DNA from: an uncultured Bacilli bacterium
GTDB taxonomy: Bacteria; Bacillota_I; Bacilli_A; RFN20; CAG-449
DNA: 51,785 nucleotides
Direction: 5' to 3'
Assembly: GCA_944332225.1 (NCBI GenBank)
Contig: CALVJO010000007.1
Span: forward strand, 1 to 51,785
Position 1 is the first letter of the stretch; each line of letters begins with the position of its first letter. The position numbers were made by a program, and so were the translations under genes. The notes under the pieces were generated by a model. The model ran no database searches and had not been told where the DNA came from. It was given only the letters and a program-made list of their open reading frames with translations. This document shows, in pieces, positions 1-51,785 of this stretch.

Positions 1-123
1 TGGGGTTATCAATTAATGTTAGATAATGGTTTTTGCTTTGAAAATGCTTGGTACTTAATACTTATATTGGCTTTAGAAGTTATATTGTGTTCACTACTTT
101 TAGCAAAACAAAAATCAAAATAG
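1..123 (+). CDS. C-terminal end of a membrane protein (5' end outside window)
   Basis: An open frame runs from the first base to a TAG at 121-123, giving 40 residues. It contains one strongly hydrophobic helix (YLILILALEVILCSLLLA) followed by a basic tail ending KQKSK. This is the usual inside-facing end of a polytopic membrane protein, but too little is present to name the family. A stem-loop with a T-run follows 30 bases later, so the gene ends its transcription unit here. Confidence 0.5.
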   Translation, partial: WGYQLMLDNGFCFENAWYLILILALEVILCSLLLAKQKSK

Positions 124-152
124 TTTATGTAAAAGCAACTATTCAAAATCTA

Positions 153-182
153 GGCTAGGAAGCAAGGAATCCTAGTCTTTTT
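153..182 (+). terminator. Rho-independent terminator
   Basis: An 8-bp stem (GGCTAGGA with TCCTAGTC, one G-U pair) closes a 9-nt loop and is followed by TTTTT. It lies just after the truncated membrane protein. Confidence 0.65.
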
Positions 183-268
183 AAATTGGCAAACAAACCC
201 TTACATTTGCTTTCTATTGCAACCATTTCTTTAAGTTGAATTTTATATTCAATCGACAAACATTTTAA

Positions 269-1115
269 AACGAAAGCGAAAGAGAATGGCTTGCTTTAGG
301 CTTGAAAAACAAACAAGATAACTTTACAAATTTAGGGTTATTAATCAGCGATGAAAATCCTATTGAAGTTAAATTTGCTTCATATGATAAAAATTTGAAC
401 TTCAAAGCAAAGAAGATTTTTACCGGCTCTATTTTAAAAATTGCCGATCAAACTTTAGAATATGCTAATTTGCTTAACACAACTTCGGCGGTTATTGTTC
501 CCTATCAAGCTCAAAGAATAGAGACAAAATCATATCCAGGTGTAAGTTTAAGAGAAGCTATATTAAGCGCCATTTGTCATGTCAATTATTTAAAACCATC
601 TAATATTAAAATTGAGTTTTACGATGATAAAGTAGAAATTACTAGTCCCAGCGGAATTTTGGACGGAACATTGGAACAAATATTGCGTGGATATCAAACC
701 TTTAGAAATCCTGGACTAGTGCGAGTGTTAGATAAGTTTAACTATATTGAAAATTTTGGAAAGGGAATGAAAAGAATCCAGGAGGCTTATGAGAATAGTG
801 ATTTAAAGCCATCATTTGATGTGAACAATACTTATTTTAGGATCACCTTACCTGACTTAAATTTCCACCATAAATCCACCAATGATTCCACTATTTATTC
901 CACCATTCGACTATCTGATACACAAGTAGCGATTTTATCTTTATTCAAAGAAAAGAACGATATAACGATAGCTGAATTAAGTAATAAATTAATTAAATAA
1001 AGAGATTTATACTATTAAAAACTCAATTAAAACTTTGAAAGATGCTGGAGTACTTATAAGAGTTGATACTAATAGATTAGGTCATTGGGAAATATTAGAG
1101 AACAAGAAAGACTAA
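269..1115 (+). pseudogene. Schlafen/AlbA-type ATP-binding regulator, truncated and frameshifted
   Basis: The frame opens after a TAA at 266-268 and can be read as the middle and C-terminal part of the AlbA-domain / HATPase_c_4 family of putative transcriptional regulators. Visible family features are TNLGLLISDENP, SLREAILSAICHVNY, KVEITSPSG and NFGKGMKRIQEAY. The whole N-terminal AlbA (Schlafen) domain is missing. The frame stops at 998-1000, but the next frame continues as the expected winged helix (IKNSIKTLKDAGVLIRVD, then GHWEIL) up to a TAA at 1113-1115. So there is a 5' deletion plus a frameshift near 985-1003. The linker before the winged helix carries four near-copies of TCCACCAT. It is homologous to the gene at 1425-2759. 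Confidence 0.75.
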
Positions 1116-1138
1116 CATTTAATAAGTAAATTTATATA

Positions 1139-1172
1139 AGCCCTGCTAAAGAAATCTAGTGGGGCTATTTTT
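1139..1172 (+). terminator. Rho-independent terminator
   Basis: A 10-bp stem with two G-U pairs (AGCCCTGCTA with TAGTGGGGCT) around an 8-nt loop is followed by ATTTTTA. It sits 23 nt after the end of the truncated AlbA-type gene. Confidence 0.65.
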
Positions 1173-1256
1173 ATACTCGTCAAAACTTTTGGTAAGCACA
1201 AGTGCGAACTTTTATTTGTTCTATTAGGCTTGCGCTCTAGTAGAAGGGGAGTTGTG

Positions 1257-1367
1257 ATGATTAGTTTCAATTTAGCCGCTTTTATAATATGGTTTTATAA
1301 ATTCAAAGTTAATTATTTCGACATTTATTTTTTAGTAATGTTAATTGTTAAAATTAATCTGAAATAG
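1257..1367 (+). CDS. Possible 36-residue membrane peptide
   Basis: An ATG 5 nt after an AGGGGAG ribosome-binding site opens a 36-codon frame to a TAG at 1365-1367. The product begins MISFNLAAFIIWFYKFK and is hydrophobic with scattered lysines, as in small membrane peptides. I do not recognise a family. It lies in a 300-base stretch between two decayed regulators, with terminators nearby, so it may be a real short gene or chance in AT-rich DNA. Confidence 0.25.
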   Translation: MISFNLAAFIIWFYKFKVNYFDIYFLVMLIVKINLK

Positions 1368-1386
1368 AGTGACAAATAGAGTGACA
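1367..1386 (+). repeat. Tandem octamer GAGTGACA upstream of AlbA-type gene
   Basis: GAGTGACA occurs at 1367-1374 and 1379-1386, one turn apart and about 40 bases before the ATG at 1425. The same octamer appears inside the gene at 2521-2528, and inverted (TGTCACTC) at 2543-2550 and 2555-2562. The upstream pair is placed like an operator; the internal copies encode the linker before the winged helix. Confidence 0.45.
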
Positions 1387-1424
1387 AAGGTTAAAATAAT
1401 ATTAACATATAAGGAGGAGATATA

Positions 1425-2759
1425 ATGAATTTAGGTATTGAATCTGAGTTATTAGAATTTAAAGAATCAACCGCGGAATTGCATCAGGCAATAGAATCAA
1501 TTGTCTCTATGTTAAACAAGCATGGATATGGAGAATTATATTTTGGAGTTAAGGATAATGGTGATATAAAGTGGTAAATTGTGAAAGATTCGACAATTAA
1601 AATGGTTGTTGATGCTCTGATGAGAGATATTGAGCCCAGAATAATTCCGACTGTAACTCCAATTACTTATGATGGAAAAGATGTTCTAAAGATTGTTTTT
1701 TCTGGAAGCGAAAAGCCGTATAGTGCCTTTGGTAATTTCTTGGTTAGAGTTGGAACTACAAATAGAAAGATGACACGCAGTGAATTAATAAAGCTAATCC
1801 AATTGAATAATTACTCTATCGATTGGGAAAGTAGAAATGTTAATAATTCAATTGATGATATAGACGATTTAACCTTAGAAAAGTATTTTAATGAGGCAAT
1901 TAACTGTGGAAGACTTGAACTTGATTCTTTCGATAAAGAACAATTACTATCAATATTAGGATTATATCAAAATGGCAAACTAATAAATGCTGCAATGGCT
2001 CTATTTGGTAAGAGCGGAATGGTAAGCTTAAAATTGGCTTGTTTTGCAACTGATGATAAAGTAACTTTTACAGATCTAAATTTAATAAAAGGCAATATCT
2101 ATACATTAATTAACGAAGCAGTCACATATATATCAAACCACATAAATTGGAAAGTTGAAATAGGAAGAAAAAGAATAGAGACCCCAGAAATTCCAATTAA
2201 AGCGATAAGAGAAATTGTTATTAATGCTTTTGCACATGCTTTCTATGAAAATCACCCAGAGATTGAAATAAATATTCATCCAGGTCTAATTACTATTTTT
2301 AATCCCGGAGCTTTTCCTATTGATTTGACTCCCAATGATTTTATAAACAAAAAAATACCATCATTAAAAAGAAATCCTGTTATTCTAGATGTTTTATATA
2401 GATGCAAAGATGTCGAAAAGAGTGGAACTGGTTTTCAAAGAATGAATAAAATATGCAGTGAAGTCGGAGTAAAATGGTCATATGAAAAAAGTGGATATGG
2501 CTTTACATTTATTTTTTATAGAGTGACACAAAATGCAAACAATGTCACTCTAGATGTCACTCTTATTGGATTAACTGATTCTGAAACAGAAACAATGAAT
2601 TTGATTAAAGCAAATCCTAAAATTACAAGAGAAGAAATTGCAACTGTCATCAATAAAAATGTAAGATCTGTTCAGAGAATAACTAATTCTTTAGTTGCAA
2701 AAGGATACTTAATAAGAGTTGGTAATAATAGGTTTGGATACTGGGAAGTCTTAAAATAA
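1425..2759 (+). pseudogene. AlbA/Schlafen-type putative regulator with one in-frame stop
   Basis: A strong ribosome-binding site (AAGGAGGAG, 1411-1419) precedes ATG 1425. The frame reads the N-terminal AlbA core (MNLGIESELLEFKES, then GYGELYFGVKDNGDIKW), meets TAA at 1575-1577, and continues without frameshift from 1578 to 2759. In relatives this spot is usually K-G-Q-I-V, so TAA fits a CAA-to-TAA (Gln) change. The rest holds the ATP-binding-like domain (IREIVINAFAHAFYENHPE, EKSGTGFQRM) and a C-terminal winged helix (REEIATVINKNVRSVQR). A GTG at 1581 could restart translation but would lack the first 50 residues. This looks like a recently inactivated gene; readthrough cannot be excluded. Confidence 0.75.
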
Positions 2760-2805
2760 TTTGATTACTTTTTATAACATTTAAATAATGAGATAGCTAT
2801 ATATG

Positions 2806-3123
2806 ATGTTAAAAAGTTAAAATAACCATTCTAAAAACAACATTAAATTAAGACCCAACAAAAGAATATGGAGTAAAAGGCTTGTCTATATGTCCATTAA
2901 TGAAAAAAGGGCAAGTATTCTACTCTGATTACTCTAAACTAGAAGGCTTTTGTGGTGAGGCATGGAAAGCTATGTAACAATATGTTTTTACTTTAGCTAA
3001 TGGATCTGATGATTGATATTTGATGATTGGATGGATACTGAAAAGCATCCCGGTACAGCTATAGTTTCTTGTAATAATGGTTTAAGACCAGTCATCATTA
3101 AAATTGAAAGAATAGATGAATAA
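2806..3123 (+). pseudogene. TIGR04076-like small protein, heavily mutated
   Basis: Conceptual translation across three frames gives recognisable pieces of this cysteine-containing family: VKITILKTTLN, then KEYGVKGLSICPLMKKGQVF, YSDYSKLEGFCGEAWKA, QYVFTLANG, FDDWMDTEKHPGTAIVSC and NNGLRPVIIKIERIDE ending at TAA 3121-3123. In-frame stops interrupt it (TAA after TLN, TAA after AWKAM, TGA after SDD), and shifts occur near the start and before FDDW. Function of the family is not established to my knowledge; the copy is certainly dead. The family name rests on memory of its conserved motifs. Confidence 0.6.
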
Positions 3124-3206
3124 CGAAATTGGAAAATAATATGGGTATTTAACTGTCTTATAAAATATAGGAAATAATACCCTTCGACTAGAATTTATAA
3201 GCGCCA

Positions 3207-3404
3207 ATGTATCTATGGAAACACTATAGAAGTGATATCAACAAACTTCATGCTAGTCATGTGAAGTCTAGTAGTTATCGTAGATTTAGACGTAGAGATT
3301 TAACAGGTCAAAAATTTGGAAGACTAACAGTTATTGGATTTTCCTATACAAAAACAAATAGAACTATTGGGAGTGCAAAATTAGCAAGGGACTTTCAAAA
3401 ATAA
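3207..3404 (+). pseudogene. Fragment of phage-type DLTGQ-FGRLTVI protein
   Basis: A 65-codon frame contains RRDLTGQKFGRLTVIGFSY, a motif typical of the start of phage-encoded HNH/AP2-associated proteins, which normally continue into a cysteine-rich zinc segment. That segment is absent: after FSYTKTN the sequence is unlike the family and ends at 3404. There is no clear ribosome-binding site. I read it as a prophage-derived remnant; function unassigned. Confidence 0.4.
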
Positions 3405-3456
3405 ACAAGAGGTCGCAAGTGCATCACAATCAGTATTTATTGCCATTATTAAATAT

Positions 3457-3479
3457 CAGCACTTAGGTGCTGTTTTTTT
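3457..3479 (+). terminator. Rho-independent terminator
   Basis: A perfect 6-bp stem (CAGCAC / GTGCTG) with a TTAG tetraloop is followed by seven T residues. It is a strong terminator without an intact gene in front of it, which suggests that the upstream fragment once belonged to a full transcription unit. Confidence 0.7.
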
Positions 3480-3607
3480 AGAATTATTGATTTGCGCTAA
3501 TTAAGAATTTTTAAACTAAACTTGTTTTTTAACTTTTAAAAAAACAAGTTTTAAATATGTTGAACTTGATTTATTTTTTATAAAATTAAGTCTAAGAAAG
3601 GCATATC

Positions 3608-3763
3608 GTGAGATTAACAAATGAAATCACAATCATAAGCGAAGTATTACAATTAAATGAGTTAGATCTATCAAAGAAAATGGAAGTCTCGCTTGAAACG
3701 ATCAACAATTGGAAATTTGGGCGAAAAGGAATTGGATTAACAAATTTAGAGAAAAGTCTATGA
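3608..3763 (+). pseudogene. XRE-type helix-turn-helix fragment
   Basis: GTG 3608, after AGAAAGG, opens a 51-codon frame ending at TGA 3761-3763. The product (ITIISEVLQLNELDLSKKM, then VSLETINNWKFGRKGI and NLEKSL) has the layout of an XRE helix-turn-helix like that at the N-terminus of DUF3990 proteins. The rest of such a protein is absent, so it is probably a truncated remnant. A free-standing 51-residue DNA-binding protein is a less likely alternative. Confidence 0.45.
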
Positions 3764-3891
3764 TTTATATTCCAACAAGACCAGGTGTTCAATATGTAAA
3801 GCCTATTGGTGACTGCGCGATAACTGAAGAAGAATTTAAGACGATATGGTCAATTTTTAAAGACAAGAGAGCTAACATTGAACTTCAATAA
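3760..3891 (+). CDS. Short unknown ORF overlapping the HTH fragment
   Basis: ATG 3760 overlaps the stop of the HTH fragment (ATGA) and encodes 43 residues, starting MIYIPTRPGVQYVKPIGD and ending in a charged tail. No family recognised. The stop-start overlap could mean translational coupling, or this may be the shifted remainder of a damaged gene. The same frame is open upstream to 3709. Confidence 0.25.
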   Translation: MIYIPTRPGVQYVKPIGDCAITEEEFKTIWSIFKDKRANIELQ

Positions 3892-4051
3892 CATTAATAA
3901 ACTAGATTAATGAGCTTCTCTAATTCAAATCGTTAATTTAACAATGTATCACAAGAAAATAAATTAATGATGTTCAAAAAAAATACGAATTGGCTTAATT
4001 TTAATACATAATAAATTTATAAAAACATTTTTATGCAAAGGATATTTAGAG

Positions 4052-5911
4052 ATGAGTGACGGATGGTTTAGAGGTATTAGAAACATAATTATTGAAAGAG
4101 GGGAATCTTATTATTTTCTAGATAGAGTTAAGAATATTACAAAAGTTGATGATAATTATTATGAAGCTGAAGTAATCGGCAGCGGCACTACCTATCACAC
4201 TAGTGTTGAACTTATTGGAGATAAACTCATAAGTTCTTCTTGTGACTGTCCTTATGATAGTGGGATTTGTAAACACGTAGCTGCATTGCTATTTGCCTTA
4301 GAAGACGAAGAAGATTCAAATACTGATAATAACGAAGAAAAAACAACCTCTATAAACTTTTATGAAAGTGAGTCAAACGAACAAAAACTTACGCATAACA
4401 TACTTAACTTGTTAAATAAATTAGATTTTGATTCACTTTTACAATTTACCAAAAAATATATCAAATTCGATTCTATAAAAGCCATTTATGAAATGGAAAA
4501 TGATTTAAAACATATATTAAAAGAACCACCTTTTTTCAATAAAGAGCTATATTTAAGCTATCTTAGCGACCTAGACAAGATTGATAATGGTGATGTATAT
4601 ATAGAAATAGAAGAAAGTTATGAAGATTATGGCTACTATGATGATTATCAGGAAACTGAGATAACAGATAACGGAATACGTAAGCAACTGACATCAATAA
4701 TATTTTATATTCATAAACTATATGATGAAGAATTCTTTGATCAAGCAAAAGTTTTAATACGTAGATTATTTACATTAACCGTTTATTGTTACGTTAATCA
4801 AGAAGATATGGTATCAAAGGACATTTCTTCTCTTTCATTACCTAACTTTAACGAAAAAGATTTTTTAAATATGTATCTAGATTGCGTAAAACATGTTCAA
4901 GATGAAAGCGTTGAAAATATTATAAGTTTATTAGAGTCATGCTCTATTGATGCTGATATCATTAATCGCATTAAGGAATTATATGATTTAAAAGATATAT
5001 TAAATTATGATATGAATAATGAATCTTACAGGTCTATTGTACATAATTACTTTTCAGCCTTTATTGATTTTTTTAAGGCAGATTATCCATATTTTAAATC
5101 TCTTCTTGAATTAGAATTAACGGGTACCCATTATCATTATTTGATTGATCAATTTACTAAGTTTCTAGATTCAATAGATATAAATAAATTAGAGGAAACC
5201 GTTAATTACTTTATAGATGTTATTCAAAAATATGAAAAGCATAATAATATAGATCAAATCTATTTTAAGATATATTCATTATATAAAACGCATAATATTG
5301 AATATTCCTATTACCTATTCAAAGCTTATGAACTATTTCCTACTTTTGAAAGGTTTTTGCTAATTTATACTGATAACCACACATTTTTCAAATACCAAAA
5401 TAAAATAGAAAATATCGCCTTAGAAAATAGCGATAATATCATTAGATTTTTGCTAAACAAAATAACATATAACGATATTGTGACTAATATAAGCAAAATT
5501 AATGACAAAATAGAATCAATATTTACTTATTTAGTTGTAATTTTACTAGTTAATATCGATACCTCAACATTAATTAAATATTCAAGCATTATAAAAATTC
5601 TCAAGGTTATAACTAAAGAAAATGATGATAGTTATTTAGATGCATACGAAAAATTAAAAGAAACATTTCTATATTGTCACACCGAAAAATACGATACTTT
5701 AACACTAAAAGATGTTTATGAAAAACTAATAGATTTAGCAAAAGAAATTACCGTTAGAGCGTTCATACCTAATCAATTTTGGGGTAGGACATTTGCCATT
5801 AATGCTTTATGGGTTGTGGATAATTTAGCTGTAATTTTAAATTTCGAATGTCAGTATCTTTATTTTTATTATAAAGATAAATATAAACGTTATAAGGAAT
5901 TTAGAAATTAA
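4052..5911 (+). CDS. SWIM zinc-finger protein with long helical C-terminus
   Basis: 619 residues. The N-terminal 90 residues form a SWIM module: beta-rich lead-in, then the zinc ligands C64-x-C66-x6-C73-x-H75 (CDCPYDSGICKHVAALL). A short acidic linker (DEEDSNTDNNEE) follows, and then about 520 residues rich in aromatic, acidic and lysine residues that look like an all-helical, possibly TPR-like array; no enzymatic domain is visible. SWIM domains are known to bind DNA or proteins. ATG 4052 is preceded by AAAGGA at a workable distance. It stands alone, after the accessory-gene graveyard and before tRNA-Asp. Base composition is more AT-rich than in the housekeeping genes, consistent with acquisition. 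Function unknown. Confidence 0.75.
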   Translation: MSDGWFRGIRNIIIERGESYYFLDRVKNITKVDDNYYEAEVIGSGTTYHTSVELIGDKLISSSCDCPYDSGICKHVAALLFALEDEEDSNTDNNEEKTTSINFYESESNEQKLTHNILNLLNKLDFDSLLQFTKKYIKFDSIKAIYEMENDLKHILKEPPFFNKELYLSYLSDLDKIDNGDVYIEIEESYEDYGYYDDYQETEITDNGIRKQLTSIIFYIHKLYDEEFFDQAKVLIRRLFTLTVYCYVNQEDMVSKDISSLSLPNFNEKDFLNMYLDCVKHVQDESVENIISLLESCSIDADIINRIKELYDLKDILNYDMNNESYRSIVHNYFSAFIDFFKADYPYFKSLLELELTGTHYHYLIDQFTKFLDSIDINKLEETVNYFIDVIQKYEKHNNIDQIYFKIYSLYKTHNIEYSYYLFKAYELFPTFERFLLIYTDNHTFFKYQNKIENIALENSDNIIRFLLNKITYNDIVTNISKINDKIESIFTYLVVILLVNIDTSTLIKYSSIIKILKVITKENDDSYLDAYEKLKETFLYCHTEKYDTLTLKDVYEKLIDLAKEITVRAFIPNQFWGRTFAINALWVVDNLAVILNFECQYLYFYYKDKYKRYKEFRN

Positions 5912-5977
5912 CTATTTTCTTAATTCACCAATAAAGCTGCTACATCAACAGTAAATTCAATCAAGAAAAATAAATCG

Positions 5978-6005
5978 TTGACTTTTAAATTTATGCTGAT
6001 ATTTT
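5978..6005 (+). promoter_or_regulatory. Promoter of tRNA-Asp
   Basis: -35 TTGACT (5978-5983), 16-nt spacer, -10 TATTTT (6000-6005) with TGA directly before it (extended -10, TGn). The surrounding 20 bases (5993-6012) match the tRNA-array promoter at 26555-26574 in 17 positions. Confidence 0.7.
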
Positions 6006-6036
6006 ATTTAAGTGTAGCCATAAATCTACATTAATT

Positions 6037-6112
6037 GGATCAGTGGTGTAGCGGTTAACATGTCTCCCTGTCACGGAGAAGATCGCGGGTTCGATTCCCG
6101 TCTGATCCGCCA
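6037..6112 (+). tRNA. tRNA-Asp (GTC)
   Basis: 76 nt with encoded CCA. Acceptor stem GGATCAG pairs with CTGATCC, the anticodon stem TCTCC/GGAGA holds loop CTGTCAC with anticodon GTC, and the T-loop reads TTCGATT. Single gene with its own promoter and a terminator shared with gpmI. Confidence 0.97.
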
Positions 6113-6140
6113 GTGAAATCTATCCTTCGGGATTAATAAA

Positions 6141-6172
6141 AATCCAACCTAATCAGGTTGGATTATTTTTTT
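6141..6172 (+). terminator. Bidirectional terminator between tRNA-Asp and gpmI
   Basis: A perfect 10-bp stem (AATCCAACCT / AGGTTGGATT) with loop AATC is followed by ATTTTTTT on the + strand, and by TTTTTATT on the - strand, so it can end both the tRNA and the convergent gpmI transcript. Confidence 0.85.
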
Positions 6173-6184
6173 ACTTATTATTTT

Positions 6185-7783
6185 TTATTTAATGATTAGA
6201 GAAGGCTCAGTCATCTCAACAGGTGGAACATCACCTAATAAATCAATGATAGTTGGAGAAATATTAGATAATTTTCCATCATCTCTAAGCTTCAATCCTT
6301 TTTTAGTGATGCACAGAGGAACTGGATTAGTCGTATGCGCGGTGAAAGGATTACCGTGCTCATCAATTTCTTTTTCACAGTTTCCGTGGTCAGCAGTTAT
6401 AATCATCACTCCACCGTTCTTTTGAGTGTAATCAAATACTCTACCAACGCATTCATCAACAGTTTCTACAGCCTTAATTGCAGCAGGAATAACTGCGGTG
6501 TGTCCTACCATATCGCAGTTTGCATAGTTAATGATAACAACATCTAAGTCTTTTTTATCAAGCTCTTTAATCAAAGCATCGGTTACTTCATAAGCTGACA
6601 TCTCAGGTTTTAAATCATAAGTTGCAACTTTTGGTGAGTTAATTAAGACTCTTCGGCAGTTTTTAAGCTCAGGTCTTTCCACCCCATCATAGTTCTTAGT
6701 TCCATCAAAGAAGAAGGTGACATGCGCGTATTTTTCAGTCTCCGCGATTCTTAATTGATGATAACCTTTGTTAGCTAAATATTCACCTAATACATTATCA
6801 GTCTTAGGTAAGGTAAAGGCGATTTCTCCTTTAACTGAATCTGCATATTTCATCGTGCAAATATAGGTTATATTGTTAACGATAGGTGAAGGTACATAGC
6901 TCTTATAAGCTAATGTTCCATCATCCTTTTTAGGTGGATTTTGATAGAAGTAAGGATTAGTAAATAAAGTAGAAATTTGAATCGCGCGATCTGGACGGAA
7001 ATTCATGAAAACTATTGAATCATTATCTTTAATTGATCCATCAATAGTCTCATTATAAGCTGGATAAACAAATTCATCAGAAGGTTCCTTACCTTGAGTT
7101 GGAAGAGTCTCATATTGGCTCTTTAAATATTCATGATAATCAGTAAAATGATTTCCGATTCTAGAAACTAACATCTTATAAGCAACATCGATTCTATCAA
7201 AGTTTTTATCACGGTCCATGGCATAATATCTTCCAGATATGGAAGCTATATGTCCAACTTTGACTTCATCGATCGTCTTTTGAACTATATCAAGGAATGA
7301 AGCGCCTGCTTGAGGGTCAACATCTCTACCGTCCATAAAAGCATGGACGTAGACATTCTTTAATCCGTGCATCGCGCACATTCTAACCATCGCGCAGATA
7401 TGATTGACGTGAGAATGGACTCCTCCATTAGACATCAATCCAAAGATATGTAATGAAGAATTGTTCTTTTTGCAGTTTTCAATCGCATGAAGATAATGCT
7501 CATTTTGATAGAAACTACCATCTTTAACTGCTTTATTAATTAATGATAAAGATTGATAGACAATTCTACCCGCGCCAATATTGAGGTGGCCTACTTCCGA
7601 ATTACCCATTTGACCATCAGGTAAACCAACATACTCACCTGAAGCTTGAATGGTCGTATATGGATATTCTTTAAAAATTCTATCTAGGTTTGGTTTATGA
7701 GCCTGACTAATTGCATTGCCTTTTCCTGGCTCAGTCAATCCATAACCATCCATAATGCATAAAATTACTGGTTTGTTATTCAT
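6185..7783 (-). CDS. gpmI: 2,3-bisphosphoglycerate-independent phosphoglycerate mutase
   Basis: Interconverts 3- and 2-phosphoglycerate in glycolysis using two manganese ions and a phosphoserine. Visible motifs: metal-binding MDGYGL near the start, the catalytic serine in MGNSEVGHLNIGAGR, the substrate-binding runs DGRDVDP and SGRYYAMDRD, and the C-terminal metal site ITADHGNCE. 532 residues, slightly longer than the usual 510 or so. I chose ATG 7783 (MNNKPVILCIM) rather than the upstream in-frame start at 7801, because AGGAG lies 8 nt before it and homologues begin here. Monocistronic or paired with pyrG upstream (gap 56 nt). Confidence 0.96.
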   Translation of the reverse strand: MNNKPVILCIMDGYGLTEPGKGNAISQAHKPNLDRIFKEYPYTTIQASGEYVGLPDGQMGNSEVGHLNIGAGRIVYQSLSLINKAVKDGSFYQNEHYLHAIENCKKNNSSLHIFGLMSNGGVHSHVNHICAMVRMCAMHGLKNVYVHAFMDGRDVDPQAGASFLDIVQKTIDEVKVGHIASISGRYYAMDRDKNFDRIDVAYKMLVSRIGNHFTDYHEYLKSQYETLPTQGKEPSDEFVYPAYNETIDGSIKDNDSIVFMNFRPDRAIQISTLFTNPYFYQNPPKKDDGTLAYKSYVPSPIVNNITYICTMKYADSVKGEIAFTLPKTDNVLGEYLANKGYHQLRIAETEKYAHVTFFFDGTKNYDGVERPELKNCRRVLINSPKVATYDLKPEMSAYEVTDALIKELDKKDLDVVIINYANCDMVGHTAVIPAAIKAVETVDECVGRVFDYTQKNGGVMIITADHGNCEKEIDEHGNPFTAHTTNPVPLCITKKGLKLRDDGKLSNISPTIIDLLGDVPPVEMTEPSLIIK

Positions 7784-7839
7784 AAATTCGTCTCCTAACA
7801 ATAAATATTATATTACTTTTGCAATAAAAATAAAGTTTG

Positions 7840-9444
7840 CTAATCTTTTTTTCTTTGATGTATAGCCTCGATTAAGCCATAGAATAATGGATGCGCGCGG
7901 TAAGGACGCGATTTAAATTCTGGATGGGCTTGAGTCGCGACAAAGAACGGATGATTTTTAACTTCCATTATTTCAACTAAGTTTAATTCAGGATTGATTC
8001 CAGAGAAAATAATTCCGTTTTGTTCAAACAAAGAACGATAGAAATTATTGAATTCATATCTATGACGATGTCTTTCATAAATTATTTCTTGATGGTATAG
8101 ATTGTAGGCTTTTGAATCTTTAAGCAATTTACATTGATAATTTCCTAATCGCATCGTGCCACCTTTTTCCGATATTTGTTTTTGGCTAGCCATGATATCA
8201 ATAACTGGATTTTTACATCTTTGAGAGAATTCAGTTGAGTTAGCGTCTTCTAATTTTAAAAGATTTCTAGCGATGCCAATCAAGGCAACTTGCATACCTA
8301 AGCAAAGTCCTAAATATGGAACATTGTGAGTTCTTGCGTATTCAGAAGCTAAAATCATTCCCTCGATTCCTCGTTCCCCAAATCCTCCTGGAACTAAAAT
8401 CGCGTCATAGTTAACTAACTTTTCTTCAACATTATTTTCTTTTAATGTCTCAGAATCGATATATTCGATATCTATATGCTTTCTAAAGGCATACCCTGCT
8501 GCTTTAAGAGCTTCGCTGACTGAGATGTAAGCATCATGATTTTCAACATATTTACCGACTAAAGCTATATTGTATGTACCCTTTAAATTATTGGTTACCT
8601 TGACTAAATCTTCCCATTCTTTTAGATCTTGAGTTTCAGCTTCGATCTTTAATTGTTTAAGAACTAATAAATCAAAATTTTGTCTTTTTAACACTAATGG
8701 TAATTCATATATATTCTTTACATCCGGCGCGGTTATCACATTCTCTCTAGAGACATCGCAGAAAGAAGCAATCTTTTCTTTTAAGGCATCGTCTAGATCT
8801 TTTTCCGAACGTAAAACGATGAAGTCTGGTTGAACTCCATATGATCTTAATTCCTTGACAGAATGCTGAGTTGGCTTAGTTTTTAACTCATTAGATGCTT
8901 TAAGATATGGGACTAAGGTGGTATGGATGAAGCAAACATTTTCCTTACCAAGCTTAGAACGAAGCTGACGGAGAGTTTCGATAAATGGTAGAGATTCGAT
9001 ATCGCCTACCGTTCCTCCAATTTCAGTGATAATCACATCTGCTTTGGATTCCTCTTCCGCTTTAAAGACCCTTCTTTGAATCTCATTGGTTATATGAGGA
9101 ATAACTTGAACAGTCTCTCCAAGATAATCTCCCTTTCTTTCTCTTTTTAAGACGGAATTATATATTTTACCAGTTGTGACCGAGCTAGCCGCGGTTAATT
9201 CAGTATCAATATATCTTTCATAATGTCCTAAATCTAAATCAGTCTCCGCGCCATCTTTAGTCACAAAGACTTCACCATGCTGATAAGGTGACATAGTTCC
9301 TGGGTCAACATTGATATAAGGATCAAACTTTTGAACAAATACGCTTAAAGAACGGGACTTTAATAATCTACCAAGACACGCGGCAGTTATTCCTTTTCCC
9401 AAGCCGGAGACAACCCCTCCGGTAACAAAGATGAATTTTGACAT
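7840..9444 (-). CDS. pyrG: CTP synthase
   Basis: Makes CTP from UTP, ATP and glutamine. The N-terminal synthetase domain has the P-loop-like [19 protein letters not shown] and [20 protein letters not shown]. The C-terminal class-I glutaminase has the nucleophile cysteine in [13 protein letters not shown] and the His-Glu pair in [10 protein letters not shown]. 534 residues, normal length. ATG 9444 ([10 protein letters not shown]) is preceded by AGGAGG; the longer frame from 9465 would add seven atypical residues. A promoter (TTGATA, 17 nt, TATAGA) lies just upstream and is partly inside the 53-bp direct repeat. No run of Gs at the predicted transcript start suggests the B. subtilis-type reiterative control. 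Confidence 0.97.
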
Positions 9445-9470
9445 ATAGCCTCCTACAAACGTCATTATTA

Positions 9471-9499
9471 TCTATAAATAAAGATAAATAATCTATCAA
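9471..9499 (-). promoter_or_regulatory. pyrG promoter
   Basis: On the - strand TTGATA (9499-9494), a 17-nt spacer and TATAGA (9476-9471). The -35 lies inside repeat copy 9479-9531 and the -10 just outside, so the second copy at 13111 lacks this promoter. Confidence 0.55.
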
Positions 9500-9531
9500 A
9501 AAGAGGTTTTATCAAACTTTTATTTAGAAAA
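9479..9531 (+). repeat. 53-bp direct repeat A, copy 1
   Basis: Identical at all 53 positions to 13111-13163 (begins TAAAGATAAATAATCTATC, ends TTTATTTAGAAAA). It lies directly upstream of pyrG. The two copies bracket the block containing the sigma-factor genes. Confidence 0.9.
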
Positions 9532-9534
9532 CAA

Positions 9535-9675
9535 CCTGTCTTTGGAACTTAAAATAGTAAATTAAAAAGCCGTTATCTATGAAAAACCTCATAAATAAGC
9601 GACTTTTTTAGTATTTAATGCTTTTTAAATTTAGAATGTTGATGGGCCCATCAATCAGATTTGGAAGCTATTCTT
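9535..9675 (+). repeat. 141-bp direct repeat B, copy 1, with terminator-like hairpin
   Basis: Matches 12669-12809 without gaps and with four substitutions. It contains a long imperfect hairpin (AAAAAGCCGTTATCTATGA against TCATAAATAAGCGACTTTTT) usable as a terminator on either strand, and in this copy the perfect palindrome GATGGGCCCATC. Only 3 nt separate it from repeat A. Its right edge abuts the rsmG remnant. Confidence 0.85.
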
Positions 9676-9963
9676 TCTGCGTTTCTGGCGCGGTAGCTAA
9701 ATTAAACATCCTTCTTGAGATGGATGATGCCGTTAATTAAAGTCGGAGGCTATTTTATCGCTTTAAAAGGTGATAAAGGGCAAGAAGAATTAAATGAAGC
9801 TAAGAATGCATTAAAGATACTTAACGGTGAAGTTTCTTTTATTCAAGAAGAACATTTGCCGAAAAACAATGATAAAAGAATTAATGTTTTTATTGAGAAA
9901 AAGCAGGTGACGAAAACTAGCTATCCAAGGTTATTTGCGAAAATTAAGAAAAATCCATTGTAA
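9676..9963 (+). pseudogene. rsmG: 3' remnant of rsmG (16S rRNA m7G527 methyltransferase)
   Basis: The C-terminal third of RsmG (GidB) is recognisable: AVAKLNILLE, then MPLIKVGGYFIALKGDKGQE, EELNEAKNALKILNGEVSF and the terminal YPRLFAKIKKNPL. The first two thirds, including the SAM-binding motif, are absent. A frameshift separates LLEM from MPLIK at the duplicated GATGATG (9721-9727). RsmG methylates G527 of 16S rRNA, so an intact copy is likely elsewhere. The upstream edge coincides with the end of repeat B, and a terminator follows the stop. Confidence 0.8.
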
Positions 9964-9991
9964 AATCTAGGTGAATAACTTAGATTTTTTT
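9963..9991 (+). terminator. Terminator of the rsmG remnant
   Basis: AAATCTAGGT pairs with ACTTAGATTT (10 bp, one G-U pair) around a 5-nt loop and is followed by TTTTT. Confidence 0.7.
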
Positions 9992-10027
9992 GCTTAAATC
10001 GAATTTTCTTTTTAAAATTAAGATATC

Positions 10028-10062
10028 ACCAATAAAAATTAATATTAAATTGTATTAAGAAT
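10028..10062 (+). promoter_or_regulatory. Putative ECF-sigma promoter of the sigma/anti-sigma operon
   Basis: This 35-nt element (ACCAATAAAAA at the left, TTGTATTAAG at the right) matches the one before the lipoprotein gene (11694-11728) in 29 of 35 positions with the same spacing. The two ends are identical and the differences lie mainly in the spacer, as expected for one sigma factor reading both. Confidence 0.6.
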
Positions 10063-10072
10063 AGGAGGAGAC

Positions 10073-10582
10073 ATGGAATTAAAAGAAATTCTTCCAGAGT
10101 TAAAACGCGGGGATTACATTCATTTTGAAGATTTTTATAATCAAACCAATAAATCGTTATTCTTCACCGCGTTATTAATTGTTAAAGATGAACATCTAGC
10201 CAATGATTTAGTTCAAGATACTTACGTTAAGATGTTTGAAAAGATCTCCTCCATAGATGAGAGGCAAAACATTCATTATTATTTAGTTCAGATTACAAGA
10301 AATTTAGCTTTAAACATTTATAACCAAAGGAAAAAGGAAATAGGCGATGAAGAATTATTACTTCTAAAAACGGGAACTTATCATCTCTATCCTCATTATG
10401 ATGAATGCGAAGCTATTCTAAGCGTTCTTGATGAAGAGATAGAAAGAGAAGTCGTCACTTACCATGTCTTATTTGAATATAAGTTTAAAGAGATTGCCAA
10501 GTTAGTGGATAAGCCCCTAGGTACAGTTCTATGGATTTATAACAAAGCGATTAAAAAGTTAAAGGAAAGGGTAGTCAGATGA
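10073..10582 (+). CDS. ECF-type RNA polymerase sigma factor
   Basis: 169 residues, the size of extracytoplasmic-function sigma factors. Region 2 is visible around residues 38-80 (EHLANDLVQDTYVKMFEKI, then YYLVQITRNLALNIY), and region 4 around 130-165 (YKFKEIAKLVDKPLGTVLW, NKAIKKLKE), which is the helix-turn-helix binding the -35. ATG 10073 follows AGGAGGAG closely. The stop overlaps the next start (ATGA), implying coupled translation with the membrane protein at 10579, a typical sigma/anti-sigma arrangement. Its promoter resembles that of the lipoprotein gene, so autoregulation is likely. Signal unknown. Confidence 0.9.
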   Translation: MELKEILPELKRGDYIHFEDFYNQTNKSLFFTALLIVKDEHLANDLVQDTYVKMFEKISSIDERQNIHYYLVQITRNLALNIYNQRKKEIGDEELLLLKTGTYHLYPHYDECEAILSVLDEEIEREVVTYHVLFEYKFKEIAKLVDKPLGTVLWIYNKAIKKLKERVVR

Positions 10583-11640
10583 AAAAAGAAGAAATTATTA
10601 CTAAATTAAAATCTAGCTATGAGCAAATTGAGACTCAGCCTTTTAATAATGACTTAATCTCGAGATGTGAAGATGCTAGATTAAATCAAGAAGTGATTGA
10701 GACAAACAAGAAATTTGCTTTTCCTTTTAAGCTCATTTTTCCTATTGCTTCAACGTGTTTAATCGCAGGTATTATCGCTTTAAGCGTGACTTTACCTAGA
10801 ATTAGGGGAGAGATTTCTTCATCGATAGATAATCCTAGTACAGTTACCTTAACTAAAGCTAAAAGCGTTATTTCTAATGAAATCATGCTGGCATCTATCT
10901 TAACTGATAATAATGATTTAGGTTTAAGGAGCTTAAGATTAGCTAGAAGCGAAAAAAATCAATCATTAGGCTATGAGGAAACCATTTCCTTGATTCATGA
11001 ATATTTATTAACCGGAGAACTTCTATTAAATAAAGAAAATTTTGTGACAAATATTTATTATAACGAAGATGAAAATCATCCTTACCAGTATCTAATGGAA
11101 GTTTCTTATACAGATGATTTAAATAATTTATCATATCAATTTTATTATTCAGAATATAAGCGTTATGAATATGATGATGAAGATGATTTAGATGAAATCA
11201 GTATTATCTTTGAAGGTGAATTAATTATTGATAATGAGACATATCAAGTAAACGGTTATAGAGAAAATGAAGAAGATGAATATCAAATAGAGACTAATAT
11301 CTATTATCTAAATGAACGAATTTTATCAATCGAACAAGAAACAGAAATTAATGAAAATGAATATACATATACTTATTATCGAAATAATCATGAATACAGA
11401 AAAGTTAGTCAAGAAGTTAAGATAGATAATAATAAAAAGGAAATGTCAATTTCTGTTGAAGAAAATAATAAAGAATTAGAATTTCAGTTTGAATATCTAA
11501 CGGAAAATAAAATCTACTGCGAATTTGAGCTTGAAGAGGGAGATGTTGAATCAGAGATTGAATTAATGATTGAAGAGAGAGCAGATTACTATATCTATAA
11601 AGCTCCAGGAAAAGAAGATATCATTATTTATAAAGATTAG
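10579..11640 (+). CDS. Putative membrane anti-sigma factor with acidic extracytoplasmic sensor
   Basis: 353 residues. Residues 1-47 are cytoplasmic and would bind the sigma factor; no zinc HxxxCxxC motif is seen. One transmembrane helix spans about 48-72 (FPFKLIFPIASTCLIAGIIA). The remaining 280 residues lie outside and are very acidic and tyrosine-rich (YDDEDDLDEISIIFEGELII), probably beta strands. This external part resembles the mature lipoprotein at 11757 in order and motif: LRSLRLAR against STLRRAR, YYSEYK against YYNEF, FEGELIIDNETY against LEGIVIHDDVTY. Position, coupling with the sigma gene and topology support the anti-sigma role, which is inferred. Confidence 0.7.
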   Translation: MKKEEIITKLKSSYEQIETQPFNNDLISRCEDARLNQEVIETNKKFAFPFKLIFPIASTCLIAGIIALSVTLPRIRGEISSSIDNPSTVTLTKAKSVISNEIMLASILTDNNDLGLRSLRLARSEKNQSLGYEETISLIHEYLLTGELLLNKENFVTNIYYNEDENHPYQYLMEVSYTDDLNNLSYQFYYSEYKRYEYDDEDDLDEISIIFEGELIIDNETYQVNGYRENEEDEYQIETNIYYLNERILSIEQETEINENEYTYTYYRNNHEYRKVSQEVKIDNNKKEMSISVEENNKELEFQFEYLTENKIYCEFELEEGDVESEIELMIEERADYYIYKAPGKEDIIIYKD

Positions 11641-11668
11641 AACTAGGTGGACGCTTAGTTCTTTTTTT
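11641..11668 (+). terminator. Terminator after the anti-sigma gene
   Basis: AACTAGG pairs with CTTAGTT (7 bp, one G-U) around TGGACG and is followed by CTTTTTTT. It begins right after the stop codon, so the lipoprotein gene downstream needs its own promoter. Confidence 0.7.
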
Positions 11669-11693
11669 AAAAAATAAACTTTTTACAACTTTT

Positions 11694-11728
11694 ACCAATA
11701 AAAAGTGTTCTTAATTTGTATTAAGGAT
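11694..11728 (+). promoter_or_regulatory. Putative ECF-sigma promoter of the lipoprotein gene
   Basis: Second copy of the bipartite element (ACCAATAAAAA ... TTGTATTAAG), 29 of 35 positions identical to 10028-10062. It is 28 nt before the lipoprotein ATG and just after a terminator. Confidence 0.6.
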
Positions 11729-11756
11729 GTAAAGAAAGAAATGAGGTAATTAACTT

Positions 11757-12596
11757 ATGAAAAAAACATTATTAGCTTTATTAACATGTGCATCCTTAGG
11801 CATGCTCGCTTCGTGCAACGCGAATCCTTCAACCAATAACGGATTAAATCAAGGAGGAAATTCAGAAGGTCAAAATTTAAATTTTGATGATGCTTATACT
11901 CTTTCGGCGATTTCTTCGATTAATTTGTTTGACGGAGCGTCAACGCTTAGAAGAGCGAGAAGACCATTAACTGCCGAAGAACAAGATAAAGTCATTAAGA
12001 ACTTCCAAATGGTAGAAAACCTATTGACAAATGAAATTGTTAAAAGCGAAGAAACTCCATCTGACAAAGAAGAATATCAAACCATGTACACAGTGACGAT
12101 AAACGGTGAAACTACTAATACAGTTTATACTTACTATTACAATGAATTTGTCATTCCAACAGATGATTATGATGAAGAAGAGATGTATCTTGAGGGTATT
12201 GTCATCCATGATGATGTTACTTATTCAATAAGAGGTAAAAAGGAAATAGAAAGAGATGAGATGGAAATGTCTTTTGTGATTTCATTAGATCAAGGTACCT
12301 ATGTTGAAGTCGAACGAGAAAAAGAAGATGGTGAAAATGGATTAGAATATACTCTTTATGAAAGAGGAAGAAAAGTTTATGAAACTGAAGTTGAATATGA
12401 ATATACCCGTCACGGAATCGAATACGAATTTGAAGAAGAAGGAATAAACGGTAAGAAAGAATATAAATTTTTCGTTAGCGATAGAGAAAATAAAATTGTG
12501 ACTGCAGTCATTAAAGAAAATCATGAAGAAATTAGAGCTAGATTCCAAATTACAGTTGATGAACTCGGAAATAAAACTTATCTCTTCCTTGATTAA
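11757..12596 (+). CDS. Lipoprotein sharing the anti-sigma sensor domain
   Basis: 279 residues with a type-II signal peptide (MKKTLLALLTCASLGMLASC); the lipidated cysteine is C20. The mature part is acidic with many Glu and Tyr. It aligns by eye with the extracytoplasmic region of the anti-sigma protein over its full length: STLRRARRPL, NLLTNEIVKSEE, YYYNEFVIP, DDYDEEEMYLEGIVIHDDVT and the repeated EYEFEEE strands. ATG 11757 has AATGAGGTAA upstream. It carries the same promoter element as the sigma gene, so it is probably a regulon member acting at the outer face of the membrane, possibly as a decoy, ligand binder or feedback partner. No enzyme motif. Family not recognised. Confidence 0.75.
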   Translation: MKKTLLALLTCASLGMLASCNANPSTNNGLNQGGNSEGQNLNFDDAYTLSAISSINLFDGASTLRRARRPLTAEEQDKVIKNFQMVENLLTNEIVKSEETPSDKEEYQTMYTVTINGETTNTVYTYYYNEFVIPTDDYDEEEMYLEGIVIHDDVTYSIRGKKEIERDEMEMSFVISLDQGTYVEVEREKEDGENGLEYTLYERGRKVYETEVEYEYTRHGIEYEFEEEGINGKKEYKFFVSDRENKIVTAVIKENHEEIRARFQITVDELGNKTYLFLD

Positions 12597-12623
12597 TTAA
12601 TATATTTTTGACCCCTTCACAAG

Positions 12624-12656
12624 AGTTAATCATCAATAGATGGTTAACTTTTTTTT
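12624..12656 (+). terminator. Terminator after the lipoprotein gene
   Basis: AGTTAATCATC pairs with GATGGTTAACT (11 bp, one wobble) around AATA and is followed by eight T. Confidence 0.85.
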
Positions 12657-12668
12657 AAAAATCAATAT

Positions 12669-12809
12669 CCTGTCTTTGGAACGTAAAATAGTAAATTAAA
12701 AAGCCGTTATCTATGAAAAACCTCATAAATAAGCGACTTTTTTAGTATTTAATGATTTTTAAATGTAGAATGTTGATGGGCACATCAATCAGATTTGGAA
12801 GCTATTCTT
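12669..12809 (+). repeat. 141-bp direct repeat B, copy 2
   Basis: 97% identical to 9535-9675 (four substitutions, no gaps), with the same hairpin at about 12701-12745. The palindrome of copy 1 is broken here (GATGGGCACATC). Its right edge coincides with the stop of a reverse-strand gene fragment. Confidence 0.85.
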
Positions 12810-13026
12810 AATGCATCAAATATTTTTTGTTAGATACATTTTTAAATAATAAAAATTCCAAATTAAGCTTTTCTAACATCTTTATTGTTGATAACTCACA
12901 TGAAATTATTCTATATAGATCATCATTAATTTTATCTAATTCATAATTTCTAATACCCGCGAATAATTCTTCATCAGTAAAATTATTTAAATTGTATTTT
13001 TCCTTCCTTACTTTTATTAATGAAAT
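12808..13026 (-). pseudogene. Unknown reverse-strand ORF fragment
   Basis: A 72-codon open frame without a usable start codon encodes an acidic, helix-forming peptide (NNFTDEELFAGIRNYELDKI, then LEKLNLEFLLFKNV) and stops exactly at the edge of repeat B. Its coherent amino-acid pattern suggests the C-terminal piece of a lost gene. No family recognised. The rest of 12810-13110 shows nothing else. Confidence 0.35.
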
Positions 13027-13110
13027 CTATCGATGAACATTATCATTTTATAATTTTTTGCGCTTCAAATTTAAATGCTTACTGTTTTGCATTTCAAAAT
13101 ATAATTAAGG

Positions 13111-13163
13111 TAAAGATAAATAATCTATCAAAAAGAGGTTTTATCAAACTTTTATTTAGAAAA
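13111..13163 (+). repeat. 53-bp direct repeat A, copy 2
   Basis: Identical to 9479-9531. It lies 40 nt upstream of the ispD start, so one copy is adjacent to each of the two flanking housekeeping genes. Confidence 0.9.
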
Positions 13164-13203
13164 TATTTATTTGGTGATAATATTTTATAAAGAGGAGCAT
13201 ATT

Positions 13204-13884
13204 ATGATTCGAGCAATTATTTTGACAGGTGGAAAAGGTACAAGACTACAATTATCTTTGCCAAAGCAATTCTACCTTTTAAATAACAAACCATTATTTA
13301 TAATGACATTAGAAAAATTTATCACTCACCCATTAATCGATGAAGTCGTTTTAGTCTATAACGAAGAATTCAAAGATTTATACACTAAATACTTAAAAGA
13401 ATTTTCTTATCAATCAAAAGTTAAGATGGTCGCAGGAGGAGAGACTAGACAACTCTCCGTCTATAACGGTTTACAATATTTAATGAATAAAAATCATTCT
13501 AATGAAGATATCGTGATAATTCATGATGGTTCACGTCCTTTTGTCAGCCAAACTTTAATAACTAAAACTATTAATTCTTGTCAATTAAATCAAGCTTCCG
13601 CGGTGGCAATCACTCATTTAAATGACACGATTATCGATAGAAAATATAAATTGCTTAAAAAAGAAAATGTTTTGGTGGTGCAAACCCCTCAAACATTTAT
13701 TTTCACTCAACTTTATGCTTGGCATAAAAAATTATTTGAGCAAGGAATCACTAATTTAACTGATGATGGTCAAATAGCAAAGATGAATAAGGCAGAAGTT
13801 TGCTACATCGAAGGAGAAAAGACCAACATCAAAGTAACCGATCAGGAAGATTTAGATTTAATAAAGAATTTCGAGGGAAAGTAA
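13204..13884 (+). CDS. ispD: 2-C-methyl-D-erythritol 4-phosphate cytidylyltransferase
   Basis: 226 residues. Transfers CMP from CTP to MEP in the non-mevalonate isoprenoid pathway. The nucleotide-binding start is visible as ILTGGKGTRLQLSLPKQF, with HPLIDEVVLVY, the GGETRQLSVYNGL run and the substrate loop IIHDGSRPFVS, then THLNDTIIDR and TPQTF. ATG 13204 has GAGGAG 6-7 nt upstream; the longer frame from 13171 has no homologous residues. The ribitol-phosphate enzyme TarI is a close paralogue and cannot be excluded, but ispF is also in this window. An S1 gene follows after 1 nt, and then pgi. Confidence 0.8.
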   Translation: MIRAIILTGGKGTRLQLSLPKQFYLLNNKPLFIMTLEKFITHPLIDEVVLVYNEEFKDLYTKYLKEFSYQSKVKMVAGGETRQLSVYNGLQYLMNKNHSNEDIVIIHDGSRPFVSQTLITKTINSCQLNQASAVAITHLNDTIIDRKYKLLKKENVLVVQTPQTFIFTQLYAWHKKLFEQGITNLTDDGQIAKMNKAEVCYIEGEKTNIKVTDQEDLDLIKNFEGK

Positions 13885-13885
13885 T

Positions 13886-14278
13886 ATGGAATTCCAAGTT
13901 GGAGATATAATCGTAGGAGAAGTAACCGGAATTCAGCCTTATGGGGCTTTTATTCGCTTCCCAAATGATGAAACAGGTTTAATCCATATTTCCGAGATAT
14001 CTTCTTTTTTCGTCAAAAATATCACTGATTATGTTCATATAAATCAGCATGTGAGAGTTAAAATCATCGATATTTTAGAAGATAGAAATCTCTATAGATT
14101 ATCTCTTAAGCAAGTTGCTGAAAGAAGAAGACAAAATATAAGAAAAATTAATTATCAATCGGATAGAAAGAAGAAAGTATTAATTTCCCATCACGATTTT
14201 TCAAAACTTCAAGAATCTTTACCAAAGTGGATAGAAAAAGAAATATCAATCATAAATGAGGAGGAAAAGCATGATTAA
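13886..14278 (+). CDS. S1 RNA-binding protein, CvfD/GSP13-like
   Basis: 130 residues. An S1 OB-fold fills residues 1-75 (FQVGDIIVGEVTGIQPYGAF, ETGLIHISEIS, VKIIDILEDRNLYRLSLKQV), followed by a basic tail (RRRQNIRKINYQSDRKKK) and a short C-terminal helix. This is the architecture of the CvfD / general stress protein 13 (YugI) family, which associates with ribosomes. It starts 1 nt after ispD and overlaps pgi by 8 nt, so the three genes form an operon. Confidence 0.85.
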   Translation: MEFQVGDIIVGEVTGIQPYGAFIRFPNDETGLIHISEISSFFVKNITDYVHINQHVRVKIIDILEDRNLYRLSLKQVAERRRQNIRKINYQSDRKKKVLISHHDFSKLQESLPKWIEKEISIINEEEKHD

Positions 14279-15548
14279 ATTAGATTTAAGCCACATTAAA
14301 GAAAATATCCCTTTTGAATCTTATCAAGAAAAAGTAAGTCAAATTAACGAGATGATCGTTAATAGAACTGGATTAGGTAATGATTTTCTAGGATGGGTAG
14401 AACATCCTAAAAATTACGATAAAGAAGAATTCAAAAGAATCATCGCTGCCGCGAAAGAAATCAGAGACAATTATGATGTCTTAGTAGTCGCAGGAATCGG
14501 AGGTTCCTATCTTGGAGCTAGATCAGCAATTGAAGCCTTAAGAGGATTATATAGTCAAGATAAGATGGAAATCATCTTCTTAGGAAATACATTATCTCCA
14601 ACCTACATCAATCAAGTTTTAGCCTATTTAGAGAATAAGAACTTTGCAATTAATGTAATTTCAAAATCAGGAACTACCACGGAAACATCTGTAGCCTTTA
14701 GATTATTAAAAGAATTATTAATTAGAAAAGTTGGTAAGGAAAAAGCTTCTAAAGCTATCTATGCAACTACCGATAAAGCTAAAGGTGCTTTAAAGAAAGA
14801 AGCTGACGCGGAAGGTTATCAAACCTTCGTTATTCCAGATGACATCGGAGGCCGTTATTCAGTTATAACCGCAGTTGGTTTATTACCTATCGCCTGCGCT
14901 GGACTTGATATCACATCCTTAATGAAAGGATGCTATGATGCAATGAATGATTTTTCTTCTCCAAAGATTGAGGAAAATTTAGCCTATCAATACGCGATAT
15001 GCCGCGATTACTTCTACAATCATAATAAGCAAGTTGAGATGTTTGTTACCTATGAGCCTCAATATACTCAACTAGGAGAATGGTTAAAGCAATTGTTTGG
15101 AGAATCAGAAGGTAAAGATAAAAAAGGATTACTTCCAGATTCAGTCACCTTTACAACTGATCTTCATTCCTTAGGACAATTTATCCAAGAAGGCTCACCT
15201 GTTCTCTTTGAAACTATCATAAAAGTAGATTCTCCTTTATTAGATGTTACCATTCCTGAAGATAAAGAAAATCTCGATGGATTAAATTTCTTAAGTGGAA
15301 ACACTTTATCTTACGTAAACGAGCAAGCATTTAAAGGAACTTTAAAAGCTCACTTTGATGGAGGAGTTAATAATATTGTCATCTCTTGTTCCAAGCTCGA
15401 TGAATATAATTTAGGCTATCTATTCTACTTCTTCATGAAAACTTGCAGCATGTCAGCTTACTTGCTCAAGATTAATCCTTTCAATCAACCAGGCGTGGAA
15501 ATATATAAGAAAAATATGTTCCATCTCTTAGGTAAACCTGGTTATTGA
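14271..15548 (+). CDS. pgi: Glucose-6-phosphate isomerase
   Basis: 425 residues. Interconverts glucose-6-phosphate and fructose-6-phosphate. Signature runs: VVAGIGGSYLGARSAIEAL, the phosphate loop ISKSGTTTETSVAFR, QLFGESEGKDKKGLLP with the catalytic glutamate, and the C-terminal KINPFNQPGVEIYK. ATG 14271 (MIKLDLSH) with GAGGAGG upstream is preferred over 14256. Stop is TGA. A strong terminator follows. Confidence 0.97.
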   Translation: MIKLDLSHIKENIPFESYQEKVSQINEMIVNRTGLGNDFLGWVEHPKNYDKEEFKRIIAAAKEIRDNYDVLVVAGIGGSYLGARSAIEALRGLYSQDKMEIIFLGNTLSPTYINQVLAYLENKNFAINVISKSGTTTETSVAFRLLKELLIRKVGKEKASKAIYATTDKAKGALKKEADAEGYQTFVIPDDIGGRYSVITAVGLLPIACAGLDITSLMKGCYDAMNDFSSPKIEENLAYQYAICRDYFYNHNKQVEMFVTYEPQYTQLGEWLKQLFGESEGKDKKGLLPDSVTFTTDLHSLGQFIQEGSPVLFETIIKVDSPLLDVTIPEDKENLDGLNFLSGNTLSYVNEQAFKGTLKAHFDGGVNNIVISCSKLDEYNLGYLFYFFMKTCSMSAYLLKINPFNQPGVEIYKKNMFHLLGKPGY

Positions 15549-15570
15549 TCTCACATTTATCATTATAAAT

Positions 15571-15600
15571 AAAAGCCGGCAGTTATCTGCCGGCATTTTA
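15571..15600 (+). terminator. Bidirectional terminator between pgi and the GH5 gene
   Basis: A perfect 8-bp GC-rich stem (GCCGGCAG / CTGCCGGC) with TTAT loop, flanked by AAAA on the left and ATTTTA on the right, lies between convergent genes. Confidence 0.8.
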
Positions 15601-15620
15601 TATGGGAAATTTGTTAAATC

Positions 15621-16745
15621 TTAGTTAGTTTTTCCAAGCATAGCATCTAGGAAATCTTGATGTTTAACCGTTAAATTATTCCGATCAATCAAACCAAAAT
15701 CGCCATTGTCGTCCCAGTAATAGATATGGATATTTCTCTTTTTTGCCTCTTCCGCGTAAGTTTTAACATATTGAACTTTCGTTTCCATTGGCGCGCCGCG
15801 GGAGAATACAACTCCAAACTCTCCAATTATTACCGGAATATCGGTGTTCTTTAATAAGTTATAAACATTGTCGAAGGCTCCTGTGAAGTCAGACGCATTA
15901 TAGGTATTTTTTTGACCATCGCAGAATTCCCAAGGTGTGTAAGCATGACATTGGAAGGCAATTCCTCCAGATACGGTATCATTAGGAATTTTATATCTAG
16001 ATATCATATTCCCGTAGTTAGTTCCCGCATAAGTGTTGCATATAAGCACTCTTTCTGCGTTGTTGCCTCCTGATTCTCTAACGGTATCAACAAATATTTG
16101 ATTGAGCTCATTGACGAAATCAATCGATCCGTTTGATGGAGTATTCCAGTTTCCTTCATCATCGATAGCTTCGTTAAATCCTTCAAACATCAAGAATGAA
16201 TTTGGATACTCATTAAATTCTTTAGCAATTTGCTCCCAAAGAGTGACAAAATTCTCTTTGATTTCCCCTTGCTTATTTTTATCATCAGTTGCTTTAAGCC
16301 AACCATCTACCCCTGTATCGTGGTGAAGATTAAGTATGCAAGTGAGCCCGGTGTCCTGAATGTAGGATACCACCTCTTTGACTCTATTAATCCAAACATC
16401 CTCAATCTTGAAATCTTCAGTTACATGATTATACCAAGTAACTGGTAAACGAATCGAATCAAAGCCACATTCTTTGATGAAGTTGACATATTCTTTTGTT
16501 ATTGAAGGTTGTCCCCAAGAATTTTCAGAAGATAATCCTTTAGGAACAAAATCATAATTATCAATTCCTGGATGAGCATCTAAAGTGTTACCAATGTTAT
16601 ATCCAACTTTAACATTCTCTAGAAGCTCTTTTGCTGTGATATCTACTTCAGGCTTTGATTCATTAGGATCAGTTAATGGATTAGCCACGCATGAAGATAG
16701 AAGCAAGAGAGGAACAAAAGATAATAACAGTAATTGTTTTTTCAT
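15621..16745 (-). CDS. GH5 endoglucanase-type lipoprotein
   Basis: 374 residues. Type-II signal peptide with lipobox LLSSC (C19), so anchored on the outer face of the membrane. The GH5 TIM barrel starts at about residue 40 (KVGYNIGNTLDA). The catalytic acid/base is E192 in FEGFNE and the nucleophile E309 in IIGEFG; supporting residues are H141-H142 (LNLHHD), H267 and the YYWDDNG near the end. The pattern fits GH5 cellulase/xyloglucanase/lichenase enzymes, perhaps subfamily 4; exact substrate not decidable. It is the last gene of the glucanase operon, 6 nt after GH16; no clear ribosome-binding site precedes it, so it may depend on coupling. Confidence 0.9.
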   Translation of the reverse strand: MKKQLLLLSFVPLLLLSSCVANPLTDPNESKPEVDITAKELLENVKVGYNIGNTLDAHPGIDNYDFVPKGLSSENSWGQPSITKEYVNFIKECGFDSIRLPVTWYNHVTEDFKIEDVWINRVKEVVSYIQDTGLTCILNLHHDTGVDGWLKATDDKNKQGEIKENFVTLWEQIAKEFNEYPNSFLMFEGFNEAIDDEGNWNTPSNGSIDFVNELNQIFVDTVRESGGNNAERVLICNTYAGTNYGNMISRYKIPNDTVSGGIAFQCHAYTPWEFCDGQKNTYNASDFTGAFDNVYNLLKNTDIPVIIGEFGVVFSRGAPMETKVQYVKTYAEEAKKRNIHIYYWDDNGDFGLIDRNNLTVKHQDFLDAMLGKTN

Positions 16746-16751
16746 AATTAA

Positions 16752-18617
16752 TTATTGTTGGTCTGCAGTTCTTGTTCCAATTTGGAAGTTAGAAATAGTG
16801 ACATCACCAGACTTTGATTCATCTTGTCCAGAGAATGAATCTAACATTAAATTTAAGGCAGTAGCATTTCCATCATATTCAATGATGATATTAGATGTTG
16901 CATTAGGTTGAAGAGTGAAGAAACTTCCTCCCCATTCTGAGTCAGTTCTTACTTCAACTCCATCTTGAGTAGCTTTGACGTTAACAGCTTGAGTTTTAAT
17001 AGTTTCTCCATCCATGACGATTGATGTATCTAAGACATCAACTCTAGCTTCAATCACTTGCTCAGTATTGTTTTTAAGAGTCATAGCAAATAAATTTTTG
17101 CTAGATGCATCGGATGGTAATTCAGCAGTTATATTGTGATATGAAGTACCCTTAGCGTTAGTGTATGTAACATCATATGATTTATTATCTTCACTTGGAG
17201 TAACTGTGTAAGTGTTATCATCATTAGCTTTCCAAGTTAACTCTAATTCTTCTAATGTATCTTCGGTAGGAACATCGTCTTCTTCTCCGTCTTCTTCTCC
17301 GACATCAAGAGTACCAATCTTGAAATCTTTAATAGTGATTTCATTAGCAGCGACATCTTCTTCATTTGAGGTGAATGAATCTAACATGATAGCTAATTTT
17401 GTTGGTGTCCCATCATAGATAACAACAGCTTCAGTAGATGATTCTGCCTTAGCGGTAAAGAAGCTTCCTCCCCATTCGAAGTCAGTTCTTACTTCCGTGC
17501 CATCTTGATAGCCATGAGTGTTAATAACATTAGTTTTAACAGTTGTTCCATCGGTTTTGATGTTTTCGTCCATGACATCTAATCTAAAGGCAACATCTTT
17601 ATCAGAATCATTTTGTAAAGTTACTTTAACCACGTTTTTATCGCTCGCGGTTAATGGAGAATAAATATTATCGTAAGAATTTCCTTTAGCTTGAGTGTAG
17701 GATACTTTATAAGAACCATCTTCATTATCGACGATTGTATATGTTGGATCGCTTCCAGTTGAGTTATTCGTGGATTGTAAGGTTACATCGAGATCTTCAT
17801 AGACAGCTTTTGAAATATCGATGCCTCCAGTTTCTCCTTCTCCTCCACCTTCATAAACATATCCGTTACCTTCTAAGTCTTCATAGTAAATAGCGTCATA
17901 TAAGGCAACTGTCTTATCGCTAGAACCTTCGTATTTACCCATCCAAGCTTCAGCTTTTTTAGTTCCAGTCCAAGAATTCATGAATATTCTTCCTGGTGTT
18001 GAAGGAATATTCTCAGTAGCTTCATAGACTGCTACATCGTCAACGAACCAAACGATTCTATCTTCCTCCCAACGGAAGCCGTAAGTATGATAATCTTCTG
18101 AGGCGTCAAAGCCTAAATCATACATATATTCATGGTTGCCTACACCATTAGTGAAATAGTTAAATTGAACTTTCGTGGTATCTTTTCCTAAGAATTCAAT
18201 ATCGATTTCATCATGTGGATCATCATCAAAAGATGGGCCGGTGTAAGTAAAGAAGGTTGAAGCAGTACCAGAAGCTTTCATAGGCTTCATAGTAACTTCA
18301 TAATTTCCATAATGGAAATCATCATAAGTTCTAACTTCGCCACCATAATATTTACCTTCTTCATCAGCATCAGTGACTGATAATTCCATCTTGCCATCTT
18401 TAAAGGCAACGTTATCTTGATTCCAGTCTACATTGAATGGCTCACCATTATTCCATCCGTGTGAAATTTCTAATAAATCAGGCTTTTCATCAAAATTGGT
18501 GATTTCTTTGGTGGAGAATGTATCTCCCCAGTTGTTAGAGATAGGTGTTGGCCCTTCGCATGACATAAGTACGAATGAAGTGCTAGCGACCATTACGAAT
18601 AAGATTTTTTTCTTCAT
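16752..18617 (-). CDS. GH16 licheninase-type lipoprotein with two repeated C-terminal modules
   Basis: 621 residues. Lipobox LMSC with C20. The GH16 jelly roll covers about 30-250; the catalytic DEIDIEFLG motif gives nucleophile E137, D139 and acid/base E141, typical of beta-1,3-1,4-glucanases (EC 3.2.1.73). A Gly/Glu linker (258-266) leads to module 1 (about 292-436) and, after an acidic linker (437-460), module 2 (about 470-615). The modules are clearly duplicates, sharing EVRTD-x-EWGGSFFT, YDG and MLDSF; they look like beta-sandwich carbohydrate-binding domains of a type I cannot name. Middle gene of the operon, 17 nt after GH3. Confidence 0.92.
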   Translation of the reverse strand: MKKKILFVMVASTSFVLMSCEGPTPISNNWGDTFSTKEITNFDEKPDLLEISHGWNNGEPFNVDWNQDNVAFKDGKMELSVTDADEEGKYYGGEVRTYDDFHYGNYEVTMKPMKASGTASTFFTYTGPSFDDDPHDEIDIEFLGKDTTKVQFNYFTNGVGNHEYMYDLGFDASEDYHTYGFRWEEDRIVWFVDDVAVYEATENIPSTPGRIFMNSWTGTKKAEAWMGKYEGSSDKTVALYDAIYYEDLEGNGYVYEGGGEGETGGIDISKAVYEDLDVTLQSTNNSTGSDPTYTIVDNEDGSYKVSYTQAKGNSYDNIYSPLTASDKNVVKVTLQNDSDKDVAFRLDVMDENIKTDGTTVKTNVINTHGYQDGTEVRTDFEWGGSFFTAKAESSTEAVVIYDGTPTKLAIMLDSFTSNEEDVAANEITIKDFKIGTLDVGEEDGEEDDVPTEDTLEELELTWKANDDNTYTVTPSEDNKSYDVTYTNAKGTSYHNITAELPSDASSKNLFAMTLKNNTEQVIEARVDVLDTSIVMDGETIKTQAVNVKATQDGVEVRTDSEWGGSFFTLQPNATSNIIIEYDGNATALNLMLDSFSGQDESKSGDVTISNFQIGTRTADQQ

Positions 18618-18634
18618 TTTAAACTCCTCTTTAA

Positions 18635-21600
18635 TTAGTTAGATTGTTCAGGTTGATTATCTTCAACCACTTCAATATTTTTGTTTTTCTTAGTTCTTAA
18701 ACAACGATACATTACAAATCCAAGAACTCCAGAAACGATTAATAAGAATGCATCGACACCGATAACTACATAATAGTAATTCTTCCAAGTTGCTAATTCT
18801 CTAGTTCCGTGAATATATCCATCAACAGCATTTGAGTTAACAGTTGTATAAAGAATTGATCTAACAGCTTTAAATACTTGTTCTTGTAAGGCATAGTCAT
18901 CTGAAGCGATTGAGAAAGCTTCTTGTCCTGGATCGAGACAGAGAGAACCTCCAGCCATAAGATTTTGTTTTCCATCCATGAACCAGAAGTGGTAATAGTC
19001 GGTGATGACCGTTCCTTCAAATCCCCATTCTTCTCTTAATACTCCAGTGATTAATGGATAGCATCCTCCAGCCCATACCGGTCCGATTCTGTTGAATGAT
19101 GACATGATAGCTGTACATGCTTTAATTTCCGTGGTCTTCTCTTCAAAGATATAATTTCCATCATCGTCTCTGACCATATTTCCATTCGCGTCAGTTTTGA
19201 TTTCATAATACTTTTCAGTGATTGAATCACCTTTAACCACATCTTCAAATGCCTTTAAATAGATTTCTCTTATTGATTGTTCATTCGCGAAAGTACAAAT
19301 TCCTGATTCTTTCTCTCTATGAATTTCTTGGTTATTTAAAGCAAAGTGTTTGACATAAGCGAAGACACCTTTTTTAGCCGCGCCGGTGACTTCTCCAGAA
19401 CACATTTCAGCAGATAAAGTTGGATCTTCTGAATAATATTCAAAGTTTCTGCCTCCAAAAGGTGTTCTATGGATATTGTTTCCAGGTCCATACCATCCTG
19501 AGATACCTAAAGCTAAACAATCTTCACCGATACAATCACCTTTAGCTTCAGCTAAGGAAGTATTCCAAGTTTGAGCTTCCATCAACGCGCATGGATAAGT
19601 TAAGGATAAAGCAAAGTGGCCAGAGATTGAGTTAAGTCCAGCAGGACCATCTTTATCAGAAGTTTGAGGTTTATTTACTGATTTAATTGATTCAGTTTTA
19701 AATCCTCCGTTTTGGACTAATCTAGCAGCTTCGCTTAATGACATCTTAGAAATTAATTGTTCCCATCTAGGATCATCGATTGACGCTCCACGAAGATCGA
19801 TTAATTCGAGTTCATTATCATTTTGTCCCCATTCATAACGTTTATCAGTCTCAGTTTGAGGATTTAAAGAATCGTAAGATCTCATTAATTTATAAATATC
19901 TGAATCAGAATCTAATTCTTTATGATATTCATATCCTTCAATAGTATCTCCTGATGAATTAACTCTTTCAGAGTGAATTGAAGGAGTTTGAGAGACATCG
20001 CCATAAGTTTCTGGATAGCTTTCCTTCCAATCAGATCTAGTGAGATAGGTAACATTTTCTCCATAATTATTGATATCAGCAAAATCAAATTTATTTGATA
20101 CTTCATTACCGCTTTCTGGATCAACTGAATAAGTGGTAGCGTCCATAGAGCTCATGTTATAAGTTAAAACTAACGAGCTATCTTCTCCAGCGGTAGTTTC
20201 TGATGGAGATGGAACTAATTCCATAGGTGAGATAGTATCATAATTTTGATAAACTAAGACATTATTAACTGCCGCGTGAGCATCTTTACCGATGGTGAAA
20301 TAGTAATCACCTTGAGATAAGATGTATCCTTCCTCACCGTAAGTATCGTATGAGGCTAAAGAATATTTATCAAAAGTGATGGTAACAACTTCACTTTCGT
20401 GAGGTTGAATTGTATTTGTTTTAGCAAATCCAACTAATTGAATAGCTGATTTTTCAACTTTGTTAGCTTTCTCATATTCTCCATATGGAGTCTGCGCGTA
20501 CAATTGAACGACATCTTTTCCAGCGATTGATGAATCATTAGTAACCTTAACGGTGGCAACAATTGAATCGCCCTTATCTTGAATGTTGAATTCTGAATAT
20601 GAGAATTCAGATAAAGATTCACCATATCCGAAAGGATATTTTACTTCTAAAGAATAATCCCAGGTTTCGTTTCCTGCTTCTTTAGAGGCTGAGACTTCAT
20701 GATCAGCCATATATCTTGCGTTACCTTGATTGGTAATCGCATCATAATATCTAGTCTCGTAATAACGATAACCTACATATATTCCTTCTAGATAATTAAC
20801 ATAGTAATAACCATTGAAATTTTCATATCCTTCATAGTTAGGGATCTTCTTTCCATTTTCAGTAAATTGGAAATCGCCCATATTCATCATCGCAGGAGAT
20901 GAAAAGCTATTATAAACATATGTATCAGTTAAATGTCCGGATGGATTAGTTTCACCTTTTAAAATAGAAGGTAAAGCTTGTAAACCTGTTGAGCCAGTTC
21001 CAGGAACTGAAATGACGGTAGAAATATTATCATACTTTTCAATCCAACCTAGCTCTACTGCGTTATTACAGTTAACTACGATTATTACATCTTTAAAGTT
21101 TTTATTAAGATAATCAATAATCTCTAATTCAATTGAATCTGGTTCGAGATATGATTTTCTCTTGTCGGCTTCAGGATCTTTATGATGACCTGCTGATTTA
21201 TCTTTATCAGTATCAACATAATCATCCATTCCTCTAGCTAAATCGTTTCCTTCTCCGCCGGTTCTAGATAAGACAAACACCGCGGTGTCGTAAGTTTTAA
21301 AGGTATCTTCCATACCATCTTCTTGGAGGATTTCGCTTAAAGGACATTCATTGATGGAATAATCATCGTAATCACCATAGTTAATAGAACCGATGCCTCG
21401 AGAATAGGTGGTAGAACGATCCTTATAGAAATTCCATAATTTTTCATTAATTGAAAAACCTGCATCTTCAAATACTGACTTAAGAGTTAATGAAGATGAT
21501 GCAGCTCCTGAACCAGTTCCTCCGTAAATAAAGTTATAGCTTGATTCTGAGAAAAATGAGATTTTAGTAGAATCGGTTGAATAAGGCATATTACCTTTTT

Positions 21601-21883
21601 CTAAGACTACCATACCCTCTTGAGCGATGTTTAAAGCAACATTCTCTTGGTATTCTTCTCTTTTAGCTTTATCTTTATAGTCTTGTGAGTAGTAAGTTGG
21701 GTCGACGCCTTCATAATCTACTTTCGTGTAATTTCTACCTGAATCACCTAAAGCAGCTTGCAAAGTCGCATCATAGACCCCAATTGCAATGTAGTTAGAT
21801 ACGATTCCAGTTACGACCATAGCTAAAATGCCGACTCCGCAGAGAATCGCACCAACCATTTTAGATTTTTTAATTTTGCCCAT
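18635..21883 (-). CDS. Membrane-anchored GH3 beta-glucosidase with permuted domains
   Basis: 1082 residues. An N-terminal transmembrane helix (about 9-34) and a C-terminal one (about 1038-1059), followed by a charged tail. The domain order is permuted: the alpha/beta C-domain of GH3 comes first (VISVPGTGSTGLQALPSILK, then GETNPSGHLTDTYVYN), then a fibronectin-III-like part, then the TIM-barrel domain (DGPAGLN, GWYGPGNNIHRTPFGGRNFE, AYVKHFALNNQE). The nucleophile is probably D962 in TVITDYYHFW. It would release glucose from oligosaccharides made by the GH16 and GH5 enzymes at the cell surface. ATG 21883 follows AGGAAG. First gene of the operon. Permuted GH3 enzymes are known, but two membrane anchors are unusual. 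Confidence 0.92.
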   Translation of the reverse strand: MGKIKKSKMVGAILCGVGILAMVVTGIVSNYIAIGVYDATLQAALGDSGRNYTKVDYEGVDPTYYSQDYKDKAKREEYQENVALNIAQEGMVVLEKGNMPYSTDSTKISFFSESSYNFIYGGTGSGAASSSLTLKSVFEDAGFSINEKLWNFYKDRSTTYSRGIGSINYGDYDDYSINECPLSEILQEDGMEDTFKTYDTAVFVLSRTGGEGNDLARGMDDYVDTDKDKSAGHHKDPEADKRKSYLEPDSIELEIIDYLNKNFKDVIIVVNCNNAVELGWIEKYDNISTVISVPGTGSTGLQALPSILKGETNPSGHLTDTYVYNSFSSPAMMNMGDFQFTENGKKIPNYEGYENFNGYYYVNYLEGIYVGYRYYETRYYDAITNQGNARYMADHEVSASKEAGNETWDYSLEVKYPFGYGESLSEFSYSEFNIQDKGDSIVATVKVTNDSSIAGKDVVQLYAQTPYGEYEKANKVEKSAIQLVGFAKTNTIQPHESEVVTITFDKYSLASYDTYGEEGYILSQGDYYFTIGKDAHAAVNNVLVYQNYDTISPMELVPSPSETTAGEDSSLVLTYNMSSMDATTYSVDPESGNEVSNKFDFADINNYGENVTYLTRSDWKESYPETYGDVSQTPSIHSERVNSSGDTIEGYEYHKELDSDSDIYKLMRSYDSLNPQTETDKRYEWGQNDNELELIDLRGASIDDPRWEQLISKMSLSEAARLVQNGGFKTESIKSVNKPQTSDKDGPAGLNSISGHFALSLTYPCALMEAQTWNTSLAEAKGDCIGEDCLALGISGWYGPGNNIHRTPFGGRNFEYYSEDPTLSAEMCSGEVTGAAKKGVFAYVKHFALNNQEIHREKESGICTFANEQSIREIYLKAFEDVVKGDSITEKYYEIKTDANGNMVRDDDGNYIFEEKTTEIKACTAIMSSFNRIGPVWAGGCYPLITGVLREEWGFEGTVITDYYHFWFMDGKQNLMAGGSLCLDPGQEAFSIASDDYALQEQVFKAVRSILYTTVNSNAVDGYIHGTRELATWKNYYYVVIGVDAFLLIVSGVLGFVMYRCLRTKKNKNIEVVEDNQPEQSN

Positions 21884-21971
21884 TTTTTGCTTCCTTTCTT
21901 AACAAATCTTAATCTAATTATTTATTTTGGGAATAAGACATGGAATAAAGCGTCAAAATCGCGGCATTATT

Positions 21972-21985
21972 TGTAACCGCTTTCA
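21972..21985. promoter_or_regulatory. cre operator (CcpA-type)
   Basis: TGTAACCGCTTTCA matches the catabolite-responsive element consensus TGWNANCGNTNWCA at every defined position. It lies 89 nt upstream of the GH3 start and 74 nt upstream of the response-regulator start, so it may serve either or both divergent units. Confidence 0.7.
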
Positions 21986-22010
21986 GAAAAATACCATTTA
22001 AATTTCTATC

Positions 22011-22038
22011 TTTACAAGCTTTTTATTTTTTGTAAAAT
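22011..22038 (+). promoter_or_regulatory. Promoter of the two-component operon
   Basis: TTTACA (22011-22016), 16-nt spacer, TAAAAT (22033-22038). It is 21 nt before the response-regulator start. Confidence 0.5.
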
Positions 22039-22058
22039 GTTTATTAGGGGAAGAAATG

Positions 22059-22754
22059 ATGAAAGTTGCTCTCGTTGATGATTCTCTTGAAGATTTAAAC
22101 CTTCTCAAGGATCACTTAATTTCTTATTGCAAAGAGAAAGATATAAAAATGGATGTAGACTGCTATAATCGAGGACTTACTTTTTTAGATAATATAAAAA
22201 ATAAGTACGATGTAGTCTTCTTTGATATCGACATGCCAGTTTTAAATGGCCTAGATACTGCTAAAAGATTAAGATTAATCGATGAGAGAATCCCTATTAT
22301 ATTCACGACCAACCTCGCCTCAATGGCAATTAATGGATATGAAGTTAACGCTTTAGACTTTTTAATTAAACCAATTTCTTATTCTCAATTTTGTATTGCT
22401 TTAGATAAAGCTCTCTCTAATCTCCAAAAAGGATTTTCTAAACGATTATTAATCAAAATTAAACAAGGTTTAAAAGCGATCCCTTACGATGAATTAAAAT
22501 TTGTTGAAGTTAGAAAGCATGATTTAATCTTCTATACTTCAGATTCTGAATATCAAACCAGAGGGACATTAAAAGATTTAGAAGCAATTTTACCAAAGGA
22601 AAGATTTTGTAAATGCAACTCTTGCTATTTAGTTAACTTATCTTATGTAACCAAGGTCCTTGACGATAGGGTCTACTTTGGAAACGATTATCTAACTATG
22701 TCTAGGGGAAAGAAAAAAACATTTGTAGAAGCTTTTATTAATTATGTGGGATAA
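22059..22754 (+). CDS. LytTR-family response regulator
   Basis: 231 residues from the second of two tandem ATGs, chosen because AGGGGA is then 7 nt upstream. Receiver domain 1-120: acidic pocket VDDS, phospho-acceptor D56 in FFDIDMP, conserved Lys in LIKPIS. LytTR DNA-binding domain 130-231 (EDLKFVEVRKHDL-type strand, then CKCNSCYLVNLSYVTKVLDD, MSRGKKKTF). This is the AgrA/LytR type that binds pairs of direct repeats. It overlaps the kinase gene by 11 nt and diverges from the glucanase operon, so that operon is a plausible target; no clear LytTR repeat pair was found. Confidence 0.9.
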   Translation: MKVALVDDSLEDLNLLKDHLISYCKEKDIKMDVDCYNRGLTFLDNIKNKYDVVFFDIDMPVLNGLDTAKRLRLIDERIPIIFTTNLASMAINGYEVNALDFLIKPISYSQFCIALDKALSNLQKGFSKRLLIKIKQGLKAIPYDELKFVEVRKHDLIFYTSDSEYQTRGTLKDLEAILPKERFCKCNSCYLVNLSYVTKVLDDRVYFGNDYLTMSRGKKKTFVEAFINYVG

Positions 22755-24018
22755 AATCTTTTATTTTTTCTTTGATTCTGAATATATAATCTCTATTTTT
22801 ATTTCTATTGCTATATTTGGAATTCATTTAAAAAAAAGAAAATATTTTGTTATTCCTGCCTTGATCACCTTCGCTTTAGGGGAGCTAGCATGGAGATTAT
22901 TATATTTTCTTGATAGTTACGTATATTTAATTGTCGCTTTAATAATAGGTATAGGAATATTGTTCACTTTTGACCTTAATTTTTTCCAAGGCCTATTTTT
23001 ATTAACCGCGGGATATTCTTTACAGCATATCATCTATAAAATCACCATCTCATTTGTCTTTATCTTTGGAGGAAATAACATCTGGCATTCATATTATTAT
23101 TTCTTAATATATTTCCTCACCTGCTTAGTATGCTTGCCTCTTATATACTATTTTCTATCTAGAAAGTTTAAAAAAGATCAAACAATTTACGTTAATAACA
23201 TATCAATATTATTGCTTACTACCGTCATCTTAATGACCGCGATTGTCTTATCATATATAACTCAAAATCAACTATTAGAGATTAATAATGTTTCATTATT
23301 TATCGAAGTAAATATCTATGCAATCATCCTCTGCGCCTTAGGAATCGGATTATTATTCTATAACGCATCTAATATTTTCTTATCAAAAGAAAACGAAATT
23401 CTCGAACAAGTGATTAAAAAAGATGAGGAACGTTATGAATTAGCTAAAAGAAACGCGGAGGCTATAAATATAAAATATCATGATTTAAAGCATCAATTAA
23501 TTCATAACACTTTAGATGAGGAAGCTAAAAAAGAATTAGAAAAGGATGAGAAGGTGCATGAATCTCTCTTCTTTACAGGGAATAAGGCCTTAGACATTGT
23601 TTTAAATGAAAAGAAGCAGCTTCTCGATGAAAAAAATATTTCCTTTTTAGTCATGGCAAAAGGAGAGATATTAAATCAAATTAAAGCTTATCAAATCTAT
23701 TCTCTATTCGGTAATTTAATCGATAACGCGATTGAAGGATTAAAAGAAATAGAAGATGTAGATAAAAGATTCATTAAAATAAATATAAATTCATATAAAG
23801 ACAATATATTAATTAGCCAAGAAAATTACACAAATAACAAAATCAAATTTGTTAACGGCTTACCTGTGACAACGAAAACTGATAAAGAAAATCATGGTTA
23901 TGGAACAAAATCGATTAAGGCGATCATCGATTCATATGATGGTCAAATGAAAATTTCTTTAAATAATAATATTTTTAAAGTAACTATTCTCATCCCAATT
24001 AAAGAGAATCAAGTGTAA
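22744..24018 (+). CDS. AgrC-like sensor histidine kinase (GHKL type)
   Basis: 424 residues. Six or so hydrophobic segments fill residues 5-210, followed by a coiled-coil stretch and a dimerisation helix with phospho-accepting H246 in KYHDLKHQLIH. The C-terminal GHKL ATPase has the N-box NLIDNAIEGLKEI and the G-box GYGTKSIKAI. The layout matches peptide-sensing kinases such as AgrC, partner of LytTR regulators. No AgrD-like prepeptide or AgrB processing gene is next to it, so the ligand is open: an external peptide, or a glucan-derived signal given its neighbours. Ends at TAA 24018. Confidence 0.9.
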   Translation: MWDKIFYFFFDSEYIISIFISIAIFGIHLKKRKYFVIPALITFALGELAWRLLYFLDSYVYLIVALIIGIGILFTFDLNFFQGLFLLTAGYSLQHIIYKITISFVFIFGGNNIWHSYYYFLIYFLTCLVCLPLIYYFLSRKFKKDQTIYVNNISILLLTTVILMTAIVLSYITQNQLLEINNVSLFIEVNIYAIILCALGIGLLFYNASNIFLSKENEILEQVIKKDEERYELAKRNAEAINIKYHDLKHQLIHNTLDEEAKKELEKDEKVHESLFFTGNKALDIVLNEKKQLLDEKNISFLVMAKGEILNQIKAYQIYSLFGNLIDNAIEGLKEIEDVDKRFIKININSYKDNILISQENYTNNKIKFVNGLPVTTKTDKENHGYGTKSIKAIIDSYDGQMKISLNNNIFKVTILIPIKENQV

Positions 24019-24083
24019 CCATTTTTATCAAATTTACTATTTACTAGATATAGACACGCTAATACTATGTTTAAGGATTTTTT

Positions 24084-24560
24084 ATGACTCCTTATTTAAA
24101 CATTTTAGTAGCAATTTACAATGTTTTAATAAATACTTTATCTCAGCTTTTAAAGCCTTATATACAAATAAAAATAAATGGACAATCTTAGAATTAATTA
24201 TCCATGTAACTCCAATTCCTACCTTTGGTTTTATTTCTTGGATCATCATCTCTTTCTTATATAGCGTTGATAGTTTTATTTTGCGTAATGTATCTAATAT
24301 TGATGGTTTAATTAATATTTTAATGCGCGTCTAGTTTCTTTATATCGTATATTGTCATCTCTTTTATCACTGGAATAATCACTATCTTAAAGTCAAACTC
24401 AAGAATAAAATCACCATTTATAAGTAAATTATTAGCTATTGTCGCCTTTCCAATCTTCGTCATTCTCTATATTTCAATTTCGATAATCGCAGCTGTTTAA
24501 AAAGTTCAATGGAAAAAGATTTCTCATAAAGGAATTAGCTATAAAAGAAAAAAAGCTTTT
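24084..24560 (+). pseudogene. Remnant of a family-2 glycosyltransferase (membrane polysaccharide synthase type)
   Basis: Pieces in different frames resemble a processive GT2 enzyme: a first membrane segment (MTPYLNILVAIYNVLIN), then the post-catalytic region (FKALYTNKNKWTILELIIHV, TPIPTFGFISWIIISFLYSV), two more helices (FFISYIVISFITGIITIL, LAIVAFPIFVILYISISII) and the typical tail QWKKISHKGISYK. The whole catalytic domain is deleted, with further frameshifts and a TAA before KVQWKK. GT2 enzymes of this kind make beta-linked glycans or surface polymers. The assignment rests on the pattern of the C-terminal half and is moderate. Confidence 0.5.
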
Positions 24561-24591
24561 AGAGAAAGTTTCCTAAAAGCTTTATTTTTTT
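24552..24591. terminator. Bidirectional terminator before proS 3' end
   Basis: AAAGCTTTTAG pairs with CTAAAAGCTTT (11 bp perfect) around a loop that itself can fold (GAAA/TTTC). It is followed by ATTTTTTT on the + strand and A-rich sequence on the other side, so it can end proS as well. Confidence 0.8.
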
Positions 24592-26296
24592 ACTTTAAAT
24601 TATTAACTTTATCAACAATGAAATCTTTTACTTGTTCTAGAGTTAATTCAACTTTAGAATTATCAAATCGATTCTTAAGCTCAACGATATTTTCTAAAGC
24701 TCTTCTACCAACTATAACAATATAAGGTATTCCGATAAGCTCCCAATCTTTCATCTTAAAGCCTATTTTCATCTTTCGATCATCTAAGACGGTTTCAACT
24801 TTAGAATCAAGCATCTCATATAATTGATCGCTGACTCTATGTTGCTCCTCATCATCATAGTTAACTGGAACGATAACAATATGATATGGAGAAGTTTCTA
24901 AAGGGAAAACAATACCATATTCATCATGATGCTGTTCGATGATAGCTTGAAAAGTTCTAGTCACTCCGATTCCGTAGCATCCCATCATCATCGGCAAGGT
25001 TTTTCCTTGTTCATTAAGGAAAGTGCAATTCATCGGTAAAGAGTATTTCGTTCCTAATTTAAATACTTGTCCAACCTCGATACCTCGTTCACTTTTTAAT
25101 GGCTTTCCGCAGACGGGACAGAGATCGCCTTCCTTAGCTTTTTTATAATCTCCAACTATTCCATCAAAATCTCTTTGATAATTGACATTGATCAAGTGAT
25201 AGTCTTTTTTATTAGCCCCGACTACAAAATTTGTCATCTTAGTTACTTCTTCATCGACAAATATCTTACATTTAGAAAAGTTAACAGGGCCTATAAATCC
25301 AGTTATAGAGCCTAAAGAAGCTATTTCCTCATCGCTAGCTAAACGAATGAAAACTTCAGAGGAATTTAATGCGTTAGCAACTTTAATCTCATTAACTTCA
25401 TAATCTCCCCTGACGATGAACATGCCGTATTGTTTGCTATCCTCAGCATAATAGATCATGCTCTTAGCAATCTTATAAAGAGGCAAATTTAAAAATTCGC
25501 TGATTTCTTCAATAGAATGCTTATCAATAGTTAAGACTTCTTCTCGATCCTTTAAATCTTCTTTTTCTAAAGCTGATGCGTGAGAATAAGCTTTTTCTTC
25601 ATCCGCGGCATAAGAACAATTTTCACAGTAAATAATCGTTGATTCACCTACATCGCTTAACGCCATAAACTGATGAGAAGCATTGCCTCCAATGGCTCCA
25701 GTATCGGCGAGAACGACTTGGAAATTCAATCCTAAACGCGTGAAAATTCTAGAATAAGTGTCATACATGATTTTATATGACTCATCCAATCCTTTTTCAT
25801 CGACATCAAAAGAATAGGCATCTTTCATGATGAACTCTCTACCTCTCATGAGACCAAATCTAGGTCTCATCTCATCACGGTATTTAGTTTGAATTTGATA
25901 GATATTTAACGGTAACTGCTTATATGATTTAACCGTGTTTCTAACTAAATCGGTAAATATTTCTTCATGAGTAGGTCCTAAACAATATTCATGGTCATGT
26001 CGATCCTTAAATCTAAATAACTCTGGACCATATTTTTTCCATCTACCTGATTCTTCCCATAGTTCTTTTGGCTGCATCGCAGAAGATAATATTTCAAGAG
26101 CTCCTGAACGATCCATCTCCTCTTTGATAATCTTTTCTACTTTATGTAAAGAACGAAGGCCTAAAGGTAAAAAATTATAGACTCCTGAGACTAATTTTCT
26201 AATTAATCCCGCGCGTAACATCAAGATATGAGAGTCGATAATTGCTTCCTGCGGGGCTTCTTTTAACGTTGGTATAATCATCTTACTAGCTTTCAT
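24590..26296 (-). CDS. proS: Prolyl-tRNA synthetase (bacterial type)
   Basis: 568 residues. Charges tRNA-Pro. Class-II motif 2 is seen in the RPRFGLMRGREFIMKDAYSF stretch and motif 3 in GCYGIGVTRT. The insertion (editing) domain between them is present (from about 225 to 390), which defines the bacterial-type enzyme; it corrects Ala-tRNA-Pro. The anticodon-binding domain is C-terminal (VILDDRKMKIGFKMKDWELI-like region). ATG 26296 has AAGGAGAA upstream. Its 5' leader contains a terminator-like hairpin but no T-box signature. Confidence 0.97.
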   Translation of the reverse strand: MKASKMIIPTLKEAPQEAIIDSHILMLRAGLIRKLVSGVYNFLPLGLRSLHKVEKIIKEEMDRSGALEILSSAMQPKELWEESGRWKKYGPELFRFKDRHDHEYCLGPTHEEIFTDLVRNTVKSYKQLPLNIYQIQTKYRDEMRPRFGLMRGREFIMKDAYSFDVDEKGLDESYKIMYDTYSRIFTRLGLNFQVVLADTGAIGGNASHQFMALSDVGESTIIYCENCSYAADEEKAYSHASALEKEDLKDREEVLTIDKHSIEEISEFLNLPLYKIAKSMIYYAEDSKQYGMFIVRGDYEVNEIKVANALNSSEVFIRLASDEEIASLGSITGFIGPVNFSKCKIFVDEEVTKMTNFVVGANKKDYHLINVNYQRDFDGIVGDYKKAKEGDLCPVCGKPLKSERGIEVGQVFKLGTKYSLPMNCTFLNEQGKTLPMMMGCYGIGVTRTFQAIIEQHHDEYGIVFPLETSPYHIVIVPVNYDDEEQHRVSDQLYEMLDSKVETVLDDRKMKIGFKMKDWELIGIPYIVIVGRRALENIVELKNRFDNSKVELTLEQVKDFIVDKVNNLK

Positions 26297-26337
26297 AGAT
26301 AATTCTCCTTTTCCTCATAATGATAGAAAAATAAACC

Positions 26338-26363
26338 AAAAAAATAAAGATAAAGCATCTTTA
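26338..26363 (-). terminator. Terminator-like hairpin in the proS leader
   Basis: On the - strand TAAAGAT-type arms (7-bp perfect stem, loop GCTTT) are followed by seven T, about 40 nt upstream of the proS start. It could be an attenuator of proS. The remainder of 26297-26538 shows no other convincing element. Confidence 0.45.
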
Positions 26364-26538
26364 AACCACATTAAATATTGATTTAATTTCTATGATCACC
26401 TTTAAAATAATTCAATTTTAAAGTGCAATAAATTTTCAAGAGACGTAATAAAGCAATATATCATTTTATGTATCTAAAGTGAATTTACTTAGTCACTTCT
26501 CAAGCGATTAGATTTTAAGAGAAAATAAAATAATTTTG

Positions 26539-26567
26539 TTGACGGGATAGGCTGATGCTGATATATT
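26539..26567 (+). promoter_or_regulatory. Promoter of the tRNA array
   Basis: TTGACG, 17-nt spacer, TATATT with TGA in front (extended -10). It is 28 nt before tRNA-Val and similar to the tRNA-Asp promoter. Confidence 0.8.
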
Positions 26568-26595
26568 TATTAAGCGTGCTAAAAAATTAGCATTT

Positions 26596-26671
26596 GGAGA
26601 CTTAGCTCAGCTGGGAGAGCGCCACCCTTACAAGGTGGATGTCACAGGTTCGAGCCCTGTAGTCTCCACCA
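26596..26671 (+). tRNA. tRNA-Val (TAC)
   Basis: 76 nt with CCA. Acceptor GGAGACT/AGTCTCC; anticodon stem CCACC/GGTGG with loop CTTACAA. First gene of a five-tRNA array. Confidence 0.97.
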
Positions 26672-26679
26672 GTATATTT

Positions 26680-26764
26680 GGAAGATTAGCGAAGTGGCCA
26701 AACGCAGCTGACTGTAAATCAGTTCCCTCTGGGTTCGGTGGTTCAAATCCGCCATCTTCCACCA
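26680..26764 (+). tRNA. tRNA-Tyr (GTA)
   Basis: 85 nt with CCA and the long variable arm of bacterial tRNA-Tyr. Acceptor GGAAGAT/ATCTTCC; anticodon loop CTGTAAA. Confidence 0.96.
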
Positions 26765-26769
26765 CTTCT

Positions 26770-26844
26770 TGGGGTATAGCCAAGTGGTAAGGCATTAGAC
26801 TTTGACTCTAACATGCCCTGGTTCGAATCCAGGTACCCCAGCCA
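26770..26844 (+). tRNA. tRNA-Gln (TTG)
   Basis: 75 nt with CCA. Acceptor TGGGGTA/TACCCCA; anticodon stem TTAGA/TCTAA with loop CTTTGAC. Confidence 0.96.
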
Positions 26845-26848
26845 AATT

Positions 26849-26924
26849 GACTCGTTAGCTCAGCCGGTAGAGCACTTGACTTTTAATCAAGGGGTCATGC
26901 GTTCGAATCGCATACGAGTCACCA
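26849..26924 (+). tRNA. tRNA-Lys (TTT)
   Basis: 76 nt with CCA. Acceptor GACTCGT/ACGAGTC; anticodon loop CTTTTAA. Confidence 0.97.
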
Positions 26925-26932
26925 TCTTAATT

Positions 26933-27020
26933 GCCCGGATGGCGGAATAGGTAGACGCACAAGACTTAAAATCTTGCGACCGTTGAGGTCGTGCCAGTTC
27001 GATTCTGGTTCTGGGCACCA
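26933..27020 (+). tRNA. tRNA-Leu (TAA)
   Basis: 88 nt with CCA and a long variable arm. Acceptor GCCCGGA pairs with TCTGGGC (one wobble); anticodon stem CAAGA/TCTTG with loop CTTAAAA. Last gene of the array. Confidence 0.96.
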
Positions 27021-27031
27021 TTATGTAATCT

Positions 27032-27054
27032 AGCATGCTTCAAGGCATGCTTTT
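27032..27054 (+). terminator. Hairpin between tRNA-Leu and nfuA-like gene
   Basis: AGCATGC / GCATGCT stem with a short loop is followed by TTTTC, 5 nt before the ribosome-binding site of the next gene. It ends the tRNA transcript or attenuates reading into the Fe-S gene. Confidence 0.5.
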
Positions 27055-27067
27055 CTATAGGAGGGTT

Positions 27068-27313
27068 ATGTACACGATTGAAGATCAAATTCAAGATACC
27101 TTAGATAAGATTAGACCCTTCATTCAACGCGATGGAGGAGATGTTGAATTCGTATCATATCAAGATGGGATTGTTTTCATCCGTTTAAAGGGAGCCTGCG
27201 AAGGCTGCATTGCTATCGATGATACTATTAAATATTCAATAGGTGTTCTCTTAAAAGACGAAGTACCTGGGGTGATTGATGTTATGTTAGCCCCTAAAGA
27301 AGATGAGCAATAG
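27068..27313 (+). CDS. NifU C-terminal-domain Fe-S scaffold protein
   Basis: 81 residues, only the Nfu domain. The iron-sulfur cysteines are in GACEGCIAIDDTIKYSI (C-x-x-C); the start DTLDKIRPFIQRDGGDVEFV is the typical Nfu helix-strand. It carries Fe-S clusters to apoproteins; MiaB in this window is one cluster enzyme in the cell. ATG 27068 is preceded by AGGAGGG; the 11 extra residues from 27035 come from the tRNA terminator region and are rejected. It may be cotranscribed with the tRNA array. Confidence 0.93.
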   Translation: MYTIEDQIQDTLDKIRPFIQRDGGDVEFVSYQDGIVFIRLKGACEGCIAIDDTIKYSIGVLLKDEVPGVIDVMLAPKEDEQ

Positions 27314-27324
27314 CTCATTTTTTT
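27303..27324 (+). terminator. Terminator of the nfuA-like gene
   Basis: ATGAGC / GCTCAT with loop AATA overlaps the stop codon and is followed by seven T. Confidence 0.75.
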
Positions 27325-27355
27325 ATTAAAAAAATCTCTAGAGTTTCTAGAGATT
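27324..27355 (-). terminator. Terminator of the 20-gene reverse operon
   Basis: AATCTCTAGA / TCTAGAGATT is a perfect 10-bp stem with a 3-nt loop; on the - strand it is followed by seven T. It lies 7 nt after the CysQ-like stop. Confidence 0.8.
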
Positions 27356-27362
27356 AACAATA

Positions 27363-28160
27363 TTATTTATCTAAATTTAGAATTGGATGATAGATATTAT
27401 CTAAAGAATTAATAATCACATATCCTTTATGATTATAGACATCGGCTTTATTGTATTCATAGTTAGACATATCTGGTTTAACAAAATATCCTTTAGCCTC
27501 TTTTACGATTATATCCATAGGTGCGATATCCCATTCTTTAGTGCCTTCATTAAGTCTATAATTGCATTCAGCTAATCCTTCAGCAATTAAACATCCTTTA
27601 TATGAAGATCCTACTTTTCTAACTTCTTTAATTCTTTTATCTAACTTTGGAAGAACTTCTTCTTGTTTAGAAGCATGGAATCTAGAAGTTAATAAAGTTA
27701 AAGAATCTTTAGAGTTAGAAACTGTAATTTTCTTCATTTTTCCATCATTATAGACTTTATAGGCTCCATAGTCTTTCATCGCAAAATAATATTCTTTCTT
27801 GCAAGGAATGAAAATGACTCCCGCGACTATTTGATGGTTGTATGATAAAGCGATATTTATACTAAACTCATCGTTTTTAGCTACGAAATCGGCAGTTCCA
27901 TCTAAAGGGTCGATGATGAATACTTTCTCTTTAGTTAATCTCGAAAGATCATCTTCCGTTTCTTCGGAAAGGAAACCATAATCTGGGAATATCTGTTTTA
28001 GATAATTTCTAATGATTTTATCTGATGTTTTATCAGCGATGGTAACTGGAGAATCATCGCTTTTAATTTCTACGGAGAAATCAGTATGATAAATTTTTAA
28101 AATTTCTTGCTGAGCAAGTTTACCAGCATTGATCATCGCTTTTAATTCATTTAGAAACAT
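27363..28160 (-). CDS. Inositol-monophosphatase-family protein, CysQ-like
   Basis: 265 residues. The lithium-sensitive phosphatase fold with metal-binding FLSEETEDD, IIDPLDGTADFV and the later EWDIAPMDIIVKEAKG. The spacing and the last motif look most like CysQ, which hydrolyses 3'-phosphoadenosine 5'-phosphate; an inositol or other sugar-phosphate phosphatase is the alternative. GAGGTGAT precedes ATG 28160. It overlaps nrnA, another pAp-active enzyme, by 14 nt, which supports the pAp role. Last gene of the large operon. Confidence 0.85.
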   Translation of the reverse strand: MFLNELKAMINAGKLAQQEILKIYHTDFSVEIKSDDSPVTIADKTSDKIIRNYLKQIFPDYGFLSEETEDDLSRLTKEKVFIIDPLDGTADFVAKNDEFSINIALSYNHQIVAGVIFIPCKKEYYFAMKDYGAYKVYNDGKMKKITVSNSKDSLTLLTSRFHASKQEEVLPKLDKRIKEVRKVGSSYKGCLIAEGLAECNYRLNEGTKEWDIAPMDIIVKEAKGYFVKPDMSNYEYNKADVYNHKGYVIINSLDNIYHPILNLDK

Positions 28161-29103
28161 CGAATATCACCTCATTCAATTTATCAACTACTTTAATATA
28201 ATCATTAATATCATTCAAAGAGCAACCAGAGGCGTTTTTATGACCTCCTCCGTTAAAGAAGACGGCAACTTGCTGAACATCAACATTTTTAGAACGAATC
28301 TCCACGCGGGTTCTCCCTTCATCAGATTCTGAAAAGGAAACCCAAGCTTCAATATTTTCTAAATTAGCCATGCAATTTACCATAGTTGAAGCTAAGTTAT
28401 AATCAACATTAAGTAACTTTAAAGTCTCTTTTCTTAAAACAATATAAGCAACTTTATCTTTAATTTCAAAATTATAAGAAATATATCCTTTAGCTTTAGT
28501 TTGAATAATATCTGATTCATATAGCCAGTTATAAATGCTTTTTATGTCGGCTCCAGACTTTAATATCGCGTCTGCTACTTTAAAAATATCAGCTTTATCA
28601 TTTAAATATAAAAATCTTCCAGAATCAGTAACTAAACCTAAATAAAGTCTCTCTCCTACTGAAGGAGAAATATTATATCCGTTAGCTAAGATAAAAGAGC
28701 CAATCATCTCGCATACTGAAGTCGCGTTATTATTTGAAATATTAATCGAGCCAAAAGTTTTAGTCTCCGAGAGAAGATGGTGATCAAATTTAATCACATC
28801 AAGGCAGGATACCACTCTTTGATCCTCGATTCTTTCTAAATCAGAGACATCAACAATTATACCTAAGCTATTTTTGATCACATCATCGGAAACCGAATCT
28901 AAATCATTAAAATAACTTAAGGCTTTCTTAAATCCAGATCCAACGGCATAGATGTTTTTATAAGGAAAAGTTTCCTTCAAAAAAGCTTTTAATCCAATCT
29001 CAGATCCATAGCAGTCACCATCAGGATTGATATGACCAAATATTACTATTGAATCATATTGTTTTATTAGCTCAAAAGCTTGACGATACAAAGAATCTAT
29101 CAT
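28147..29103 (-). CDS. nrnA: DHH-family oligoribonuclease / pAp phosphatase
   Basis: 318 residues. DHH domain with metal ligands in FGHINPDGDCYGSEIG, VDVSDLERIED and KFDHHLLSE; C-terminal DHHA1 with FNGGGHKNASGC. NrnA degrades 2-5 nt RNA fragments left by RNases such as RNase Y (encoded upstream in the same operon) and dephosphorylates pAp. The start codon shares one base with the rpoE stop (TAATG). Confidence 0.9.
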   Translation of the reverse strand: MIDSLYRQAFELIKQYDSIVIFGHINPDGDCYGSEIGLKAFLKETFPYKNIYAVGSGFKKALSYFNDLDSVSDDVIKNSLGIIVDVSDLERIEDQRVVSCLDVIKFDHHLLSETKTFGSINISNNNATSVCEMIGSFILANGYNISPSVGERLYLGLVTDSGRFLYLNDKADIFKVADAILKSGADIKSIYNWLYESDIIQTKAKGYISYNFEIKDKVAYIVLRKETLKLLNVDYNLASTMVNCMANLENIEAWVSFSESDEGRTRVEIRSKNVDVQQVAVFFNGGGHKNASGCSLNDINDYIKVVDKLNEVIFDVSK

Positions 29104-29495
29104 TATTCTTCTTCGTCCATTTCCTCATCATCTTCTTCAGAATCGTCTTCATCATCATCTTTATCGTCAAAGAGATCTTTTTCAGTCGCGTCTTCAACAT
29201 TTTGGATATCGTCTTCGATTTCTTCTTCCTCTTCTTCGTAGACTTTGTTCATATCGATATGAACATCATCGAAAGTATGACGAGTTCTTAAATCCCAGCG
29301 ATTGTCTCCGGTGGTAATAAATCTACCATCTAAAGATAAAGCTGTGTAGAACTTAGAAATATTTTCTCCATCGCTGTCATCTTCATCAATTAATCCTTGA
29401 TCTTGGGCGATTCGATTCCAAAGATCATAAAAATTAACTGCTTCACGGCTTTGAGAGATAATTTCATAAGCTAAGTCAAGATTTGATTTATTCAT
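29103..29495 (-). CDS. rpoE: RNA polymerase delta subunit
   Basis: 130 residues. N-terminal HARE/winged-helix domain (LDLAYEIISQSREAVNFYDL, FYTALSLDGRFITTGDNRWD) and a C-terminal tail of almost only Asp and Glu from about residue 85. This is the Bacillota delta factor, which speeds RNA polymerase recycling and lowers open-complex stability. ATG 29495 (MNKSN) has AAGGAGGAAA upstream; the longer frame from 29531 overlaps argS and is rejected. Confidence 0.95.
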   Translation of the reverse strand: MNKSNLDLAYEIISQSREAVNFYDLWNRIAQDQGLIDEDDSDGENISKFYTALSLDGRFITTGDNRWDLRTRHTFDDVHIDMNKVYEEEEEEIEDDIQNVEDATEKDLFDDKDDDEDDSEEDDEEMDEEE

Positions 29496-29508
29496 AGATT
29501 TTTCCTCC

Positions 29509-31140
29509 TTACATTCTTTCCGGGGCAGCAACCCCGACTAAATCTAATGCATTCTTCAATGTTATTTTACTAGCTAAACAAAGTCCTAGTCTAGCTGAAG
29601 ATAATTTTAAGTTATTTCTATCGATAACTCGGCAGACTGTATAGAATTCATTAATTGCTGTAGCGAGTTTTTGAATATAGTTTGTAATCTTGTATGGCGC
29701 GCGATTCTTCGCGGCATCGACGATTTCTAATGGGAACTCGATAATTATCTTTAAAAGTTCTTTCTCTTTTTTCTCATTAAGAAGATCGCCTGTTAAATCT
29801 AAATTGATGTCTTTACCCTGCTCAAGCAAACTTGCTAATCTAGCATGAGCATACTGCGCGTAATAAACTGGATTCGAAGCTTCCATCTTCTTAGATGCGT
29901 CAATATCATAATCAAGATGAGATGATGACGCGCGACTTACGAAGAAGTATCTAACTGAATCTATGGAAGTCTCCTCGCATAATTCCTTTAATGAAACCGC
30001 GTTTCCAGTTCTTTTTGACATCTTGTACTCTTCGCCATCTTTAAATAATCTAACCATCTGAATTAGTTCAATTTCTAATTTAGATGAGGAATAGCCAAGC
30101 ATCTCTAAGGCAGCTTTCATTCTAGCTATGTAGCCATGATGATCCGCGCCGAGACAATCGATCAAGAGATCAAAATTTCGATTTAATTTATTTTGGTGAT
30201 AAGCTATATCCGGTAAGAGATAGGTATACGCGCCATCTTTTTTAATTAAGACTCGATCTTTATCATCGCCATAATCAGTAGTTTTTAAAAAATACGCGCC
30301 ATCTTGCAAATATATATGATTTTTTAATTTTTCTAAAACTTGTTCGACAGCCCCTTGATTTCTGATATCTAGCTCTGAGGAAAAGACATCGAAATGAACT
30401 CTAAACATCTTTAAATCATTAATTAATTTATCAAGCTCTAATTCTCTTCCCCGCTTTTTGAAGAATTGATAGCCTTCTTCAGAATCATTTAAATATTTAT
30501 CACCGACTTCATCGATGATCTGTTTGGTGATAAAGTAGATATCTTCACCATGATAACCATCTTCAGGGAAAGGATAGTTTGGGTTATTTTCAAGAATCTC
30601 ATGATATCTAGCTCTAATCGATTTAGCTAGATTATCAATTTGATTACCCGCGTCATTAATATAATATTCTCTAGTTACATCGAAATTACATTTCTCTAAA
30701 ATTCTACATATAGAATCACCAATCGCCGCGTTTCTAGCATGACCTAAATGAAGGTCACCAGTCGGATTAGCCGAAACAAATTCGACATTAACTTTTTGAT
30801 GATTTCCAAAATCATTTTCTCCGTAATGGTCATTTAAAGTAACTATCTGCTCGATGATTCCTTTTAAAGAATCTTGCTTAACAAAAAAGTTAATAAATCC
30901 AGGTCCAGCAATTTCAATCTTATCAAAAAGAGATGAATCGATGTCGCTGATTAATAAAGAAGCGATCTCTCTTGGATTTCTCTTTAAGACTCTAGTTAAC
31001 TGCATCGCGACATTGCTCGCATAATCTCCATGTAAAGGATCCTTGCTCTTTTCGATGACGATTTCTCCTTCAAAAGGAATATCGTGCTTCTTAATTTGTT
31101 CGATAAGTAGATTTCTAATTTGTTGTTCGATAGTTATCAT
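29509..31140 (-). CDS. argS: Arginyl-tRNA synthetase
   Basis: 543 residues. Class-I enzyme charging tRNA-Arg; the N-terminal additional domain is followed by the HIGH-type motif in SANPTGDLHLGHARN, and the KMSK-type motif is YKMSKRTGN. C-terminal DALR domain (ASNPVYYAQYAHARLASLLE) binds the anticodon. It overlaps the DUF1934 gene by 4 nt and is followed by rpoE after 13 nt, a conserved Bacillota neighbourhood. Confidence 0.97.
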   Translation of the reverse strand: MITIEQQIRNLLIEQIKKHDIPFEGEIVIEKSKDPLHGDYASNVAMQLTRVLKRNPREIASLLISDIDSSLFDKIEIAGPGFINFFVKQDSLKGIIEQIVTLNDHYGENDFGNHQKVNVEFVSANPTGDLHLGHARNAAIGDSICRILEKCNFDVTREYYINDAGNQIDNLAKSIRARYHEILENNPNYPFPEDGYHGEDIYFITKQIIDEVGDKYLNDSEEGYQFFKKRGRELELDKLINDLKMFRVHFDVFSSELDIRNQGAVEQVLEKLKNHIYLQDGAYFLKTTDYGDDKDRVLIKKDGAYTYLLPDIAYHQNKLNRNFDLLIDCLGADHHGYIARMKAALEMLGYSSSKLEIELIQMVRLFKDGEEYKMSKRTGNAVSLKELCEETSIDSVRYFFVSRASSSHLDYDIDASKKMEASNPVYYAQYAHARLASLLEQGKDINLDLTGDLLNEKKEKELLKIIIEFPLEIVDAAKNRAPYKITNYIQKLATAINEFYTVCRVIDRNNLKLSSARLGLCLASKITLKNALDLVGVAAPERM

Positions 31141-31523
31141 AATTCCTCCATTACGATTTTAATAAGATGGTGAGATGTTATTTTTCCGTTGTCTAATAAA
31201 TCAAATTCTAAATGCTTAGTCAATTCATTAAACTCGATATTTGTTTTTTTTAATTCTAATTCTAGAGATAGATTACCATAATTTAGAAAATATTTATCCT
31301 CGTTACCTAATTGAATTTTTATGAATGTCTCTCCGATAGTTTGAATGATGATAATTTTTCCACCAACAGATTCAATACTCATTCTAGATATTTGTTTTTC
31401 ACTTTCATTTAGAATGAAGATGTATTGATCTTTTTCAATCATATATCCTTGATAGATATTCTCTTCAACTTCACCTAAATCATTAATTATTTTTGAGATT
31501 AGTTTAGCTTTTTTCTTAATCAT
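31137..31523 (-). CDS. DUF1934 beta-barrel protein (YwiB-like)
   Basis: 128 residues, mostly alternating beta strands (YIFILNESEKQISRMSIES, IIIIQTIGETFIKIQLG, KYFLNYGNLSLELEL). Size, strand pattern and its place just before argS fit the DUF1934 family, calycin-like small barrels of unknown function. 1 nt after gltX, 4-nt overlap with argS. Confidence 0.7.
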   Translation of the reverse strand: MIKKKAKLISKIINDLGEVEENIYQGYMIEKDQYIFILNESEKQISRMSIESVGGKIIIIQTIGETFIKIQLGNEDKYFLNYGNLSLELELKKTNIEFNELTKHLEFDLLDNGKITSHHLIKIVMEEL

Positions 31524-31524
31524 T

Positions 31525-32961
31525 TTAGGATAGACGTTTAATTATTTCTTCTTTACCTAAGAGAATAAAAATATTATATAACTCAATGCCTTCATGGGAC
31601 CCGGTTAATTTTAATCTTAACGGCATGAAGAAGCTCTTACCTTTCAACGATAATTCTTTTCTAGTCTCCGCGAAAAGTTGTTGAATATTTTCTTTATCTA
31701 AATGATCTAAAGACTGAATCTTCTCGATAATCGTTTTATATAAAGTTGGATTAGTATCTAAATTTAAGAATTCAACCTCTTCTAAAGATAGATTATATGT
31801 AGGCTTATAAATTCTTTCTAATTTTGGAACAATCATCTCTCCAAAAAGAAGTTCTTCTTTAAACATGTTTGCAATCTTTAATAGCTCATCATCTGAATAA
31901 GCATCTTTATCCAAAACTTTAAATAAGAATGGTTTAATAAAGGCAAGATAATGCTCATCATCTAAAGATTTGATATAGCAAGAATTAATCCAGTTCATTC
32001 GATCTTGATCAAACATCGATGGGGCTAAAGATAAATTCTTTTCATCGAAAGCTTCGATAGCTTCTTCTTTAGAATAAATTTCTTTATTATCTTTTCCATT
32101 CCATCCTAACAATAATAGATAGTTGAAGATAGCTTCTGGAAGATAACCCTTATTTCGATATTGAGACATGAACTGTAAGACATTTAAATCTCTTTTAGAT
32201 AATTTTTTACCATCTTTATTGACGATGATGGTCATATGACCAAACTTAGGTGCCTCCCAGTTAAATGCTTTATAAACCGCGAGTTGTTTAGGGGTATTAG
32301 ATAGATGCTCTTCACCTCTGAAGACATGGCTTATATCCATTAGATGATCATCGATGACAACTGCAAAGTTATAGGTAGGATAGCCATTTGATTTCATGAT
32401 GACAAAATCGCCACCTAAATCTGAAGATGAGAATTTCATCTTACCTCTAACTAAATCATCAAATTCAAAGATATCTTTTGGATCTAATTTGATTCTAATA
32501 CAAGGTTTTAATCCTTTTTTAAGATTCTCTGAGATTTCTTCTTTAGTTAGATTTCGGCATTTTCCATCATATTTAGGAGCCTTAACTCCGTTATCTAGCT
32601 GTTCTTGTTTTCTTCTTTCAACTTCTTCTTCGGAGCAGAAGCAATAATAAGCCTTACCTTCTTCTAATAATTGCATCGCATATTGTCTATAGAGATCTAA
32701 TCTCTCTGATTGACGATATGGAGCGTATTTAGGATTCATCTCAAATGGTGATTCATCAGGAATGATTCCTAACCATTTTAAATCGTTATATTGAGATTCT
32801 TCCCCGCCTTCAATATTACGTTCAATATCGGTATCTTCGCTTCTAAAGACAAAGGTTCCATCATATTTTTTTGCGTATAAATAATTAAACAATGCGCTTC
32901 TAGCTCCTCCGATATGGAGATAGCCGGTTGGTGACGGCGCGTATCTAACTCTTACTTTCAT
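31525..32961 (-). CDS. gltX: Glutamyl-tRNA synthetase
   Basis: 478 residues. Class-I synthetase with HIGH motif variant APSPTGYLHIGGARSALFNY and KMSKS variant GKKLSKRDLNVLQF. The absence of a glnS gene here and the common Bacillota biology suggest it may also charge tRNA-Gln, to be amidated by GatCAB, but that is inference. ATG 32961 with GAGG 7 nt upstream is preferred over the in-frame TTG at 32967. It starts 2 nt after ispF ends. Confidence 0.96.
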   Translation of the reverse strand: MKVRVRYAPSPTGYLHIGGARSALFNYLYAKKYDGTFVFRSEDTDIERNIEGGEESQYNDLKWLGIIPDESPFEMNPKYAPYRQSERLDLYRQYAMQLLEEGKAYYCFCSEEEVERRKQEQLDNGVKAPKYDGKCRNLTKEEISENLKKGLKPCIRIKLDPKDIFEFDDLVRGKMKFSSSDLGGDFVIMKSNGYPTYNFAVVIDDHLMDISHVFRGEEHLSNTPKQLAVYKAFNWEAPKFGHMTIIVNKDGKKLSKRDLNVLQFMSQYRNKGYLPEAIFNYLLLLGWNGKDNKEIYSKEEAIEAFDEKNLSLAPSMFDQDRMNWINSCYIKSLDDEHYLAFIKPFLFKVLDKDAYSDDELLKIANMFKEELLFGEMIVPKLERIYKPTYNLSLEEVEFLNLDTNPTLYKTIIEKIQSLDHLDKENIQQLFAETRKELSLKGKSFFMPLRLKLTGSHEGIELYNIFILLGKEEIIKRLS

Positions 32962-32963
32962 AA

Positions 32964-33449
32964 TCAATCCTCGCTTTCAATTAAGACGATTGCCGTTGCT
33001 TTAACAGCCTTGTTCTCGCCTAAAGAATCTAATTTTTCATTGGTTTGAGCCTTGATAGATACTCTTTCAAGAGGAAGATTCAAAACTCTTGAAACATTAG
33101 TTCTAATCTTTAAAATATAATCTTTTAACTTAGGCTTTTCTAAAACTATATTGATATCCACGTTGTTAATACGGTAATTTCTTGCTTTAACCATATTTAA
33201 AACATCTATTAAAATTAATTCTGAATCATAAGATTCATACTTAGGATCAGTATCAGGGAAAAATGTTCCTAAATCACCTAAAGCTAGACTACCTAATAAA
33301 GCTTCGGCTAATGCGTGAAACAAACAATCTCCATCCGAATGAGCGATTAATCCTTTTTCAAAAGGAATCTTCACTCCTCCTAATATCAAAGGTTTTGAAG
33401 AGGTATCTTCTAAACGATGAATATCTTCTGAAAAACCAATTCTAATCAT
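32964..33449 (-). CDS. ispF: 2-C-methyl-D-erythritol 2,4-cyclodiphosphate synthase
   Basis: 161 residues. Converts CDP-ME-2-phosphate to MEcPP in the isoprenoid pathway. Zinc ligands D-x-H at residues 9-11 (EDIHRL) and the AHSDGDCLFHALAEALLGSL run, then GDLGTFFPDTDPKY and the C-terminal VSIKAQTNEKLDSLG. Normal length. One-base overlap with ychF. Together with ispD it shows that this cell uses the MEP route. Confidence 0.96.
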   Translation of the reverse strand: MIRIGFSEDIHRLEDTSSKPLILGGVKIPFEKGLIAHSDGDCLFHALAEALLGSLALGDLGTFFPDTDPKYESYDSELILIDVLNMVKARNYRINNVDINIVLEKPKLKDYILKIRTNVSRVLNLPLERVSIKAQTNEKLDSLGENKAVKATAIVLIESED

Positions 33450-34549
33450 TATCCGTGCCTAATAAAAAGACAATCACCATCTTTGACGAGATAATCTTTT
33501 CCCTCGATTCGAATCTTGCCATTTTCTTTTAATGCTTTTTCTGAGCCATATTCAAATAAGTCAAGGCAAGAATAAACTTCCGCGCGAATAAACTTCTTTT
33601 CAAAATCAGTATGAATCGTTCCCGCGCAGCGAGGAGCCTTCCATCCATTTATGAAGGTCCAAGCTCTAACTTCATCTTCTCCAACCGTAAAGAAAGTTGA
33701 AAGATTTAAAAGATGATAAGCTCTTGAAGCTAAGACATCGAGTCCTGGCTTCTTGACTCCTAAAGAATCTAAATATTCTTTTTTATCTTCCTTAGAAAGA
33801 GAAGATAGCTCCTCTTCGATTCTAGCCGAGATAGCTAAGCATTCGGCATTTTCTTTCTCTGCTAAAGCTTTGACTTTCATAAAGTATTGATTGTTCTCAG
33901 GAGTCGCATAATCCTCTTCAGAAACATTACAGACATAGATGACTTTTTTATAAGAAAGGAGATTGTACATCTTAATTAATTCCTCTTGTTCTTCAGTTAA
34001 AGGAATTAGTCTCGCCGAGATACCTTTTTCAAAGTTTTCTTTTAAGAGAGTTAATAATTTAAATTCTTCAACAGCTTCTTTTTCTTTAGATGTTCTAGCT
34101 TTAACTTCAACTTTTCCTAATCTTTTTACTACGGTATCTAAATCAGCAAAAATAAGTTCGTATTCTATAGTTTCAATATCTCTAAGAGGATCGATAGATC
34201 CTTCAACATGGATAATTTCATTATCTTCAAAACATCTAACTACATGACAAATCAAATCAACATTTCTAATATTCGATAAAAATTGGTTACCTAATCCTTC
34301 GCCTTTCGACGCGCCTTTAACTAATCCTGCGATGTCGATGAATTCAAAAGTGGCTTTAATCTCTTTCTTTGGATGAAAAATCTCAACAAGCTTATCAAAT
34401 CTTTCATCGTTTAAATTAACCACACCTTCATTCGGATTAATAGTCGCGAAGGGATAGTTTTGAGCTTCGACGTGAGAATTGGTAATCGCGTTAAACAAAG
34501 TCGATTTTCCCACATTAGGTAATCCAACAATTCCTGCTTTTAATGACAT
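33449..34549 (-). CDS. ychF: Ribosome-associated ATPase YchF (OLA1 family)
   Basis: 366 residues. Obg-like P-loop protein: G1 GLPNVGKSTLFNAIT, G3 DIAGLVKGASKGEGLGNQFL, and the OLA1-type NxxE in place of NKxD (CNVSEED region), which favours ATP. C-terminal TGS domain (FFTVGEDEVRAWTFINGWKA). Acts on the ribosome and in stress responses. 96 nt separate it from the ABC genes, the largest gap in the operon, and hold a possible promoter and a palindrome. Confidence 0.95.
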   Translation of the reverse strand: MSLKAGIVGLPNVGKSTLFNAITNSHVEAQNYPFATINPNEGVVNLNDERFDKLVEIFHPKKEIKATFEFIDIAGLVKGASKGEGLGNQFLSNIRNVDLICHVVRCFEDNEIIHVEGSIDPLRDIETIEYELIFADLDTVVKRLGKVEVKARTSKEKEAVEEFKLLTLLKENFEKGISARLIPLTEEQEELIKMYNLLSYKKVIYVCNVSEEDYATPENNQYFMKVKALAEKENAECLAISARIEEELSSLSKEDKKEYLDSLGVKKPGLDVLASRAYHLLNLSTFFTVGEDEVRAWTFINGWKAPRCAGTIHTDFEKKFIRAEVYSCLDLFEYGSEKALKENGKIRIEGKDYLVKDGDCLFIRHG

Positions 34550-34599
34550 AGTTGCACCTCAAAAATACTAAGCAATCGCTTCTTATTTATCCTACCATC

Positions 34600-34620
34600 T
34601 TCTTTACCTTAGGTAAAGAA
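34600..34620. promoter_or_regulatory. 21-bp palindrome with overlapping promoter upstream of ychF
   Basis: TTCTTTACCT-T-AGGTAAAGAA is a perfect 10-bp inverted repeat with one central base, not followed by a T-run on either strand. On the - strand TTTACC inside it, a 17-nt spacer and TAGGAT could form a promoter for ychF, so a repressor bound here would cover the -35. Confidence 0.5.
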
Positions 34621-34645
34621 CATTAACTTTAAAATGGATTTCAGT

Positions 34646-37390
34646 TTATTCTTTAGATTTGATGTAATCTAAAGGTAAAATGTTTTTAAGTTTATTTGAA
34701 TTAAATATATAAACTAATAGATTCGATAGAATTGTTAAAATCAGATTCACCATCGTTCCTTCTAAATATATCGTCCAAAAATCATTAGAAAGAAGATAAT
34801 TTAGATCCTTCGTTAAAAATATTTCTAAAAATAAGATAGCAATTGAAGAATTAACAAAACTGAGTAGTCCAACAAGCAAGCAATTAGCCATAAAAATATA
34901 TTTTAAAGATTTACGAGAGATTCCAAATGCTTTAAATAAAGCGATCTCCTTTCCGTTTTCATTTAAAAACATCTTAGAAAATAAGAATGATAGAAAAGCG
35001 GAAGATAAAGCGATTAATAGGCCAAAAAAGAGCATGACCATTTTTAAATATTTTATCATCTGATCTAAAGAAGAATTGATTTCAAAAGATGGGTTAGCTA
35101 TAGAATAATCTAGATATTTTCTCTCTAGATATTGAAGATATTCTTCCGGTGATTTAGGCGAGGTAAATTTTATTCCATTTAGATTTAACTCTAAAAAATT
35201 ATAAGCAAAATTATCGATGTAAAAGAAGATATTAAAATCATCAAAGGAGTAAATTTTAATTTCATCATCATCGATGATTCCCGAAATTTTGATCTTGACG
35301 TATTCCCAAAAGTAAGAATAAGAAATAGAATCGTAATAAACATTTCTAAGAATCGTAAAATAAATATTTTTACCGAGAACTTTTGATGTATCAAGGTTAG
35401 GAAACAATATCTTGCTCGCACCTAAGGAAATGGCTAATTCTTGATAGTTTAAAGGAACGTTACCTTCTAAAAAAGTCTTATTTTGGCAAGGCTGATATTT
35501 TAAAGATTGTTGCAAGTTCAAAGTTCCGATTCCACCTTGAAGATATGAAGAATAAGTATTGTCTAATAAAGGAGGTGAGTAGATATAGTTTTCTTCGCTG
35601 ATCTCATGCTCATTAATGAATTTTAAGCAAGCATCCTCATTATTAAAAATCAAAGTAGAATAGGTAAATGATTCTAAATTCAACTGATTTAATACTTGAT
35701 ATGTTTCATTGACAGAATATAGATAATTATCTAAATTTTCCTCTTCAACTATCGAATTTAATTCAGCTAAAGAAGGATTATCTTTACTTTGACAATAGAC
35801 CATTATCTTATCAAGGTGCTCACCTTTAGAAAGATAGGAAATATAATTAGAGTCAATTAAATCAAAAGAATAATCTTGATAAGAGATATCTTTACATAAG
35901 CTTTTTAATAGATTTAGACTTTGATTCTTTTTTACTTGAAGATAGTAAACTTTCTTTAGAGTCCAGGGAACTTCCTCATGAGAAAATAAATCGTTTGATG
36001 ATTGATAATGCATCTTTTCTTCAAATAAATGCTCAGAAAAATCAAGTGAAGAATGAACTATTCCTATATCTTCTCCTTCAATCACCTTTTTTAAAGATAA
36101 CGTGATGGTATCTTCATAAGACCATTGAGAATTTTTAAAATAGAATTCAATCGATGTTTGCTGAGTTTTTAAATAGTTATTTAGACTATAGACATTATCA
36201 TCAATACCTAATGAATCAGCGATTCTTTTAATATCTTTTTCCCTTAATTTTAAGATTATTTCATCATAAGATAATTTTTCTTCATCAAGACCTAAATCAT
36301 AATAATTTTGAAATTCATTTATTGAAAGAATGTTTAATTCATAAAAATTGATAGGATAATTTCCTTCTTTAAATGACATATATGATTCTTCTAAGAATCC
36401 TGGAAAATAAGTTATATAAAATGTTCCAACTTCCTCGACGGTATCATGCTCATTTTTGATCATCTCAACTGATTCTCTATCAAGAGAATAAGCTTCATTG
36501 ATTCCTTGATCTAATTCCTTCACTAAGGCATAAGATGATTCATTATAGTAAGAGCCTAGAGAAGAAACTAAATCATTGATAGTTAAAGATGTCAGCATCA
36601 AGGATAATGAGACTAAGACTAATCCTAAAACGGTGATGGAGATTAAAATTAGATTCCTATTCTTTTTTTGAATAAAGTGCTCTTTTATATAAGTAAAAAT
36701 ATATTTAATCGATAAATTGTTAGATTTATTACTCTCTAAAGATGGATAATTAATCTTTTCTTTTGAAATTTTTAAATTCACCAATTTTTTATCTTTAATT
36801 TCATAGATATTATCTCCGTAAAGATAGGCTAATTCTCTATCATGAGTAATTAAAATAATCCGTTTTTCTAAAGATAACTTTTTTAAAAGAGCAAATATTT
36901 TATGAGAATTATCTCTATCTAAAGAACCACTTATCTCGTCACCTAAAATGATTTTTCCTTGAGACAATATCGCTCTTGCTATAGCTAACCGTTGCTTTTC
37001 TCCTCCTGATAAAGATGATACTTTTCGTTTTAAGGAAAGGTCTAAATTACAAAATGATAACACTTCTTTAATCTTGACAGGAGAAGATTCATAAAAGCTT
37101 AGATTAGCAAAGATGGTTAATTCATTAAAAAGAAGATAATCTTGATAGATAAAGGAAAAAGTTTGATAACGAAATAAATCTTTATCTTCAACATCCTTTA
37201 TATCTATTCCATCAATAATTATTTGTCCTTGATAAAGAGGATCTAAATTTGAGATAAGATTTAATAAAGTAGTTTTGCCAGATCCAGATTTACCTAAGAT
37301 AATAGTTAATCCATCTTTAAAAGTGATATCTAAGTAATTAAATATCACTTCATCATCGTATTTCTTAATTAAATTCTTTATTTCAATCAT
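34646..37390 (-). CDS. Fused ABC ATPase-FtsX-type permease (914 residues)
   Basis: The N-terminal ATPase is complete: Walker A GKSGSGKT (33-40), Q-loop IYQD, signature LSGGEKQ (127-133), Walker B KIILGDE (146-152) and switch His in ITHD. Walker B is followed by ISGSLD rather than the usual PTSALD. A membrane helix at about 245-270 opens a permease with a 500-residue extracytoplasmic region and three C-terminal helices (FtsX/MacB fold, LFFGLLIALSSAFLSFLFSK). Such proteins extrude lipoproteins, peptides or drugs. It starts on the last base of its partner at 37390, so the two probably form a heterodimer. Substrate unknown. Confidence 0.85.
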   Translation of the reverse strand: MIEIKNLIKKYDDEVIFNYLDITFKDGLTIILGKSGSGKTTLLNLISNLDPLYQGQIIIDGIDIKDVEDKDLFRYQTFSFIYQDYLLFNELTIFANLSFYESSPVKIKEVLSFCNLDLSLKRKVSSLSGGEKQRLAIARAILSQGKIILGDEISGSLDRDNSHKIFALLKKLSLEKRIILITHDRELAYLYGDNIYEIKDKKLVNLKISKEKINYPSLESNKSNNLSIKYIFTYIKEHFIQKKNRNLILISITVLGLVLVSLSLMLTSLTINDLVSSLGSYYNESSYALVKELDQGINEAYSLDRESVEMIKNEHDTVEEVGTFYITYFPGFLEESYMSFKEGNYPINFYELNILSINEFQNYYDLGLDEEKLSYDEIILKLREKDIKRIADSLGIDDNVYSLNNYLKTQQTSIEFYFKNSQWSYEDTITLSLKKVIEGEDIGIVHSSLDFSEHLFEEKMHYQSSNDLFSHEEVPWTLKKVYYLQVKKNQSLNLLKSLCKDISYQDYSFDLIDSNYISYLSKGEHLDKIMVYCQSKDNPSLAELNSIVEEENLDNYLYSVNETYQVLNQLNLESFTYSTLIFNNEDACLKFINEHEISEENYIYSPPLLDNTYSSYLQGGIGTLNLQQSLKYQPCQNKTFLEGNVPLNYQELAISLGASKILFPNLDTSKVLGKNIYFTILRNVYYDSISYSYFWEYVKIKISGIIDDDEIKIYSFDDFNIFFYIDNFAYNFLELNLNGIKFTSPKSPEEYLQYLERKYLDYSIANPSFEINSSLDQMIKYLKMVMLFFGLLIALSSAFLSFLFSKMFLNENGKEIALFKAFGISRKSLKYIFMANCLLVGLLSFVNSSIAILFLEIFLTKDLNYLLSNDFWTIYLEGTMVNLILTILSNLLVYIFNSNKLKNILPLDYIKSKE

Positions 37391-39354
37391 CAGCTCTCCT
37401 TTATTTCCTTCATTAAGGACAAATTCTTAAGGCTTCTTAAAGCAGAGGAAGAAATTAAAAGCGATAGCAAAAATAAAAAGGCTATAAGCAATAAAGGAAA
37501 AGCCAATCCATAAAGTTCGAAAACATTTAAAAAATATATTGATGGATCAATCTTATTAATCAGCCAATTAACTAAATAAATAATCCCTATATGGGCAATT
37601 AAGCTTAATATTATTGAAGAAAATAATAATAAAAATGATATAAATATCAACACTAGATTAACCTCTTCTCGAGAGTAAGAATTAACCATCATCACCAAAA
37701 TATCTTTTTTCCTTCTTTGAAAGATATATAGAACTTGGAAAGATAATAAGATTAAAACAATTATGATTAAAACTATCAAAAATATATCAATCAAATCACT
37801 TAATGATGAAAAAATTGTTTTTAAGCTTTCTTCCATATCTAAAGCTTTAGATTTGATAACGAGACTTTCATCATCTTTAAAAGCATCATAGATTCTAGAC
37901 GGTTTTTTAGAATAAATTATCATCTCATAATTAGTTAAACTATCATCATTTGACGCGTTCATGATCTTACTTAATAAAGTGACCCTCCGATTCAATAATG
38001 AAGAAGCTTGGATTAAATTATACGCGTTAAAATAATTTAAAAATTGATGGTAATTATAATAAACAATCGGGGTTAATAAAAAAGAAAATTCATCTTTAAC
38101 TTCGACGATTTCTAAAGTTAAATTAATTATCACATTATCGATAGAACGATTGTTTTTAGAATCATAAGTTACAATTTGATAGGCTAAAGAGAAATCAACA
38201 TAAGGTGAATTAATTATCTCATATGCCTTTTGATTGCAGTAAACATCTAATAATGCTCCTTCAAAAAATAATGGTTCAAATAATATTTCTTTATTTTGAT
38301 CATTTTTTATTTTTCCGTTTTTTAATATTCCATCTAAAGAATAATATACTTGATCTTCATCATCGATAATAGAATTTATAATCCCGTTATTCGGCCTTTT
38401 AGATTCAGTGAATGATAAGGAAGTTCCTTCAATTTCTTTAGCTACCTCCTCGCTTACTTTTAAAACATTATAATCAAGATATGAACGACATAAAGAAGAA
38501 ACGATCCCTTCAAATGACCCTTGAAAAGATAATGAAAAAAGGGAGATAAGCATAATTAAGAAAGTTAATAAAAATGATGAAACAGAATCTTTAAATGATT
38601 TTTTAAACTTTATAAGAGATAATTTTGCTAAATATTTATAGTTCTTTCTTTCTATATTATTAAAAGAAACAAAATCTTGTTCTAGAGAAGAATAATCATC
38701 CTTTTTAAAATACTCAACTTTCTTTCGAGAGATGGTATGAGAAGTCAATTCAATATGATATGAACAATATTCTAAAGCTAGACTAACATCATGAGAAACT
38801 AAAATGACTAATCTAGATTCAGAAATCTTCTTTAATAAAGTAAAAAGTTTTATCGAATTCTCTTTATCTAAAGCTGAGGTGACCTCATCGCAGAGCAATA
38901 TTTCTTTATCTAACAATAATCCGCGGAGGAGAGATAATCTCTGCTTTTGACCACCTGAAAGCAAACTCACCTTAAAATCAAGGCTCTTATCGATATCATA
39001 TTCTTTCAGCATCATTTCTAATTCAGATAAAGAATACGGTTTAATTCTTTTTTGATTAACTAATTCTAAATTATCTAAGATGCTTTCTTGTTCCAAAAGA
39101 AAGTAATCTTGAAATAAGAAAAAAACATGCTTATTTCTAAACTCTTCTTTTTTAGAATCATCTATTATCTCACCATTAAAATAAAGATTCCCTTCATCGA
39201 GAGATTCAATTCCTCCTAAGCAAGATAATAAGGTGGTCTTTCCTCCTCCTGAAGGCCCGGATATTAAAACTAAACCCTTGGATGGAAAGACGATATTAAG
39301 CTTAGAGAAGATGACTTCATCATATATCTTTTTACCATTTTTAAGCTCTAGCAT
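37390..39354 (-). CDS. Fused ABC ATPase-FtsX-type permease (654 residues)
   Basis: Walker A GPSGGGKT (33-40), signature LLSGGQKQR, Walker B EILLCDEVTSALD and His-switch LVSHD. A first membrane helix follows at about residue 260 (FLLTFLIMLISLFSLSFQGS), then an extracytoplasmic part of about 240 residues and three C-terminal helices (FLIVLIIIVLILLSF and later). Same architecture as the following gene with a smaller external domain. No good ribosome-binding site precedes ATG 39354. The pair sits between the DUF951 gene and ychF, genes often adjacent in Bacilli, as if inserted there. Confidence 0.85.
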   Translation of the reverse strand: MLELKNGKKIYDEVIFSKLNIVFPSKGLVLISGPSGGGKTTLLSCLGGIESLDEGNLYFNGEIIDDSKKEEFRNKHVFFLFQDYFLLEQESILDNLELVNQKRIKPYSLSELEMMLKEYDIDKSLDFKVSLLSGGQKQRLSLLRGLLLDKEILLCDEVTSALDKENSIKLFTLLKKISESRLVILVSHDVSLALEYCSYHIELTSHTISRKKVEYFKKDDYSSLEQDFVSFNNIERKNYKYLAKLSLIKFKKSFKDSVSSFLLTFLIMLISLFSLSFQGSFEGIVSSLCRSYLDYNVLKVSEEVAKEIEGTSLSFTESKRPNNGIINSIIDDEDQVYYSLDGILKNGKIKNDQNKEILFEPLFFEGALLDVYCNQKAYEIINSPYVDFSLAYQIVTYDSKNNRSIDNVIINLTLEIVEVKDEFSFLLTPIVYYNYHQFLNYFNAYNLIQASSLLNRRVTLLSKIMNASNDDSLTNYEMIIYSKKPSRIYDAFKDDESLVIKSKALDMEESLKTIFSSLSDLIDIFLIVLIIIVLILLSFQVLYIFQRRKKDILVMMVNSYSREEVNLVLIFISFLLLFSSIILSLIAHIGIIYLVNWLINKIDPSIYFLNVFELYGLAFPLLLIAFLFLLSLLISSSALRSLKNLSLMKEIKES

Positions 39355-39393
39355 ATAATCATATATAGGGCTTAAATATAAATATTTTTAAAA

Positions 39394-39591
39394 TTATTTT
39401 TTGATGACTTCCTTAACTTTAGAATTAAAATCATTTCTTAAAAGGGTGATAATTCCTTTGCAACCTTGACATTCTAACTTGATATCCATCCCTAAACGAA
39501 TCACTTTAAAAAGATCTGATCTAGATGAGCAGGGATGTTTTTTCTTCATTCTCACTAGAGAATATAAAGCGTAATCATCGTTAGTTATCAT
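39394..39591 (-). CDS. DUF951 protein
   Basis: 65 residues. Core VRMKKKHPCSSRSDLFKVIR then GMDIKLECQGCKGIITLLR: the Lys-x-His-Pro-Cys and C-x-x-C motifs of DUF951, a small probable metal-binding, OB-like protein of unknown role often found next to ychF. The first dozen residues are longer than usual. ATG 39591 has GAGG 8 nt upstream, inside the end of folD (11-nt overlap). Confidence 0.9.
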   Translation of the reverse strand: MITNDDYALYSLVRMKKKHPCSSRSDLFKVIRLGMDIKLECQGCKGIITLLRNDFNSKVKEVIKK

Positions 39592-40396
39592 GCTTTAAAC
39601 CTCTTAATAAATTTTCAAAAAGATACAAGGTGGTTAATTTTCCAACTCCCCCAGGAACTTTGCTAATCGCGTAGAGCTTTTCATTAGGAATCACATCTCC
39701 GACGATTTTATCTTCTAGATAATGAATTCCTGCGTCAATGACGATTGCTCCTTCTTTCATATATTTAGAATCGATGAAATGAGGTTTTCCAATAGAGACG
39801 AAAACTACATCATAGTTTTTTAATTCCTGATTTAAATCCTTAGATTTAGAATGCATGACCGTAATCGTCGCATTTCGATTTAAAACAAGCAAGGCCAGGG
39901 GCTTACCAACCGAAATCGAACGTCCGATTATTAAAACTTTCTTACCTTCTAAAGAGTAATTATGACCTTCTAAAAGCTTAACCATCGCTAAGGCGGTATT
40001 AGGGATTATAAACTCATCGCCGCTTAATAGTTTTCCTAAATTATAAGGATGGATTCCATCGAGATCTTTAAATGGATCCAAGGCCTTTAAAATCTTTTTT
40101 TCATCGAGGTTCTTTCCTAAAGGACGGGTTATTAAAACTCCCTTCACCTTAGGATCTTGATTAAGAGAAGCGATAACATCTAAATATACTTTTTCATCTT
40201 GCTCTAAAGAAAGAACCTCAGCTTCAATCCCTAGATTGGTTGATTCTTTAATGATCGCTTTCGCGTAATAATACGATGATTTATCATCTTTATTAAGTAA
40301 AATAACAATTTTAAAATTCTTATCAACTTGATCAAATTCGTTTTTTAAACGTTCAAATTCTTGCTGATAGATTTCTTTTCCTCCCCAAAGAAGCAT
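39581..40396 (-). CDS. folD: Methylenetetrahydrofolate dehydrogenase/cyclohydrolase
   Basis: 271 residues. Interconverts methylene-, methenyl- and formyl-tetrahydrofolate. The catalytic Lys is K46 in SYYYAKAI (Tyr-x3-Lys) and the Asp of KDLDGIHP (D113) is kept; the NADP site reads IIGRSISVGKPLA and the C-terminal PGGVGKLT is present. The usual GILVQLPLP motif is instead GVLITRPLG, so the Gln that assists cyclohydrolase chemistry in E. coli is a Thr here. It shares one base with fhs, the preceding step. Confidence 0.95.
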   Translation of the reverse strand: MLLWGGKEIYQQEFERLKNEFDQVDKNFKIVILLNKDDKSSYYYAKAIIKESTNLGIEAEVLSLEQDEKVYLDVIASLNQDPKVKGVLITRPLGKNLDEKKILKALDPFKDLDGIHPYNLGKLLSGDEFIIPNTALAMVKLLEGHNYSLEGKKVLIIGRSISVGKPLALLVLNRNATITVMHSKSKDLNQELKNYDVVFVSIGKPHFIDSKYMKEGAIVIDAGIHYLEDKIVGDVIPNEKLYAISKVPGGVGKLTTLYLFENLLRGLKHDN

Positions 40397-42009
40397 TATT
40401 CATCCTCCATCTTAACTGCCTGAGGAACTTTAGGAAGCCCTGGTAAAGTTAAAACCGTGCCAGTTAAGCAAACTAAGAAATTAGCCCCTGAAGATAAATT
40501 AACTTCTCGAATATGAATCGTATGGTTGCGAGGATCATTTAATAGCTTTGGATCGTCGGAAAAAGATTGAGGAGTCTTAGCCATGCAAATATAAGCATCT
40601 TGATATCCTTCTTTGATATATGATTCAATTTGTTCTTTAGCTAAAGATGAATACTCAACATTTTTACAGTGATATATCTTTTTACAGATAGTCTCAATTT
40701 TTGAATAGACATCATCATGTCTATCATAGATAGGATGATAATGTTCTTCTTGAGTTTGTAACGTTTCAACAACCTTTTTAGCTAAATCGATTGATCCTTC
40801 TCCACCTTTAAGATATCCATCTAAAAAACTATATGGATAATTATGTTCTTTTAAAATATTTTCTAAAGTTTCAATTTCTTCTTTTGAATCTGTTTCAAAA
40901 TGATTGATAGCTACCACGAAAGGAATTCCATATAATTTAACGTTCTCTAAATGGGCTAAAAGATTTTTGCTACCTTCTTTTAAGGCTTCAACATTAGAAG
41001 TAGCTAAATCTTTTTCGTCTTGTCCTCCGTGGACTTTTAACGCGCGAATCGTAGCTACCATCACTATTGTAGAAGGATGGAAGTTTCCTTCTTGAGAGAC
41101 AATGTCTAAGAATTTTTCCATTCCTAGATCGCCTCCAAACCCTGCCTCTGTCACCACGATAGGGGCTAATTTAAGTCCCATCTTAGTCGCGATTATGGAA
41201 TTTGCCCCGTGAGCTATATTTGCAAAAGGTCCTCCGTGAACTAAAACTGGATTTCCTTCTCTAGTTTGAACTAAATTAGGATTCAAAGCTTCCTTCATCA
41301 ATTTATAGATAGCTTTAGAAATCTTTAACTCTTTGATTTTTAAAAGCTTGCCATCTAAAGAATAAGCAAAAGAAATATTGTTAACTCTAGAAATAAAATC
41401 TTCGCTGTCTTTAGCAAGACAAAATACGGCCATAAGCTCATTAGCTACAGTTATCACAAAATGCGCGTCTCTTTCAACTCCGTTTCCTTTCCCAAGACCG
41501 ATTCTAACATTTCTTAAAGTTCGATCATTCATATCTAAAGATCGAGGAAAGAGAATTCTATCTTTATCGATATTTAATGGATTCCCCTGGTAGAGAGAAT
41601 TATCGATGATCGCATTAATTAAATTAATCGCGGAAGTTAATGCGTGAAAATCACCATTAAAATGCAAATTGATATCTTCGCTTGGTTCAATAGTCACTTT
41701 TCCTCCCCCGCAGGCTCCGCCTTTTAAGCCAAAAACCGGCCCTAAGGAAGGTTCTCTTAAACATCCTATAGCTTTTTGATTAATCTTAGCTAATCCATCG
41801 ATTAAAGCAATCGAGGTAGTCGTCTTACCTTCTCCAGCTTTAGTTGGAGTAATCGCGGTGACTAGCACTAACTTTCCATCCTCTCTCTTTGAGAGATCCT
41901 TTTTATAATACTCTAAGTCAATTTTTCCTTTATATAAGGTGTAAGGAATCACATATTCCTCATCAATATCTAACTTTGATGCGATATCATAAATCTTTTT
42001 TAGTTCCAC
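40396..42009 (-). CDS. fhs: Formate-tetrahydrofolate ligase
   Basis: 537 residues. ATP-dependent formation of 10-formyl-THF from formate. Hallmarks: P-loop TPTKAGEGKTTTSIALIDGL, REPSLGPVFGLKGGACGGG and GFGGDLGMEKFLDI; normal length is about 555. The start is GTG at 42009, with GGAGG 9 nt upstream, inside miaA (23-nt overlap). Together with folD it supplies one-carbon units for purine and formyl-Met synthesis. Confidence 0.97.
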   Translation of the reverse strand: MELKKIYDIASKLDIDEEYVIPYTLYKGKIDLEYYKKDLSKREDGKLVLVTAITPTKAGEGKTTTSIALIDGLAKINQKAIGCLREPSLGPVFGLKGGACGGGKVTIEPSEDINLHFNGDFHALTSAINLINAIIDNSLYQGNPLNIDKDRILFPRSLDMNDRTLRNVRIGLGKGNGVERDAHFVITVANELMAVFCLAKDSEDFISRVNNISFAYSLDGKLLKIKELKISKAIYKLMKEALNPNLVQTREGNPVLVHGGPFANIAHGANSIIATKMGLKLAPIVVTEAGFGGDLGMEKFLDIVSQEGNFHPSTIVMVATIRALKVHGGQDEKDLATSNVEALKEGSKNLLAHLENVKLYGIPFVVAINHFETDSKEEIETLENILKEHNYPYSFLDGYLKGGEGSIDLAKKVVETLQTQEEHYHPIYDRHDDVYSKIETICKKIYHCKNVEYSSLAKEQIESYIKEGYQDAYICMAKTPQSFSDDPKLLNDPRNHTIHIREVNLSSGANFLVCLTGTVLTLPGLPKVPQAVKMEDE

Positions 42010-42907
42010 GATGTTTTTCCTCCATATAATTAAAAGCTAAAGAAAGTGAATTAAACCACTTAACTGGTAGCTGATGTCTAAAATAAGTATACTGCCTTTT
42101 CGCGTAGTTTCTACTATGTTGCTTAATTAAATTAATTGAGGTCTCTAAATCGATTTGATTATCAAAATATGAAAACAATTCTTTATATCCTATAGCCTGA
42201 AAAGCCCTTAAAGAATGGTCATAATGTGAATAAAGTTCTCTAGCTTCTTCAATAAGCCCTTCACCAATCATCGAATCGACTCGTTTATTAATTAAATCAT
42301 ATAAAGAATCTCTAGAGATAGTCTCTAGTCCGATGAAGGTTACATCATAAAGCAATTTATGTTCTTGCTTTTGAATTAAGGAAGACTTATTTTCTCCATT
42401 CTCTAAATAGATTTGAATAGCTCTCATCACTCTTTTTCGATTGTTATAATGAATCTTAGATGCCTCGATAGGATCAATTTTCTTTAATTCCTCATGCAAG
42501 CTTACATTATCTAATTTTTCATATTTTTCCATATTGATGAGGCTAGTTTGCTCATTAAAAACAAAATCATATAACGCGGATTTTAAATATAAGCCTGATC
42601 CTCCAACAATCACGATATCTCTATCTACATTATTCTTTTTATTAAGAGATAAAAGGTGATCGATAGTTGCTCTTAAATCTTTTTGATAATCATAGATTGT
42701 ATATTCTTTATTCACAGTTTGAATTGAAAATAAAAAATGATTTCCGTCTTCAATCAAGGAATCTTCAATCTTAGCAGTCCCTATCTTCATCTCTTTATAG
42801 CATTGAAAACAATCCCCGTTAACAATATAGCAATTATATTTTTCTCGATATTTCTCTGAAAGATAGCTCTTTCCGATCCCAGTTGGTCCAACGATGCAAA
42901 AAATCAT
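41987..42907 (-). CDS. miaA: tRNA dimethylallyltransferase
   Basis: 306 residues. Adds the isopentenyl group to A37 of tRNAs reading UNN codons. P-loop IVGPTGIGKSYLSEKY, GGSGLYLKSALYDFVF, and RAFQAIGYKELFSYFD with the KRQYTYFRHQ tail. Its prenyl donor comes from the MEP pathway (ispD, ispF here) and its product is the substrate of MiaB, encoded upstream in the operon. Overlaps mutL by 4 nt. Confidence 0.96.
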   Translation of the reverse strand: MIFCIVGPTGIGKSYLSEKYREKYNCYIVNGDCFQCYKEMKIGTAKIEDSLIEDGNHFLFSIQTVNKEYTIYDYQKDLRATIDHLLSLNKKNNVDRDIVIVGGSGLYLKSALYDFVFNEQTSLINMEKYEKLDNVSLHEELKKIDPIEASKIHYNNRKRVMRAIQIYLENGENKSSLIQKQEHKLLYDVTFIGLETISRDSLYDLINKRVDSMIGEGLIEEARELYSHYDHSLRAFQAIGYKELFSYFDNQIDLETSINLIKQHSRNYAKRQYTYFRHQLPVKWFNSLSLAFNYMEEKHRGTKKDL

Positions 42908-44757
42908 TTTCCCGTCCTCTTAAAAAGCTTTTCAATATCGTAAGAAGAAAAATGAATGATGGTTGGTCTACCATGAGGACAGGTGGTTGGATTCTGGCAT
43001 TTAAACAATTCTTTTAACAAGAATTCCATCTCATTCATATCAAGATAATCATTAGCCTTAATCGATGATTTACAGGCTTTTGAAGCGATTACTTCATCTC
43101 TTAATTCTTGAAGAGAAATATTTTTATCGTCGATAACCTTTTGAATCAAGAATTCGATATCTTTTTCAATATCGCCATTTTTAAAGAAATTAGGTACCGT
43201 TTCAACTTTAACCGTGTCGGAGCCAAAAATCTCTATTCTCAATCCGCAGGAATTTAATAAAGCAATCTTTCCTTGAGTTAATTTAACAATATCAGAGGTT
43301 GGAAAAGTTAGATAATAAGGAGAAAATAACTCTCTTGACTCTAAATGAGAGGTCATAATCTTAGAAAATTTTTCGTAATTAACTCTTTCATTAGCCGCAT
43401 GCTGATCAACTAAATAGAATCCGTCATCTCCTTCTAAAACGATATATGTTTTATGAATTTGACCGATGATTCGATAAGAAAATTGTTCTTTTTCTGTCTT
43501 TTGTTCTTCTATGATTTTGTCATCTTTATTAATTAAAAACGCATTATCATCTTTTAAAATCACTTCTTTAGTTGTCTCTAAAGGAGAGGAATCTTCTAAA
43601 GGAGCTTCGATAAAATCATCTAAAAAATCTTCTACTTTTGGATACTCTATCTTTATCTCTTGATCTATTTTGTTTTCATTAAGTAAATTATTATCCGTTT
43701 CTAAAGATTTTTCGTTAAAATCAGTATTTTTAAACCTAGTTAATGAAGAAATATTAGCCTCTTGAAAGGAGTTTAAGTTGCTTAAAGCTTTTCTTATCAC
43801 AGTCTCTAAAGTCTTCGAAAGCTCATTTTCTAAAGATAATCTTACTTCTCTTTTAGAAGGATGAACATTACAATCAACTAACGAAGAATCAAGAGAGAAA
43901 AATAAGAAAGTTATAGGATATCTTGAAGAAAATAAATAATTACCATATCCATCTAGAATCGCTCTTTGGAAGGAAGGAACATACACATTACGATTATTAA
44001 TATACGTGAGTATCTGATATTTATTTGATTTAGTAAATTCAGGTTTAGAAATATATCCTTTAATTGAAATCAGCTCATCTTCATAGTTAACTTCAATAAG
44101 CTTTTTACAGTAATCAACGGAATACACTCTTCCGATTGCTTCAAGAAGATCATTTCTTCCGCTAGTGACAAAATGCTCTCTATCATCAATATAGAAAGAG
44201 AAGCTAACATCGACTCTAGATAAAGCTAATCTAGATACCACATCGATGCATGAAGCAAGCTCAGTAGAATCAGATTTAAGATATTTTAATCTCGCTGGGG
44301 TATTATAAAATAACTCTTCAACGGTGAATCGACTTCCTTTATGAAACGGAATTACTTTGATTTCTTTAATTCCGTCAATCACGGTCACTTCCGTTCCAGA
44401 AATTCCATCATTAGATGTTTCAAGAGTAACCTTACTAACTGAAGCGATGGAAGGTAAAGCTTCGCCTCTAAAACCCATTGTTTTGATTTTAAAAAGATCA
44501 TATTCATCTTTTATCTTACTAGAAGCATGCTCTTTAAAGCACATTAAAGCATCATCTTTATCCATTCCGATTCCATCATCTTCGACGATGATTTTATCTC
44601 TTCCAGCATGATAAATCTTAACTGTTATATGATTAGCTGAAGCATCTAAAGAATTTTCGATTAATTCTTTTAAGACTGAAGAGGGTCTTTCAACCACCTC
44701 GCCCGCGGCAATCATGCTTGCAAGGCGAGCGTCCATCACTTTAATGTTTGCCATCAT
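42904..44757 (-). CDS. mutL: DNA mismatch repair protein MutL
   Basis: 617 residues. GHKL ATPase: IAAGEVVERPSSVLKELIEN, DDGIGM, KTMGFRGEALPSIASVS. After a variable acidic linker (350-420) comes the dimerisation/endonuclease domain with DQHAANERVNYEKF (the DQHA motif of endonuclease-active MutL), SKACKSSIKAND and CPHGRPT. So strand incision is done by MutL itself, as expected without MutH. Overlaps mutS by 4 nt. Confidence 0.97.
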   Translation of the reverse strand: MMANIKVMDARLASMIAAGEVVERPSSVLKELIENSLDASANHITVKIYHAGRDKIIVEDDGIGMDKDDALMCFKEHASSKIKDEYDLFKIKTMGFRGEALPSIASVSKVTLETSNDGISGTEVTVIDGIKEIKVIPFHKGSRFTVEELFYNTPARLKYLKSDSTELASCIDVVSRLALSRVDVSFSFYIDDREHFVTSGRNDLLEAIGRVYSVDYCKKLIEVNYEDELISIKGYISKPEFTKSNKYQILTYINNRNVYVPSFQRAILDGYGNYLFSSRYPITFLFFSLDSSLVDCNVHPSKREVRLSLENELSKTLETVIRKALSNLNSFQEANISSLTRFKNTDFNEKSLETDNNLLNENKIDQEIKIEYPKVEDFLDDFIEAPLEDSSPLETTKEVILKDDNAFLINKDDKIIEEQKTEKEQFSYRIIGQIHKTYIVLEGDDGFYLVDQHAANERVNYEKFSKIMTSHLESRELFSPYYLTFPTSDIVKLTQGKIALLNSCGLRIEIFGSDTVKVETVPNFFKNGDIEKDIEFLIQKVIDDKNISLQELRDEVIASKACKSSIKANDYLDMNEMEFLLKELFKCQNPTTCPHGRPTIIHFSSYDIEKLFKRTGK

Positions 44758-47261
44758 TCACCTCGTACTTTCTTTTGAAGATTATATAGATAGTTTAAGG
44801 CTTCTAAAGGAGAAAGAGAATAGACATCTAAGGATAAAATTTCTTTAAGATAATCTTGTCTTTCATCCTTTTTAACTATCTTCCTTGGTTCTATTTTAAT
44901 TTCTTCGTTCTCTAATTTAGCTAATATCTCTTTAGCCCGAGAGATTACTTCATCAGGCAAAGAGGCTAATTTAGCTACATTTATACCGTAAGATTGATTC
45001 ATTGGACCATCTAAAACTTTATAGAGAAAGGTGATATTGTCATCTTCTTCATTAACTGCGACATGAATATTCTTCAATGATTTAATCTCATTATCTAATT
45101 GAGTTAATTGATGATAATGCGTGGAGAATAAAGTTTTAGAATGAATATTTTGAGCTACATATTCTAAGATCGATTGAGCTAAAGCCATCCCATCAAAGGT
45201 CGCGGTTCCTCTTCCTATCTCATCAAATAGCAATAAAGAATTCTCATTGGCATGAGTCAAGGCAAAATTAGTTTCATTCATCTCAACCATGAATGTTGAT
45301 TCTCCAGATACTAGATTATCTGAGGCTCCAATCCTGGTGAAAATCGAATCAAAAATCATCAAAGATGCTTCCTCAGCTGGGACGTACATGCCCATTTGAG
45401 CCATGATAACTATCAAGGCTAATTGACGCATGTAGGTAGATTTACCTCCCATGTTAGGCCCTGTTATCATCAATATATCAATATCTTTATTCATCTCAAA
45501 AGAATTAGAAACATAGTTAGTATTGACTTTTTCTAAAACTGGATGACGCGATTCTTTTAAATGAATTAATCTTTCATCATTAAAAACTGGTTTTACATAA
45601 TGATTTTTTAAGCTTACTTCCGCAAAAGATACCATGCAATCGACAAAGGCAACTAAAGAAGATAAATCTTGAATCTTAGTTACATAAGTAGATACCACTT
45701 CTCTTAGTTTAGTGAATAAAGCATACTCTAAACTTTTTCTTTTATCCCAAGCATTTAAAACTTTATTTTCATAATCTTTTAATTCTTGGGAGACATAACG
45801 TTCAGAATTAATTGTCGTTTGCTTTCTTTCGTAGTTAAAATCTTCAGGAAGAGAGGTGGTCGCACCTTTAGATATTTCTAAATAGTAGCCAAAGACTTTA
45901 TTATAACCAATCCTTAAAGTTTTAATCCCTAATCTTTCTTTTTCTTTAGCTTCTAGCTCTTGCAAGAAAGATTTAGAATCAGTCGATAAAGTAATAAGCT
46001 CATCTAGCTCAGGAGAATATCCTTTTTTAAATATTTCTCCATCTTTAATAGTTATAGGTGCATCATCAGAAATCGCTTTTTCAAGAAGATTAACTAAAGA
46101 GATAAAGTCTTCATTTAATCCTGGCAAACTTAATAAATAGAGATTATCTAAAGCTTTAATTGTTTTTATAAATTGAGGAACGATTGAAAGAGACTTTTTT
46201 AATTGTAAAAGATCTCTACCATTACATGAGCCAAAAGATATTTTAGAAGCTAAACGATCTAAATCATAAAATTCTTTTAATTCATTCTTTAAATCTTCCC
46301 TTAATAGAAATTTATCCATCAAGGCATCGACTACCGATTGTCTTTTTAAAATTTCGTCTTTAGAGGCTAAAGGTTTTAAAATAAATTGCTTCAATAACCT
46401 AGAACCCATGTTCGTATTAGTTTCATCTAAAAGCCATAGTAATGTTCCATATTTACTATCCCCGCGAATAGTTTTAACTAATTCTAAGTTAGCTAAAGAT
46501 GAATTATCGATGTTGAGATATTGATCTTTTCTAACCACGACTGCCTTCTTTAAATAAGTTAGGCTCCTTTTTTGAGTCTCGGTTAAATAATTAATCAATC
46601 TAATTAAAGATTCTCGCATCTTCAAATGTCTAACATCCATCAAGATATCTTCAAATTCTAAAGATGAGTTTAGATTATTCTCATAAGAGACAAGAATATT
46701 ATTGTTCTTAATATCCTGGATAATTGAGGCATTAAATGTAGTTGGAAGGACGACTTCCTTCACTTCTAAAGAGAGGAGAGATTGTATTAATTGCTTAATA
46801 TCTCTAGGAAGATTTTCGCAGTAGACCTCGCCGGTTGAAACATCGATATATCCTAAAGAAAAGGCCCTATCATCGATAGCTAAAGAAGCGATAAAATTAT
46901 TATCCTTGCTTTTATTATCAATAAAAGCTCCTGGGGTGATAATTTGAACAACATCGCGGGAAACGATTCCTTTAGCTAGTTTAGGGTCTTCAAGCTGCTC
47001 GACAATTCCAACTTTATAACCTTTAGAAATTAATTTTTCTAAATAAGAAGAAATCGCGTGATAAGGAACCCCGCACATGGGGACCTTTTCCTCCACCCCC
47101 GCGGATTTACCAGTTAGAGCCAAAGATAATTCTCTAGAAGCTATCTTCGCATCATCAAAAAATAACTCATAAAAGTCTCCAAGACGAAATAAGATTAAAG
47201 TATCTGGATACTTTTCTTTGATTTTAAGATACTGCATCATCATCGGGGTGTACTTTTCCAT
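44754..47261 (-). CDS. mutS: DNA mismatch repair protein MutS
   Basis: 835 residues. Mismatch-binding domain with the Phe-x-Glu motif (RLGDFYELFFDDA); connector, core and clamp; C-terminal ATPase with TGPNMGGKSTYMRQLAL, FDEIGRGTATFDGMALA and FSTHYHQL. Recognises mispairs and recruits MutL. 1 nt after ricA. Confidence 0.97.
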   Translation of the reverse strand: MEKYTPMMMQYLKIKEKYPDTLILFRLGDFYELFFDDAKIASRELSLALTGKSAGVEEKVPMCGVPYHAISSYLEKLISKGYKVGIVEQLEDPKLAKGIVSRDVVQIITPGAFIDNKSKDNNFIASLAIDDRAFSLGYIDVSTGEVYCENLPRDIKQLIQSLLSLEVKEVVLPTTFNASIIQDIKNNNILVSYENNLNSSLEFEDILMDVRHLKMRESLIRLINYLTETQKRSLTYLKKAVVVRKDQYLNIDNSSLANLELVKTIRGDSKYGTLLWLLDETNTNMGSRLLKQFILKPLASKDEILKRQSVVDALMDKFLLREDLKNELKEFYDLDRLASKISFGSCNGRDLLQLKKSLSIVPQFIKTIKALDNLYLLSLPGLNEDFISLVNLLEKAISDDAPITIKDGEIFKKGYSPELDELITLSTDSKSFLQELEAKEKERLGIKTLRIGYNKVFGYYLEISKGATTSLPEDFNYERKQTTINSERYVSQELKDYENKVLNAWDKRKSLEYALFTKLREVVSTYVTKIQDLSSLVAFVDCMVSFAEVSLKNHYVKPVFNDERLIHLKESRHPVLEKVNTNYVSNSFEMNKDIDILMITGPNMGGKSTYMRQLALIVIMAQMGMYVPAEEASLMIFDSIFTRIGASDNLVSGESTFMVEMNETNFALTHANENSLLLFDEIGRGTATFDGMALAQSILEYVAQNIHSKTLFSTHYHQLTQLDNEIKSLKNIHVAVNEEDDNITFLYKVLDGPMNQSYGINVAKLASLPDEVISRAKEILAKLENEEIKIEPRKIVKKDERQDYLKEILSLDVYSLSPLEALNYLYNLQKKVRGE

Positions 47262-47262
47262 A

Positions 47263-47577
47263 TCACATGATCTCCAACTTCTTTTTAAGACTATCTAACC
47301 TATAATATATTTCTTGATAAGCTGATTTATAATTAATAATCAAAGGGTGATTATATAAAGCGTTTTCCTTAATATTTAACTCTTCAATCTTTTTGATCCT
47401 AGCTTCTTTAGATAGAGATTTTAAGCTCTTTTTCCCTAAATTAATCTCTGTTTTTAGATTCTGTATCTCTTGATTTTCTTCAATAGATTTCTTCAAAAGA
47501 AAATAACTTTTTACGATAGGTAACTCTAAAAAAGCATCAGTATAATTATCAATTGATTCTTTAATCTTTGGATCCAT
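47263..47577 (-). CDS. YlbF/YmcA-family protein, RicA-like
   Basis: 104 residues, fully helical (DAFLELPIVKSYFLLKKSIE, IQNLKTEINLGKKSLKSL). The gene position between miaB and mutS is that of ymcA (ricA) in B. subtilis. RicA with its paralogues forms a Fe-S-containing complex that tunes RNase Y cleavage specificity; RNase Y is three genes upstream here. Cysteines of the B. subtilis complex are not visible in this copy. Confidence 0.75.
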   Translation of the reverse strand: MDPKIKESIDNYTDAFLELPIVKSYFLLKKSIEENQEIQNLKTEINLGKKSLKSLSKEARIKKIEELNIKENALYNHPLIINYKSAYQEIYYRLDSLKKKLEIM

Positions 47578-47579
47578 AT

Positions 47580-49022
47580 CTAGGATACTTGCTCTCCTGA
47601 AAGATAATATAGATGGGCTTTATCAATCTTTACTTTAATAATTTTTCCTAACGAGCTCTCATCGCCTTTAAAGTTGACTAGCTTCATGTCAGTTGTGTAC
47701 CCTGTTAAGATTGATTCATCTTTTTTAGAATAGCCTTCGACTAAAACTTCAACTATCTTACCTTCAAACTGCTTATATTTTTCTTGAGAATATTTATTTA
47801 CAGTTTCAACTAAACGATTGAATCTATCGTGCTTAACCTCCATTGAGACATGGTCTTCAATCTTAGCAGCAGGAGTCCCTTCCCTAGGAGAGTAGATAAA
47901 AGTAAAGGCTGAATCATATTTACAGAATTCAACACATTCTAAGGTCTTTAAAAAATCTTCCTCAGTCTCATTTGGAAAGCCAACGATAATGTCGGTTGAA
48001 ATCGCGACATCATTCATTAGTTCCCGTAATCTTACAACTAATTTTTTATAATCTTCTAAGGTATATCTTCTACCCATTCTTCTTAAAATATCATTAGATC
48101 CCGACTGAAGAGGTAGATGAATATAATGACAAATATTTTTATAAGAAGAGATGACTTTAAACATCTCATCTGAGAAATCCCAAGGATGAGAGGTTGTGAA
48201 TCTTAACCGAGGAATATTGGTTTTAGCGACATCCTCTAAAAGTGAGGCAAAAGTATAATCATCATATAAATCTTTACCGTAAGAATTAACATTTTGACCT
48301 AGCAAAGTAATCTCTTTGTAACCTTGATTTACCAAATCTTGGCATTCTTTAATAATGTCTTCTTTCAATCTAGATCTTTGCTTTCCTCTGGTGTATGGAA
48401 CTATACAATAGGTACAAAATTTGTCGCATCCATATTGAATATTAACAAAAGCCTTAATCTTAGAAGATCTGACAATCGGCAAGTTTTCCTTAATCTCTCC
48501 TTCTTTGGAGTAGACTTCAACAATTCGACATTTAGAAAAAATCACCTCATCTAATAAAGTAGGAAGAGAAGCGATATTATGGGTTCCAAAAACTAGATCA
48601 ACTTGAGGATAGACTCTTTCAATCTTTTTAACGATCGATGGCTCTTGCATCATGCATCCGGATAAAGCGATGATTAAAGAAGGATTTTTATCCTTTAAAC
48701 GCTTCATCGAGCCAACTTCTCCAAAAACCTTATCCTCCGCGTTTTCTCTAACCGCGCAGGTGTTAAGAATTATTAAACTAGCTTCGTTATAATCCTCAGT
48801 TAATTCATAACCGATTTCTTGTAAGATGCCTTGCATATTCTCAGAATCAACCACATTAGCCTGACATCCATAAGTTCTAATGAAAGCTTTTTTATGATTC
48901 GCGTAGCTTTTAAGTCTATCGGAAATAATGATTGAATCATAATCAATCTTAGTTGGAGTTTTACTTCTTTTAAAAGCCAAATCTAAGTTTGGCTCACTTT
49001 TTTGAATTAAGGGTTTCTTCAT
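47580..49022 (-). CDS. miaB: tRNA methylthiotransferase MiaB
   Basis: 480 residues. Radical-SAM enzyme making ms2i6A37 in tRNA. N-terminal MTTase domain with RTYGCQANVVDSE and two further cluster cysteines (LNTCAVRENAED, ALSGCMMQEP), radical-SAM motif YGCDKFCTYCIVPYTRG (C-x3-C-x2-C), C-terminal TRAM domain. Four-base overlap with ymdB. It acts on the product of MiaA from the same operon. Confidence 0.97.
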   Translation of the reverse strand: MKKPLIQKSEPNLDLAFKRSKTPTKIDYDSIIISDRLKSYANHKKAFIRTYGCQANVVDSENMQGILQEIGYELTEDYNEASLIILNTCAVRENAEDKVFGEVGSMKRLKDKNPSLIIALSGCMMQEPSIVKKIERVYPQVDLVFGTHNIASLPTLLDEVIFSKCRIVEVYSKEGEIKENLPIVRSSKIKAFVNIQYGCDKFCTYCIVPYTRGKQRSRLKEDIIKECQDLVNQGYKEITLLGQNVNSYGKDLYDDYTFASLLEDVAKTNIPRLRFTTSHPWDFSDEMFKVISSYKNICHYIHLPLQSGSNDILRRMGRRYTLEDYKKLVVRLRELMNDVAISTDIIVGFPNETEEDFLKTLECVEFCKYDSAFTFIYSPREGTPAAKIEDHVSMEVKHDRFNRLVETVNKYSQEKYKQFEGKIVEVLVEGYSKKDESILTGYTTDMKLVNFKGDESSLGKIIKVKIDKAHLYYLSGEQVS

Positions 49023-49825
49023 ACATCAACCTCGTCTTTTGAATATAATTTATTAATCAAATGAAAATCGATGACTTTATTAGTTTGATCATCAATATCT
49101 AATATCACGGCATTAAGAATAAATGTATCGTCATCTTGAACATCAAAAACTGCTGGTAAGCCTGTCATATTTCTCTTTATAACCGCGTCCCTAGATGAGC
49201 CAAGGATGCCATTATATGGTCCGACCATTCCTACATCAGATAGATAAAATGTACCATTTTTTAATAATCTAGCATCGTTAGTTTGAACGTGAGTATGCGT
49301 GCCGATTAAAGCAGTTATTCTTCCATCAAACTCCCAAGCTAAAGCCTGTTTCTCTCCAGTTGCCTCCGCGTGGAGATCAACAATATGAATATCAACATTT
49401 TCGCTTGGATTTAACGAGACTGATTCTTCTAATGATTCAAAGGGATTAGTAACATAATCAGCCATAAAAACTCGTCCCATCAAATTGGTGATTTTAATGT
49501 TTTTATGGTTTTTATTAATGACGATATCCCCTCTTCCAGGATGGTATTTAGGAAGATTTCTTGGTCTTAATAAAGTAGGATAATTATCAATATAATTTAA
49601 GATTTCTTTTTTAGCTAAATAATGATTACCCATCGTGACCACGTCAATACCAGAAGCGACCATATCTAGAAAATGCTTCTCTAATAAGCCTTTACCATGC
49701 GAAGCATTTTCCAAATTTGCGATGACTAGAGAAATATTTAACTTTTCTTTTTCCGTCTCTAAAAAGTGCTTTAAGGTTTCTCTACCTGCCTTGCCTACGC
49801 AATCACCGACAAATAATATTTTCAT
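49019..49825 (-). CDS. ymdB: YmdB-family metallophosphoesterase
   Basis: 268 residues. Calcineurin-like dinuclear metal site: VGDCVGKAGR, LENASHGKGL, TMGNHYL, IVDLHAEATGEKQ and IGTHTHVQTND. In B. subtilis YmdB hydrolyses 2',3'-cyclic nucleotides and is next to rny, interacting functionally with it. 2 nt after rny. Confidence 0.94.
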   Translation of the reverse strand: MKILFVGDCVGKAGRETLKHFLETEKEKLNISLVIANLENASHGKGLLEKHFLDMVASGIDVVTMGNHYLAKKEILNYIDNYPTLLRPRNLPKYHPGRGDIVINKNHKNIKITNLMGRVFMADYVTNPFESLEESVSLNPSENVDIHIVDLHAEATGEKQALAWEFDGRITALIGTHTHVQTNDARLLKNGTFYLSDVGMVGPYNGILGSSRDAVIKRNMTGLPAVFDVQDDDTFILNAVILDIDDQTNKVIDFHLINKLYSKDEVDV

Positions 49826-49827
49826 CT

Positions 49828-51528
49828 TTATTTACAAATCTCCGTCGCGCGAGTTTCTCTAATCACAGAAATCTTAATTTGTCCTGGATATGTCATCTCG
49901 TTTTCAACTTTATTTTTGATTTGATAGGCAAGTTTAGTAATCTCAGCATCATCGATTTTTTCAGGTTCTACCATGATTCTAATTTCTCTACCTGATTGCA
50001 TAGCATAAGCTTGAGCAACTCCATCGAACGATTTAGCAATATTCTCTAAACCTTCAATTCTTTGAATGTAATTTTCTAATGATTCGTTTCTAGCTCCAGG
50101 TCTAGCCGCGGAGAGTGTGTCAGCCGCTTGAACGATAACTGAATAGATTGAAGTTGGCTCACAATCGCCGTGGTGAGAAGCAATCGCATTGATGACGATA
50201 TCAGGTTCACCATACTTTTTAGCTAATCTAACTCCGATTTCCACGTGAGATCCATCAAGTTCAAAGTCAGCTGCTTTACCGATATCGTGAAGAAGTCCAG
50301 CTCTTTTAGCTATATTTTGATTTAACCCTAATTCAGCTGCCATAATTCCAGCAAGATAAGCAACTTGCATCGAATGATCTAAAGCGTTTTGAGTGTAGCT
50401 AGTACGATATTTTAATCTACCTACATAATCTAATAAATCTTTATTAATTCTAGGTAAACCTAATTTAAATGCCGCGTTGATTCCTGCTTCATGACAAGAT
50501 TGATCAACTTCTTGAGAAGCTTTCTCAACAACCTCTTCAATTCTTCCAGGTTGAATTCTTCCATCTTTAATTAAATAATCTAAGGCTAATCTAGCTTTTT
50601 CTCTTCTAATTGGATCAAAGCAAGAAACTTGAATTACCTCAGGGGTATCATCGATGATGATGTCAGTGCCTAATAATTGTTCTAAGGTACGAATATTTCT
50701 ACCCTCTCTACCGATTATTCTACCTTTCATCTCATCGGAAGGAAGTTCAACTACGGAAACTGTTCTTTCCGAAACTACTTCTTGAGAATATTTAGACATT
50801 GCTAAAGCTAGTAAATCTTTAGCCTTTTTATCACAATTTTCTTTAGCTTCATCTTCCATTTGCTTAACCATATTAGCAATTTCAACTGACATCTTAGATT
50901 CAACTTTATCTAAAACAATCTGTCTCGCTTCTTGGTTAGAAAGATTAGCCACTTCTAATAACTTTGCATCTATCGAAGCTTCTTTATTAGCAACTTCTTG
51001 CTCTTTGAATGATAAATCTTCCGCTTTCTTTTGATATTCAGCATTCTTTTGCTCTAAGGCGTTTTCTCTCTCGAGCAAAGTTTGATCTCTTCTATCGATA
51101 TTAGCTTCTCTTTGAGATAATTTATTTTCTTGAGCTTGTAATTCTTGACGTTTTTCTTTCATCTCTTGATCAGCTTGATTTTTAAGCTCAATAGTTAAGT
51201 TTTTAGCTTGAATAGTCGCATTGTTAATGATTTCTTCCGCGCGCTTATTTGCTGATTCAACTTTTTCGTTAGCTTCTTCACCTTTTCTAGCGGCTTCTTC
51301 TATTTTTAAATTAGCTTCTGTGACTCTTTTCTCAGCATCTAAAAGTCGATCATCAGCTTCTTTAATTTTAGAATTTAATTGCTCAGTTAAAGCCTTTGAA
51401 TTATCATCCGCGGACTTTTTAGCTTCTTCGATCTTTCCTTTTAAAACAAAGTAAGTAACCGCGAAAGAGATAGCAGCACCTACAATACAAAATATGATTA
51501 TTAATAATATTCCTAACCACGTATCCAT
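49828..51528 (-). CDS. rny: Ribonuclease Y
   Basis: 566 residues. N-terminal membrane helix (about 5-29, [20 protein letters not shown]), then a long charged coiled coil (30-220), KH domain ([19 protein letters not shown]) and HD domain ([27 protein letters not shown]). The main endonuclease starting mRNA decay in Bacillota, held at the membrane. ATG 51528 has GGAGGATT upstream. First gene of the 20-gene operon, behind a structured leader. Confidence 0.97.
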
Positions 51529-51660
51529 TAAAAATCCTCCAATTTTCTATTATGAAATGACCTAACGGTCAATAAATTCCTTATCAAATTATCTATAAAT
51601 AAGTAATGAAATTACAATTTGATAACGATGGCAGCGTTTTACGCCTAAAAAATTATAACA
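51529..51660 (-). promoter_or_regulatory. rny promoter and structured 5' leader
   Basis: On the - strand TGTTATAAT (51660-51652) is a perfect extended -10. The predicted leader of about 115 nt contains, in + coordinates, a 10-bp stem (51581-51590 with 51616-51625) enclosing GTAAT-gaa-ATTAC (51603-51615), and GACC-TAAC-GGTC (51559-51570). No terminator T-run. Sequence 51661-51785 beyond it shows no gene or clear element. Confidence 0.5.
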
Positions 51661-51785
51661 TAAGAAAAAGAAAGGTATAAGATTTTATAAAAAATCTATT
51701 CAATAAACGTTACTATTCACCGAGAAAGATATTAATTAAAAAAGTAAAATAAATAGAATTTGAATAGTTAATAAAACTTAACACC

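Follow-up and report, generated by a model that had tools for sequence, protein, structure and literature searches.

A candidate self-contained ECF sigma factor regulon in Bacilli whose lipoprotein duplicates the sensor domain of a membrane anti-sigma-like protein

The window analyzed here, a stretch of 51,785 nucleotides from an uncultured Bacilli bacterium with a 1.33-Mb genome, contains three genes in the same direction for a sigma factor, a membrane protein, and a lipoprotein; an earlier note on this DNA had placed them at the same coordinates. The first gene (10073-10582, forward strand) encodes a protein of 169 aa that matches Pfam Sigma70_r2 above the cut-off (E 2.3e-9) and Sigma70_r4 slightly below it (E 5.6e-5; 23.1 versus 25.7 bits), and that passes the cut-off of TIGR02937 (50.9 versus 42.9 bits). 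ECF sigma factors have Sigma70 regions 2 and 4 only and a length of about 170-200 aa, and the predicted product has this composition. It is the sole ECF-type sigma factor that we found in the genome; the second match to sigma-70 region 2 is in a 451-aa frame, which looks longer than the ECF type. The membrane protein gene (10579-11640, forward strand; 353 aa) overlaps the sigma factor gene by 4 nt, and its product comprises ~47 cytosolic residues, one transmembrane (TM) helix and an acidic, beta-rich ectodomain at about residues 91-353. The TM helix is near residue 46 in the window and in the relatives alike (at about residue 38-61 in the loci scanned), a [YI]xIKT-type motif is conserved in the cytosolic part of many members, and in the 56 trios described below the membrane protein gene overlaps the sigma factor gene or directly adjoins it. 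With a short cytosolic N terminus, one TM helix, an outer domain, and an adjoining sigma factor gene, the membrane protein has the layout of an anti-sigma factor, and we refer to it as such as a prediction. The third gene (11757-12596, forward strand; 279 aa) encodes a predicted lipoprotein with a signal peptide, a lipobox (..LASC; Cys20), a disordered tether to about residue 67 and, thereafter, a sensor-like beta domain. Cys20 is invariant in an alignment of 64 lipoproteins, and the lipobox is present in nearly all orthologues.

Candidate ECF-type promoters with the pattern ACCAATAAAAA-N11-TTGTATTAAG are located upstream of the sigma operon (10028-10059, forward strand) and upstream of the lipoprotein gene (11694-11725, forward strand), and share 83% identity over 35 nt. 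Between the sigma operon and the lipoprotein gene is an intrinsic-terminator-like hairpin (11639-11662, forward strand) with a 10-pair stem followed by a T-run; there are two terminator-like sites in the region compared with 1.1 expected, which is weak evidence taken alone. The position of the hairpin after the membrane protein gene indicates that the lipoprotein gene is probably a separate transcription unit. The module lies between pyrG and ispD and is flanked by two direct repeats, one of 53 nt that is perfect (9479-9531 and 13111-13163) and one of 151 nt with 95% identity (9530-9680 and 12664-12814), with a truncated 3' fragment of rsmG at about 9682-9963. In sister genomes, the module is directly downstream of an intact rsmG, and it therefore seems that the block in the window was moved to its present site.

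The earlier note had also aligned the outer part of the membrane protein (ASF in residue numbering) by eye with the lipoprotein (LIP), and the motifs it listed are real: an LR..R.AR motif (ASF 116-123, LIP 64-69), YYSEY (ASF 189-193) corresponding to YYNEF (LIP 127-131), and FEGELIIDNETY (ASF 211-222) corresponding to LEGIVIHDDVTY (LIP 145-156). In pairwise comparisons, the two window proteins are 26-36% identical with a BLASTP E of 1e-6, and in a tblastn search of its own genome the lipoprotein matched only itself and the membrane protein gene (E 1.9e-6). Their Smith-Waterman score is 171, whereas 1000 shuffles reached at most 102 and 1000 local-composition shuffles at most 120. Using hhalign, the similarity of the family profiles was highly significant with 10 versus 10 sequences (probability 99.5, E 2e-23) as well as with 64 versus 55 sequences (probability 99.9, E 2.3e-31 over 238 columns). 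The AlphaFold models of the two proteins (mean pLDDT 78 and 78.5; the lipoprotein mostly >90 from residue 101) contain 2 helices and 13 strands in the same order, and at every strand the numbering of the two proteins differs by 62-66 residues. Positions conserved in both families (lipoprotein/membrane protein) include Y107/Y169, Y128/Y190, E140/E206, G147/G213, Y156/Y222 and Y198/Y264, a ladder of Glu residues (E163, E165, and E168/E229, E231, and E234), and E190 and E193/E256 and E259. Based on the profiles, the models, and the tree described below, we conclude that the ectodomain and the lipoprotein are paralogues and that the lipoprotein duplicates the sensor, as had been suggested from the motifs.

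We found no sequence relative of this domain in Pfam, NCBIfam, or the PDB. When 55 ectodomain proteins were compared with Pfam, the 25 families shown were each a weak single match, and Foldseek searches of the PDB with both models gave no match at E 0.001 (best E 0.11 and 0.034, with low TM scores). Thus, the domain appears from its sequence to represent a new family with no named family or solved relative found, and the models make a new fold possible. Both families are extremely acidic, with a mean net charge of about -39 for the sensor domains and for the lipoproteins. Per residue, the charge of the lipoproteins is -0.14 compared with -0.05 in a small control set comprising 13 further ORFs with a lipobox at these loci, some of which are doubtful. 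Our guess is that the ligand of the sensor is cationic or membrane-active; acidic surfaces can also bind divalent cations or simply maintain solubility.

The search of genomes for the three-gene set revealed that the trio recurs, at about 75 loci examined in the order and the class and in two gene orders. Within the order, the lipoprotein family was detected in 114 of 279 genomes, the weakest matches being by signal peptide alone; we fetched ~60 loci, which together with the family loci gave 56 nonredundant complete trios, including that of the window. Two further trios (in genomes G020 and G231) were predicted from the promoter pair and then confirmed. In the class-wide search, 219 of 395 genomes matched at E 0.001, with the bottom matches weak and probably due to the signal peptide, and 17 of the 20 class loci fetched are complete trios from other families of the class. 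Thirteen of these 17 have the order lipoprotein-sigma-anti-sigma, and four are arranged as in the window. Related ECF sigma factor genes with no adjoining membrane anti-sigma gene are present at L045, L048 and L049. The hosts of the trio are small-genome Bacilli, mostly from uncultured metagenomes; named records among the matches are uncultured Bacilli, Acholeplasmatales, and Acholeplasma, and one is labelled Christensenella, which we suspect is misnamed. We found no penicillin-binding transpeptidase domain in the genome of the window, consistent with a relative of Acholeplasma that has no wall; the literature gives mixed cell wall predictions for these orders (PMC10868615).

Three observations go beyond the earlier note: the conservation, the shared promoter, and the absence of this promoter elsewhere in the genome. 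The pattern ACCAATAAAAA-N11-TTGTATTAAG has exactly two sites in the 1.33-Mb genome and the reversed-pattern control none. Relatives carry the same promoter pair with diverged spacers; the consensus at both positions is CCAATAA-N15-[CT]GTATT. Among the 56 trios, a general form of the pattern precedes the sigma factor gene in 38 and the lipoprotein gene in 47 (0.3 and 0.5 in shuffled sequence), counts that are partly in-sample because the pattern was widened to admit GTAATAA as the -35 element once the relatives' promoters had been inspected; the same form precedes the anti-sigma gene in 0 of 56 and other ORFs in 3 of 222. With the pattern fixed, the class loci and G020/G231 provided out-of-sample tests. 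At the 13 loci with the order lipoprotein-sigma-anti-sigma, the promoter is before the lipoprotein gene in 10 and before the internal sigma factor gene in none. With L095 and L096 added, it precedes 38 of 54 sigma-first genes versus 0 of 15 internal sigma factor genes (Fisher p 5e-7), and as read from these sequences the promoter shifts in front of the lipoprotein gene where that gene comes first. Scanning the 279 genomes for CCAATAAN15YGTATT identified 19, the window's included, with two sites and no more, separated by about 1.6-1.9 kb; 18 of these 19 were inspected and have both sites in the module, with G144 known at the lipoprotein end only. The reversed-pattern control gave 17 hits in all over the 279 genomes, each of them single. 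G020 and G231 have no or a weak lipoprotein match, and the promoter pair alone led to their complete trios.

Because the two promoter sites are both in the module, the sigma factor has no detectable targets apart from its own operon and the gene for the lipoprotein, a statement that is valid for the CCAATAA-N15-[CT]GTATT motif alone, as weaker off-consensus promoters would escape. A wider regulon in the window's genome was considered and rejected, since sites with one mismatch were no commoner than in the control. Single promoter-like sites in L161 and L168-L170 are away from module genes. The simplest reading is a sigma factor dedicated to transcribing its own operon and the gene for the lipoprotein. 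The regulation of the lipoprotein by the adjoining sigma factor, which the earlier note had assumed, is strongly indicated by the common promoter. In either gene order, the lipoprotein gene lies nearest the promoter or carries one of its own, as would suit a titrating product that must be made in excess. At L197 (3456-5581), a tandem pair of lipoprotein genes from the family, each preceded by its own CCAAYAAA...CGT promoter, is ahead of the sigma and anti-sigma genes.

In a tree of sensors and lipoproteins (74 rows), the two form separate groups, and the branching within each largely matches, arguing that the duplication is old and that the pair was inherited together. There are two exceptions. 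The sensor domain of L042 (from G009) nests among the lipoproteins beside its own lipoprotein, to which it is 57%/50% identical, and the sensor domain of L096 pairs with its own lipoprotein. These placements indicate that on two or more occasions the sensor was either copied anew from the lipoprotein or homogenised with it, and this suggests that one domain can stand in for the other in ligand binding. The locus in G009 (L042:4726-7140) has the appearance of a natural domain replacement, with an outer domain that is 50-57% identical to the neighbouring lipoprotein and ~20% elsewhere. Outside L042 and L096, a lipoprotein is 20% identical to its own anti-sigma protein and 19% to those of other genomes; the old divergence of most pairs leaves room for divergent ligands. 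Three genomes (G030, G034, and G035) have the lipoprotein and no related sigma factor, and the promoter is absent where the upstream region was read; the retention of the lipoprotein in such genomes suggests that it has a use of its own.

Based on these findings, we propose, with our confidence evenly balanced, that the module is an autoregulated, self-contained ECF regulon in which a ligand at the sensor frees the sigma factor and the induced lipoprotein neutralises this ligand in a negative feedback. The circuit is well supported by the homology, the trio and the promoter, while the ligand and the decoy role are what we infer. According to this model, the short cytosolic segment of the membrane protein would hold the sigma factor, and the acidic beta ectodomain would sense an extracellular ligand, the binding of which may lead to proteolysis of the anti-sigma protein; the window's genome has a gene for a site-2 protease. 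The freed sigma factor would then transcribe from the CCAATAA-N15-[CT]GTATT promoters to make more of the trio, and the lipid-anchored copy of the sensor would accumulate on the outer face of the membrane, where it could bind and neutralise the same, probably cationic or membrane-active, ligand. This uptake would lower the signal at the sensor and thereby close the feedback. That the sensor and the lipoprotein share a ligand is suggested by the shared Glu/Tyr positions, the equal charge, and the two re-copied sensors.

The earlier note had left open whether the lipoprotein titrates the ligand, forms a co-sensor, or gives feedback; we favor a ligand-binding lipoprotein with negative feedback and retain a direct action on the anti-sigma protein as the alternative. 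In this alternative, which is modelled on RseB/RseA, or on CseA/CseC as proposed, the lipoprotein would pair with the ectodomain as a co-sensor or block proteolysis, and its induction would reset the switch, giving a feedback similar to that of our preferred explanation. Paralogous domains often retain a homotypic interface, the pair is co-inherited with largely matching trees and re-homogenised in two lineages, and loss of the CseA lipoprotein raises sigE expression (PMC6767563). However, the lipoproteins that persist in genomes with no related sigma factor and the near-equal identity to own and foreign anti-sigma proteins outside L042 and L096 argue against it, and we consider a direct action possible but on the whole unlikely. 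More doubtful still is an RsgI-like system for binding a nutrient or a surface, in which the sensor would detect a substrate and the lipoprotein gather this substrate or a cation in a positive feedback. RsgI sensors resemble proteins under their control (PMC4711584), and conserved acidic residues suit the binding of cations; however, the promoter is common to no transporter or enzyme in the window's genome, and neither is a constant neighbour of the trio in the loci inspected. Finally, it is highly improbable that the resemblance is merely compositional, arising from Glu/Tyr-rich strands with the lipoprotein as an unrelated passenger, since despite the acidity and the low identity of the window pair the profiles and shuffles rule out chance or composition as its source, and the equal strand order, the high identity in L042, and the conserved trio and promoter contradict it.

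In the sigma-E/RseA/RseB system of E. coli, an extracytoplasmic protein tunes the anti-sigma factor, and the sigma-E regulon is large; to our knowledge, RseB is not a paralogue of the outer domain of RseA. There is a likeness in sensor design to sigma-I/RsgI of Clostridium thermocellum, where an autoregulated sigma factor is combined with a membrane anti-sigma factor whose outer module resembles regulated secreted proteins (PMC4711584, PMC6056542); there, the GH10 module of RsgI6 is 57% identical to Xyn10D, a sensor resembling a sigma-I-regulated protein (PMC4711584). In contrast to the window, sigma-I is not an ECF factor, its regulons comprise many enzymes, and its sensors are known carbohydrate modules; the window has an ECF factor, a domain with no known relative, and a regulon of the switch and one sensor-like lipoprotein, and the Pfam matches shown for the 55 ectodomain members include neither the RsgI N-terminal domain nor RsgI_M. 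Sigma-V/RsiV similarly pairs an ECF sigma factor with a one-TM anti-sigma factor that both senses and inhibits its ligand (PMC4183432, PMC5014341), which in the case of RsiV of Bacillus subtilis is lysozyme (PMC5014341). However, no cell wall-modifying genes were detected in the window regulon, and the roles of sensing and neutralising would be divided between two paralogous proteins; Pfam gave no DUF4163/DUF3298 in the window protein nor among the families shown for the 55 ectodomain proteins. In Streptomyces coelicolor sigE-cseABC, the CseA lipoprotein is encoded with an envelope-stress sigma factor and affects its level, a likeness that we draw by description; CseBC is a two-component system with no anti-sigma factor, and the sigE promoter is not a target of sigma-E (PMC6767563). 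The statement of the earlier note that it knew of no described system with this layout stands insofar as we found no description of a sigma/anti-sigma/sensor-like-lipoprotein layout in the open-access literature, and it is narrowed by the precedent of RsgI sensors that resemble regulated proteins. RsgI, RsiV, and CseA each lack the combination seen here, in which an ECF factor and a novel domain occur in a regulon that, beyond the switch, comprises only a sensor-like lipoprotein.

The sensor domains of ECF modules within the same bacterial family vary widely. Two one-TM anti-sigma-like proteins (L052:4933-6411 and L061:2490-3980) have a serpin outer domain (Pfam E 4e-40 and 1e-41), and L054 and L058 (minus strand) have a serpin-type resemblance by sequence. 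We found no serpin-type anti-sigma sensor in the literature, and a sensor that is a protease trap would be striking. In two other loci (L053:6729-8531 and L060:2777-3937, minus strand), an ECF sigma/TM protein module is followed by a gene for a secreted trypsin-like protease, and TM proteins with RsgI_M, von Willebrand A, or beta-propeller domains are encoded at L047:652-1989, L051:3636-5165 (minus strand) and L056:4915-6699.

Altogether, and somewhat tentatively, we suggest that the trio is a minimal sense-and-sequester thermostat, i.e. an ECF regulon, conserved in many families of one class, whose sole output besides itself is a membrane-tethered copy of its sensor. The underlying domain has no known relative and may adopt a new fold, and some of the hosts may be wall-less. 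Rarely does sequence reveal an entire ECF regulon, as it does here with two promoters, one switch and one product, and the promoter motif finds new members of the trio blind. The module ties a previously undescribed protein family of order- to class-wide distribution to a testable function, and as a natural closed loop in which the sensor domain is reused as the product, it would be relevant to synthetic circuits. Moreover, it suggests how host-associated, small-genome Bacilli may cope with a threat at their surface.
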